Origin: Polyangiaceae bacterium
Lineage (GTDB): Bacteria > Myxococcota_A > Polyangia > Polyangiales > Polyangiaceae
Reading direction: 5' to 3'
Assembly: GCA_009781005.1 (NCBI GenBank)
Contig: WQYX01000032.1
Location: 1 to 41,937, forward strand
DNA length: 41,937 nucleotides
Positions 1 to 41,937 of the stretch are shown piece after piece; position 1 is the first letter of the stretch; every line of letters begins with the position of its first letter. Position numbers and translations under genes: made by a program. The notes beneath the pieces are model-generated. The model ran no database searches. It saw nothing but the letters and a program-made list of their open reading frames with translations, and was not told the DNA's origin.

Positions 1-37
1 CCCACCGTCAAGCCCCGCGTTCGTCATCACGGATGGA

Positions 38-135
38 GAGCCCGATGCGTAACGAAAGGCGCACGTCGGGTTCGGTGAAGGGCACCCGGAAACCTCTCGG
101 CGTGAGCCGAGGATGGCGCCGGGGGCCTATTCAAC
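38..135 (+). mobile_element. 3' end of a group II intron (domains V and VI)
   Basis: Positions 38-73 fold as a 36-nt domain V. The outer stem GAGCCCGA pairs with TCGGGTTC, the 2-nt bulge CG lies at 64-65, and TGCG pairs with CGCA above it. The AGC triad expected at the active site is at 39-41. Positions 91-112 form a domain VI-like hairpin (CCTCTCGGC, GTGA, GCCGAGG), and the typical end GGGGGCCTATTCAAC follows. The rest of the ribozyme and any maturase would lie left of the window. That this is an intron end is inference from the fold; activity cannot be judged. Confidence 0.55.
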
Positions 136-179
136 GCCGGCCTCCCGGCGCTTCCCACCTCCGCGCGCTCGCTTGGCCT

Positions 180-565
180 GAAGACGACTACAGCTTTGGC
201 ATTTCTACCCCGATCGCGCTCCACACAGCGAGAACGAAGAGGCGTTCCGATTCCTCAACAAAGTACACATGATAATGCGTTCGTTGGAGAAGGAGTCGCC
301 TCACCACTCTATAAGTGCGCCTGCTCGGGTTCGCAGTTCCGCGATGATCTGCGCGGCGGGCACGGTGCGGCCCGCCCTTGCATCTTCGAGACGCGTTCAA
401 GGGACCGATGGAGCGCAGTGCGCTCCGCGTCGTCGAGATCATCCCCCCGTTTGCTAGCATCTCATCGAGCGGCACGAGCTCGACAACCTCACCTCAGACA
501 AATCCGTTGGCTCATCGAGCACGAGGCGTCCTTTTTCATGTGAGCTTTCAGGGCTGCATGGTCAT
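180..565 (-). pseudogene. Decayed RelE/ParE-type toxin-antitoxin pair
   Basis: On the minus strand, 420-565 matches the start of the intact antitoxin gene at 8224-8475. One base is lost at codons 5-6, so translation reads Met-Thr-Met-Gln-Pro-stop. The antitoxin C-terminal region can still be followed around 330-350. Positions 188-300 match the last third of the toxin (HVYFVEESERLFVLAVWS, then the terminal Pro-Lys-Leu), but the toxin N-terminus and middle are deleted. Both genes are therefore non-functional. The remaining toxin piece is closer to a classical ParE C-terminus than the intact copy, so the two pairs were already divergent before or soon after duplication. Confidence 0.75.
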
Positions 566-639
566 TGAAGTCTACTCCTTTTGATCTTCCGTTGCCGCTT
601 GAAGCTCGCTGCGGGCGACATCCTGTCGCTCCATCGAGG

Positions 640-683
640 CGCGAGCTCCAAGCCTCGCGGTGCGGGCGAAGTTGGAGCTCGCG
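640..683 (-). terminator. 3' hairpin of delta-60 gene, left copy
   Basis: A 12-bp stem (CGCGAGCTCCAA with TTGGAGCTCGCG) encloses a second small stem, about 10 nt after the delta-60 stop codon. The right copy at 8516-8559 has CCGA/TCGG where this one has CCAA/TTGG, a paired substitution that keeps the stem. There is no T-run after it in the direction of transcription, so it may protect or process the 3' end rather than act as a classical intrinsic terminator. Confidence 0.55.
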
Positions 684-693
684 GGTGGTGAGG

Positions 694-2337
694 TTAGTTC
701 CAGAGACGGGAGACGATTGAGATCACGTTGCCCGCGAATGACATGGCAGGAAAGAGAACGATGATCCGCCCGTCTTTCTGCACGCCTGTTCTTGCCGTGT
801 ACTCCGTGAACGCCAAATAGCCCGACGGCAGAGGGATTGTCACGTTCCCGTTCGTACCGAATGACATGTCGATCACACCCACCGTTGTGAAACGCGAGAC
901 GATAGATTGGAGGCCGTCGACGGAGTTGTGGCCCACAAGAAGACGACTTTGATCGTCGAGGGAGAGACCTGGATACGCCGTGCCAACCGCCAATGCACCG
1001 TAGTTGCCAAACGTCGTGTCGATAGCTCCATATGTGGTAAAGGCGGTGATTGAGTATGAGTAATGAGAGGGTGAGACGCCGGTATACGTTGCAAGCATTG
1101 AGATGACTCGACCATCGGGAAGAAGTTGCAACCCGTGTGGTGTTATGGATGATGTTGACGGATTTATTGTTCCTGGACTTGGGAAGGTTATCTGCCCCGG
1201 TGGTGCAGTCGCATCGCCCGCACCAAAGGACGTATCGGGAAGAGTACCGTTGGCCAAGACCTGCAGAAGGCCGTAGCCACTGCTGGCGGGGGTTGCGTCC
1301 GTGGCGTTAGTGCTGTAAGTGCCAATCATCACAATTCTGCCATCCGGTCGCACAGCGACACCATATGGGATAGAGGAGTCCTTGCCCGTGAACTTCGTGC
1401 TTTGGGCACCTCGATTGCCGAACGTTGTATCGATTTGTCCGTCGTTCGTAAGTTTCTCAATGCCCATTACCTTGGCGCCTGCCGTGGTCGTGGCATCAAA
1501 GACCATGAAGATGTGTCCGTCCGGAGCAAGCGTCGTCGACTCAAGGGTTCCGACCGTCGTTCCAACTGGAGGATTGAGGGGGACCGAGTCTTGGTTTGTT
1601 CCATCGGCGGCAGTCCTGCCCGACCAGCAGATGAGGCGGCCATCCGGAAGGGCCATGCAATAGTGAGACGCCAGAACGGTGCCGTTAGTGCCGTAAGTCG
1701 TGTCGAGTACACCATCCGGGCTGATTCGCGCGGCGGCTCCGGACCCGCTAAAATTACCTAATAACAAAACGGAGTCGTCGCTTAGCACGAAGACGGCGTC
1801 CGGGCCCATTCCCCCTCCCCCAAATACATCAATGAGGGAACCATTCGTTGCAAACGTAGTATCCAAGCTTCCCGCTGGACCGCGCACGAAGAGTGGCAAA
1901 TCCGCTCTCCCATAGGCTGTTGCATCGAGTGCATGCCCTTCAATCCATGTGTTGTCCAAAGCTCCTTGAGGTACATCCTGTGAAACGGTGATCTGGAGTT
2001 CTCCGGAGTCTGTGCCTCGGACAATGGTCAGTGGGTTGGCAGCCACCCCTGAGGGCGCGTCCTTGAGGGCCACGGAAATATCACTCTTTTTGGGTCCACT
2101 GCGTGTGAGAGTGATAGGAATGGTGGTTGTTGTTCCTTGAACCAGACGCGGAATCGTCCCGATGTTGAAGGAGAATACTTCATCTGGGTTCGGCGGGGTT
2201 GCAATCACCCCGGTGCTCCCAGCATCCGATTCCACCGCGGTGAACTTGGCGCAACCGGCGCCAGCAGCAAGAAGGATGGAATAGCAGCACCCGGCAGCAA
2301 GCAAGGTGAAGAGAACAGATTTATGAGAGCGACGCAT
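694..2337 (-). CDS. Delta-60 repeat lipoprotein
   Basis: This 547-residue secreted protein has a signal peptide and lipobox ending in Ala-Gly-Cys (about residues 11-29). A beta-sandwich-like segment follows (about 50-155, starting near FSFNIGTIPRLVQ). The C-terminal two thirds is a chain of at least six delta-60 repeats, each marked by Leu/Ile-Asp-Thr-Thr-Phe-Gly-x-x-Gly (for example LDTTYGTNG, IDTTFGNRG, IDTTFGNYG). These repeats are known from myxobacterial surface proteins and are expected to build a beta-propeller; ligands are generally unknown. The start ATG has GGAGG just upstream. Promoter and leader hairpin are conserved with the paralogue at 8571-10204, which is frameshifted, so this is the working copy. 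Ligand and role are unknown. Confidence 0.85.
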   Translation of the reverse strand: MRRSHKSVLFTLLAAGCCYSILLAAGAGCAKFTAVESDAGSTGVIATPPNPDEVFSFNIGTIPRLVQGTTTTIPITLTRSGPKKSDISVALKDAPSGVAANPLTIVRGTDSGELQITVSQDVPQGALDNTWIEGHALDATAYGRADLPLFVRGPAGSLDTTFATNGSLIDVFGGGGMGPDAVFVLSDDSVLLLGNFSGSGAAARISPDGVLDTTYGTNGTVLASHYCMALPDGRLICWSGRTAADGTNQDSVPLNPPVGTTVGTLESTTLAPDGHIFMVFDATTTAGAKVMGIEKLTNDGQIDTTFGNRGAQSTKFTGKDSSIPYGVAVRPDGRIVMIGTYSTNATDATPASSGYGLLQVLANGTLPDTSFGAGDATAPPGQITFPSPGTINPSTSSITPHGLQLLPDGRVISMLATYTGVSPSHYSYSITAFTTYGAIDTTFGNYGALAVGTAYPGLSLDDQSRLLVGHNSVDGLQSIVSRFTTVGVIDMSFGTNGNVTIPLPSGYLAFTEYTARTGVQKDGRIIVLFPAMSFAGNVISIVSRLWN

Positions 2338-2373
2338 TTTTGGCCTCCGTGGTCAAGACGACCGACTTCAACA

Positions 2374-2403
2374 CCCCCCAAATCGGATCAATTGCTCCGG
2401 GGG
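2374..2403 (-). promoter_or_regulatory. Leader hairpin upstream of delta-60 gene, left copy
   Basis: CCCCCGGA pairs with TCCG plus GGGGG in the transcribed leader between promoter and ribosome binding site. An equivalent CCCCC/GGGGG hairpin exists in the right copy although the loop differs. Its conservation with a changed loop suggests a structure with a job, for example mRNA stability or translational control; no ligand class is recognised. Confidence 0.4.
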
Positions 2404-2417
2404 TTGCTCAGTTTTCG

Positions 2418-2447
2418 ATTTTAAATTGCAACGGTGCGGCTTGTCGA
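2418..2447 (-). promoter_or_regulatory. Probable sigma-70-type promoter of delta-60 gene, left copy
   Basis: Read on the minus strand, TCGACA, an 18-bp spacer and TAAAAT. The right copy keeps the same arrangement (TCGACA, 18 bp, TAAGAT). Sequence similarity between the copies stops just upstream of the -35 box. The spacing and conservation support a promoter call; there is no experimental evidence. Confidence 0.5.
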
Positions 2448-2626
2448 GATACATCCGGGTGCCGCCGCCCACAAAACGAGTACGCGCCGCCCCGTGTGGA
2501 ACGCTGCTCGTGTGAGTGACAGCGTCGCGTGTGCGCTACACATGACGCGGCGCGCCAAGTGCGTTTCCTCACAGTCAGCCCCCCGCACGCTCTGGTCCGA
2601 ATCGTGCGTACGTGGCCCGACGTTTG

Positions 2627-2944
2627 ATGTCAACGCCTTCACAAACCGGCTTCTGCGTGCTGGAAGACAGCCGGGAAGCGTTGCTGTTCAATGCGCACAC
2701 AGGCGCGTATTTCCGGCTCACGGCTCGCGCAGCAGGCTGGGAACTGCCGCTTCGAAGAGCGGCGATCGCCGGCAAATCTACGCTTGCCCACATGCACGCA
2801 CTCGCGACCGCGAAGTCATGGGCGGAGGCGTTCGACCTCGCAACGAGACTCGCTCTTCTCCCCGTTTACGAGGTTTACCTACCCGCGACAGCGGCGTCGC
2901 TAGGGCGTGCAATTCATGACGTGACGGCAACTCAGCCGTCTTGA
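2627..2944 (+). CDS. Hypothetical small protein (doubtful)
   Basis: An open frame of 105 codons starts at ATG 2627; GTG-type starts further upstream are also possible. The segment VLEDSREALLF followed by Thr-Gly-Ala-Tyr-Phe-Arg-Leu faintly recalls the PqqD-like fold (a small peptide-binding domain). The rest of that domain is not recognisable, and no ribosome binding site is evident. Codon third positions are moderately GC-rich, compatible with coding. It ends about 40 bp before the Cys-rich lipoprotein gene. I cannot assign a function, and it may not be a gene. Confidence 0.25.
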   Translation: MSTPSQTGFCVLEDSREALLFNAHTGAYFRLTARAAGWELPLRRAAIAGKSTLAHMHALATAKSWAEAFDLATRLALLPVYEVYLPATAASLGRAIHDVTATQPS

Positions 2945-2985
2945 ACTGATTTGTGGTGAATGATAATAGACAGGGTGGTGGACAC

Positions 2986-4458
2986 ATGACACATCGAAGC
3001 TTCTTACGCGTTGACCTTTTTTTGGCACTTTCTGGGCTCGTGGGCGTAGCCGCGTGCTCCAACGCGGCGCCGTCGGCGCCCGCACAGGCGCATCAGGAGA
3101 CCGTCCGAAGCACGTCGGCAGCCCTCGACTTGATTGGCGCGACGACGGGGCTGTTCCCGACCGGTGTCGACATTGACGGAGTAACCCGGCTTACGGATGG
3201 GGTCACGGACCCGCACTACGCTTGCGACGACGGCAGTGCGTTCGCCATTGATAAAGACCATAACGTAACGACGGGCGTCATCCACGTCTGGGCCGATCCT
3301 CCCGATCCGGGTACGTGGATCAGTTGCACGCCAGATACGAACGGTGCGGGAGACACAACGTTTCAATACACAACGACGCTTACCGTACCCGCGGGCATTC
3401 CAGCATCAACAATTGAGGTGAGCGGCAGTTGGGCATGCGACAACGAGTGCTGGATTGTGGTCAATGGCAACTCCGTTGTTGGCTCGTCTGACGCCCCTGC
3501 TAAAGCAGGCGATTCTTGCTATGCCACCATTGACCAGGACACCGACAAATTCACAATTCCTGCTGGAACGTTCCAGGATGGGGAGAACACAATCACGTTC
3601 GTTGTTTTCAACGGCGACCCCGCTAACCCGGACCCAACTGCCAATCCCACTGGTCTTCTCGTTAGCAACCTCACGGTGACCGGCGGGTGCACGGCGGACG
3701 CTAACTGCGGAGATGGGAATTTCTGCATTACGGATGATGCGAATGCGCAATATCAATACTGCGCGCCGACGGTTGCGAATGGTGAATCGTGCACGAAAGA
3801 CTCCATGTGCACGTCGGGTGTTTGCGATAACGACAGCCTCTGCGGATATGCCAGCGGTGGATCCTGCGACAAAGCAGGAACAACTTGCCGTTCTGGCGAG
3901 TGCAGCACGAATGGCACGTGCCTCATTGATGGAACCTGCGCAACCGACGCTGACTGCGGAAGCGGGAAGTATTGCAATACCAGCAACACCTGCGTGGTGC
4001 AGCACACGAATGGGGACGGACCATGCACGGATGACAACGCGGCTTCCATGTGCGTGAGCGGCGTTTGCGGCACGGACAGCAATTGCGGATACCGGGATGG
4101 CGCTTCATGCACTGGGAACAACCAGTGCCGGCCGGGCAGCTTCTGCGGGGCTGACGGCACGTGCATTCCAGCGGCAAATTGCAACGTGGATGCAGACTGC
4201 ACGGATCCGCTCACGCCAACGTGCAACACGAATACGGACAAGTGCGAAGCAGCCCCCACTGAGGACGATGCAGGAGCGACCCCTGGTACGGGGACGGATA
4301 CAGGTTCGGATGCGTCTACAACGAACAACGCCAGTCTCGGTGGCGGTGGTTCGTCGTGCACAGTGAGCTCGGGCGCTCAGCATGGTGCTGGGGTCAGCTC
4401 GGTACTTGGTTTTGCAGCGATTGCATTTTTTGGTTTGTTGCGTCGCCGCCGTGGATAG
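2986..4458 (+). CDS. Cys-rich surface lipoprotein with MYXO-CTERM-like tail (paralogue 1)
   Basis: The protein has 490 residues. ATG 2986 was chosen over an upstream GTG because it is preceded by GGTGGTGGA and begins the signal peptide directly. The signal peptide ends in a lipobox (Val-Ala-Ala-Cys, about residue 24). Residues about 45-230 form a domain with the pattern GLFPTGVD, then Asp-Pro-His-Tyr, Trp-Ile, CDNECW and NPTGLLV; I recall similar domains in PEP-CTERM surface proteins. Residues about 232-425 are tandem Cys-rich modules with repeated CGYASGGSC-like cores. An Asp/Thr/Gly linker leads to a tail of one Cys, a hydrophobic helix and RRRRG, the layout of the myxosortase MYXO-CTERM signal. 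It may be anchored at both ends. A paralogue follows 37 bp downstream in the same direction. Ligand unknown. Confidence 0.85.
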   Translation: MTHRSFLRVDLFLALSGLVGVAACSNAAPSAPAQAHQETVRSTSAALDLIGATTGLFPTGVDIDGVTRLTDGVTDPHYACDDGSAFAIDKDHNVTTGVIHVWADPPDPGTWISCTPDTNGAGDTTFQYTTTLTVPAGIPASTIEVSGSWACDNECWIVVNGNSVVGSSDAPAKAGDSCYATIDQDTDKFTIPAGTFQDGENTITFVVFNGDPANPDPTANPTGLLVSNLTVTGGCTADANCGDGNFCITDDANAQYQYCAPTVANGESCTKDSMCTSGVCDNDSLCGYASGGSCDKAGTTCRSGECSTNGTCLIDGTCATDADCGSGKYCNTSNTCVVQHTNGDGPCTDDNAASMCVSGVCGTDSNCGYRDGASCTGNNQCRPGSFCGADGTCIPAANCNVDADCTDPLTPTCNTNTDKCEAAPTEDDAGATPGTGTDTGSDASTTNNASLGGGGSSCTVSSGAQHGAGVSSVLGFAAIAFFGLLRRRRG

Positions 4459-4495
4459 GAACTATTGGTTTGGGGGGTTGTTGGAGGTCATACCT

Positions 4496-6271
4496 ATGGG
4501 ATATAGAAACTTGCTTCGTGGGAATCTTCTCTTGGCACTCTGTGGGCTTGCGGGTGTGACCGCGTGCTCCGCGTCGTCGTCAACGGCGCATCAGGAGGTA
4601 ACGAAAACAACATCATCAGCCCTCGACTTGGACCCTGCGACGCTGAAGCTGTATCCGACAGGCGTTGACGATGGCGGCAAGACGCTTGCAAATGGGGCTT
4701 CCGATACACACTACGCGGTCTCAGCCCCAGATGGGAATGATTGCACAGGTGATGTTAATGGTAATGCGTTTGCTATTGACAAAACCATAGTTCAGGCCGT
4801 CGGAACCTGGTACACCCCTAACCCTCTGACCACATGGATCAGTTGCTCGTCGGATACGCAAGCTATAGGAGACGCAACGTACCAATACGCAACGAAGTTC
4901 ACCGTACCTGCAGGTATTCCAGGAAAGACGGTTGAGGTGGATGGCTGGTGGGCGTGTGACAACGCCTGCACAATTGAAGTCAACGGTAATGCGGTCGTCC
5001 CTGATGCGGTGACTAAGGGAACCATGAATGGGGTTAGCAGTGAGCACACCTCGCTCGTCCAGTTCACAATTCCTGCAGGAAACTTTAACGATGGGGAGAA
5101 CACAATCACGTTTTTTGTTTACAACGGTGATCCTGGCAAACCGGATGCGAACCCCACCGGCCTTCTCGTAAGCGATATCACGGCAACCGGTGGGTGCAAG
5201 ATAGACGACGATTGCGCAGGCGGGACTTGCAATGTCGACACCGGCATTTGCACGATGGACGCGCAGCTCGACAACGGCTTGGGACCGTGCGCAGCCGACA
5301 CGGCTGCTGCCGATTGTAAGTCACATGTTTGCGACGCCGACAACCTTTGCGGATATGCCAGCGGCGGATCATGCACGGCCGACACTGCAAAGACGGTTTG
5401 CCGATCTGGCATGTGCAATGCGGATGGCAAGTGTCTTACCAACGAACAATGTTTGGACGACACACAGTGCAATGCCGATACGCAGTGGTGCGATACAACA
5501 ACGAACACGTGCACGGCGAAGCTGGATAACGGCCAGGATTTGCCAGGTCAGAACACGGATTGCACGGACGAAACTGGTGCGCGCTTCTGCAAGACCGGTG
5601 TTTGCGACACAACTGACCGCGCGTGCGGACTCCTGGATGACAGCCCGTGCGGGAACGCCAGCCAGTGCCGCACAGCGGACGACACCTGTGCCGATGACGG
5701 CACCGGTCAAATGGTGTGCACACCTCCGCCGCCTTGCAAGTCGGATGAAGAGTGCGCCGCAACTGGGCAATACTGCAATCTGGACACCGGGAAATGCGCG
5801 AATAAGATTGCCAATGGCAATCCCATGCCGAACGGCAGGACGTGTCCAGACGACGTAGTCGTTTGCGCAACCGCCACTTGCGGCGAGAAGGACAACACGT
5901 GCGGAGTTCCAGATGGCAACGCATGCACGCAAGACAGCGAGTGCCGCTCACCCAGCACCTGCACGAACGGCGTGTGCACAGCACCGGTAACGCCAGAGTG
6001 CACGTCGGATGACGGTTGCACGGATTCGGCAGCACCGAAGTGCAACCTGGAGACGCAGAAATGCGAGGCAGCCGCTGATGCTGGGGCGGATGCCGGGACA
6101 GACGCGTCGGTAACCGACAACTCCCCCCTCAACGTCCAAGGCAACGGTGTGTTGTCGTGCGCAGTGCGCGCAGGCACTCCGGGTGCGGCAGGCGCCGGCT
6201 CTGCTACCTTCGGTCTCGGCGCAATCGCGCTCGTCGGTCTGCTCCGAAGGCGCCGTAATCAGGCATCCTGA
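4496..6271 (+). CDS. Cys-rich surface lipoprotein with MYXO-CTERM-like tail (paralogue 2)
   Basis: The 591-residue paralogue of the preceding gene starts at ATG 4496, with GGAGG about 10 bases upstream. The lipobox is Val-Thr-Ala-Cys (about residue 24). The N-terminal domain keeps the same landmarks (LYPTGVD, Thr-His-Tyr, WISC, WWACDNAC, NPTGLLV). It carries more Cys-rich modules than paralogue 1, with the shared core CGYASGGSC and extra units such as CRTADDTCADDG, so the two differ mainly in repeat number. An Ala-Asp-Ala-Gly linker precedes a conserved Cys, a hydrophobic helix and RRRR. The two genes probably form one transcription unit that arose by tandem duplication. Likely exposed on the outer membrane or shed; function unknown. 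Confidence 0.85.
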   Translation: MGYRNLLRGNLLLALCGLAGVTACSASSSTAHQEVTKTTSSALDLDPATLKLYPTGVDDGGKTLANGASDTHYAVSAPDGNDCTGDVNGNAFAIDKTIVQAVGTWYTPNPLTTWISCSSDTQAIGDATYQYATKFTVPAGIPGKTVEVDGWWACDNACTIEVNGNAVVPDAVTKGTMNGVSSEHTSLVQFTIPAGNFNDGENTITFFVYNGDPGKPDANPTGLLVSDITATGGCKIDDDCAGGTCNVDTGICTMDAQLDNGLGPCAADTAAADCKSHVCDADNLCGYASGGSCTADTAKTVCRSGMCNADGKCLTNEQCLDDTQCNADTQWCDTTTNTCTAKLDNGQDLPGQNTDCTDETGARFCKTGVCDTTDRACGLLDDSPCGNASQCRTADDTCADDGTGQMVCTPPPPCKSDEECAATGQYCNLDTGKCANKIANGNPMPNGRTCPDDVVVCATATCGEKDNTCGVPDGNACTQDSECRSPSTCTNGVCTAPVTPECTSDDGCTDSAAPKCNLETQKCEAAADAGADAGTDASVTDNSPLNVQGNGVLSCAVRAGTPGAAGAGSATFGLGAIALVGLLRRRRNQAS

Positions 6272-6310
6272 GGTGCGCGGGCGCGCCTAAGACGCGCCTA
6301 AAGTGCGATC

Positions 6311-6354
6311 GGGAAGAGGATTGGATGTCTTGAACGGACAGCCATCCTCTTCCC
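6311..6354 (+). terminator. Hairpin after the Cys-rich pair
   Basis: GGGAAGAGGAT pairs perfectly with ATCCTCTTCCC (11 bp) across a 22-nt loop, 40 bp after the second Cys-rich gene. It lacks a clear T-run (AGTCGGTTGT follows), so it is a weak intrinsic terminator candidate or a 3' stabilising structure. The remaining ~200 bp up to the next gene shows no other gene. Confidence 0.4.
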
Positions 6355-6555
6355 AGTCGGTTGTATGTGAGTTCTCATCCGGAAACGTCGTGACGCCGAT
6401 CGACGATCTGCGGCGCGCAGTAGTTTCCGGATGGGGACGATGTAGGGGTGATTACACTTGTGAGCTTGCTTTGCAGGCGCCACGGGTTCTAATCTTGGCA
6501 CGTTGCGGATGGACCGCCGGCATTGCACCAAAAGTTCCTTAGTGAGGTTTGCATC

Positions 6556-7845
6556 ATGAATTATCGTCGTCTCGTATTTGCCTTCGCAGCCCTACCGCTC
6601 GCGTGCTTCGCGTACGCGTGTTCGTCGAGCAGCAACGACAACCCCCCGGACGAAAACATCACCGGGGAGGATGCCGCCACGGATAGCCCCAGCGAAACTC
6701 CGGACACCGGAGTTGACGCTGCTGACGCCGGCGACGCAAGCGACGCCGCAGACGCGAGCGATGCGGACGCGGATGCCGACGCAGAGGAGCCGCCGGTCGA
6801 GCCACCGGATGACGGCCTTGTCTCGTGCGTTGGTTTTGGCAACCCACTGACGGCCGACCCCCCGGCCGACGGCGCGGACTTCCCTGTCATCGACTCCGGC
6901 GACCCAGCAGCGGCAGTGACTAGGATTGTCACGGAGGGGGTGAACCTTGGGGACACGTTCGTCAATGGACCTCGTTACATTGAAGTCGGCGGAGTGGGGA
7001 AACTCGTATACTCAGAATTCTATCCGTTCCCGGCAGCCGGCGATCCTGCCTCGGGCGTATTCGTTGTCGATCCTAACGGCGACAATCGAACTCCCCTTCG
7101 CGCGGCGCCCGGCAACAGCGGCTTCCTTGGCAACGCCGTCGCAAAGGACGGCACGATCTTGTCGGTCCTGGTCACCAGTTCTTCTGCGGACCCCGATGAC
7201 CCTAATGCAATCTACACGGGCAACATCTATCAACTATCTCCAGTAGACGGAACGAATGCTGGACCGCCGATCTCGACTGCTGTGCCGGGCGACCCCAATG
7301 GTCTCTCGAACGATCCAAAAGATCTCGTGGTCGGACCAAAGGGAGATATCTATTTTACCGATGCGCAGTTCCAAACTAACATGGCAGTAGCGACCGGGCT
7401 CTACCGCATACCACCTGGTGGCACTGCGACGCTGATCGCAACTCCAAACAACAATGGCTGGATTAATGGGATTGCGCTCTCGCCGGATACAACGAAGCTT
7501 TATACATCGATCTATGACAATACCAAGGTTGTCGTTTGGACCGTCAACGACGACGGGAGTGTGATGACTCCGTCCAAGGACTTGGTGGGAACGGTGGATG
7601 GCCCCGAAGCTCTCGCTGTTGACACAGCTGGCAACCTCTGGGTTGCAGAATCCGATGCCAATGGGGCGCAGAGCGGCCGCGTCGAGGTATTCACGCCTGA
7701 TGGCCTTACGAAATACGGTGAAATCTCATTCCAGGATCAGCGCCCCACGGGCGTTGCGTTTGGTGGTGCGGATAACCAGACTCTCTTCATCACGACGGAG
7801 TTGGGCATTTATACATACCGCGTTCGCTGCGCCGGCATCCGGTAA
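6556..7845 (+). CDS. SMP-30/gluconolactonase-like beta-propeller lipoprotein
   Basis: This 429-residue protein starts at ATG 6556 behind a short GTGAGG. The signal peptide ends in a lipobox (Ala-Tyr-Ala-Cys, about residue 19). A low-complexity acidic linker of Asp/Ala/Gly follows (about 25-80), as is common in myxobacterial lipoproteins. The rest resembles the SMP-30/gluconolactonase propeller family. Landmarks are the strand starts VVGPKGDIYFTDA, NGIALSPDTTKLY, ALAVDTAGNLWVAE and PTGVAFGGADNQTLF, followed by the terminal IYTYR. Family members bind a divalent metal and hydrolyse sugar lactones, but the set is very diverse; here only the fold is supported. It is followed by a strong intrinsic terminator. 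Confidence 0.8.
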   Translation: MNYRRLVFAFAALPLACFAYACSSSSNDNPPDENITGEDAATDSPSETPDTGVDAADAGDASDAADASDADADADAEEPPVEPPDDGLVSCVGFGNPLTADPPADGADFPVIDSGDPAAAVTRIVTEGVNLGDTFVNGPRYIEVGGVGKLVYSEFYPFPAAGDPASGVFVVDPNGDNRTPLRAAPGNSGFLGNAVAKDGTILSVLVTSSSADPDDPNAIYTGNIYQLSPVDGTNAGPPISTAVPGDPNGLSNDPKDLVVGPKGDIYFTDAQFQTNMAVATGLYRIPPGGTATLIATPNNNGWINGIALSPDTTKLYTSIYDNTKVVVWTVNDDGSVMTPSKDLVGTVDGPEALAVDTAGNLWVAESDANGAQSGRVEVFTPDGLTKYGEISFQDQRPTGVAFGGADNQTLFITTELGIYTYRVRCAGIR

Positions 7846-7877
7846 GTAGTCTAATAGCAGCAACCTAAGAACAGCCG

Positions 7878-7914
7878 CGGGGCAGCGTTGATCGCGCTGC
7901 CCCGGTTGCTTTTG
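7878..7914 (+). terminator. Intrinsic terminator
   Basis: A perfect 10-bp stem (CGGGGCAGCG with CGCTGCCCCG) with a 7-nt loop is followed by GTTGCTTTTG. It lies about 30 bp after the SMP-30-like gene and just before the duplicated block, and it also separates this gene from the convergent toxin gene. Confidence 0.8.
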
Positions 7915-7927
7915 TGCGAGAAGACGA

Positions 7928-8227
7928 CTACAGCTTCGGTGTTCGACCCCGACGTGCGCCCCACACCGTATAAATAGTGATTACTTCGCGTTCGCCGTCC
8001 ACAACGTAGTAGACGTGCTGCGCGCTTGCTGGCAGCAGAATCCGGCGTACGATTCTGTCCTCGATGTATTGATATTCGAGCCCCAATGTTGGGTGCACCT
8101 TCAACTGATCAATTGCGGCTTGCAGCTCGTCGTCGAAGAGTGTTGGTGCGGCGGGTCGGTTTTCCCGCCACCATTTCGCCACCGCCTTCACACGCCGCTG
8201 TGCCCTCGGCGAAAAGCGGGCTTTCAC
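7928..8227 (-). CDS. RelE/ParE-superfamily toxin
   Basis: The protein has 99 residues, typical of the superfamily. Its N-terminal helices (FSPRAQRRVKAVAKWW) are followed by the beta-sheet core (RIVRRILLPASAQHVYYVV, then EREVITIYTVW) and the C-terminal Ala-Arg-Arg-Gly. The family includes mRNA-cleaving RelE and gyrase-poisoning ParE. The sequence has no clear RelE catalytic set, so the ParE side is more likely, but this is not certain. It overlaps the upstream antitoxin by 4 bp (ATGA), the usual translational coupling of such modules. A decayed copy lies at 180-300. Confidence 0.8.
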   Translation of the reverse strand: MKARFSPRAQRRVKAVAKWWRENRPAAPTLFDDELQAAIDQLKVHPTLGLEYQYIEDRIVRRILLPASAQHVYYVVDGEREVITIYTVWGARRGRTPKL

Positions 8228-8475
8228 TTCATCGCTCGCAGTTCGGCAAAGACGATATCCGCGTCAACGAGCTCGCCAGATTCTGCCTCAGCAATGGAGG
8301 CTTTTAGCTCCGCGTGAAGCGCCTCGCGCTCCTCGTCGTCGAGGTCGTCCCCCCGCTCGCTTAGCACCTCATCGAGCGGCACGAGCTCGACCACCTCACC
8401 CTCAGGCAGGTCTGTTGGCTCATCGAGCACGAGGCGTCCCATTTTCACGTGAGCTTTCAGCGGCTGCATGGTCAT
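8224..8475 (-). CDS. Antitoxin of the RelE/ParE-type pair
   Basis: This acidic 83-residue protein is first in a two-gene operon with the toxin. The N-terminal strand pattern (LKAHVKMGRLVLDEPTDLPEG) resembles small antitoxins that pair with RelE/ParE toxins and bind DNA through a short beta-rich N-terminus. The acidic C-terminal helices (DDLDDEEREALHAELKASI) would wrap the toxin. It would neutralise the toxin and probably repress its own promoter. The homologous gene in the left copy is killed by a 1-bp deletion near codon 5. Confidence 0.75.
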   Translation of the reverse strand: MTMQPLKAHVKMGRLVLDEPTDLPEGEVVELVPLDEVLSERGDDLDDEEREALHAELKASIAEAESGELVDADIVFAELRAMK

Positions 8476-8515
8476 TGAAGTCTAGTCCTTGATCTCTGTT
8501 GTCGCTCATCCGAAG

Positions 8516-8559
8516 CGCGAGCTCCGAGCCTCGCGATGCAGGCGAAGTCGGAGCTCGCG
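8516..8559 (-). terminator. 3' hairpin of delta-60 gene, right copy
   Basis: A 12-bp stem (CGCGAGCTCCGA with TCGGAGCTCGCG) with an inner stem (GCCT/AGGC and GC/GC), 11 nt from the delta-60 stop. Against the left copy it shows a compensated change in the outer stem and a T-A versus T-G change in the inner stem. No T-run follows it. Confidence 0.55.
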
Positions 8560-8570
8560 GGCTTGCGCGG

Positions 8571-10204
8571 TTAGTTCCAGATGCGCGAGAGCACTATAAC
8601 GCGTTGGAGCGTCGCAGTGCCGGGCGTCGCCCCTGATGCAATAATGATCCGCCCGTCCTTCTGTACACGTGCAGTGCATATCGCAGGATACAAAGAAAAG
8701 CCTATCGGAAGAGGGATGGTCGCAGTCCCGTTGGTTCCGAATGACGTATCAAGCACGCCAACGGTTGTAAAACGCGAAACGGACACGAGTGACCATGTGG
8801 CGCTTGTCACAAGGAGGCGGTTTTGATCGTCAAGGGAGATGTCTGGAAACCACGGGCTATTAACCGACAATGTGCCGTGGACGCCAAACGTCGTATCGAT
8901 GTCTCCTAATACGGTAAAGGAGGTAATCGAATAAAGCTCGTTGGAGGCGCTGTCTTTGAGCGTTGAGATGAGTCGACCATTCGGAACGAGCTGCAAGTCT
9001 CGTGGTGTTATTAGTGACGCTGCCGGATTTGGGAATAACGCTCGCCCGGGCGTTCCCGCTTTTCCAAAGAATGTGTCGTAGGCGCCTTTGGCGGTGAGCT
9101 GCAAGATGGCGTAGCCGCTCTCGCCGGTTGCGGAATTGCCATAGGTTCCGATGATCGCAATTCTACCGTCCGGTCGCACGGCGATCTCCGTGCTCGTGAA
9201 TGAGTCCATGCCCGAGAGGAGCCCCGCGGTCATAACACCTTGCTTGCCGAACGCTGTATCGGCTTCGCCGGTGTTCGTAAGTTTCGTGATTCCAATCATG
9301 TTGGCACCCACGGCGTTCGTAGCACTGAAAACCATGAAGGCGCCGCCGTCCGATGCAGATGTCATTGCCGGAATGGAAACGACCGTTATTCCACTTGGGG
9401 GATTGATGGGAGTGAATGAGCCATCCGTTGCTCCGTTGGCAGGGATCACGATGTATTGACCAGCGGATCCGATGACGATGCCGCCACTTGGAAGAAGTTC
9501 TACAGGGTTCAGCAATTTCTGAAACGAGACGGCCCCATTGTTGCCGTACGTCGTATCAAGCAAACCCTCTGGGTCGAGTTGCCTAACGCGGGTGCCACTG
9601 TTGCCCACTCCTATAATAGGGCTACCTACCACAAAGATTCGATCGTCGTTCGACACGAAAACATCGAACGGACTCGCCGGCACTCCAAATACGTCGACGA
9701 ATTGGCCACCCGTCGCGAACGTCGTATCTAAGCTCCCCGATGGACCGCGCACGAAGAGGGGTAAATCCGCTCTTGCATAGGCCGTGGCGTCGAGTGCATG
9801 CCCTTCAATCCATGTGTTGTCCAAGGCTCCTTGGGGTACATCCTGTGAAACAGTGATTTGTAGATCTCCGGAGTCTACGCCTCGGACAATGGTCAGCGGA
9901 TTGGCAGCCACCCCTGTTGGTGCTTCCTTGAGGGCCACGGAGATATCACTCTTTTTTGGTCCGCTGCGTGTGAGAGTGATGGAAATGGTGGTGGTTGTTC
10001 CTTGAACCAGGCGCGGAATCGTCCCGAGGTTGAAGGAGAATACCTCATCTGGGTTCGGCGGGGTTACGTATACGACTCCCGAGTCCCTCCGTCCGATTCC
10101 GCCTCGGTGAATTTGGCACAGCCGGCGCCAGCAGCAAAGATGGCGGAATAGCAGCACCCGGCAGCAAGCAAGGTGAAGAGAACAGATTTATGAACGCGAC
10201 GCAT
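8571..10204 (-). pseudogene. Delta-60 repeat lipoprotein, frameshifted
   Basis: This is the paralogue of 694-2337. The true start is the ATG at 10204, preceded by GGAGG. It encodes the same signal peptide and lipobox (FAAGAGC) and then runs into a stop after about 45 codons. The mature part (PPNPDEVFSFNLGTIPRLVQ onward, about 500 codons with six delta-60 repeats such as LDTTYGNNG, IDTTFGVHG and LDTSFGTNG) is open but in another frame. The shift lies near 10080-10095, where this copy differs by a net 2 bp from the left copy. The ATG at 10157 in the open frame only reads the signal region out of frame and would not give a secreted protein. A sequencing error or programmed frameshift cannot be excluded. 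Confidence 0.75.
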
Positions 10205-10224
10205 TTTGAGCCTCCAGGGCAACA

Positions 10225-10255
10225 CCCCCCTTTTTCGGTCTGATGGCTCCGGGGG
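10225..10255 (-). promoter_or_regulatory. Leader hairpin upstream of delta-60 gene, right copy
   Basis: A CCCCCGG/CCG..GGGGG hairpin between promoter and ribosome binding site, matching the position of the 2374-2403 hairpin with a different loop. Confidence 0.35.
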
Positions 10256-10269
10256 TTACTTCAATTTTG

Positions 10270-10299
10270 ATCTTAAACTGTAATGGCGCGGCTTGTCGA
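10270..10299 (-). promoter_or_regulatory. Probable promoter of delta-60 gene, right copy
   Basis: Minus strand TCGACA, 18-bp spacer, TAAGAT; identical -35 and spacing to the left copy. Similarity between the duplicated blocks ends a few bases further upstream. Confidence 0.45.
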
Positions 10300-10306
10300 G
10301 ACACTC

Positions 10307-10844
10307 ACCACCGCCTCTGCGTACTCTCCGAGGTATGCTCTTATGGGTTTTTGGCCTACTGCATACCAATCTGTCGTACGATTTTGGAGTGGTCCAGACC
10401 CGACGATCATGATCGGCATCATAGATCGTAGGTCTGGTGCGAAGAACCTCCCGTTATGTCAATTGCAGGCCTCCTATGACTGCGAGCGACCAACTTCTCA
10501 CGACCGGCAGCGAGCTTGACCTCCAGATCAGCGCCCTCCGTTTTCCGAACCAGTCGCCCCGTGCATCATGCACGCAGGAAGGCGCGCCTGATAAGCACGG
10601 GGCCGGCGCGTTCGAGCTAGCGGACACGCACTGGAATACTGGAATAACCAACGGACTCGTCAGCGATACGAGAATTGTACACAGCATATCTGGAGTCAAA
10701 TTGAAGCGAAACTAGAAATTCAATTAATTCTGTGATTCGCCCTTGACTCTGTTGAGATGGCGCATCAAGGTAGTTTCCGCCGTCCATGCCACCGTGCCTG
10801 GAACCTCTTAATCCAACGTGTCTATCATCGAGTGGAGATGAACC
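10307..10844. other. Intergenic stretch without a recognisable gene
   Basis: About 540 bp between the delta-60 relic and the GH16 gene. Short open frames exist on both strands but have no ribosome binding sites, motifs or consistent codon bias. It presumably holds the GH16 promoter; I could not pick a convincing -35/-10 pair. Confidence 0.5.
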
Positions 10845-12281
10845 ATGAACACGACTTGTCATGAATTTCTTCGAGATACATTACGAATCACTGGGTTGGC
10901 ATTTCCGTTGATCTTGCTGACCGCAACCGCTGCTCCCGCTTGCTCGGGATCGGACGCGTCTTCGGATGAAGAGGAGCCGTCTTCGGCGGAGAGTATGAGC
11001 CAGACGGGGACTCCCAATTGTTCCGCACTGATCTCCAGCCCCGTTTATCAAGTTATCAATCCAGCCACCAAAGCGAATTTGCTTACATCTTCGCAGAGTG
11101 AGGCAAGCAAAGCGGCTGCCTCGGGATTTACACAAAATCAGGGCACGCCGTTCTATGCGTCCATGGCGAGCGCGACTGGGCTCGTGGGCGCGCATCGGAT
11201 GTTCAACGCCAAAAGCAACGACTCTTTTTGGACAATCAGTTCGAACGAAATCGCGTCTGCTGTCACGAATTACGGTTATGTCGATCAGGGCATCGGCTTT
11301 TACGTATCCGCCACAACGGCGAGCTGTGCGCAGCCCGTCTATCGTTTCGTATCCGGGGCAATGCACCGTTTTGCGGTAAGTCAAACGGATCAGGCTGCTC
11401 TTACGGCCGGCGGATGGAAGGCCGAAGGGATCATGTTTTATGGGGGGATCCCCCCGGTCGCCAACCCGCCCGCGCAAGATGCAGGAACGACCAACCCGCC
11501 CGCGCAAGATGCAGGAGTGGACAATTCATCCCCTCCAACGATTCCAGGTTACACACTGGTGTTCAACGACGAATTCAACGGGACGAGCATCGACCGAAAT
11601 AATTGGGAGATCAACAACGGCTTCAACTACGCGAACGACGAGCTTGAATGTTATACGAATAGAGCGCAAAATGCTTATATCGAGAACGGCAGCCTAGTCA
11701 TCCAGGGGCTCAAAGAGAACTATCAATGCGCCAATGCCTTAAATGGCAGTTACGCGGCCCAGTACACCTCTGCCAAGTTGGATACGAAGGGCAAGCACAG
11801 CTTCTTGTATGGCAAGATTCAGATGCGCGCGAAGCTGCCGTACGGCAAAGGCATGTGGCCCGCGTTCTGGACACTGGGATCCAATATTGATCAAGTAAAT
11901 TGGCCTTCGTGCGGCGAGATTGACATCCTGGAGCTGATTGGTGGAGGCAAGAATGATTCGATTGCGACCTCCAACGTCCACTACCCGGTCAATGGCGGCA
12001 GCAATCCCGTCGCGGGGAGCCAATACTCTATCTCGCCCCAGACGTTCGCGAACGACTACCACATTTTTGCCGCGGATTGGGACGCGAATCAAATTCAATT
12101 TTCGGTCGATGGAAACATATATTATACCGTAAACATCAAAGGAGTGACCTGGCTACATAACCCTCAGTACCTCTTGTTGAATCTCGCCATCGGCGGAACT
12201 TGGCCTGGTAACCCCGACGCAACCACCGTCTTCCCACAAAAATATTACATTGATTGGGTGCGCGTGTACCAGGCGCAATAG
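10845..12281 (+). CDS. GH16 family beta-glucanase lipoprotein
   Basis: The protein has 478 residues; ATG 10845 is preceded by GGAGA. It begins with a signal peptide and lipobox (Ala-Pro-Ala-Cys, about residue 33) and an acidic linker. Residues about 60-205 are a domain resembling DUF5648 (PVYRFVSGAMHRFAVSQTD and the terminal EGIMFYGG), often attached to secreted hydrolases. An Asn-Pro-Pro-Ala-Gln-Asp-Ala-Gly linker is duplicated. Residues about 230-478 are a glycoside hydrolase family 16 domain. Its signature WPSCGEIDILE places the predicted nucleophile at Glu358 and the acid/base at Glu363. GH16 enzymes cut beta-1,3 or beta-1,3-1,4 glucans and related polymers; exact substrate is not readable. 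It fits extracellular polymer digestion from the cell surface. Confidence 0.9.
   Translation: MNTTCHEFLRDTLRITGLAFPLILLTATAAPACSGSDASSDEEEPSSAESMSQTGTPNCSALISSPVYQVINPATKANLLTSSQSEASKAAASGFTQNQGTPFYASMASATGLVGAHRMFNAKSNDSFWTISSNEIASAVTNYGYVDQGIGFYVSATTASCAQPVYRFVSGAMHRFAVSQTDQAALTAGGWKAEGIMFYGGIPPVANPPAQDAGTTNPPAQDAGVDNSSPPTIPGYTLVFNDEFNGTSIDRNNWEINNGFNYANDELECYTNRAQNAYIENGSLVIQGLKENYQCANALNGSYAAQYTSAKLDTKGKHSFLYGKIQMRAKLPYGKGMWPAFWTLGSNIDQVNWPSCGEIDILELIGGGKNDSIATSNVHYPVNGGSNPVAGSQYSISPQTFANDYHIFAADWDANQIQFSVDGNIYYTVNIKGVTWLHNPQYLLLNLAIGGTWPGNPDATTVFPQKYYIDWVRVYQAQ
11461..11516 (+). repeat. 30-bp tandem duplication in the GH16 linker
   Basis: Two near-identical 26-bp units beginning CCAACCCGCCCGCG are offset by exactly 30 bp, doubling a ten-residue linker between the N-terminal domain and the catalytic domain while keeping the frame. 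Confidence 0.85.
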
Positions 12282-12435
12282 CAGGCCCATGCGTGCACGT
12301 TCAATTCGGCGCGATGCACAAGCGAGACGCGCGGACGAGTCATAGACCGCTTTCAAGTTGACGCGAGGTTTCGAACCCCTCGAAGGTTGTTCCCGTCGTC
12401 TTTTCGCCGATTTCCATCGCATCGCTTCGTTGACC

Positions 12436-13147
12436 GAGTAGGCGTCCCCGTCACCGGGGGCGCCTCTCACAGAACCGGACAAGTGCTGTTCAATCCGGTT
12501 TTTCGGGACGGCGAGTTGTGACCCCCTGCCGCCGGTCGGTTGACGACCACGTGCTATCCCAAGGGCAGCGTGAGCTGCCTCGGGACGACCATGGGCTCGT
12601 AGTTCGAGCGCCACCTTTCCTTTAGCGAGACCAGTCCGCGCTCCGCGAAGTACGCGTTGCGCATAGCTCGGTCCACTGGTGAGTGTGGCTCAGCGCTCAG
12701 ATGCACTTGCGCCCATCGTAGACGCTGCTCCACACGGTTTCTCCTCGCACCCCGAGCTCCATCAGCTTCCGAGCCATCACCAGCTTGCGTTTCCAGTCGG
12801 CGAACCCTCGATTCGCTCGCAACGGCTGTCGAACACGCTCTAAGCGCGCGCAACCGTCGCCGGATATGCGCGTCCAGGTTGCCAAGCATCCTTTCGATTC
12901 CCGTCGTGCAGATACCGAAGAGACCTACCCAATCGAGCAGATACACATTCAACTGCTTGATGCAGTTCTCAAGCGATCGGCCCCAGTTGCGTGGCGTCAA
13001 CTCCCGGATTCGTGTGTCGATGCGTTCTTTCGACCGCCTCGACAACAGGCTTACAACTTTTTCGTCTCTTCCCCCTCCTTCGCTTCGACCACCAGTTCCC
13101 TTCGCTTCCACCAGACGGTTCATACAAGGCAAGCATGGCGAAGCCAT
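12436..13147 (-). pseudogene. Decayed group II intron with maturase C-terminus
   Basis: The minus strand encodes the C-terminal part of a group II intron reverse transcriptase/maturase: RIRELTPRNWGRSLENCIKQ, LDAHIRRRLRA, then RNAYFAERGLVSLKERW and the ending VVPRQLTLPLG. Between them the frame switches (DWKRKLVMARKLMELG and VYDGRKCI are in another frame). A foreign 33-bp repeat interrupts it at 12811-12843. Polymerase motifs are absent. Downstream of the stop, 12471-12503 resembles a degenerate domain V (ACCGGA/TCCGGT), and 12441-12464 a domain VI-like hairpin ending near TACTC. This is a 5'-truncated, frameshifted relic. Confidence 0.75.
12811..12843 (-). repeat. Fragment of a dispersed repeat inserted in the maturase relic
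   Basis: ATTCGCTCGCAACGGCTG followed by TCGAACACGCTCTAA matches the right end of the inverted-repeat element at 38437-38580 (ATTCGCTCGCGACGGCTG, then GAAAACATGCTCT). It sits exactly where the maturase reading frame breaks. Confidence 0.5.
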
Positions 13148-13246
13148 GCTGGATGGGGCACCAACCGACCGCAGTCGCCGGCGCCTTCGGCGCTGTCGGC
13201 CCGCCTGCGGCGGGTCCTCAGGGCAGGCCCCACCGATGAGATCGCG

Positions 13247-14161
13247 TCAAATCGAAAGCGCTCTCGCTGCTTCCTGCATCGTGACGAAAGTATATCCCGC
13301 GCGGTGCCAGACATCGATGGCCGCGAGGATGGATTCGGCCTTGCGCGCAATCGGAATGCGGACGTCGGGCTGGTGCGGTTTGAGCGCCTCGAGACCATCC
13401 CCTGCATCGAGCAGGTCAATGCCATGGAGTTCCAGGTTGACGAGCGGCTCGCCCACGCACATCCGCGCAAGCAGGCTCGCACGGGAAGGGCCTGCAAGCG
13501 TGACGCTCGTGCCGATCAGGGGCAATCGCAATCCGCGCGTTACCTGAATAGGAATTTCGAGGATCCCTTGTCCGCGTTGATAATAGGGACGGCCCACGCG
13601 ATAAGGTCTCGTCGGCGCAAGAAGAACTTTTGGCGTATCAACAATCGATCTGCTTTCGCGACCGCGTGCCGAAATAGCCGCAATTGCCAAAGTCTTCGCA
13701 GTCCAATACGCCGGACACGGGAACACGGACGCGTCGTAGCTCACGCCGAGCTCGGTCAAGACGTCGAAGACTTCGTCGGTGATGGTGTAGCCGGGCGCGC
13801 GAAAACCGACCGGGCGCGCGCTCGTCGCATTCTCAATGACGCACGCACCTTCCTCGATTTGCCGGAGGATCTCCGCACGCCCGAGGCGAACGAGATCATA
13901 ACGATGATCGAGCGAGTGATTCGCGATCTCGTGTCCGGCGCGCGCAGCCGCGATAAGCCCTTCGGAGGCTTCGCGCCGGGCAAGATCTTTTCCAATCGCG
14001 AAAAGCGTTAGCGGAAATGATCCTGCATTCGCGAGATCGCGGAGTCGCCCGAGCGCAACGTCATAAACGAGCGTTGCAGCTCGAGCATCCGGCGTAAGCC
14101 CGTGAATCTCGAAGTAATTCGGAATCTCGTCGAGGTCGACACTGATCGATGCGAGCCGCAT
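13247..14161 (-). CDS. Polysaccharide deacetylase (NodB-like, carbohydrate esterase 4)
   Basis: The protein has 304 residues and no signal peptide. The NodB fold is supported by SVDLDE near the N-terminus (Asp9/Asp11 as catalytic base and metal ligand), the metal-binding HSLDH (His82 and His86) and RAPGY (121-125). Such enzymes remove N-acetyl groups from cell-wall or exopolysaccharide glycans. Absence of a signal peptide points to a cytoplasmic lipid-linked or nucleotide-linked substrate, or to the PuuE-like branch. It lies 24 bp after tsf on the same strand and is probably cotranscribed with rpsB-tsf, an unusual place. Its last codons and TGA (Ala-Leu-Ser-Ile-stop) fall inside the right end of a dispersed repeat, so the C-terminus may have been altered by insertion. 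Confidence 0.85.
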   Translation of the reverse strand: MRLASISVDLDEIPNYFEIHGLTPDARAATLVYDVALGRLRDLANAGSFPLTLFAIGKDLARREASEGLIAAARAGHEIANHSLDHRYDLVRLGRAEILRQIEEGACVIENATSARPVGFRAPGYTITDEVFDVLTELGVSYDASVFPCPAYWTAKTLAIAAISARGRESRSIVDTPKVLLAPTRPYRVGRPYYQRGQGILEIPIQVTRGLRLPLIGTSVTLAGPSRASLLARMCVGEPLVNLELHGIDLLDAGDGLEALKPHQPDVRIPIARKAESILAAIDVWHRAGYTFVTMQEAARALSI

Positions 14162-14185
14162 CCCCCGATCCTCCGAATCCTCCGA

Positions 14186-15211
14186 TCAGGTGCTGCCGAT
14201 TGTTTTTGCGACTTCCGCGGCGAGATCTTCGGCTTTCTTCTCAATGCCTTCGCCGAGTCCGAAACGAACGAACGCATTCAGTTTGACTTCGCCACCGAGT
14301 TTTTTACCGAGTTCCTGACGAACCTTGTCCACCGAGCCAGCGCCCGGCTCCCAGACATTGTCCTGACCGAGGAGCGTGGTCTCCGTGTACCACTTCGTGA
14401 TTTTGCCATCGATGATCTTCGGCCACATCGCCTCAGGCGGACCCTTGCGCGACTCTGCGGCCTTGAGCTCCTTGGCGAGCTCTGCGGGCGAGAGATCCGT
14501 TGCAGCCTTGAGCACCGCGATGCGAGCGTTCGCGGCGTCGACTTCTTCCTTCATCTGCGCAAAGTAGATTTCTTTTTGCTTGTCGATTTGCGCCTTCGAG
14601 AGCTGGCTCTTGTCGATGACGAGCGGGTTCATCGCCGCGATTTGCATCGCGGCGTTCTCCACGAAACCCTTGAAGTCCGCATGCTGGGCGTCCGCGGGCG
14701 CTTCGGCCGCGAGCAGCACGGCGAGCTTGCCGCCCATGTGAACGTAGTCTTTGACAATACCCCTGCTTGCTTCGAGACGGTCCCAGCGGCGCACGACGAT
14801 GTTTTCACCGATGCGGCCAACGAGCTCCTGGCGAACGAGATCGACGGTCTTGCTGGTGCCGGGGTACGTCTCTGCGCCGATATCAGCGCCCTTCGCGAGG
14901 TTCTGCGCGACGGAGAGAACGTTCTTGACGAATGACTTGAAGTCGTCGCCGCGTGCAACGAAGTCCGTTTGGCAATTGACTTCGACGATGACGCCTTTCT
15001 TGCCGTCGGCGCTAACCCACGTGGCAACTTCGCCTTCGGTCGCAACTTTACCGGCGCGCGACGCAGCCTTGACAATGCCCTTTTTGAGAATGACTTCTAC
15101 GGCTTTGTCGAGATCGCCTTCGGCTTCCACGAGGGCGTTCTTGCAGTCGGACATTCCGGCCGACGTGCGTTCGCGCAGTTCTTTGATGAGTGCGGGTGTG
15201 ATCGCAGCCAT
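14186..15211 (-). CDS. tsf: Elongation factor Ts
   Basis: EF-Ts is the guanine nucleotide exchange factor that recycles EF-Tu-GDP during translation. The N-terminal UBA-like domain is clear (ITPALIKELRERTSAGMSDC), followed by KNALVEAEGDLDKAVEVIL. The core begins at VEVNCQTDFVARGDDF, a family signature. At 341 residues it is longer than the roughly 280-300 usual in proteobacteria, the extra length lying in the second core subdomain and C-terminus. It starts 12 bp after rpsB, the near-universal rpsB-tsf order. Confidence 0.97.
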   Translation of the reverse strand: MAAITPALIKELRERTSAGMSDCKNALVEAEGDLDKAVEVILKKGIVKAASRAGKVATEGEVATWVSADGKKGVIVEVNCQTDFVARGDDFKSFVKNVLSVAQNLAKGADIGAETYPGTSKTVDLVRQELVGRIGENIVVRRWDRLEASRGIVKDYVHMGGKLAVLLAAEAPADAQHADFKGFVENAAMQIAAMNPLVIDKSQLSKAQIDKQKEIYFAQMKEEVDAANARIAVLKAATDLSPAELAKELKAAESRKGPPEAMWPKIIDGKITKWYTETTLLGQDNVWEPGAGSVDKVRQELGKKLGGEVKLNAFVRFGLGEGIEKKAEDLAAEVAKTIGST

Positions 15212-15223
15212 GATGATTCCTTT

Positions 15224-16066
15224 TTATTCCGAGGCGCCCTTGTCGCTGCTCTCGCCGTGCCCTTCGCTCGAGCGGGGGCCGCGGCCGCGCGCGTACGTAA
15301 CGTCGGCCGCAGGGCCACGGTGTACGTCCTCGCGCGGCGCGTGATCCTTGCGGCGCTGCATGCCTTCGATAACGGCGTCCGCCACGCGCTGCGTGATGAG
15401 TTTGATGGATCGAATGGCGTCGTCATTCCCGGGGATCACGAAGTCGATGAGATCCGGATCGCAGTTGGTATCCGTAATCGCGATGATCGGGATTTGGAGC
15501 TTCTTCGCTTCGCTCACCGCAATGGTCTCCATGGCGGGATCGATGATGAAGACGGCCGCCGGGAGCGAGCCCATGTTCTTCAGTCCGCCAACGTATTTCT
15601 CGAAGCGCTCACGCTCCTTCTCGAGACGCGAAACTTCCTTCTTCGGAAGCTGCAAGTAGGTGCCGTCTTCCTTCATGCGCTCGAGTTGGCGCATGCGATC
15701 GAGGCCTTGCTTGATGGTGCGGAAGTTGGTGAGCGTGCCGCCGAGCCATCGATTGACGACGTAGAAGGAGCCCGAACGCACGGCCTCCTCCTGCACGATC
15801 TCCTGCGCTTGGCGCTTGGTGCCCACCATGAGGAGCTGACCGCCGCGACCTACGGTGTCCGTGATGAAGTTGAACGCGCGCTGAAAAAGGCGCGCCGTTT
15901 GATCGAGGTCGATGATGTGGATGCCGTTGCGCGAGCCGTAGATGTACGTGCGCATCTTCGGATTCCAGCGCTTGGTCTGGTGGCCGAAGTGCACGCCCGC
16001 GTCGAGCAGCGAGCGAAGCGGCAACGGGAAATCGTTCTTGAGCTGCGGAACTTCGGATTGAGCCAT
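15224..16066 (-). CDS. rpsB: 30S ribosomal protein S2
   Basis: S2 binds the small subunit near S1 and the head-body junction. The family signature [19 protein letters not shown] is near the N-terminus, and [15 protein letters not shown] and [13 protein letters not shown] follow. At 280 residues it exceeds the ~240 of E. coli through a charged, low-complexity C-terminal tail (about residues 240-280). First gene of the rpsB-tsf-deacetylase unit; expression is expected to be growth-linked and possibly controlled by S2 binding to its leader. Confidence 0.97.
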
Positions 16067-16201
16067 GATCGCGCTTCCTTTCGGTTGGACCTCCGCTCCC
16101 CACCGCGGCCAGCGAGCTCTCCGAAGGATTCATCCGCTTCGGCGGAGCACGCACCGGACCGACGGGTTGCGCCGGGGAACGTGTGGATTTTACAACTAAT
16201 A
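16067..16201 (-). promoter_or_regulatory. rpsB leader and probable promoter
   Basis: The 135-bp leader contains a hairpin formed by CTCCG..CGGAG around 16110-16150, compatible with an S2 autoregulatory structure, though I cannot match a known consensus. A -10-like TAAAAT (minus strand, 16187-16192) lies next to the repeat element starting at 16202. No good -35 at 17 bp is seen, so any -35 would fall at the repeat boundary. Confidence 0.3.
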
Positions 16202-16320
16202 CCGCTTTCAAGTTGACGCGAGGTCGAGGCGGGGCCGAGCAGCGGACCGGAACAGCCTGCTTTGGCTTTGAGGACCGCAGCGCAGGCCCCAACGATGAGA
16301 TCGCGTCAAATCGAAAGCGG
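16202..16320. mobile_element. Short inverted-repeat (MITE-like) element
   Basis: This 119-bp element is bounded by imperfect inverted repeats (CCGCTTTCAAGTTGACGCGA at the left, reverse complement of CCGCTTTCGATTTGACGCGA at the right). It has no coding capacity. The right 50 bp is nearly identical to 19823-19872 and similar to 13213-13260. It lies between rpsB and the lipoprotein gene. Confidence 0.6.
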
Positions 16321-16440
16321 CCATCGTGCAAAGAGGGCACCATGCCCTGTTTGCCTGAAGGGAGCAGCATCCTAGTCGCGCGCCGCTCCACGTCAACCTC
16401 TTCGATGCTATAGAAGCGGCCCTGTTTGGAGGGTTGGTCG

Positions 16441-16653
16441 ATGCGCCTTGCACCGTTCGCGTTCTTGGTTCTCGTGCTCGCGGCGTGCGGGCCGACGAAG
16501 ATGCCGCAAGGGCCCGCGCCCGAGTTCGAAGATCCTCCCGCGCCTTCGTGGTACGACGCCGGCGCTTCTTCGTCGGGCTCGGCAAGCTCGCCGAGCTCGG
16601 CGAGTGTGCCCGCGGACGCGTCCACAGATGCATCCGCTGAAGCGGGCAAGTAG
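16441..16653 (+). CDS. Small lipoprotein
   Basis: This 70-residue protein starts at ATG 16441 with GGAGGG about 10 bases upstream. The signal peptide ends in a lipobox (Leu-Ala-Ala-Cys, about residue 16), followed by a short Pro/Glu stretch and a Ser/Ala/Asp-rich low-complexity tail with no domain. It lies 9 bp before gatC and probably shares its transcript. Function unknown. Confidence 0.7.
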   Translation: MRLAPFAFLVLVLAACGPTKMPQGPAPEFEDPPAPSWYDAGASSSGSASSPSSASVPADASTDASAEAGK

Positions 16654-16662
16654 AACACCGCC

Positions 16663-16956
16663 ATGGACAAGGCGCAGATCCACCACGTGGCCGAACTCGC
16701 GGAGCTCTCACTCACCGAAGTCGAGGAGCAGCGCCTGGCCGTCGAGATGAGTGCAATCCTCACGTATGTCGCGGAGCTCGATGCGCTCGACACGAGCGAC
16801 GTGCCGCCGACCATGCAAACGATCGCCGCCGATCGTGAGCCTGAACGGAGCTGGCGCAGCGACGAGGTTCGCCCCGGGCTCTCGCACGAGGATGCGCTCG
16901 CGCAAGCTCCGAGCGTGGAGCACGAAGGTTTCTCGGTGCCGAGCTTCGTGGAGTGA
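16663..16956 (+). CDS. gatC: Aspartyl/glutamyl-tRNA amidotransferase subunit C
   Basis: 97 residues, the usual length. It shows VAELAELSLTEVEEQRLAVE, LDALDTSDVPPT and the C-terminal EGFSVPSFVE, all family landmarks. GatC wraps around GatA and stabilises the GatCAB enzyme that converts Glu-tRNA(Gln) or Asp-tRNA(Asn) to the amide forms. gatA follows after 12 bp; gatB is not in this window. Confidence 0.95.
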   Translation: MDKAQIHHVAELAELSLTEVEEQRLAVEMSAILTYVAELDALDTSDVPPTMQTIAADREPERSWRSDEVRPGLSHEDALAQAPSVEHEGFSVPSFVE

Positions 16957-16968
16957 AGGAGCAGCACC

Positions 16969-18429
16969 ATGAAGATCGCTTCCGTCATCGAGCTCGCGGA
17001 TCGCGTTCGCCGCGGTGAGATCAGCGCCGTTGCCGTTGCTGAAGACACGCTCGCGCGCATCGATCGAGACAACGGCCAGCTCAACGCGTTCCTCACGGTC
17101 GCGCGCACGGAGCTGCTCGAGCAAGCGCGCGCCATCGACGACAAGCGCGCACGCGGGCAAGCGCTCGGGCCGCTCGCAGGCGTGCCCATCGCGCTGAAAG
17201 ATGCACTCTGCACGCGAGGCATTCGCACCACGTGCGCCTCGAAGATGCTCGGTGAGTACGTGCCTCCGTACGACGCAACCGTGGTGAGTCGCTTGCGCGC
17301 CGCCGACGCACTTTTGCCCGGCAAGACGAACATGGACGAGTTCGCCATGGGCTCGTCGAACGAGAACTCCGCGTTCGGTCCCGCGCGAAACCCGCACGAT
17401 CGAGAGCGCACGCCGGGTGGTTCGTCGGGCGGCAGCGCCGTTGCCGTTGCCTCCGGCATGACGCCGGCATCACTCGGAAGCGACACGGGCGGCTCGATTC
17501 GTCAGCCCGCGGCGTTCACCGGGGCGGTCGGCGTGAAGCCCACCTATGGCCGCGTCTCGCGCTTCGGTCTCGTGGCGTTCGCATCGAGCCTCGACCAGAT
17601 CGGTCCGTTCGCGAGCGACGTGCGCGGAGCCGCGCGCGTGCTCAGCGTCATCGCGGGTGCCGACGGTCGCGACGCCACGTGTCTCCCGGCGCCGTGCGAC
17701 GACTACGAGGGGGCTTGCGGTAAGGCCGTGCGCGGTCTTCGCGTGGGCGTTCCCGAGGAGTACTTCACGGGCGGGCTCGATCCCGAAGTCGAGGCGAGTG
17801 TCCGCGCGGCCATCGCTCGCCTCGAGAGCGACGGCGTCGCGATCAAGAAAGTGCATCTTGCACATACGCGTCACGCCGTTGCAACCTACTACGTGATCGC
17901 CACCGCGGAGGCGTCGAGCAACCTCGCGCGCTTCGACGGCGTTCGCTACGGCTTGCGCGTCACCGGTGCCGAAGAGCACGGCAAACACGCGCAAGGCGGC
18001 GCGCTCCGAGCGATGTACGGCGCAACGCGCGACACAGGCTTCGGCGACGAAGTGAAGCGGCGCATCTTGCTCGGCACGTTCGTCTTGTCCGCGGGCTACT
18101 ACGACGCGTACTACCTGAAGGCGCAGAAGGTCCGCACGCTCATTCGTCGCGACTTCGATCGAGCCTTCGGCGAGGTCGACGCCATCGTGTGCCCCACCTC
18201 GCCCACGCCCGCATTCAAACTCGGTGAGAAGACGAGCGATCCTCTCGCGATGTACCTCTCGGACGTTTACACGCTCCCCGCGAGCCTCGCGGGGTTGCCG
18301 GCGATGTCCGTGCCCTGCGCGCCAACGACGGCCGGCTTGCCCGTCGGTCTTCAGGTCATCGCGCCGGTGCTGAAGGAGACGACGATGTTCGCGCTCGCCG
18401 CCGCGTGGGAAGCAGCACGCGCCTCGTGA
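16969..18429 (+). CDS. gatA: Aspartyl/glutamyl-tRNA amidotransferase subunit A
   Basis: A 486-residue amidase-signature protein. The Ser-cisSer-Lys triad is recognisable: the Lys in GVPIALKDALC, then the serines in GGSSGGSAVAVASG and GSDTGGSIRQPA. GatA releases ammonia from glutamine for transamidation of mischarged tRNA. It follows gatC by 12 bp. The conserved DAIVCPTSPTPAF and the C-terminal PAMSVPCAP segments are present, so it appears complete. Confidence 0.97.
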   Translation: MKIASVIELADRVRRGEISAVAVAEDTLARIDRDNGQLNAFLTVARTELLEQARAIDDKRARGQALGPLAGVPIALKDALCTRGIRTTCASKMLGEYVPPYDATVVSRLRAADALLPGKTNMDEFAMGSSNENSAFGPARNPHDRERTPGGSSGGSAVAVASGMTPASLGSDTGGSIRQPAAFTGAVGVKPTYGRVSRFGLVAFASSLDQIGPFASDVRGAARVLSVIAGADGRDATCLPAPCDDYEGACGKAVRGLRVGVPEEYFTGGLDPEVEASVRAAIARLESDGVAIKKVHLAHTRHAVATYYVIATAEASSNLARFDGVRYGLRVTGAEEHGKHAQGGALRAMYGATRDTGFGDEVKRRILLGTFVLSAGYYDAYYLKAQKVRTLIRRDFDRAFGEVDAIVCPTSPTPAFKLGEKTSDPLAMYLSDVYTLPASLAGLPAMSVPCAPTTAGLPVGLQVIAPVLKETTMFALAAAWEAARAS

Positions 18430-18468
18430 GTGAGATCCTTTACATGTAGAGTTTCTGGGCGAGGTCCA

Positions 18469-18876
18469 ATGACGCTAACGAACGAGCCGGACGACGCGGA
18501 AACGGAACTCAGCGAAGCGGCGGCAAAGATTCGCAAACCACGCGCGGCTCTCCTCGACGCGGACGCGATGGCAACAACGTCGGTCCTCGTCGACGAGATC
18601 CGCGAGCTCGAAGGCGAGCTCGATCGACTCATCGATCACCCGTCGCGAAGCGACGTATCGTCGATCGATGCGGACGACTCCGAGGAGGATCCGACGGACG
18701 CGTACGATGTCGAACGCGAAAGGCGCGTTGACTTAGCCGATGGTACCAACGCCGAGAGCGATGAGTCGCTCGCCCATCATCTTGCGGAGCGTGCGCGCGC
18801 ATTCGTTCGGAGCACGCAAACGCATCTTCTTTCGCTGATCAGAACTCATGGTCGCCGGCGTCCTCATCGTCGATAA
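18469..18876 (+). CDS. Hypothetical acidic protein upstream of truB
   Basis: 135 residues from ATG 18469 (GAGG just upstream), rich in Asp, Glu, Ser and Ala, with helical stretches (VLVDEIRELEGELDRLI and LAHHLAERARAFVRS). The last 12 residues are basic (HGRRRPHRR end). It overlaps truB by 29 bp in another frame, suggesting translational coupling. In other bacteria rbfA or infB occupies this position, but I see no similarity to either. Function unknown. Confidence 0.5.
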   Translation: MTLTNEPDDAETELSEAAAKIRKPRAALLDADAMATTSVLVDEIRELEGELDRLIDHPSRSDVSSIDADDSEEDPTDAYDVERERRVDLADGTNAESDESLAHHLAERARAFVRSTQTHLLSLIRTHGRRRPHRR

Positions 18877-19837
18877 GCCCAAAGGTCCCACGAGCCATGA
18901 CGTCGTTGCCGTGCTCCGTCGCACGCTCCGCACGCGTCAGGTAGGGCACGCGGGAACGCTCGATCCAATGGCAACGGGGGTGCTCGTCGTCGCCGTCGGA
19001 GAAGCCACGAAGCTCGTTCCATGGCTCACCACGGACGACAAATCTTATGAAGCCACGGTGCGTCTTGGCGTCGGCACGAGCACGCTCGACGCGGATGGAC
19101 AAGAGACGTCGCGCATCCCGATCTCGCACGATCTCGCGCAGGCACTCCGCGCTATCGAAGTAGGGGCGCAGCATGCTGCGCCCCTGCCTTTGCCGGAGCC
19201 GTTGCGCACGGCGATCGACAGCGAGCGCGCGCGCACCGAACAGATCCCGCCGATCTTCTCTGCGGTGCGCATCGGCGGCGAGCGCGCTCACAAACTTGCG
19301 CGCCGCGGACAGGTGCCGGATCTCGCGCCGCGCCCCGTGGGGCTGCGCCGCATCGACGTGATGGGAGCAAGCCTCGATCCTGAACCGGAGCTTCGCCTCA
19401 CCGTCGACGTCACGAAGGGTTACTTCGTACGCTCGCTCGCGCGCGATCTCGCCGAGGCGCTCGGCACCACAGGACACCTCACGAGCCTTCGGCGCACGCG
19501 TTCGGGCGCGTTCTCGATCAATGACGCGATCGCACTCGACGGCATCTGGGAGCGTCCCGCGTCGGACGCCGATCGCGACGCACAGCAGGCGCTCTTCTCG
19601 TCGAGGCTCTTGTCGCTCGAGTGTGCTGTAGCGATCGCGATGCCTACGAGCACGCTGAACGCCGACGGCGTTCGCGCCGCTCGCTTCGGGCAGCGCGTTC
19701 ACCCGAGCGATCTTTCATCGCCTCATGCGCGTCCTTCCGCGTGGCTCGACGAAGACGGAATGCTCATCGCGGTCGGACGAGCGAGCGAAGATGGCAGCGG
19801 ACAAGTCTTGCGCGGCTTCAGACCGCTTTCGATTTGA
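18848..19837 (+). CDS. truB: tRNA pseudouridine(55) synthase
   Basis: 329 residues. TruB isomerises U55 in the T loop of tRNAs. The N-terminal GVLIVDKPKGPTSHDVV and the catalytic-Asp motif GHAGTLDPMATGVLVVA are clear; further motifs are YEATVRLGVGTSTLDADG and GYFVRSLARDLAEALG. A 24-bp perfect palindrome of the GTAGGGGCG family adds residues Gly-Ala-Gln-His-Ala-Ala-Pro-Leu inside the insert region (about residues 106-113) without breaking the frame. The C-terminus (Arg-Pro-Leu-Ser-Ile-stop) lies within a dispersed CCGCTTTCGATTTGA repeat, so the original end may have been replaced. Confidence 0.95.
   Translation: MVAGVLIVDKPKGPTSHDVVAVLRRTLRTRQVGHAGTLDPMATGVLVVAVGEATKLVPWLTTDDKSYEATVRLGVGTSTLDADGQETSRIPISHDLAQALRAIEVGAQHAAPLPLPEPLRTAIDSERARTEQIPPIFSAVRIGGERAHKLARRGQVPDLAPRPVGLRRIDVMGASLDPEPELRLTVDVTKGYFVRSLARDLAEALGTTGHLTSLRRTRSGAFSINDAIALDGIWERPASDADRDAQQALFSSRLLSLECAVAIAMPTSTLNADGVRAARFGQRVHPSDLSSPHARPSAWLDEDGMLIAVGRASEDGSGQVLRGFRPLSI
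19162..19185. repeat. Perfect 24-bp palindrome inside truB
   Basis: AGGGGCGCAGCA followed by its exact reverse complement, preceded by GT as in the GTAGGGGCG palindromes at 35184-35254 and 36872-36896. It is in frame within truB. Confidence 0.85.
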
Positions 19838-19872
19838 CGCGATCTCATCGTTGGGGCCTGCGCTGCGGTCCT
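19823..19872 (+). repeat. Dispersed repeat, right-end type, overlapping the truB stop
   Basis: A 50-bp sequence starting CCGCTTTCGATTTGACGCGA and ending GCGCTGCGGTCCT is the reverse complement of 16271-16320. The TGA of truB is bases 13-15 of the repeat. The matching left end is missing; the repeat runs straight into a DinB-like relic. Confidence 0.8.
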
Positions 19873-20124
19873 CTTCCGGCCGGCCGCCGTCCGTTGGAAG
19901 GCGACGAGATCGAGCAGCAGACTCGGTTTGCCGAGCGAGGTGAGGATCGCATGGCATTGGTCAGCGCCGCGAGATCCGGATGGAGGATGGTGTTGAGCGC
20001 CGCAGGCGCCTCGCCCGATGAATTCTGCCGGGGCCAGCGCGTGCGACGCCTCATAAACCACGCCATTCGCCCATTGGTTGTAGGCGGCGAACATCTGAAA
20101 GATGTCTTTCTCTATGAAGCCCAA
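19873..20124 (-). pseudogene. Truncated DinB-family protein relic
   Basis: The minus strand starts with a DinB-type N-terminus (FQMFAAYNQWANGVVYEASH, then LAPAEFIG). It loses the conserved central His-containing part and continues in another frame with PAALNTILHPDLAALTNAMR before being cut off by the repeat at 19872. DinB-like proteins are small four-helix metal-binding enzymes, some acting as thiol-dependent transferases. An internal deletion plus loss of the 3' end make this copy non-functional. Confidence 0.6.
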
Positions 20125-20133
20125 TAACCCGGA

Positions 20134-21168
20134 CTACTTGCGAGGTGGCTTCTTTTTTTCTTTGGCGAGCTGTCTCTTCGCTTCGGCCGCCTTCGCCATG
20201 GGACCCGACGGTTCGGCCTTCAGGTACGCGTCGTACTCAGCGATGGCGTCGGCGAACCTGCCATCTGCATGCAACCACGAACCAAGCCAGTAATGCGCAG
20301 GCGCGAAGTTCGGCTCCTTGTGCAGCGCGACTTTCAGGTCCACCACCGCGGCCGCCTTGTCTTTCGCTGCATACTTGCATAATGCACGATTCGTGCGGAA
20401 GTCAGCGTTGTCTTTGAACGAGATGGCCTTGTCGAACGCTTCGATGCACTCGGGCACGGCGCGCGCCGTTCGCAACTCGAAGCCGATGGTCCCGAGCAAT
20501 ACCGGATCATCGCCTGCGACGCGTTGGGCTTGCTTCAACTTCGCGACGGCCTCGCTCGTCTTCTTTGCGGCTGTGAGATGCTGCGCGTAGGCGAGGTAAT
20601 AGCGTGCGTCGTTCGGCGAAAGCTTGATGGCATCATCGAACGCCTTCGTTGCCGCGTTGACGTACCCCTTGCCGGATAGCGCCACGGCGAGGTTTAGCTG
20701 CATGTCGGCGTTGTCGCTATGGCGCTCGAGGGTCCTCCTGGCGAGCATGATCGCGTCGTCGAACCTCTTCGCCTCGATGTAGATCGCCGTGAGATTCTCG
20801 GCGGCTTCGTCGAGATCGGGCGCGAGCAAGAGCGCCTCCTTGTAGTTCTTCTCCGCCGCGACCCGGTCGCCGGTTTTGTCCATCGCGAGACCGAGGTAGT
20901 AGTAGGCGTCCGCTTGCTTCGGATTCTTCTTGATCGCGGCCTCGAACGCGGCGCGTGCGGTCGCCCAGTCTTCTGCCTTCACGGCCGCCGTGCCTTTGGC
21001 GATGTCGTCATTCGACGATGCACCCGGCGCCGAAGCAGCCACGTCGGCCGACGTGTTCAATGTGCCTTTCGCATCGGGCACGGACTTGGCGGGACTGCTC
21101 GGAGCACCGCATGCTGCGAGCGCGATGGTGCCTAAAAGAATACGGCATCGCATCGAACCTCTCTTCAT
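20134..21168 (-). CDS. TPR-repeat lipoprotein
   Basis: 344 residues. A signal peptide and lipobox (Leu-Ala-Ala-Cys, about residue 20) are followed by a Ser/Ala linker and seven or so TPR units (for example ADAYYYLGLAMDKTGDRVAA, then PNDARYYLAYAQHLTAAKK). The tail is Lys-rich. TPRs are protein-protein interaction scaffolds; partner unknown. Its ATG shares a base with the glnD stop (TAATG) and has AAGGAAGG upstream, so it is probably translationally coupled to glnD. A second ATG at 21153 with AGAGG ahead would give an equally good signal peptide. Confidence 0.85.
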   Translation of the reverse strand: MKRGSMRCRILLGTIALAACGAPSSPAKSVPDAKGTLNTSADVAASAPGASSNDDIAKGTAAVKAEDWATARAAFEAAIKKNPKQADAYYYLGLAMDKTGDRVAAEKNYKEALLLAPDLDEAAENLTAIYIEAKRFDDAIMLARRTLERHSDNADMQLNLAVALSGKGYVNAATKAFDDAIKLSPNDARYYLAYAQHLTAAKKTSEAVAKLKQAQRVAGDDPVLLGTIGFELRTARAVPECIEAFDKAISFKDNADFRTNRALCKYAAKDKAAAVVDLKVALHKEPNFAPAHYWLGSWLHADGRFADAIAEYDAYLKAEPSGPMAKAAEAKRQLAKEKKKPPRK

Positions 21169-23966
21169 TAGCGGCCTTCCTTACTCACAGCCCCGAGCAA
21201 CGTCTCGCGGATCTCCTTGAAACGCGGACCGGGCAAAACTTTGCTGCCATCGAGCTCGCTCACATAAAACACGTCGGCAACCTTCGTGCCCTCAGTGTTG
21301 ATCTTCGAGAGCGCAATGGACAACCCGAGATCGTGGAGCGCGTGTGCGAGGCTATAGAGCAGGCCCGGCCGATCCTTTGCAAAGACCTCGACGATGGTGT
21401 GGCGCGGTGACGCTCGGTCATCGATGACGACCTCGGATGGGACGGCCGGACTCGGACGCTGCCGCCACGGCGATACCGTTCCGGTGCGTTCGCGCAAAAG
21501 ATCCGACGCGTCGACGGCGCCGCTGCATACACTCTCGAGATCGCGCACGAGCCTGGGCATGGCCTGCGCAGCACCTTCGGCGCCGCCGTGCGCATCGCGG
21601 ATCCAGAAGAGGTCGACGGCTTCGCTTCCGCCGTCCGGAAGCGCGCGCGAGTAGACCTGCGCGCCGAGCACCTCGAGACGGTTCGCGGTGATGGCCGCCG
21701 CGATGCGGGCGAGCAGCCCCGGCGCGTCTTCCGCAACGACGCAAAGCTCGCTCGCCTCCGGATGGCGCGATGGAACGAGTGCAGCATGCACGAATTTGTT
21801 CTGTTGCGTGCGCTCGGCAGCAACGCGCGCGTGAGCACCAATGGCCTCGGGTGCGTTCGAAAGCAGATAACGCTCCGGCATCGATACGACGAAGTCCTCG
21901 AGATCGCTCCTCGTGCCTTGCCACACCCCGAATGCGGCTTCCTTCAAGCGCTGCACGCGCGCGGTGTCCACCGGGTGCGGGCTCGACTCGGGCGCGGCCG
22001 GAACTCCGCCGACGGTCCCGAGGATGTACGTATCAGATGCAAAATACAGCTCATCGAGCATGTGCGACTTCCACGAGGTCATCGCGGTCGGCGACGTCGT
22101 CGTGAGATCGCACACGGTGAGAAGATACAGATTGCGCAGCGCTTCGCGCCCCTGCACCTGCGCGCAGAAGTCCTTCGTGGTGCTCGGGTCGTCGAGATCG
22201 CGGCGCGTGGCCACGTGGTACATGAGCAGATGATCGCGGACGAGCGCGCGCACTTCGGCGGCTTCGTCCGGCGGCACGCCGAGGCGCGGGAGGATCGTGT
22301 CGCAGAGCTCGGCGCCGACGATCGAATGATTTCTCCGCGAGCCTTTCGCGTCGGGATAACCCTTTCCGACGTCGTGAAGAAGCGTGGCGAGAAAGAGCGT
22401 CTGCGGACGCGCGATCTCGGCGGCGAGACGGCTCGCGAGGGGTCGCTCCTGGGCATTGTCACCGCGGCAAAGGGCGCGGAGCGCATCGACGGCGGCGACG
22501 CTATGAACGTCGACTGTGTAGACGTGATAAACGTCGTGATGCACGCGACCGGTGACGGGCGCGAACTCCGGGATCATCGTGAGCACCAGGCCCACCTCGT
22601 GGAGCTCGCCAACGATGGACCCGTGGCGCAGGGGGGCCTCGGGCACCGTGCAGAGCAACTCCACGAAGAGGCGCCGAGCTTCCGGACTCGATCGAAGCCG
22701 CGACGCCCACGATGCATCGGCCGCGGCGCGCGCGATGCTGTCGCGCGCGAACGGCAGGATGGGTGCCTTCTTCTTCACGCACGCTTCGTAAGCGCGCAGA
22801 GCGAGCGCCGGATCGCTCGAGAGCTCGCCGGGATCGACCGTCACCTGCCCGTCGAAGAGTCGCACGCCCCCGCCGAGATCTACCTCGATCGGTCTGTTTC
22901 GCCGCTTGCTCGGCAGAACGCGCAGGAGCAGTGCCTCGCGAGCGCGCGAGACGACGCGCGCGTGGCCGAAATAGTCTTGCATGAAACGCTCGGCGGCCGC
23001 GGCACGCTCCGTCTCGCCGACATCTTGCGCGCTCGAGATTGCTGCATCATGCACGTATCCGATCGCGACGGCGATGGCCTCTTGACGATCGAAGGTAAGC
23101 CGATCGCTCCTGCGGCCGGCATGGGCATGCAGCTGGGTTCGTACGCGCCACAAAAACTCCTCGGCGCGCGCGATCTCGTGGGCCTCGCGCGGAACCAGGA
23201 CGCCGAGGCGCACGAGCTCGGTCCACGCCCCTCCTTCGTAGGCAGGTTTGCGCATCCGGAAGCGCGCGCGCGCTGCCCAGTGCGCGATGTCGAGATCGCG
23301 CAGCCCGCCAGCGCCGGCCTTCACTTCGGGCTCGAGCAGGTAGACCGATCCTCCGAAGCGAGCATGCCGCGCGGTTGCTTCTTCTTCGAGGCGGGCAGTA
23401 AAGCGCGCGAGCTCGCCTTCGCTGAAGATGCCACCGTACGCGCGCTCTTCGATGGCCTCGAGCAGCGCGCGATCGCCGGCGAGGTAACGCAGATCGAGGA
23501 GAGACGTTGCAGTCGCGAGATCCTCTTGTGCGAGTTCGAGCATCTCTGGACCGTCGACGACTTGATGGCCGACCGACAGCCCGGCATCCCACAAGGGATA
23601 GAGCAGCATGTCGGCGAGGCGCGATACGGCATCGCGATGCTTCGAACCGGATCTCGTGACGAGACGCACGTCGATGTCGGATCGGAGTGCGACCGCGCCG
23701 CGGCCGAGGCTTCCGACGGCGGCGAGGACCAGAGGCTCGCCATTGAGAAGATCGGGGTTTCGATGTACGGCTTCGGCGAAGAGCTCGGTGACGAGCGCAT
23801 CGAGCAAGGCTGCTCGAGCCTTTCCGAGCTGCAATCCGTCCTCGCCCGCGCCAAGGAGGCGATCGAGTTCATCCCAATGCCGATGCACTGCCGCAGCGAC
23901 GCGCGCGCGTACGGCGTCGCTGGCGGGCGGTCCCGACGGATCCGGACATTCCTCCTCCTTAATCAT
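21168..23966 (-). CDS. glnD: Bifunctional PII uridylyltransferase/uridylyl-removing enzyme
   Basis: The protein has 932 residues. GlnD adds UMP to, or removes it from, PII proteins in response to glutamine, setting nitrogen control. Domains in order: nucleotidyltransferase (GSLGRG at 85-90, SDID at 96-99); the linker/GlnE-like helical part; an HD hydrolase domain (TLLHDVGKGYPDAKGSRRNH); two C-terminal ACT domains (VVAEDAPGLLARIAAAIT and EVFAKDRPGLLYSLAHAL). All key motifs are present, so it looks active. The start is ATG 23966. The strongest ribosome binding site, AAGGAGGAGG, lies inside codons 2-6, so the true start is uncertain. The TPR lipoprotein gene follows with overlap. Confidence 0.93.
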   Translation of the reverse strand: MIKEEECPDPSGPPASDAVRARVAAAVHRHWDELDRLLGAGEDGLQLGKARAALLDALVTELFAEAVHRNPDLLNGEPLVLAAVGSLGRGAVALRSDIDVRLVTRSGSKHRDAVSRLADMLLYPLWDAGLSVGHQVVDGPEMLELAQEDLATATSLLDLRYLAGDRALLEAIEERAYGGIFSEGELARFTARLEEEATARHARFGGSVYLLEPEVKAGAGGLRDLDIAHWAARARFRMRKPAYEGGAWTELVRLGVLVPREAHEIARAEEFLWRVRTQLHAHAGRRSDRLTFDRQEAIAVAIGYVHDAAISSAQDVGETERAAAAERFMQDYFGHARVVSRAREALLLRVLPSKRRNRPIEVDLGGGVRLFDGQVTVDPGELSSDPALALRAYEACVKKKAPILPFARDSIARAAADASWASRLRSSPEARRLFVELLCTVPEAPLRHGSIVGELHEVGLVLTMIPEFAPVTGRVHHDVYHVYTVDVHSVAAVDALRALCRGDNAQERPLASRLAAEIARPQTLFLATLLHDVGKGYPDAKGSRRNHSIVGAELCDTILPRLGVPPDEAAEVRALVRDHLLMYHVATRRDLDDPSTTKDFCAQVQGREALRNLYLLTVCDLTTTSPTAMTSWKSHMLDELYFASDTYILGTVGGVPAAPESSPHPVDTARVQRLKEAAFGVWQGTRSDLEDFVVSMPERYLLSNAPEAIGAHARVAAERTQQNKFVHAALVPSRHPEASELCVVAEDAPGLLARIAAAITANRLEVLGAQVYSRALPDGGSEAVDLFWIRDAHGGAEGAAQAMPRLVRDLESVCSGAVDASDLLRERTGTVSPWRQRPSPAVPSEVVIDDRASPRHTIVEVFAKDRPGLLYSLAHALHDLGLSIALSKINTEGTKVADVFYVSELDGSKVLPGPRFKEIRETLLGAVSKEGR

Positions 23967-24072
23967 AAAAAAGCCACATCGGACCCTACCACCGAGCCTT
24001 CCCAACGGCGCGCCTTTCCCGTACCGTGCGCCTTCGCACGCGGGCGCGAGCCGCGAGAGGAGGCATTCGATC

Positions 24073-24663
24073 ATGTCCAAGAAGCGTCTTTTTCCAATAG
24101 TTGTACTTTGCACAGTGGGTGTTCTCGGCACCGTTTCCGTTGGTTGCGGCGGCGAGTCGAAGCCCGCCGCGGAGCCCGTGGCCCAGCCGGCACCGCCGCC
24201 CCCGCCTCCGCACCACCCCCGGAGGCAATTCAAGGCGATCGGGAGGGCAAAGATCGTCAACAACGAGATCCAGATCCCCGGCAAGATCCAGTTCGACCTC
24301 GACAAAGCGACCATCAAAGAAACCGCGGAGACACACGAAATCCTGGACACGCTTTTCCAGGAGATGAGGGACAACCCGCAGATCACCAAGCTTCACATCG
24401 AGGGCCACACGGACGACAAGGGGACGGTTGCCTACAACAACAAACTCTCGCAGGATCGCGCGGACGCCGTCGCGAACTGGCTCGTGAGCAAGGGCATCGA
24501 CCGATCGCGTATCGTGACCGTCGGCATGGGGCCGTCGAAACCGCTCGTCCCGAACGACAGCGAGCAGAATCGCGAACTGAATCGCCGCACGGAGTTCAAG
24601 ATTTGGGAAATCGACGGCGAACCAACGGAAGCAGCAAAAGCTGCTGGCACGCCGGCGAAGTGA
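24073..24663 (+). CDS. OmpA-family peptidoglycan-associated lipoprotein
   Basis: 196 residues from ATG 24073 (GAGGAGG about 8-15 bases upstream). The signal peptide has a lipobox (Ser-Val-Gly-Cys, about residue 25), and a Pro-rich linker (Ala-Pro then six Pro) follows. Residues about 60-185 are an OmpA/MotB C-terminal domain: IQFDLDKATI, IEGHTDDKG, LSQDRADAVANWLVSKGI and NRELNRRTEFKIW. These bind diaminopimelate in peptidoglycan and tether the outer membrane. It is Pal-like, but there are no tol genes nearby, so I do not give a symbol. It is divergent from glnD, sharing a ~106-bp promoter region. Confidence 0.9.
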   Translation: MSKKRLFPIVVLCTVGVLGTVSVGCGGESKPAAEPVAQPAPPPPPPHHPRRQFKAIGRAKIVNNEIQIPGKIQFDLDKATIKETAETHEILDTLFQEMRDNPQITKLHIEGHTDDKGTVAYNNKLSQDRADAVANWLVSKGIDRSRIVTVGMGPSKPLVPNDSEQNRELNRRTEFKIWEIDGEPTEAAKAAGTPAK

Positions 24664-24730
24664 TCGCGAGTCGGTCGATCGACGACGTGATTGCGAGTCG
24701 GTCGACGACGTGATTGCGAGTCGGTCGATT
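24661..24730 (+). repeat. Short tandem repeat after the OmpA-type gene
   Basis: Three units starting TGAT(T/C)GCGAGTCGGTCGA, at 24661, 24688 and 24711 (27, 23 and about 20 bp), the first beginning on the TGA stop codon. Each unit starts with TGA, so every unit offers the same stop. Confidence 0.85.
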
Positions 24731-24743
24731 AGGGGGACCCCAC

Positions 24744-24905
24744 CGCGCGGCTTCGCCTTCGGCTCGCCGCGCGTGCTCCCCTTGGGCGGTGCTCGTCGGC
24801 GCGCCATTGTTTTTGGCGGGCTACCGGCCCGCCTGGCGGCGGCATCTCATGGCGCGCCTTCCTGCGCGCCGCCAGGGGAGCCCGCAACTGCATGCAAGCT
24901 GCACT
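24744..24905. repeat. Cluster of nested GC-rich palindromes
   Basis: GGCGCGCCAT (24798-24807) is mirrored by ATGGCGCGCC (24849-24858), and inside lies GGCGGGC/GCCCGCC (24815-24833). To the left CGCGCGGC/GCCGCGCG encloses a CTTCGCCTTCGGC loop. A related pattern (GGCGCCTTCGGCGC and GGCCCGCCTGCGGCGGG) is in the element at 13177-13217. No gene is supported here. Confidence 0.55.
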
Positions 24906-24941
24906 CGGCCGCCGGGCGGCGTGCCTTCTCTCCAAGTGCTC

Positions 24942-24970
24942 TTGAAAAGTATCGAACGTCTCGATATGGT
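24942..24970 (+). promoter_or_regulatory. Promoter of tRNA-Leu
   Basis: TTGAAA, a 17-bp spacer and TATGGT, ending 26 bp before the mature tRNA 5' end. This is a good sigma-70-type fit in the right place. Confidence 0.6.
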
Positions 24971-24996
24971 TCACGTTTCGGCGATTTCGAGTGTGC

Positions 24997-25080
24997 GCGA
25001 AGGTGGCGGAATTGGCAGACGCGCTGGATTCAGGTTCCAGTGGGGTAACTCCTGTAAGGGTTCAAGTCCCTTCCTTCGCA
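24997..25080 (+). tRNA. tRNA-Leu (anticodon CAG)
   Basis: 84 nt. The acceptor stem GCGAAGG pairs with CCTTCGC plus discriminator A. The anticodon stem CTGGA/TCCAG carries the loop TTCAGGT with anticodon CAG. There is a long variable arm (TGGGGTAACTCCTG) typical of class II leucine tRNA, and a T arm AAGGG-TTCAAGT-CCCTT. CCA is not encoded. Confidence 0.97.
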
Positions 25081-25459
25081 CTGTAAGCTTGCGGAATCAT
25101 TGAGAGCGGCCGACCAAAAAACCAAAACCTGGCCAAACGCTCTTCATGTCTCGAGATGTCTCGAGCGCTCTGCACCTTGATCACCGGTCGGCGGTGTCGA
25201 GACGCACGTCATGCATCCACAGCGCAGGCCGTAGAGTTCGGCGGGGCGTAGCCCCGAACCTGTCCGCGGCCTCCCCGTGGCTACTCGGCCCTCCTGCATC
25301 AGCACTTCGAGCTCGCGGACGTGTCGAGCACACCAGCTCGTGAATGCAGGAGCTTCAATTTCGGCTTTGGCGGCGGAAACCCGCCAAGGCAGGGATCCCT
25401 CTCGCCACATCTGGTTGACGAAGTTGTCAACCCGTCATACGGTAACTTGGGTAACCGTC
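25081..25459. other. Region between tRNA-Leu and the Xre-RES pair; possible integrase remnant
   Basis: The minus strand around 25200-25290 reads SGLRPAELYGLR, reminiscent of the tyrosine recombinase box I surroundings (Thr-Gly-Leu-Arg-Pro-x-Glu). The flanking sequence is not recognisable and a Trp/Asp expected next is replaced by Cys-Gly. This is only a hint. Just before the antitoxin start, GGTAAC occurs twice nine bases apart (about 25440-25457), a possible operator for the Xre protein. Confidence 0.3.
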
Positions 25460-26086
25460 ATGACCCGCCGCTCCGCCACTGCAGAGAAGTCCTTTGACGA
25501 GCTCACAACGCTTACGCAAGACCCCGTGCGCGGATCCTTCGTTCAGCGCAGTTTCACCGCCATCATCGACGTAGCAAAGCGCATGCAACCAAACGAGCTG
25601 CGCGACGCAGCTTCGCGATCCACGAACCTCGACGCGCTCGTCTCGGGGTTGCTCCAGCCGGGGTCGATCGGGCTTCTTCGCGCAATCGATCCACTCGCAC
25701 CGGCAAAGCTCCGCGGACTTCGTGCGCGCGACGAATTGCTCGGGGGCGAGGGCGGTACGCTGACCGTCGCGGAGGTCGCGGACTTGCTCGGCATCACGCG
25801 CCAGGCGGTCAACAAGCGCCGTGAAGCCCGCAGACTTCTCGGCGTCGAAATGGGACGGCGCGGCTTCCGTTATCCGGCCTGGCAGTTTGCATCGGGTGCC
25901 ACCCTTGCCGGCCTCGAGGACGTGCTCGCAACTCTCGGCGACGCACCCGCGCTGTCTAAAATTCGCTTTTTTCTCTCGGGCTCACACCGTCTTGGCAAAA
26001 GGCGCCCGCTCGATCTCCTTCGCAAAAAGAGCGTTGCCCCAGTCCTCGTAGCAGCGAAGGCATTCGGCGAGCACGGCGCCGCGTGA
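25460..26086 (+). CDS. Xre/MbcA-type antitoxin of a RES toxin-antitoxin pair
   Basis: 208 residues from ATG 25460. The centre holds a helix-turn-helix (TVAEVADLLGITRQAVNKRR, about 118-137). The C-terminal part (GLEDVLATLGDAPALSKIRF) has the character of the toxin-binding helical domain of such antitoxins. The N-terminal ~110 residues are an extra helical region without a known domain. Its stop overlaps the RES toxin start (GTGA). It should neutralise the toxin and repress the operon. Assignment rests largely on the partner gene. Confidence 0.75.
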   Translation: MTRRSATAEKSFDELTTLTQDPVRGSFVQRSFTAIIDVAKRMQPNELRDAASRSTNLDALVSGLLQPGSIGLLRAIDPLAPAKLRGLRARDELLGGEGGTLTVAEVADLLGITRQAVNKRREARRLLGVEMGRRGFRYPAWQFASGATLAGLEDVLATLGDAPALSKIRFFLSGSHRLGKRRPLDLLRKKSVAPVLVAAKAFGEHGAA

Positions 26087-26664
26087 CAGCGCATCCAGAA
26101 CCGCCCGCCGATCTCGCGCGCCGAAAGCTCCCGCTCGCGCGCTTACGCGGCCCCTTCTTCCGAATTCATCGCGTGCGCCACGCAGCTCTCTATTTCGGGA
26201 CCGCTGGCATGTACCGCTTCGATGCACCAACAAAGCAATTCGGTGTCCTTTATGCCGGTCTTGACGTGCACTGTGCATTCATCGAAACCTTCGGGCATGC
26301 AACGGGCGCGCGTCTCGTCGAGATCGCCGAACTCTCGGCGCGTTCACTCGCCGAGATCACCTCACGCCGTCCTCTCCGCTTCGTCGATTTGCGTGCAGCC
26401 GGATTGCCTCGCATGGGTGCCGACGCGGCACTCACCTCCGGCCTCGACTACGACCTTTCGCACCGATGGTCTCTCGCGTTGCACGGCCACCCGCAGAAAC
26501 CGGATGGCATTGCCTATCGCGCGCGCCACGATCCTTCCCGCACTGCCGTGGCCATCTTCGATCGCGCCAAGTCCGTGCTGAGCATGAAATCACTCGGCAC
26601 AATGGATGCGCATTCCGGGCGGCTTGCCGATCTGCTCGACACTTATGACTTCGGCCTTGTCTGA
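26083..26664 (+). CDS. RES-domain toxin
   Basis: 193 residues starting at GTG 26083, overlapping the antitoxin by 4 bp. RES landmarks in order are an early Arg (FFRIHR), TKQFGVLYAG followed by CAFIETFG with the conserved Glu, and the late Ser region GIAYRARHDPSRTAVAIFD. RES toxins deplete cellular NAD+ (as hydrolase or phosphorylase) and stop growth. The key Arg, Glu and Ser-containing blocks are all present, so it is probably active. The pair sits beside tRNA-Leu, a usual landing site for mobile DNA. Confidence 0.85.
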   Translation: MTAHPEPPADLARRKLPLARLRGPFFRIHRVRHAALYFGTAGMYRFDAPTKQFGVLYAGLDVHCAFIETFGHATGARLVEIAELSARSLAEITSRRPLRFVDLRAAGLPRMGADAALTSGLDYDLSHRWSLALHGHPQKPDGIAYRARHDPSRTAVAIFDRAKSVLSMKSLGTMDAHSGRLADLLDTYDFGLV

Positions 26665-26819
26665 AGATGTCGCGATTGGTGGGCGGCCCAGCCGCAGTCA
26701 TCGTGCGTCTCCTCGCGGCTCGCGCGTAAACAACCGTAAACGAAGGCATCTTCAATGGCGTTCGGTCGTCAGTCCGTGCGAGACCAGGTTGGTCCACGGA
26801 AGTTCCAAAGGAGATCATC

Positions 26820-27209
26820 ATGCGATCCATCGTTATCGCCACCATGTTTGCCATCTCGAGCCTTGTTGCCGTGCCGGCGTTTGCAGCCCCCGCGCAGGGC
26901 GGCGCTTCCGCGAAGGTTCATCACGGTGACCATGCGAAGTTCCCAATGTCGGGCGCTGAATTCAAACAGAAGGTCGACGCGCGACAGGCCAAGGCGCGCG
27001 CACGGATGGAAGAGCGCGCCTCGAAGTTGCCTGCCGATCAGGCAAACGCGCTCCGAGCAAAGTTCGAAGCGGGCACCGCAACGATCAACGCGGAAGTCGA
27101 CAAGATTGTCGCGGACGGCACCGTGACGGAGGACGAGGCAAAGGAGTTCCGCGAAGTCGTGCGTTCGGTGTTCCCGCACGCCGGCAAGCATCACGAAAAG
27201 AAATCCTGA
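26820..27209 (+). CDS. Small periplasmic helical protein
   Basis: 129 residues; AAGGAGATC precedes the ATG. A Sec signal peptide ends at Ala-Phe-Ala (about residue 21) without a lipobox Cys. The mature part is charged and helical (FKQKVDARQAKARARMEERA), with a His-rich segment near each end (HHGDH and HAGKHHEKK). That recalls Spy/CpxP-like or metal-responsive periplasmic proteins in style only; the LTxxQ motif is missing. It is followed immediately by a dispersed repeat and a strong terminator. Function unknown. Confidence 0.7.
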   Translation: MRSIVIATMFAISSLVAVPAFAAPAQGGASAKVHHGDHAKFPMSGAEFKQKVDARQAKARARMEERASKLPADQANALRAKFEAGTATINAEVDKIVADGTVTEDEAKEFREVVRSVFPHAGKHHEKKS

Positions 27210-27232
27210 CCGCTTTCGATTTGCCGCGATCT
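27210..27232 (+). repeat. Dispersed repeat, right-end fragment
   Basis: CCGCTTTCGATTTGCCGCGA differs by one base from the right-end sequence at 19823. It starts on the base after the TGA stop of the preceding gene, the third right-end copy found at a gene's 3' end. Confidence 0.75.
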
Positions 27233-27242
27233 TAGGCCATCA

Positions 27243-27296
27243 CGAAAGCGCTCGCTGGGACTCGCTCTCAGCGGGCGCTTCGTTTATTTGTATTTT
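27243..27296 (+). terminator. Intrinsic terminator, convergent genes
   Basis: A long imperfect stem (CGAAAGCGCTCGCTG with CAGCGGGCGCTTCG) is followed by TTTATTTGTATTTT. The tail overlaps the last codons and stop of trpG on the other strand. Confidence 0.8.
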
Positions 27297-27865
27297 AGAA
27301 AGTTGCGCAATTGATCATGCCCGTGCCGGGTCAGAACCGACTCGGGATGAAATTGCACGCCTTCCACGGGCAACGTTTTGTGCCGTACGCCCATGATTTC
27401 ATCGAACTTGCCGTCCGTATTCTGCGTCCACGCGGTAATTTCCAAACATGACGGCAGAGTGGATTTCTCTACGACGAGCGAATGATATCGCGTGGCCTCG
27501 AATGGATTCGGCAGGCCGGCGAACACGCCCTGACCGCGATGGTGAATCGGTGATACCTTGCCGTGCATGATTTGGCGCGCGCGCACCACCCTGCCGCCGA
27601 ATGCCTGACCGATGGCCTGGTGGCCGAGACAGACACCGAAGATCGGAATGCTGCTGCCGAGTTTTTCTATCACTTCGAGCGAGATCCCTGCATCGTCCGG
27701 TGTGGCCGGTCCCGGTGAGATGACAATTTTCTCGGGCAAAAGCCGACGGACATCTTCCACTGATATCTCATCGTTGCGCACCACACGCACATGGGCGCCC
27801 AATTCACCCAGATATTGCACGAGATTGTAGGTGAAACTGTCGTAGTTGTCGATCATCAGAATCAT
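27284..27865 (-). CDS. trpG: Anthranilate synthase glutamine amidotransferase subunit
   Basis: 193 residues of class I glutamine amidotransferase. [20 protein letters not shown] opens the protein, [15 protein letters not shown] carries the nucleophilic Cys (about residue 79), and GVQFHPES carries the catalytic His. It supplies ammonia to TrpE for anthranilate synthesis and may also serve aminodeoxychorismate synthase. It follows trpE with a 1-bp gap (TGAGATG). The sequence looks close to gamma/betaproteobacterial TrpG, hinting at transfer, but this is only an impression. Confidence 0.93.
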
Positions 27866-27866
27866 C

Positions 27867-29342
27867 TCACAACCCTTCCGTCGCCTGCGTCACAGCGTGA
27901 AACAGTGCTCGGCACTTGTTCATCGTTTCTTTCCATTCGAGTTCAGGTACGGAGTCGGCAACCACGCCGCCGGCAGCCTGCACGTGCAATTGGCCATTTT
28001 GCACGATCGCGGTGCGGATCGCGATGGCGAGGTCGGCTTCGTCGTGCCAATTCCAATAGCCCATCGCACCGCCATAAACGCCGCGCTTGACGGGCTCGAG
28101 TTCGGCAATGACTTCCATGGCGCGCACTTTTGGCGCGCCGGTGAGCGTGCCTGCGGGGAAGGTGGCGCGAAACACGTCCATGAAACCAAGTTCCGGCTTG
28201 AGCCGGCCGGTTACTTCAGAGGCGATGTGCATGACGTGCGAATAGCGTTCGATGGTCATGTTCGCGGTAACTCTGACGCTGCCGGTTTGCGCGATGCGGC
28301 CGACGTCGTTGCGGCCGAGATCGATGAGCATGACATGTTCGGCGCGCTCTTTCGGATCGCTGAGCAGCTCGTTTTCCATCGCGAGATCTTCTTCGACCGT
28401 GTGACCACGCCGGCGCGTTCCGGCAATAGGGCGCAGCACCACCTGACCACCTTGCGCGCGCACGAGGATCTCCGGCGATGAGCCGATGATCTGCTCGCTG
28501 CCGAGATCGACAAAGTACATATACGGGGATGGATTGAGCGCGCGCAACGCACGATAGACATCGAGCGGCCGCGCGCGAAATGGCACGGACAAGCGCTGGC
28601 TAATCTGTACCTGGAAGACGTCGCCTGCATAAATATATTCTTTGGCTTTCTCGACGGCTGCAAGATAACGATCTTTTGGAAAGCTCGAGACGAAATGCGA
28701 TTCATCAATCGCCTTCGGATCGACGAAATCAGGATACGCCGCGCTGGTCGACCGCAACCTGTGCACGAGGCCGTCGAGCCTGCGTTGAGCCCTGGCAAAG
28801 GCGCGCGGCTCGGCAGGGTCGGCGTTGACAATGAGATAAAGTTTGCCTTTGAGGTTGTCGAAAACAGCCAATTCTTCGGCCAATATCAGGCAGATGTCCG
28901 CCATCCCGAGCATGTCAGGATTGGCGTCGCGTTGAATCTTACGCTCCACGTAGCTTACGCATTCGTGGCCGAAATAACCGACAAAGCCCCCGGCAAATTT
29001 TGGCAAATTTTCCAATTTCGGTACGCGGTAAGTCGCTTTGATGCGCACGAGCTCGGCGAGCGGATCGATGACTTCGCGTGTTTCGATGGTTTCGCCGTCT
29101 TCCTCAATCGTCAGTCTCTTGCCGTAGACGCGGATCACGCGGCGCGCAGGCAGCCCGATGATCGAATAGCGGCCCCAGCGCTCGCCGCCCTCGACGGACT
29201 CGAACAGATAAGCAAACGGCCCATCGGCGAGCTTGAGGTAGACGGATAGCGGCGTGTCGAGATCGGACAGGACTTCGCGCACGACCGGAATGCGGTTGTA
29301 GCCCTGCGCGGCGAACGCCGTGAATTCATCGCGAGAAATCAT
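27867..29342 (-). CDS. trpE: Anthranilate synthase component I
   Basis: 491 residues from ATG 29342, with GGAAGG eight bases ahead. It makes anthranilate from chorismate with TrpG. The N-terminal regulatory part contains [20 protein letters not shown], the region tied to tryptophan inhibition. The catalytic half shows [41 protein letters not shown] and [11 protein letters not shown]. It is preceded by a TonB receptor gene only 26 bp upstream on the same strand, so either trpE has a promoter inside that gene or the three are cotranscribed. No leader peptide is visible. Confidence 0.95.
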
Positions 29343-29368
29343 ATCGCCCTTCCTGTAACACGCGAAGT

Positions 29369-31438
29369 TTACGATGGGCCCGGCGTTGTCCACTCCACGG
29401 TGAAGAGAATGCGCCGTCCAGGCAGGGGGAAGTCGTAGAGATCGCCGACGGGCGCGCGCACGGGACCGAATAATCCGGGGTATTCGACAGCACGAAGATT
29501 GAGGAGGTTTCGCACTTCGAGCGCCGTCGTCAGGCCGGGGGGAACTGCAAAGCGAAGACCCGCCGAATGAAGAATGCGATTGGGCACGACGATCCTGCCT
29601 TGCGTGTCGGTGGTGATACCGGAAACCCAGTCGATGCCGTAACGAACGCGAACGGGGCCGAGCGTGTAGACGAGATCGGCGACGAGATCGTGTTTGGGTC
29701 GGCCCGGAAGCGGTGGCCTTTCGCAACTGCTCGCAACGTAGCGGCATTCGCTCTCGTTCGACGTTGCGAGCGCCGTCTCCGAGACGCGCGCGTCGAAGCC
29801 AAAGAGCGAGGCACGCGCCTCGGCTTCGATCCCAGCGAGGCGGGCGCTGCCGATGTTCGTCGATTTTTGCAGGCCGTAGGCGCCGCTCGACGCGAACACG
29901 ATGAGATCGTGCGCCCACGTCGCGAAGGCTGCTCCTTCGAGATGCACGCGCGCCCGCGCGGAGCGATGATCGAAGCGTGCACCGAGATCCACGGTCGTCG
30001 CCGACTCGGGGCGTAACGACGGGTTGCCGAGGAACATGCCGCGGTTTCCGAAGCGCTCGATGAACGAGGGCGGGCGCGCGACGGCGCCTCCGTGGCCGGC
30101 GACGATCACGGGGCCGATCGCGGTTTCGAAGCCCGCGTTTCCCGTGGGGCGCACATTGCTCTGGATCTCGTTGCCGCCGCCCGTATCGAACCACGCGTCT
30201 GCGCGCGCGCTCGTCGCGAGCACGGTGACAGATGAGACTTGCGCGCTGCCGTCGAACGCGAGTCCGATGCTCGATCGCCGCGCGCTCGGCGGTTGGGTGG
30301 CGCCTACCCACGTGCCCGGTGCGTAGTGCTCGAGACTTCCGTCGATGCGCGTCTCGATCGAAACATCTTCGAAAGGACGGCCCTTGTATCCGATGCTCGT
30401 TCCGGCGGCGACGATCGTGTCGTCCGTCGACGTCGGGCCGAAGGTGACTGCGGCGTCTTCCTTCGAGTCGCGAAGCGACAAGGTCTCGCGTCGCCCCCAG
30501 CCGCGCACCCCGAACGTGCCGCCGCCCATAGGCACCGTGAAGTCAATCACCGAGACGAGGCGTGATGAGTCGAGGCGCTGCGACGGCGTCGTCTCGCTGG
30601 CGCTGCCCGGAAGCTCTTGACGGCGTGCCTGTGCGAGCGCCGTGATCGTCAGTGCGCCCGCGCCCGCGCGCGATGCGATGCGCACCGGAAGGCCGACCGA
30701 GACGAGACCGCTTGCTGCTGCGTGCCCTGCGTTCGTGCGCGTCGTGAAGACATCGTGGCCGGCGCGTCTCGTGGCGTCCGCGTCCAGGTAAGAGAAATTG
30801 TCGTCGGATCGCGACGCGCTGAGTCCGGTGGCGATGCGTACGCCGTCCGGATCTCCGCGCACGTCTCCGACGCGCATGCGGAGTTCGCCGAACGAGCCCA
30901 CGGCCGTCCACGCGTCCGTGCGCGCAGGCGATCGCACGGACGGAGGATCGAGCACGAGGGTCCCTCCGAGCGATCCCCGCCCGAGTGAAGCGGGTGCGAA
31001 TGACCGATACACGCGCGCTCGCACGCCCGGCCAGAGCGGCAATGTGGCGAGATCCAACGATGGATCGGCACCGCCGCTGAGCGGTACGCCGGCGAGGTAC
31101 ACGGCGACTTGCGTGGAGCTCGCGCCACGAATGGACAACGTGGAAAATGAATCGTCGGCTCCGAGCCTGCGAACATGAACGCCGGGGAGCGGCTCGACGA
31201 GGCTCGCGGCATCCGTGATCTCGCGCGGGCTATCTTCGATGCGTGCTTGCGAGACGAAACCTCCCGCTTCGCGACCGTGAACGGTAACGACATCGGGGCC
31301 GGCCGATGCGCGCTCCACGTCTGCGCGCTCCACATCGCTTACGTTGTCGGCGCGTGCGTCACCGAGCCGGAGCACGAAAGCGGCGAGCATCGTGGCGGAA
31401 CCAAAGCCGCAAGTCGCGCCGTTTCGCCGGATGCGCAT
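29369..31438 (-). CDS. TonB-dependent outer-membrane receptor
   Basis: 689 residues. After a signal-like N-terminus comes a TonB-box-like VVTVHG and a plug domain (LVEPLPGVHVRRLGADDSF, LSIRGASSTQVAVYLAGVPL, GRGSLGGTLVLDPPS). A 22-strand barrel region follows, ending in the typical aromatic strand (RRILFTVEW plus a short tail). The plug's ADDSFSTLSIRG pattern is closest to BtuB/CirA-type receptors for cobalamin or siderophores; substrate not determinable. The first Met may not be the start, since another lies 16 residues on. It is divergent from rseP across 65 bp and upstream of trpEG. No Fur box or cobalamin riboswitch was seen. Confidence 0.88.
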   Translation of the reverse strand: MRIRRNGATCGFGSATMLAAFVLRLGDARADNVSDVERADVERASAGPDVVTVHGREAGGFVSQARIEDSPREITDAASLVEPLPGVHVRRLGADDSFSTLSIRGASSTQVAVYLAGVPLSGGADPSLDLATLPLWPGVRARVYRSFAPASLGRGSLGGTLVLDPPSVRSPARTDAWTAVGSFGELRMRVGDVRGDPDGVRIATGLSASRSDDNFSYLDADATRRAGHDVFTTRTNAGHAAASGLVSVGLPVRIASRAGAGALTITALAQARRQELPGSASETTPSQRLDSSRLVSVIDFTVPMGGGTFGVRGWGRRETLSLRDSKEDAAVTFGPTSTDDTIVAAGTSIGYKGRPFEDVSIETRIDGSLEHYAPGTWVGATQPPSARRSSIGLAFDGSAQVSSVTVLATSARADAWFDTGGGNEIQSNVRPTGNAGFETAIGPVIVAGHGGAVARPPSFIERFGNRGMFLGNPSLRPESATTVDLGARFDHRSARARVHLEGAAFATWAHDLIVFASSGAYGLQKSTNIGSARLAGIEAEARASLFGFDARVSETALATSNESECRYVASSCERPPLPGRPKHDLVADLVYTLGPVRVRYGIDWVSGITTDTQGRIVVPNRILHSAGLRFAVPPGLTTALEVRNLLNLRAVEYPGLFGPVRAPVGDLYDFPLPGRRILFTVEWTTPGPS

Positions 31439-31503
31439 GGCGCGCGGGCTCTACCACGCCCCTTCTATCGCGGCTCCGTCGCAATGGGCTAAGCTTTGGA
31501 TTC

Positions 31504-32544
31504 ATGTCGGCTACGGCGTACGCACTGCTTGCGATCTTAGGTCTTGCCATCCTCATGGTGGTTCATGAAGGAGGGCACTACCTCGCAGCGCGGCGCCACG
31601 GCATGCGCGTGACGCGCTTCTCCATCGGCTTCGGCCCAACCATCTGGAAGCATCGCGCCAAGGGATCACCCACCACCTTTCAGATCGCGATCATTCCATT
31701 CATTGCATACGTGCAGATTGCAGGGATGAACCCCTTCGAGGAGAACGACCCGAAGGACAAGGAGAGTTACGCGAACGCCTCGCTCTGGGCTCGCATCGTC
31801 ACCATCGTGGCGGGCCCACTCGCAAACTACTTCTTCGCATCGATCCTCATGTTCTTTGGATTCGTCCTCGGCGGAAATCTCGTCATCGACGAGACCATGC
31901 GCGTCAGTATCGACGCGACGGGTCCGGCTGCCGAAGCCGGCATCGTAACCGGCGATCGCATTCGTTCGGTCAACGGCGAGGCCATTCGCAATTGGGACGA
32001 ACTCAAAAGCATCATCGGCGCTCACGCCGGTGAGAAACTCGACGTCGAGATCGAACGTGGCAACCAGACTTTTCACGTTGCGCCAACGCCGCTTGCCGAC
32101 GGCCAAAACAAAGGCAAGATCATGGTCGGCCCATTCGCGCAAATCGTCCCCGTGACCATCGGGCGTGCGGCCGTCCTCAGTCTCACCGAGCCACCGAAGG
32201 TTGTTTACGCGGTGGTCAGAGGACTCGCGCGCATCGCGGCCGGCAGAGAGAAGCCGGAGCTCGTTGGTCCGGTGGGCATCGTTCGCGACACGGCCGCGGC
32301 TGCCAAAGATGGCGCGCACACGTATTTCAAATTCCTCGGCGCGCTCAGTGCGTACCTCGGCGCGTTCAACCTCCTGCCGTTCCCCGCGCTCGACGGAGGG
32401 CGCTTGCTCTTTCTCGGGTTCGAGGCCGCCTCGCGCCGTCGCGCCGACGCGAAAGTCGAAGCCAAGGTGCACGCGATCGGCCTTCTCATGTTCCTCACGC
32501 TGATCGCGTTCGTCACCTACACGGAGGTGTTCCCAAAGCACTAA
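31504..32544 (+). CDS. rseP: Site-2 intramembrane metalloprotease (RseP-like)
   Basis: 346 residues from ATG 31504. The zinc motif HEGGH is at 21-25 in the first membrane helix. The family region SIGFGPTIW follows, then a helix pair, one PDZ domain (about 135-205: GIVTGDRIRSVNGEAIRNWD) and the second active-site segment NLLPFPALDGGRLLF with the Asp ligand. S2P proteases cut membrane-anchored regulators or leftover signal peptides. It has one PDZ where E. coli RseP has two, and the usual dxr-cdsA neighbours are absent. Confidence 0.92.
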   Translation: MSATAYALLAILGLAILMVVHEGGHYLAARRHGMRVTRFSIGFGPTIWKHRAKGSPTTFQIAIIPFIAYVQIAGMNPFEENDPKDKESYANASLWARIVTIVAGPLANYFFASILMFFGFVLGGNLVIDETMRVSIDATGPAAEAGIVTGDRIRSVNGEAIRNWDELKSIIGAHAGEKLDVEIERGNQTFHVAPTPLADGQNKGKIMVGPFAQIVPVTIGRAAVLSLTEPPKVVYAVVRGLARIAAGREKPELVGPVGIVRDTAAAAKDGAHTYFKFLGALSAYLGAFNLLPFPALDGGRLLFLGFEAASRRRADAKVEAKVHAIGLLMFLTLIAFVTYTEVFPKH

Positions 32545-32551
32545 CTCTCGC

Positions 32552-33382
32552 TCAGCGTGGCTTCTTCGCTAGTTGCTCGCCGAGGGTTTGAGAGCGCATC
32601 GTCGCAGTTTCAACAGCATCGATGAGCGTGCTCCGAAGTCCGCCAGATTCGAGCGCGTGCAAGCCAGCAATGGTTGTACCGCCGGGGCTCGTCACCATGT
32701 CTTTGAGCCTGCCGGGGTGTTCGCCGGTTTCGAGCAGAAGTTTCGCCGAGCCGTAAACCGTCTGCGCCGCGAGCAGAAGCGCGGTGTCGCGATGCAAGCC
32801 GACCTTCACGCCGCCATCGGCGAGTGCTTCGATCATCAGCATGACGTACGCCGGACCGCTGCCCGAAAGACCCGTGACCGCGTCGAGCAGTGATTCGTCG
32901 AGCGTGACGACGCATCCGACCGCCGCAAACAGCGCACGCGCGGTCTCGAGGTCATCGTCGGTCGCGTGACTTCCGGGTGCGATGGCCGTTGCGCCTGCGA
33001 GCGCCGTCGCGGGCGTGTTCGGCATCGAGCGAACGACGTGCGCATCCTTCGGCAGTCGACTCTCGATCGCCGAGATGGGAACGCCGGCTGCAATCGAGAT
33101 GACGAGCTGCCCGGGTCGCACGCCGCTGCCAACGGCTTCGAGGACCTTGTCGATGACTTGGGGCTTTACCGACAGCACGATGACGTCGCTCATGCGAACG
33201 AGTTCGTGATTGTCGTTCGTGGTGCGGATGCCGTGCATCTCGTGGAGCGAAGCGAGACGATCCGCCTTCACGTCGCTTACGACGATCCCCGATGCAGGGA
33301 CCACCTTCGCGTGAAGCAGACCCTTGACGAGCGCGCCCGCCATGTTGCCCGCGCCAAGAAAACCGAGCGTTTTGTTCTTCAT
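32552..33382 (-). CDS. proC: Pyrroline-5-carboxylate reductase
   Basis: 276 residues, full length. The Rossmann motif GFLGAGNMAGALVKGLL opens the protein. VRSMPNTPA and the family signature LSGSGPAYVMLMIEALADGG are in the second half, with TSPGGTTIAGLHALE near the C-terminus. It reduces pyrroline-5-carboxylate to proline with NAD(P)H. It is convergent with rseP, the two stops being about 8 bp apart, and no terminator is evident between them. Confidence 0.96.
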   Translation of the reverse strand: MKNKTLGFLGAGNMAGALVKGLLHAKVVPASGIVVSDVKADRLASLHEMHGIRTTNDNHELVRMSDVIVLSVKPQVIDKVLEAVGSGVRPGQLVISIAAGVPISAIESRLPKDAHVVRSMPNTPATALAGATAIAPGSHATDDDLETARALFAAVGCVVTLDESLLDAVTGLSGSGPAYVMLMIEALADGGVKVGLHRDTALLLAAQTVYGSAKLLLETGEHPGRLKDMVTSPGGTTIAGLHALESGGLRSTLIDAVETATMRSQTLGEQLAKKPR

Positions 33383-33414
33383 GTCGGAGATCTCTGCATT
33401 CTACATTTTCGTCT

Positions 33415-34545
33415 TTACGCGCCGCTCATCGGAGCGGCGGCGGCCGCGAGTACGTCACCGAGCCATTCCTCGATCGCGCGCCGAGACTTGGCGCCGTCCT
33501 CGCCAATGTCTTGTGCAACTCGGTCGTGCCGCGCGAGGAGCAGGGCGCGACGCGCCACGGATGGATCTTCGTACATGGCCGCTGCCCACGCGATGGCGAG
33601 CACCGTCGGACGATCTTCGGATGCCAAGTGATAGCGCTTCGCGAGCGTCACGGCTGCGCCGGCTCGCAGGGGCGCGAGCGCTTCGTCGCGGAAACGGCGC
33701 GGCAGAAGCAGCGTGCCCGTCGTTTCCGCGAGCGTGACACCGTGGCCGGGAATGCGGTCGGACAGGATGAAGCGAATCGCGTCGATCGCGGCGAGCCCCG
33801 CGACATGGCGCGCCTCGATGCGCTCGACGACGTCGTTGCGATACACCTCGAGATCCATCGCGGGGATGGCGAGCTTGTTTGCGAGCACGCGCACGACGTG
33901 CTCTTCGCGCGGATCGATCTGGTCCCATGCTGCCGCGAGCCACGCGCCGCGCACGAATGCTCTGGCAACGGCGGGTTCGATGTCGCCATAGACGTCGAAC
34001 TGCTCGACGGGAATCGGTCCTTCGTTGAGAAGCGCTTGTGCATCGGGCTCGGGCAGTCCAAGCGACGCAGAGAAGGCTGCGAGCGTTCGCGACTCCTCGA
34101 CGTCGGCGGGACCGTCGGCGAGAAAGATCGCACGCATGACACGCATCGCAAGCGTGCCGAGGCGCTTGACGCGTTGCACGTCCTTGTCGCTCGGTTTCGA
34201 AGAGAAGATCGATCGCAACCCGCGCGCACCGATTTCGAGCGTGACCTTCTCGCGAATCACCTCGCTCATCGGCATCCACGCTGGCGCGAAGATGGGCGCC
34301 ATCACGCGCGTCATCTCCACCACCCACGGATCGAATTCACTCGACATCGTGTTCAGACGATGCCCCGCGAGCACGGCGGAATAGGCGTCGCTGCGTCGTT
34401 TGCCGAGCCCTTCGAGAACGTTCGGTCCACCGCCGCACGACATGCCGAAGATCGCGTCTTCGGCGAGCGTGGTGAGCAGCTGGCCGAGTGCCAAGGTCTT
34501 CGGATCAACGGCTGGTGCATACGCATCCGTGGTCGTCATCGTCAT
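33415..34545 (-). CDS. TerB-like helical protein
   Basis: 376 residues from ATG 34545; an upstream extension is open but has no ribosome binding site. The middle (RVMRAIFLADGPADVEESRT, then LAAFSASLGLPEP) has the TerB/DUF533 signature of a helical bundle with an Ala-Asp-Gly-x-x-Asp-x-x-Glu turn. A second similar segment (WDQIDPREEHVVRVLANKL) suggests a duplication. There is no signal peptide or membrane helix. The rest is helical without a known motif. TerB-like domains occur in metal-stress and envelope-associated proteins; role here unknown. Confidence 0.65.
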   Translation of the reverse strand: MTMTTTDAYAPAVDPKTLALGQLLTTLAEDAIFGMSCGGGPNVLEGLGKRRSDAYSAVLAGHRLNTMSSEFDPWVVEMTRVMAPIFAPAWMPMSEVIREKVTLEIGARGLRSIFSSKPSDKDVQRVKRLGTLAMRVMRAIFLADGPADVEESRTLAAFSASLGLPEPDAQALLNEGPIPVEQFDVYGDIEPAVARAFVRGAWLAAAWDQIDPREEHVVRVLANKLAIPAMDLEVYRNDVVERIEARHVAGLAAIDAIRFILSDRIPGHGVTLAETTGTLLLPRRFRDEALAPLRAGAAVTLAKRYHLASEDRPTVLAIAWAAAMYEDPSVARRALLLARHDRVAQDIGEDGAKSRRAIEEWLGDVLAAAAAPMSGA

Positions 34546-34609
34546 GGGGAGCACGGTAGCCGAGAAGTTGGCCCAGGACACAAGCCTCGTGCGAGGGTCG
34601 ATCCGTCCA

Positions 34610-35173
34610 ATGCTCGCCGCACATCCGTTCCTCCTCATCCGAGTCCACGGCGTCGTTCCGATCATGGCCGCGATGCTCGGCGCGTGCTCCCTCCAACCCG
34701 TCTCCACCGATAGCAGCAGCGATAGCACCACGACCGACACGACCTCCGGCGCCGTGACCGGCTCCGACTGCGGACTCGACTCCGCGTCGGGCGCCACACT
34801 CTGCCTGGTGACGAGTCAGTGCCCCAGCGTCGTCATCGACTCGAGCACGTTTCCGAATTGTGGCTTTCGCATCCGCGGATCCATCGCCGAGCTCGTGTGC
34901 GGATGCGGAGAGTACATCTGCTCGATGGGAGCATTCACTACGTGCGATCAGGCCGAGCAACTGCTCTCGCAACAAACCGAGGTGAGCGTCTGCGATCAGA
35001 TCGCCGAGGGTCGCTGCACCGCCGGCACGCCGACGACGAGCAGCACCGGCTCGAGCGACGCCACCTCATCGAGCTCGTCGAGCTCCAGTGGAAGTTCGTC
35101 GAGTTGCGATCGCACATGCTTGGCGGAATGCGGCGGAGGAGCCGCATGCGCCAGCGTTTGTGAGTGTTTTTGA
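34610..35173 (+). CDS. Cys-rich lipoprotein with Ser-rich linker
   Basis: 187 residues from ATG 34610. A hydrophobic leader ends in a lipobox (Leu-Gly-Ala-Cys, about residue 24) and a Ser/Thr/Asp linker follows. The middle has paired cysteines (CGLDS, CLVTSQCPS, NCGFRIRG, VCGCGEYICS). A poly-Ser stretch (about 150-170) precedes a compact Cys-rich end (CDRTCLAECGGG and CASVCECF) that runs to the last residue. The final cysteine cluster looks like a small disulphide knot. It is divergent from the TerB-like gene. Unrelated in detail to the Cys-rich pair at 3-6 kb. Function unknown. Confidence 0.7.
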   Translation: MLAAHPFLLIRVHGVVPIMAAMLGACSLQPVSTDSSSDSTTTDTTSGAVTGSDCGLDSASGATLCLVTSQCPSVVIDSSTFPNCGFRIRGSIAELVCGCGEYICSMGAFTTCDQAEQLLSQQTEVSVCDQIAEGRCTAGTPTTSSTGSSDATSSSSSSSSGSSSSCDRTCLAECGGGAACASVCECF

Positions 35174-35183
35174 CCGCGGGGGT

Positions 35184-35254
35184 GGGGCAGGCACAGGGGC
35201 CTGCCCCTACGGCTGACAACACACTCGTAGGGGCGGCCCCCCGTGGCCGCCCTC
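35184..35254. repeat. Two back-to-back GC palindromes of the GTAGGGGC family
   Basis: GGGGCAGGC/GCCTGCCCC at 35184-35207, followed by CTAC, and GTAGGGGCGGCC with GGCCGCCC at 35227-35252. They fill the gap between two convergent genes and could terminate transcription from both sides, though T-runs are missing. Confidence 0.75.
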
Positions 35255-35264
35255 GTCGTTGCCG

Positions 35265-36104
35265 TTAGACAATCTGTTTGGCGATCTGCCGTGTCTCGTC
35301 CCGCTCCTTGAGCGACTCGAGGATGATCACGGCCGTCTCTTCGATGGCGCGCCCGGTGACGTCGATGATGGACCAATTCGGGTGCTGCGCGAAGATGCTC
35401 TGCGCGTACTCGAGTTCGGCTTTGACCTGTTCTCGAAGGCCGTAGTTTGCATCCACGCTCATGCCGAGTTGCCGAAGGCGCGCCTTGCGGATCTCGATGA
35501 GTGGATCGAGCCCGATGGTCAGACCGACGACGCGCTCTTGGTTGGCTTCGTCGAGTTCGTGCGGCGGCGTGACGCCGAGGACGATCGGAAGATTTGCAAC
35601 CTTGAGCCCGCGCTGCGCGAGCAGCGTCGAGAGCGGGGTCTTCGAGGTGCGGCTGACGCCCACGAGAACGAGATCGGCCTTCTTGAAGTTCCGAGGCTCC
35701 TTGCCGTCGTCGCTCTTGACCGTGAATTCGACCGCCTCGATCCGGCGGAAGTATTCGTCCGAGAGAGGAAGCATGGCGCTCGGCATGTTGATCGGATGGC
35801 GATCGAGGTAGACCGTCAATTTTCCGATCAGCGACCCGATGAGATCGAGTGCTTCCACACGCAGCTCGTAGCTTGACGCGTGAATGAACTCGCGCAGCTC
35901 CGGGCTAACGATGGTGAAGACGACGAGCGCACCTTCGCGTGCCGCGCGCTCGAGGATGGGCCGGACGGCCTCCTTCGTGCGTACGCGCGTATGAAGGCGA
36001 AGCTTTGCGCCCGAATGAGGGAACTGCAACATGGCCGCCCGGACGACCTTTTCTGCGGTTTCGCCCGTGGAGTCGGACAGAACGTCGATGCGCTTTGCGT
36101 CCAC
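35265..36104 (-). CDS. ppsR: PEP synthase regulatory protein (kinase/pyrophosphorylase)
   Basis: 279 residues of the DUF299 family. The N-terminal DVLSDSTGETAEKVVRAA and the P-loop GVSRTSKTPLS are diagnostic. Members phosphorylate a threonine of PEP synthase (or of PPDK in plants) using ADP and reverse it with phosphate, switching gluconeogenic PEP formation. The target enzyme gene is not in the window. It is a single-gene unit, convergent with the Cys-rich lipoprotein. Confidence 0.93.
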   Translation of the reverse strand: MDAKRIDVLSDSTGETAEKVVRAAMLQFPHSGAKLRLHTRVRTKEAVRPILERAAREGALVVFTIVSPELREFIHASSYELRVEALDLIGSLIGKLTVYLDRHPINMPSAMLPLSDEYFRRIEAVEFTVKSDDGKEPRNFKKADLVLVGVSRTSKTPLSTLLAQRGLKVANLPIVLGVTPPHELDEANQERVVGLTIGLDPLIEIRKARLRQLGMSVDANYGLREQVKAELEYAQSIFAQHPNWSIIDVTGRAIEETAVIILESLKERDETRQIAKQIV

Positions 36105-36233
36105 GATAGTTTCAACTGTCTACCACGCATGCGAGCAGAAAGGAGCGCGAAGGCGTCGAGACTTTTCTTCAAGACGTCCTCGCCGCAGTAGCGCGATCGC
36201 GATGCGTTCATCACCACTCGATCGCGGGCGATC

Positions 36234-36866
36234 GTGAGCACGGAACGTGCACACGTACGTCGCATGCGGAACGTTCAAGCAAGTCAGCAGGCCAAACCAT
36301 CCCGTCGTCCAACGCTCCGTCCGATCTTACCGAGCTCGCCGTCGCCACTCGGGTGTCCGCGGACAGCTCCGTCACTCGAGAGAGTCACGTCTTCATCGGA
36401 TGATGCTCCAACGCTGGTCGGCTTCGGAGCACGAACGCGCGTGGGGGTGGCTCTGCTCCCGCAAACTCACCACCTCGAGGATGACGAACCCACCAAGTCG
36501 TATCCTGTCGAAGCAACGCGCATGCGCACCTCATCGAAGTTAGCCCGCTTCGGATGGTTCGCTCTCGGCGTGATGTTCGGCATTGCCCTCGCTGCTTTCA
36601 CGCGACGCATGCAGTCTACACACACTTCCGAAGTGGGATCTCCGTCTCCGGCGCAGACAACGATGCTGTCAACCGCGCCAGCGCCGGCGCCGTCCGTCGT
36701 CGTCGTGGCGCCGCCCGTCGATGACGCGTCTGCCACGGCCGTCGAAATGCCTGTCGCTCCTCCGCCGCCAGCAACACCTCGCGCGAACACGCCTCGGCAT
36801 CGGGTGGCCAGCAAGCCGAAGCCGCCCAAGCCGATCGCAATCCACGGTGCCGAAGACACTCGATAG
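36234..36866 (+). CDS. Hypothetical single-pass membrane protein
   Basis: 210 residues from GTG 36234. A polar N-terminus (about 1-100, rich in Ser, Pro and Arg) is followed by one membrane helix (FGWFALGVMFGIALAAF, about 107-123). The C-terminal part is Pro/Ala/Val-rich, with a basic Pro-Lys-Pro end. Such proteins in myxobacteria often accompany signalling kinases, but none is next to it here. No domain recognised. A start at a later ATG (codon 96) just before the helix is also possible. The GC palindrome at 36872 follows the stop. Confidence 0.5.
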   Translation: MSTERAHVRRMRNVQASQQAKPSRRPTLRPILPSSPSPLGCPRTAPSLERVTSSSDDAPTLVGFGARTRVGVALLPQTHHLEDDEPTKSYPVEATRMRTSSKLARFGWFALGVMFGIALAAFTRRMQSTHTSEVGSPSPAQTTMLSTAPAPAPSVVVVAPPVDDASATAVEMPVAPPPPATPRANTPRHRVASKPKPPKPIAIHGAEDTR

Positions 36867-36871
36867 AATCC

Positions 36872-36896
36872 GGGGGCGCGATGAATCGCGCCCCTA
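36872..36896. repeat. GTAGGGGCG-family palindrome at the pyrE stop
   Basis: GGGGCGCGAT and ATCGCGCCCC flank GA; the pyrE stop TAG (minus strand, 36896-36894) is part of the flanking GTAGGGG. It separates two convergent genes. Confidence 0.8.
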
Positions 36897-37460
36897 CAAT
36901 CCGAAGTCGTTGCGCGTGTAGACCGCAACGAACGGCAATCCCGCGGCCTCGATGGCTTCACGGCCACCTTCGAGTCGATCGACGAGCGTGACGACGCCCG
37001 ACACCACGTAGTCCGCGGCGCGAAGCTTCTCGACTGCCTTGAGCGTGGAGCCACCCGTGGTCGTCACGTCCTCGAGGATGACGAGCGCGGCGCCGGGCGG
37101 AAGCGTGGTGTTGCCCTCGAGAAACCGCTTCGAGCCATGATCTTTGGCTTCTTTGCGGACGTAGACGGCATCTTTGGGTGTCCCGCGCAGATGACTCGTG
37201 AGTGCAACGGCGCTTGCGAGCGGGCACCCTCCGAGCTCAACGCCCGCGACCGCATCGCACGCGGGAAGTGCTGCAAGTGCATCGAGCATGAGTTCGCCGG
37301 CGAGCGCGTGGCCTTCGGCGGTGAGCACCGTCTGCTTGCAGTCGATGAAAAAATCGCTCTCTTTGCCGGACGCGAGCACGACGCGCCTGCGAGCGAACGA
37401 CCGCTCACGAAGCATCTCAAGCAACCGCGCGCGGTTGAAAGCAGCTTTGCTCGATGCCAT
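36894..37460 (-). CDS. pyrE: Orotate phosphoribosyltransferase
   Basis: 188 residues. It joins orotate to PRPP in UMP synthesis. SGKESDFFIDCKQ near the N-terminus and the PRPP-binding VILEDVTTTGGST (about 130-142) mark the family. YVRKEAKDHG carries the catalytic Lys region. Its ATG overlaps the stop of the bactofilin gene by one base (TGATG), so it is probably the last gene of a bactofilin-bactofilin-pyrE operon. Confidence 0.94.
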   Translation of the reverse strand: MASSKAAFNRARLLEMLRERSFARRRVVLASGKESDFFIDCKQTVLTAEGHALAGELMLDALAALPACDAVAGVELGGCPLASAVALTSHLRGTPKDAVYVRKEAKDHGSKRFLEGNTTLPPGAALVILEDVTTTGGSTLKAVEKLRAADYVVSGVVTLVDRLEGGREAIEAAGLPFVAVYTRNDFGL

Positions 37461-38104
37461 CAGCGTTTCTTTTGAACGGCCTTCGTGCCCTTCTTGAGAA
37501 CCGGAACCACCGGCGGAGGCGGCTCGCGACGCGAAGTTTGCTTGTCTGGCGTGATCGGCGCCGCCGCGGCTGTTGGTGCGGGTGCGGCTTTGACTTGCGC
37601 GGGTGCGGTGACGACCGTGCGAACCTCGCGGCCGGCCTGCGCGACCGTTTCGCGTGCCACTTCACGTGTTTGAGCGGCCGGGCGAGCATGCGCCGCGGTG
37701 GTCGTTGCGGCGCGCGAAGGAGTTGCTGCGGACGCCGCGCGAGCGATGGGACGCGCTAGAGGGGCCGATCCGGTTTGCACGTGGCCGCGGACGAGGCCAC
37801 CCGATGCAATGGCAATGCGTGGCGCGCGGAGGTTCCCGACAACCTTCGCGCCCGCTTCGACGTGCACGGATTCGTCGGCAACGAGATCGCCGCGCACGGC
37901 GCCGCGGACGACGATGCGCTGCGCGTTGATGTTGGCAGCGACGAGGCCGCTCGTGTCGACGAGCGCTTCGCCCGAGCACTGAATCTCACCCTCGATGCGC
38001 CCGGCGATCTCGAGATCGCCCGTGCCGATGACGCGCCCGCGAACGAACGTCGCGCGGCCGATCACGGTCGTTTCAGCCACTTTTGCCATAGCCGCCACCT
38101 TCAC
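37460..38104 (-). CDS. Bactofilin with long basic tail
   Basis: 214 residues from GTG 38104, overlapping the upstream bactofilin stop (GTGA); an ATG at 38089 is an alternative start. Residues about 10-120 are the bactofilin beta-helix (TVIGRATFVRGRVIGTGDLE, with turns such as VRGAVRGDLVADE). The tail is Ala/Thr/Pro-rich and ends Lys-Lys-Gly-Thr-Lys-Ala-Val-Gln-Lys-Lys-Arg. M. xanthus BacP has a basic C-terminal motif that recruits PadC, and this tail could act alike; that is inference. Bactofilins polymerise without nucleotide and scaffold chromosome-pole or wall machinery. Confidence 0.88.
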   Translation of the reverse strand: MKVAAMAKVAETTVIGRATFVRGRVIGTGDLEIAGRIEGEIQCSGEALVDTSGLVAANINAQRIVVRGAVRGDLVADESVHVEAGAKVVGNLRAPRIAIASGGLVRGHVQTGSAPLARPIARAASAATPSRAATTTAAHARPAAQTREVARETVAQAGREVRTVVTAPAQVKAAPAPTAAAAPITPDKQTSRREPPPPVVPVLKKGTKAVQKKR

Positions 38105-38415
38105 ACATCCATGTCGACGTTGCCCTTGAACTGGGCACCGTCGGCGATGGTGATGCGCGTTGCTTTCACGTTTCCAATGACCTTCGCGCCGTTTTGCAGA
38201 TCCACGCGATCGGTCGAATGGATGTTGCCCGTGACGGCGCCTGCAACAGCCACCGGCCCGCTAGCGATGTCTGCCTCGACCACGCCACCTTGATCGATGG
38301 TGATGCCGTCTTTGGCAACGACCTTGCCGCGAATGGTGCCTTGCACGAGGACGTCTTCGTCGCTCGTGATCTCGCCTTCAATCGTGATGCCTACGCCGAT
38401 GACCGTGCTCGCCAT
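38101..38415 (-). CDS. Minimal bactofilin
   Basis: 104 residues, almost only the right-handed beta-helix: MASTVIGVGITIEGEITSDE, then VLVQGTIRGKVVAKDG and VGAVTGNIH-like turns. It lacks the extended tails of its neighbours. It overlaps the next bactofilin by 4 bp and starts this operon. A likely filament core subunit that copolymerises with the tailed forms. Confidence 0.88.
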   Translation of the reverse strand: MASTVIGVGITIEGEITSDEDVLVQGTIRGKVVAKDGITIDQGGVVEADIASGPVAVAGAVTGNIHSTDRVDLQNGAKVIGNVKATRITIADGAQFKGNVDMDV

Positions 38416-38436
38416 GTCGTCCTCCGCAAGAGTCTT

Positions 38437-38580
38437 AGAGCATGTTTACCAGCCTGCTGCGCGAATCGATTCGTCGGTTGGGCGCTACGGTGCCTGCGCA
38501 CGTACGACAAGTACGCTTACGCGGGCTCCTCGCGCCCGCCCTAGCCTCAATTCGCTCGCGACGGCTGGAAAACATGCTCT
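38437..38580. repeat. 144-bp inverted-repeat element between bactofilin genes
   Basis: AGAGCATGTTTACCAGCC at the left and GGCTGGAAAACATGCTCT at the right match at 17 of 18 positions as inverted repeats. The interior is GC-rich with a CGTACGACAAGTACG-type hairpin and no coding capacity. It splits the bactofilin cluster. A fragment of the right end occurs at 12811-12843. Confidence 0.7.
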
Positions 38581-38605
38581 TGAATCGGAATGCTGCCGCC
38601 TGCTC

Positions 38606-39007
38606 TTAGCGGCGCCTCCCGCTGTTCGTTGTGTTCTCCGAAAGCTCGGGGGGCAGGTCGAATTCTGTGGCGAGGTGGCCGGTAAATTCGGCGCCCTCTT
38701 CGATTGTCACTGATTCACCATGCATGTCGCCACGCACTTTCGCGCCGACTTCGATGCGCACGACACCTTGGGCTTGGACGTCGCCTGCGAGCTCGCCGCG
38801 GATCGTGACCGCTTGCGCGTCGATGTTCGATGCTGCGCGCGCGCCATGGTCGACCGTGAGATCTCCGCGGAGCGAAATGTCGCCTTCGATGCTGCCTTCG
38901 ATCCGCAGACTGCCGTCACCTGACACGCGACCGCGCACGCGTGTGGCGCGGCCGATGACCGCTTCGCTTCCGACGTCGGCGTGCGAACGTGCCGTTTTTG
39001 CCATCAT
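38606..39007 (-). CDS. Bactofilin
   Basis: 133 residues. A 15-residue N-terminal extension is followed by the beta-helix (AVIGRATRVRGRVSGDGSLR, then IEGDISLRGDLTVDHGA and IEVGAKVRGDMHGESV). The C-terminal tail is short, ending in Arg-Arg-Arg. It shares the N-terminal pattern IGRATxVRGRV with the long-tailed bactofilin, so these two are the closest paralogues of the trio. Separated from the other two by the inverted-repeat element. Confidence 0.87.
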   Translation of the reverse strand: MMAKTARSHADVGSEAVIGRATRVRGRVSGDGSLRIEGSIEGDISLRGDLTVDHGARAASNIDAQAVTIRGELAGDVQAQGVVRIEVGAKVRGDMHGESVTIEEGAEFTGHLATEFDLPPELSENTTNSGRRR

Positions 39008-39076
39008 CGTGGTAGCGCCTACTAGTACAGGCGTTCATGGCTGTCACCAGTGACGCGGCTTCCAAGAAGCACGTGA

Positions 39077-40030
39077 TTGTGCGCTAAGCTCGCGCGCGTT
39101 TTGGGTCGGCCGGGGACGCTTTTCACATGGTCGCTCTGCGCGGTGCCGCTCATCGGCGTCGCCGAGCTCGTCTTGCACGTCAAGCAAACGACGGTCGACG
39201 TTGTGACGGACGCGGATTGGAACGCCGCGCGCGACGCCGTGAAGGACGCAGCCAAGCCTGACGATCTCGTCTTGTTCGCGCCGTTCTGGGCGGATCCGCT
39301 CGGCCGGCGCGCGTTCGGCGACGAGCTCGCGGGCATGAAGAAAGAAGCGCGGGCGGACGAATCGCGTTTTGCTCGGGCCTTCGAGGTCTCCATCCGCGGC
39401 GCCCGCCGGCCCGAGCTCACCGGATGGCGCGAAGCTTCCGAACGGAGAGTCGGGCCCATCACCATCCGCGTTTACGAAAATCCTTTGCATGTAAAGGTTC
39501 TCACCGACGTGCTCGATGAAGTTGGTCCGGAGCACGTGACGGTTTCGCGCGTCGATGCGAACGGCGCCGAGACACCCTGCACGTGGCAGCACAGTGCCGG
39601 GCAACCCGGCGGACTCGCAGTCCCGCAGGGTCCCGCCATCCCCGGCGACAGGTTCGTGTGCACGAACGGCGGCTACGTCGGTGCAGCCGTACTCCACAAC
39701 GACGATCACCATCCGCATCTCTGCCTGTTCGCGAGCGCAAGCGGCACGACGCGCATTCGCGTAAAGGATGTCGCGTTCGGGCAATCGCTCGCAGGCCACG
39801 CGGGAGTGCAATGGGTGACCGATCGAACGCCCACGCCCGAGCGCATCGAGCTCGCGTTCTCCGCGTTCGATCGGCCCATCGGCCAGCACCATCATAGGGT
39901 GGGCACCGGTTGGGTCGACTTCGAGTTTCCAACACCCGAGATCGCCGGCAAACGCGGCGATCTCGTCGCCGACGTCACGGGAAGTGGTGGGGGCGCGCGT
40001 CATTTCTGCTTCGAGGCGAACACGCGATGA
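39077..40030 (+). CDS. Membrane-anchored protein paired with glycosyltransferase
   Basis: 317 residues if TTG 39077 is the start; a stop lies immediately upstream in frame, and no ATG or GTG exists nearby. One membrane helix (LFTWSLCAVPLIGVAELVL, about 16-34) is followed by an extracytoplasmic part with no recognised domain. That part begins with a segment (AARDAVKDAAKPDDLVLFAP) seen in tails of membrane mannosyltransferases and carries a few Cys. It overlaps the next gene by 4 bp (ATGA), so the two proteins probably work together on a lipid-linked sugar transfer. Function not known. Confidence 0.65.
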   Translation: MCAKLARVLGRPGTLFTWSLCAVPLIGVAELVLHVKQTTVDVVTDADWNAARDAVKDAAKPDDLVLFAPFWADPLGRRAFGDELAGMKKEARADESRFARAFEVSIRGARRPELTGWREASERRVGPITIRVYENPLHVKVLTDVLDEVGPEHVTVSRVDANGAETPCTWQHSAGQPGGLAVPQGPAIPGDRFVCTNGGYVGAAVLHNDDHHPHLCLFASASGTTRIRVKDVAFGQSLAGHAGVQWVTDRTPTPERIELAFSAFDRPIGQHHHRVGTGWVDFEFPTPEIAGKRGDLVADVTGSGGGARHFCFEANTR

Positions 40031-41805
40031 CAGAGAATCTCCCGGCCGCGCCCCCCGTGCCCTGGGTGCGCAAACACATCGACTCCCTTCTTGGCGTTGG
40101 ACTCGGCGGCGGCTATGTCGCGTGGCTGCTCGCGACCGCACGGAGCCTTGGTTTCTCGCGCGACGAAGGCTTCTATTTTTCGGCCGCGCACGACTACGAG
40201 CGGTGGTTTTCGCTTCTGCTCGAGTCGCCGCGAAGGGCGTTTGCGCGTTCGGCGATCGACCCCATTTGGGCAAACAACCACGAGCATCCGTCGCTCATGA
40301 AGAGCCTATTTGCGATTTCGCACATGCTCTTTTACGAGAAATGGAAGATCTTTGCCGACGAGAGCACGGCGTTCCGCTTCCCCGGAATGCTGATGATGGG
40401 CCTCACAATCTATGTAACGTACATGTTCGCAGCGCGTCATTTCTCGCGGCGCGCTGCGATGGTTTCCGTCCTCGCGCTCGGCCTCATGCCAAGGGTCTTC
40501 TATCACGCGCACCTTGCATGCTTCGACGTCCCCATCATGGCCATGTGGACATCCTGCATCTACGTCTATTGGCGTGCGGAGGGGGGTGGCAAAACGTCCA
40601 CCTCGCCGTCCAGGGTTGGTAGTGGCCTCGGATGGACTCTCGGGGTGGGGATCGTCTTTGGTCTTGCGCTCGAGACGAAACACAACGCCTGGATGCTTCC
40701 GGCGGTCTTCGTTCCGCATGCCATGGTCGTGCATGGTCGCGCCATGGTGCGAAGCATGCGGGGCTCACGTTTTTCGCTGCCGCTTTCGCTCGTCGCGATG
40801 GCGACGATAGGGCCCGCGGTCTTCCTCTTGCTCTGGCCATGGATGTGGAATGACACCCTCCCGCGCATTTCGGAATACGTAAGCTTCCACCTCCATCATG
40901 AGTATTATAATATCGAATTTCTTGGCCGGACGTATTTCGGGCCGCCGTCTCCAAAAGCGTATATGCCGGTGATGATCCTTGCCACCGTGCCCACGGTGAC
41001 CATCGTGCTCTTTCTCGTTGGCCTGATCGACCGTGTGCATTTGCTCTCGATGCGCGCGTCCTCATGGCTTTCCCAATTTCTCGATCACAGGCTGCCGTGG
41101 CCCAAGACGGCTCCGGAGCGCGATCGCGTTCAAACGGATTTGCTCATTCTCCTTGCGTTTGCCGTGCCGCTCGGGCCCTTTCTATTGCCACACACACCCA
41201 TCTTTGGCGGCACGAAGCACTGGATTCCGGCGTATCCATTTCTTGCCATTCTCGCCGGTCGCGGGTTCGAGCTCGTGTGGTCGCGCATCGAGGCACTTCT
41301 GACATCACGGTGGTCCTTCCATGCCACGAAGGCACGTGGGATCGAAGTTGCGGTAACGGCGCTCACGTTCTCTGGTGCGCTCGCGGTGACCATTCATTCG
41401 CACCCTTTCGGTCTGTCCACGTACGTGCCTTTCTTTGGCGGAACGGCGGGTGGCGCGGATCTCGGACTCAATCGCCAGTTTTGGGGATTTACGACCGAGA
41501 GCCTGGATCCGTATTTCCAAAAGAATACCAAGTCCGGAGATACGGTTTATATCATGGACACGGCATGGCCATCATGGGCGCGCATGGTCGAAGAGAAGCG
41601 CGTGCCTTCAGGGCTTCGCGGGGTAGGCAGCCCCGCAGAAGCCATGTTTTCGATTGTGCATCATGAACAACACATGAACGAAGTCGATTACAATATCTGG
41701 ACTGAATATCGATCTTCGACGCCCGATGACGTGCTCACGCACGACGGCGTGCCCATCATCACGGTCTACAGGAGGCCGTCGGTTGCGCGCCCGCACAGCA
41801 AGTGA
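40027..41805 (+). CDS. GT-C membrane glycosyltransferase (PMT/ArnT-like)
   Basis: 592 residues from ATG 40027. About 10-12 membrane helices are visible. The first extracytoplasmic loop has FSRDEGFYFSAAHDYERWF, where Asp-Glu matches the catalytic position of PMT/ArnT/GT-C enzymes that use polyprenyl-phosphate sugars. NHEHPSLMKSLFA and KHNAWMLP are further conserved-looking blocks. The C-terminal ~130 residues are soluble. Donor and acceptor (protein, lipid A or surface polysaccharide) cannot be told. Cotranscribed with the preceding gene. Confidence 0.8.
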   Translation: MTENLPAAPPVPWVRKHIDSLLGVGLGGGYVAWLLATARSLGFSRDEGFYFSAAHDYERWFSLLLESPRRAFARSAIDPIWANNHEHPSLMKSLFAISHMLFYEKWKIFADESTAFRFPGMLMMGLTIYVTYMFAARHFSRRAAMVSVLALGLMPRVFYHAHLACFDVPIMAMWTSCIYVYWRAEGGGKTSTSPSRVGSGLGWTLGVGIVFGLALETKHNAWMLPAVFVPHAMVVHGRAMVRSMRGSRFSLPLSLVAMATIGPAVFLLLWPWMWNDTLPRISEYVSFHLHHEYYNIEFLGRTYFGPPSPKAYMPVMILATVPTVTIVLFLVGLIDRVHLLSMRASSWLSQFLDHRLPWPKTAPERDRVQTDLLILLAFAVPLGPFLLPHTPIFGGTKHWIPAYPFLAILAGRGFELVWSRIEALLTSRWSFHATKARGIEVAVTALTFSGALAVTIHSHPFGLSTYVPFFGGTAGGADLGLNRQFWGFTTESLDPYFQKNTKSGDTVYIMDTAWPSWARMVEEKRVPSGLRGVGSPAEAMFSIVHHEQHMNEVDYNIWTEYRSSTPDDVLTHDGVPIITVYRRPSVARPHSK

Positions 41806-41887
41806 TGAGCCGGTCTAGCCCGGATAATTCATGACGCGATTTCTGCAGACGGCCGAGACCGCAGCGAAAAGGGCGCACGCCGTATCG

Positions 41888-41937
41888 CAGGACCGAGGCG
41901 TACTGTACGTACGCCGCAGGTCCGAGAAACGCCGTAC
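41888..41937. repeat. REP-like palindromic repeat at the window edge
   Basis: GGCGTAC (41897-41903) and GTACGCC (41909-41915) form a hairpin, and GCAGGaCCGAG/GCAGGtCCGAG flank it as a direct repeat. The GTACNNGTACG style recalls the centre of the element at 38437-38580. It continues beyond the window. Confidence 0.4.

Follow-up and report, generated by a model that had tools for sequence, protein, structure and literature searches.

Tandem Cys-rich proteins of a Polyangiaceae bacterium carry both an N-terminal lipobox and a C-terminal MYXO-CTERM-like tail and are candidates for processing at both ends

The window considered here, a DNA stretch of 41,937 nucleotides, is contig C32 of the genome of a Polyangiaceae bacterium (G000; 4.77 Mb in 199 contigs). 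It contains two adjacent genes, A and B, encoding predicted Cys-rich surface proteins that feature a lipobox cysteine at residue 24 and a C-terminal tail made up of a cysteine, a hydrophobic helix and four arginines. Both genes of this tandem pair were found where the first-pass annotation had placed them. The features of the locus are as follows.

2986–4458, + strand: gene A, predicted dual-signal Cys-rich surface protein of 490 aa
3055–3057, + strand: lipobox Cys24 of A (VAAC), kept by each of the ten paralogues in which both ends can be seen
3148–3681, + strand: head of A, resembling a galactose-binding-like jelly roll, approximately residues 55–232 (AlphaFold2, Foldseek, VIA-align)
3688–4260, + strand: disulfide-rich, Dickkopf_N-like modules of A, approximately residues 235–425 (PF04706, AlphaFold2 model)
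4357–4455, + strand: tail of A with Cys458 (4357–4359), hydrophobic helix and RRRR, divergent MYXO-CTERM-like
4496–6271, + strand: gene B, predicted dual-signal Cys-rich surface protein of 591 aa
4565–4567, + strand: lipobox Cys24 of B (VTAC)
4649–5191, + strand: head of B, placed by alignment to that of A (approximate limits)
5195–6070, + strand: disulfide-rich modules of B, more than in A, limits approximate
6158–6268, + strand: tail of B with Cys555 (6158–6160), hydrophobic helix and RRRR (TIGR03901 13.5 bits, cut-off 20)
6307–6358, + strand: strong hairpin directly 3′ of B (fold of 6272–6370: −48.1 kcal/mol, z −5.15)

The two genes are tandem paralogues, with 51% identity of their products in alignment A1 and 44% by BLAST over 432 columns. 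Both start with ATG, that of B being preceded by GGAGGT and separated from the stop codon of A by 37 bases. A possible A–B transcription unit may end at the hairpin 3′ of B, which is absent from the list of a scan for T-run terminators. Both proteins consist, in this order, of a lipobox signal peptide, a head of about 180 residues, Cys-rich modules, a disordered linker in which Gly, Ser, Asn, Asp and Ala are abundant, and the tail. As noted earlier, they differ in the number of Cys-rich modules, and the alignment assigns the larger number to B.

In an AlphaFold2 model of A based on an 11-sequence alignment (mean pLDDT 67), the head (residues ∼55–232) is beta-rich, the modules up to residue ∼425 are modelled better, and confidence is low from residue 427 onwards. 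Comparison of this head, taken from a model of that mean pLDDT, with known structures gave a best Foldseek match to CBM36 (E 3.5e-4) along with many CBM and GH2 matches, and middling VIA-align Z scores of up to 8.2. As modelled, the head of A thus resembles galactose-binding-like jelly rolls of the CBM36, CBM4, CBM35 and CBM61 type. The modules of A match Dickkopf_N (PF04706) in two stretches at 26.8 bits (Pfam cut-off 25); the Pfam scan gave no match to PF04706 in B, and a sequence search of the PDB with the family profile gave no match.

A protein search of 58 genomes yielded matches at E ≤ 1e-5 in 12 of them. Matches that include the head were confined to G000 itself and to one genome of the same genus, G009 (MAG Emb289P4bin44, Polyangiaceae bacterium; Emb289 is a code for the termite Embiratermes neotenicus, PMC7024585), and those in the other genomes were to the Cys-rich modules. 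Twelve family sequences with hand-chosen starts were assembled, namely A, B, C131, C55 and C46 in G000 and seven in G009, with identities between the two genomes of 33–74%. A cysteine in lipobox context is present in all twelve despite variable flanks (VAAC, VTAC, VIAC, VVAC, IAAC, AAGC). On this ground a chance lipobox in Cys-rich proteins is rejected for the family; for individual proteins in the phylum sample described below the case has less force. Two sequences, both with a lipobox, were set aside for the count of tails: L050 (C55), whose C-terminus lies past the contig end, and L048 (C46), which has modules without head or tail. The ten paralogues with both ends visible all possess the lipobox cysteine and the tail cysteine. 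The signal peptides of A and B fit the SPII pattern, with a positive n-region, a hydrophobic h-region and [LVI][ASTVIG][GAS]C near residue 24, and both proteins are classed as LIPO by a consensus rule.

At the other end, the tails of A and B keep the order of invariant cysteine, hydrophobic helix and Arg-rich end at the extreme C-terminus. A six-frame search of G000 with the MYXO-CTERM model TIGR03901 listed 28 places, 7 of them over the cut-off; B scored 13.5 bits against the cut-off of 20, A was not listed at E ≤ 10, and hmmscan of both proteins matched no NCBIfam family. Tails that do not match this model had been named in the first-pass annotation as a finding that would refute double-ended anchoring, and A and B do miss the cut-off; full TIGR03901 membership is rejected for both, and their tails are taken as divergent ones in a family with paralogues over the cut-off. 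Indeed, two paralogues in G009, C28:36020 and C28:38147, reach 21.5 and 20.6 bits and carry the lipoboxes VVAC and IAAC. The family therefore has dual-signal members by strict criteria, and the tails of A and B appear to have drifted. A search with an HMM of 80 stronger tails picked up three paralogues of QM type, these two proteins among them, with scores of 12.7 to 16.9 bits; it missed A and B. Profile-profile comparison of ten family tails with the 80 stronger ones gave a weak relationship (probability 46.7 globally and 89.0 locally, the latter across 12 columns). In the C28 array of G009 a near-identical tail is also found on two SPI-type proteins, C28:42151 and C28:39826. The occurrence of nearly the same tail on lipobox and SPI-type proteins of one array suggests that it is an independent, portable module.

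The double signal is not peculiar to A and B, as counts in G000, G009 and a phylum sample demonstrate. For G000, 25 reading frames at the 28 TIGR03901 places were read and 20 with a real tail kept, leaving out five hydrophobic stretches without the Cys signature, gene B of the window and two weak places. By eye, these 20 other tailed proteins comprise 8 with a lipobox, 8 of SPI type and 4 unclear; an automatic rule gave 6 (one false), 6 and 8. The false call is L064 (G000:C13), classed as LIPO though AHA/D suits SPI better, and the rule misses the lipoboxes seen by eye in C16, C15:56932 and C147:1686. In G009, 12 of 14 TIGR03901 places were kept and two without the Cys signature dropped; the rule assigned 5 to lipobox, 6 to SPI and 1 to neither, against 7 and 5 by eye. 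The phylum sample was drawn from 57 genomes, of which 45 matched, as 80 of the best-listed proteins with at most three per genome, from 34 genomes, and is biased towards the strongest tails. Within it the rule found 13 lipobox, 47 SPI and 20 proteins with neither, and 11 of these 34 genomes had one or more dual proteins. The combination had previously been described as unusual; it is common in this genus and recurs in a part of the phylum. Outside the family of A and B, the double signal occurs on trypsin-like proteins, on a polysaccharide deacetylase that also has TNFR-like modules and on a GH25 protein, and four G000/G009 pairs, C131–L051 included, keep both signals on both sides at 74, 72, 68 and 53% identity. 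Among 343 genes called in 441 kb of G000, 38 are LIPO and 72 SPI-type, so that lipoproteins make up about one third of simple exported proteins. The six tailed genes in the same 441 kb are 4 LIPO (A and B among them), 1 SPI and 1 unclear, and tails thus occur beyond SPI-type genes. In a partial search of the MYXO-CTERM literature, which may have passed over a published mention, we found no description of a protein with both signals, and the extracts of PMC12802150, PMC13393428, PMC8241124 and PMC8546572 describe none.

The genome also encodes the enzymes expected to act on either signal. The search for a myxosortase that had been suggested as a check was successful: a bona fide MrtC (NF040594) is present at C111 of G000 with 279.4 bits (cut-off 195). 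There are seven CPBP places in G000, six of which were scanned (L015 was left out), and five reach no myxosortase cut-off. Three copies of Lgt and one of LspA were found, Lnt and GspD exceed their cut-offs, and PilQ is present. No GspN over the cut-off was found in G000, which counts against the reading proposed below, as lipoproteins of Acinetobacter require GspN to pass through the T2SS (PMC12802150). An Lgt tree (40 sequences, 20 genomes) has one clade, including Lgt from G000:C82, that is represented in 12 of 12 sampled genomes having a myxosortase and in 2 of the 8 lacking one, the latter mostly of related families. Only one Lgt is present in each of three genomes rich in MYXO-CTERM proteins. 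Lgt expansion as the source of a MYXO-CTERM acyltransferase is only a lead.

Should both signal cysteines be reserved for lipids, pairing is expected among the remaining cysteines. Counts of the cysteines lying between the two signals are even for 9 of 10 members of the family, A with its 33 being odd. They are also even for all 12 of the other dual proteins read by eye in the genus and for 10 of the 13 dual proteins in the phylum sample, amounting to 31 of 35 over all dual sets. It seems, then, that neither of the two end cysteines enters the disulfide network by itself. Even counts are frequent in SPI-type tailed proteins as well (8 of 13 in the genus, 33 of 47 in the phylum sample), which makes parity a weak discriminator, and the related, non-independent nature of these counts is the reason why no probability is attached to them. 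The two end cysteines could be free or bonded to each other, and parity as such does not prove a lipid.

Both signals are present in A and B and conserved together in the family, and genes for both sets of enzymes exist in the genome. Unrelated proteins in the genus show the double signal too, as do proteins elsewhere in the phylum at lower frequency, so that A and B may be fastened to the cell surface at both ends. We propose that A and B would be exported through the Sec pathway by means of a lipoprotein signal peptide, that Lgt would place diacylglycerol on Cys24, and that LspA would cut before this residue, with Lnt possibly adding a third chain. The hydrophobic helix and the cytoplasmic RRRR would hold the C-terminal end in the inner membrane until MrtC cuts near the tail cysteine, which would be lipidated ahead of the cut if the published MYXO-CTERM model is right. 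The proteins may then pass through the T2SS to the cell surface, where the head would presumably bind a ligand. This full reading, a dual-signal class with N-terminal lipidation and C-terminal trimming by MrtC, is given a probability of about 0.47. Its parts, for which the estimates are not independent of one another, differ in strength: use of the lipobox is highly probable, cutting of the tail by MrtC is probable, and a lipid on the tail cysteine is only slightly favoured. Of the earlier proposal of an N-terminal lipid combined with myxosortase processing, the co-conserved signals and the encoded enzymes stand, and lipid anchoring at both ends is retained as a conjecture.

Other accounts give one of the signals a lesser role. 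The N-terminal lipid could be the sole lasting anchor, with MrtC removing the tail and leaving no lipid, and the tail serving only to retain the protein in the inner membrane and to pass it on to the T2SS. The C-terminal lipid is a hypothesis, PMC11980579 names cleavage without modification as possible though thought unlikely, a lipobox alone would be enough as an anchor, and the relative L048 has a lipobox and no tail. Yet TraA and MXAN_4924 carry type I signals and are tail-anchored at the surface in the published model, which means that a tail can anchor by itself, and the tail cysteine is invariant in the family; we regard this account as rather unlikely. It is improbable that the tail is an uncut C-terminal transmembrane anchor that leaves A and B in the inner membrane, in addition to the N-terminal lipid: in both proteins the tail does fall under the TIGR03901 cut-off and has one cysteine rather than the GCGC form, but paralogous tails with the same Cys-helix-RRRR layout exceed the cut-off, as do single-Cys tails elsewhere in G000, and MrtC is present. 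A plain Sec/SPI front signal with anchoring by the processed tail only, as in TraA, is less probable still, for although VAA/C fits A-x-A, both V-A-A and V-T-A before the cysteine satisfy SPI rules and SPI-type signals are frequent among tailed proteins of the genus, the cysteine is kept at +1 in 12 of 12 family sequences with varied flanks, cysteine follows the core motif in 24 of 290 core-plus-residue counts from 112 tailed proteins against a general frequency of 1.8%, and an unpaired structural Cys24 would favour an odd interior count rather than the even one seen in 9 of 10 members.

It is tempting to speculate, going beyond the two genes, that a class of myxobacterial surface proteins comprising jelly-roll receptors, trypsin-like proteases, GH25 enzymes and deacetylases is lipidated at both termini, by lipobox and LspA at one end and MYXO-CTERM and myxosortase at the other, perhaps through one expanded Lgt family acting in opposite membrane orientation; this extension is tentative. 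If it holds, such proteins would count as bacterial lipoproteins footed at either terminus, standing as two-footed arches on the outer membrane. In the published MYXO-CTERM model the C-terminal lipid anchors and the front signal is simply removed, and the dual proteins depart from it: if the lipobox already provides an anchor, the tail must add some other role, such as surface routing, two-point holding or timing. Moreover, a known and a presumed Lgt site in a single protein would make the two lipids comparable within one molecule, with Lgt as the leading candidate for the MYXO-CTERM acyltransferase.

The closest counterparts of A and B in overall plan are TraA (MXAN_6895) and MXAN_4924 of Myxococcus xanthus, the latter a close TraA paralogue that has a type I signal and is described as having a “very similar domain architecture” (PMC3325183). 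They combine a signal peptide, a lectin-like all-beta head, a Cys-rich repeat stalk and a C-terminal MYXO-CTERM (PMC3325183), a layout shared by A and B as far as the modelled head of A and their MYXO-CTERM-like tails allow, and their own tail is processed by myxosortase (PMC11980579), A and B being candidate substrates of MrtC. They differ in having a type I signal, a PA14 head and TIGR04201 repeats (PMC3325183); neither PA14 nor TIGR04201 was matched in A or B in Pfam and NCBIfam searches at E ≤ 10. A TraB-like OmpA gene does not follow B, the next downstream gene encoding an SMP-30-like lipoprotein. MrtX cuts the TraA tail in dependence on TraA cysteines, while the lipid on the MYXO-CTERM cysteine, TraA included, and Lgt as its maker are hypotheses of the authors, and 35 MYXO-CTERM proteins of M. 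xanthus carry N-terminal signal peptides (PMC11980579). The MYXO-CTERM/myxosortase system (TIGR03901; MrtX, MrtC) shares the cysteine, hydrophobic helix and Arg-rich end with A and B, whose tails lie below the cut-off; the processing model as given in PMC11980579 has no lipobox at the other end, in contrast to A and B. PulA and InvL, which are lipobox-anchored and surface-bound via the T2SS, share the lipobox with A and B, whereas the extract of PMC12802150 describes for them no C-terminal sorting tail such as A and B have. A further parallel is offered by VesB and VesC of Vibrio cholerae, in which the tripartite GlyGly-CTERM tag is an independent module on trypsin-like proteases (PMC13393428). 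The genus of A and B likewise tags trypsin-like proteins, but for myxosortase rather than the rhombosortase of GlyGly-CTERM; and whereas the extract of PMC13393428 describes no lipobox on VesB or VesC, the dual proteins reported here carry one.

The pair of tandem genes A and B is flanked in the window by two delta-60-repeat-like proteins that are alike, one on either side; the other genes noted are a secreted hydrolase and a toxin gene, with the small gene adjoining the latter upstream possibly encoding its antitoxin.

694-2337, - strand, delta-60-repeat-like protein with a lipoprotein-like start
7928-8475, ParE-type toxin gene (PF05016), adjoining the possible antitoxin gene
8571-10157, - strand, delta-60-repeat-like protein
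10845-12281, glycoside hydrolase family 16 protein, secreted and carrying DUF5648

Within a tandem array of the same-genus genome G009 (contig C28, 36000-44900; loci L046 and L264), the C-terminal tail is nearly identical between members with a lipobox and members with a plain type I signal peptide, as if it were a movable cassette. A relative of A and B in G000, the genome containing the window, has a lipobox and Cys-rich modules and ends without the tail (contig C46, L048:4019-4912). The open frame downstream of this relative looks dihydroorotase-like, its translation having been read by eye.

Three paralogues of Lgt, which attaches diacylglycerol to the lipobox Cys, and a single LspA, which cuts before that Cys, are encoded in G000 (Lgt loci L214-L216 on contigs C130, C139 and C82) and likewise in G009 (Lgt loci L217-L219). 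In the Lgt tree, a single clade has members in each of the 12 sampled genomes that encode myxosortase, the presumed tail cutter, and in 2 of the 8 that lack it. This association is confounded by lineage, and the co-occurring clade is a possible lead towards the MYXO-CTERM acyltransferase.
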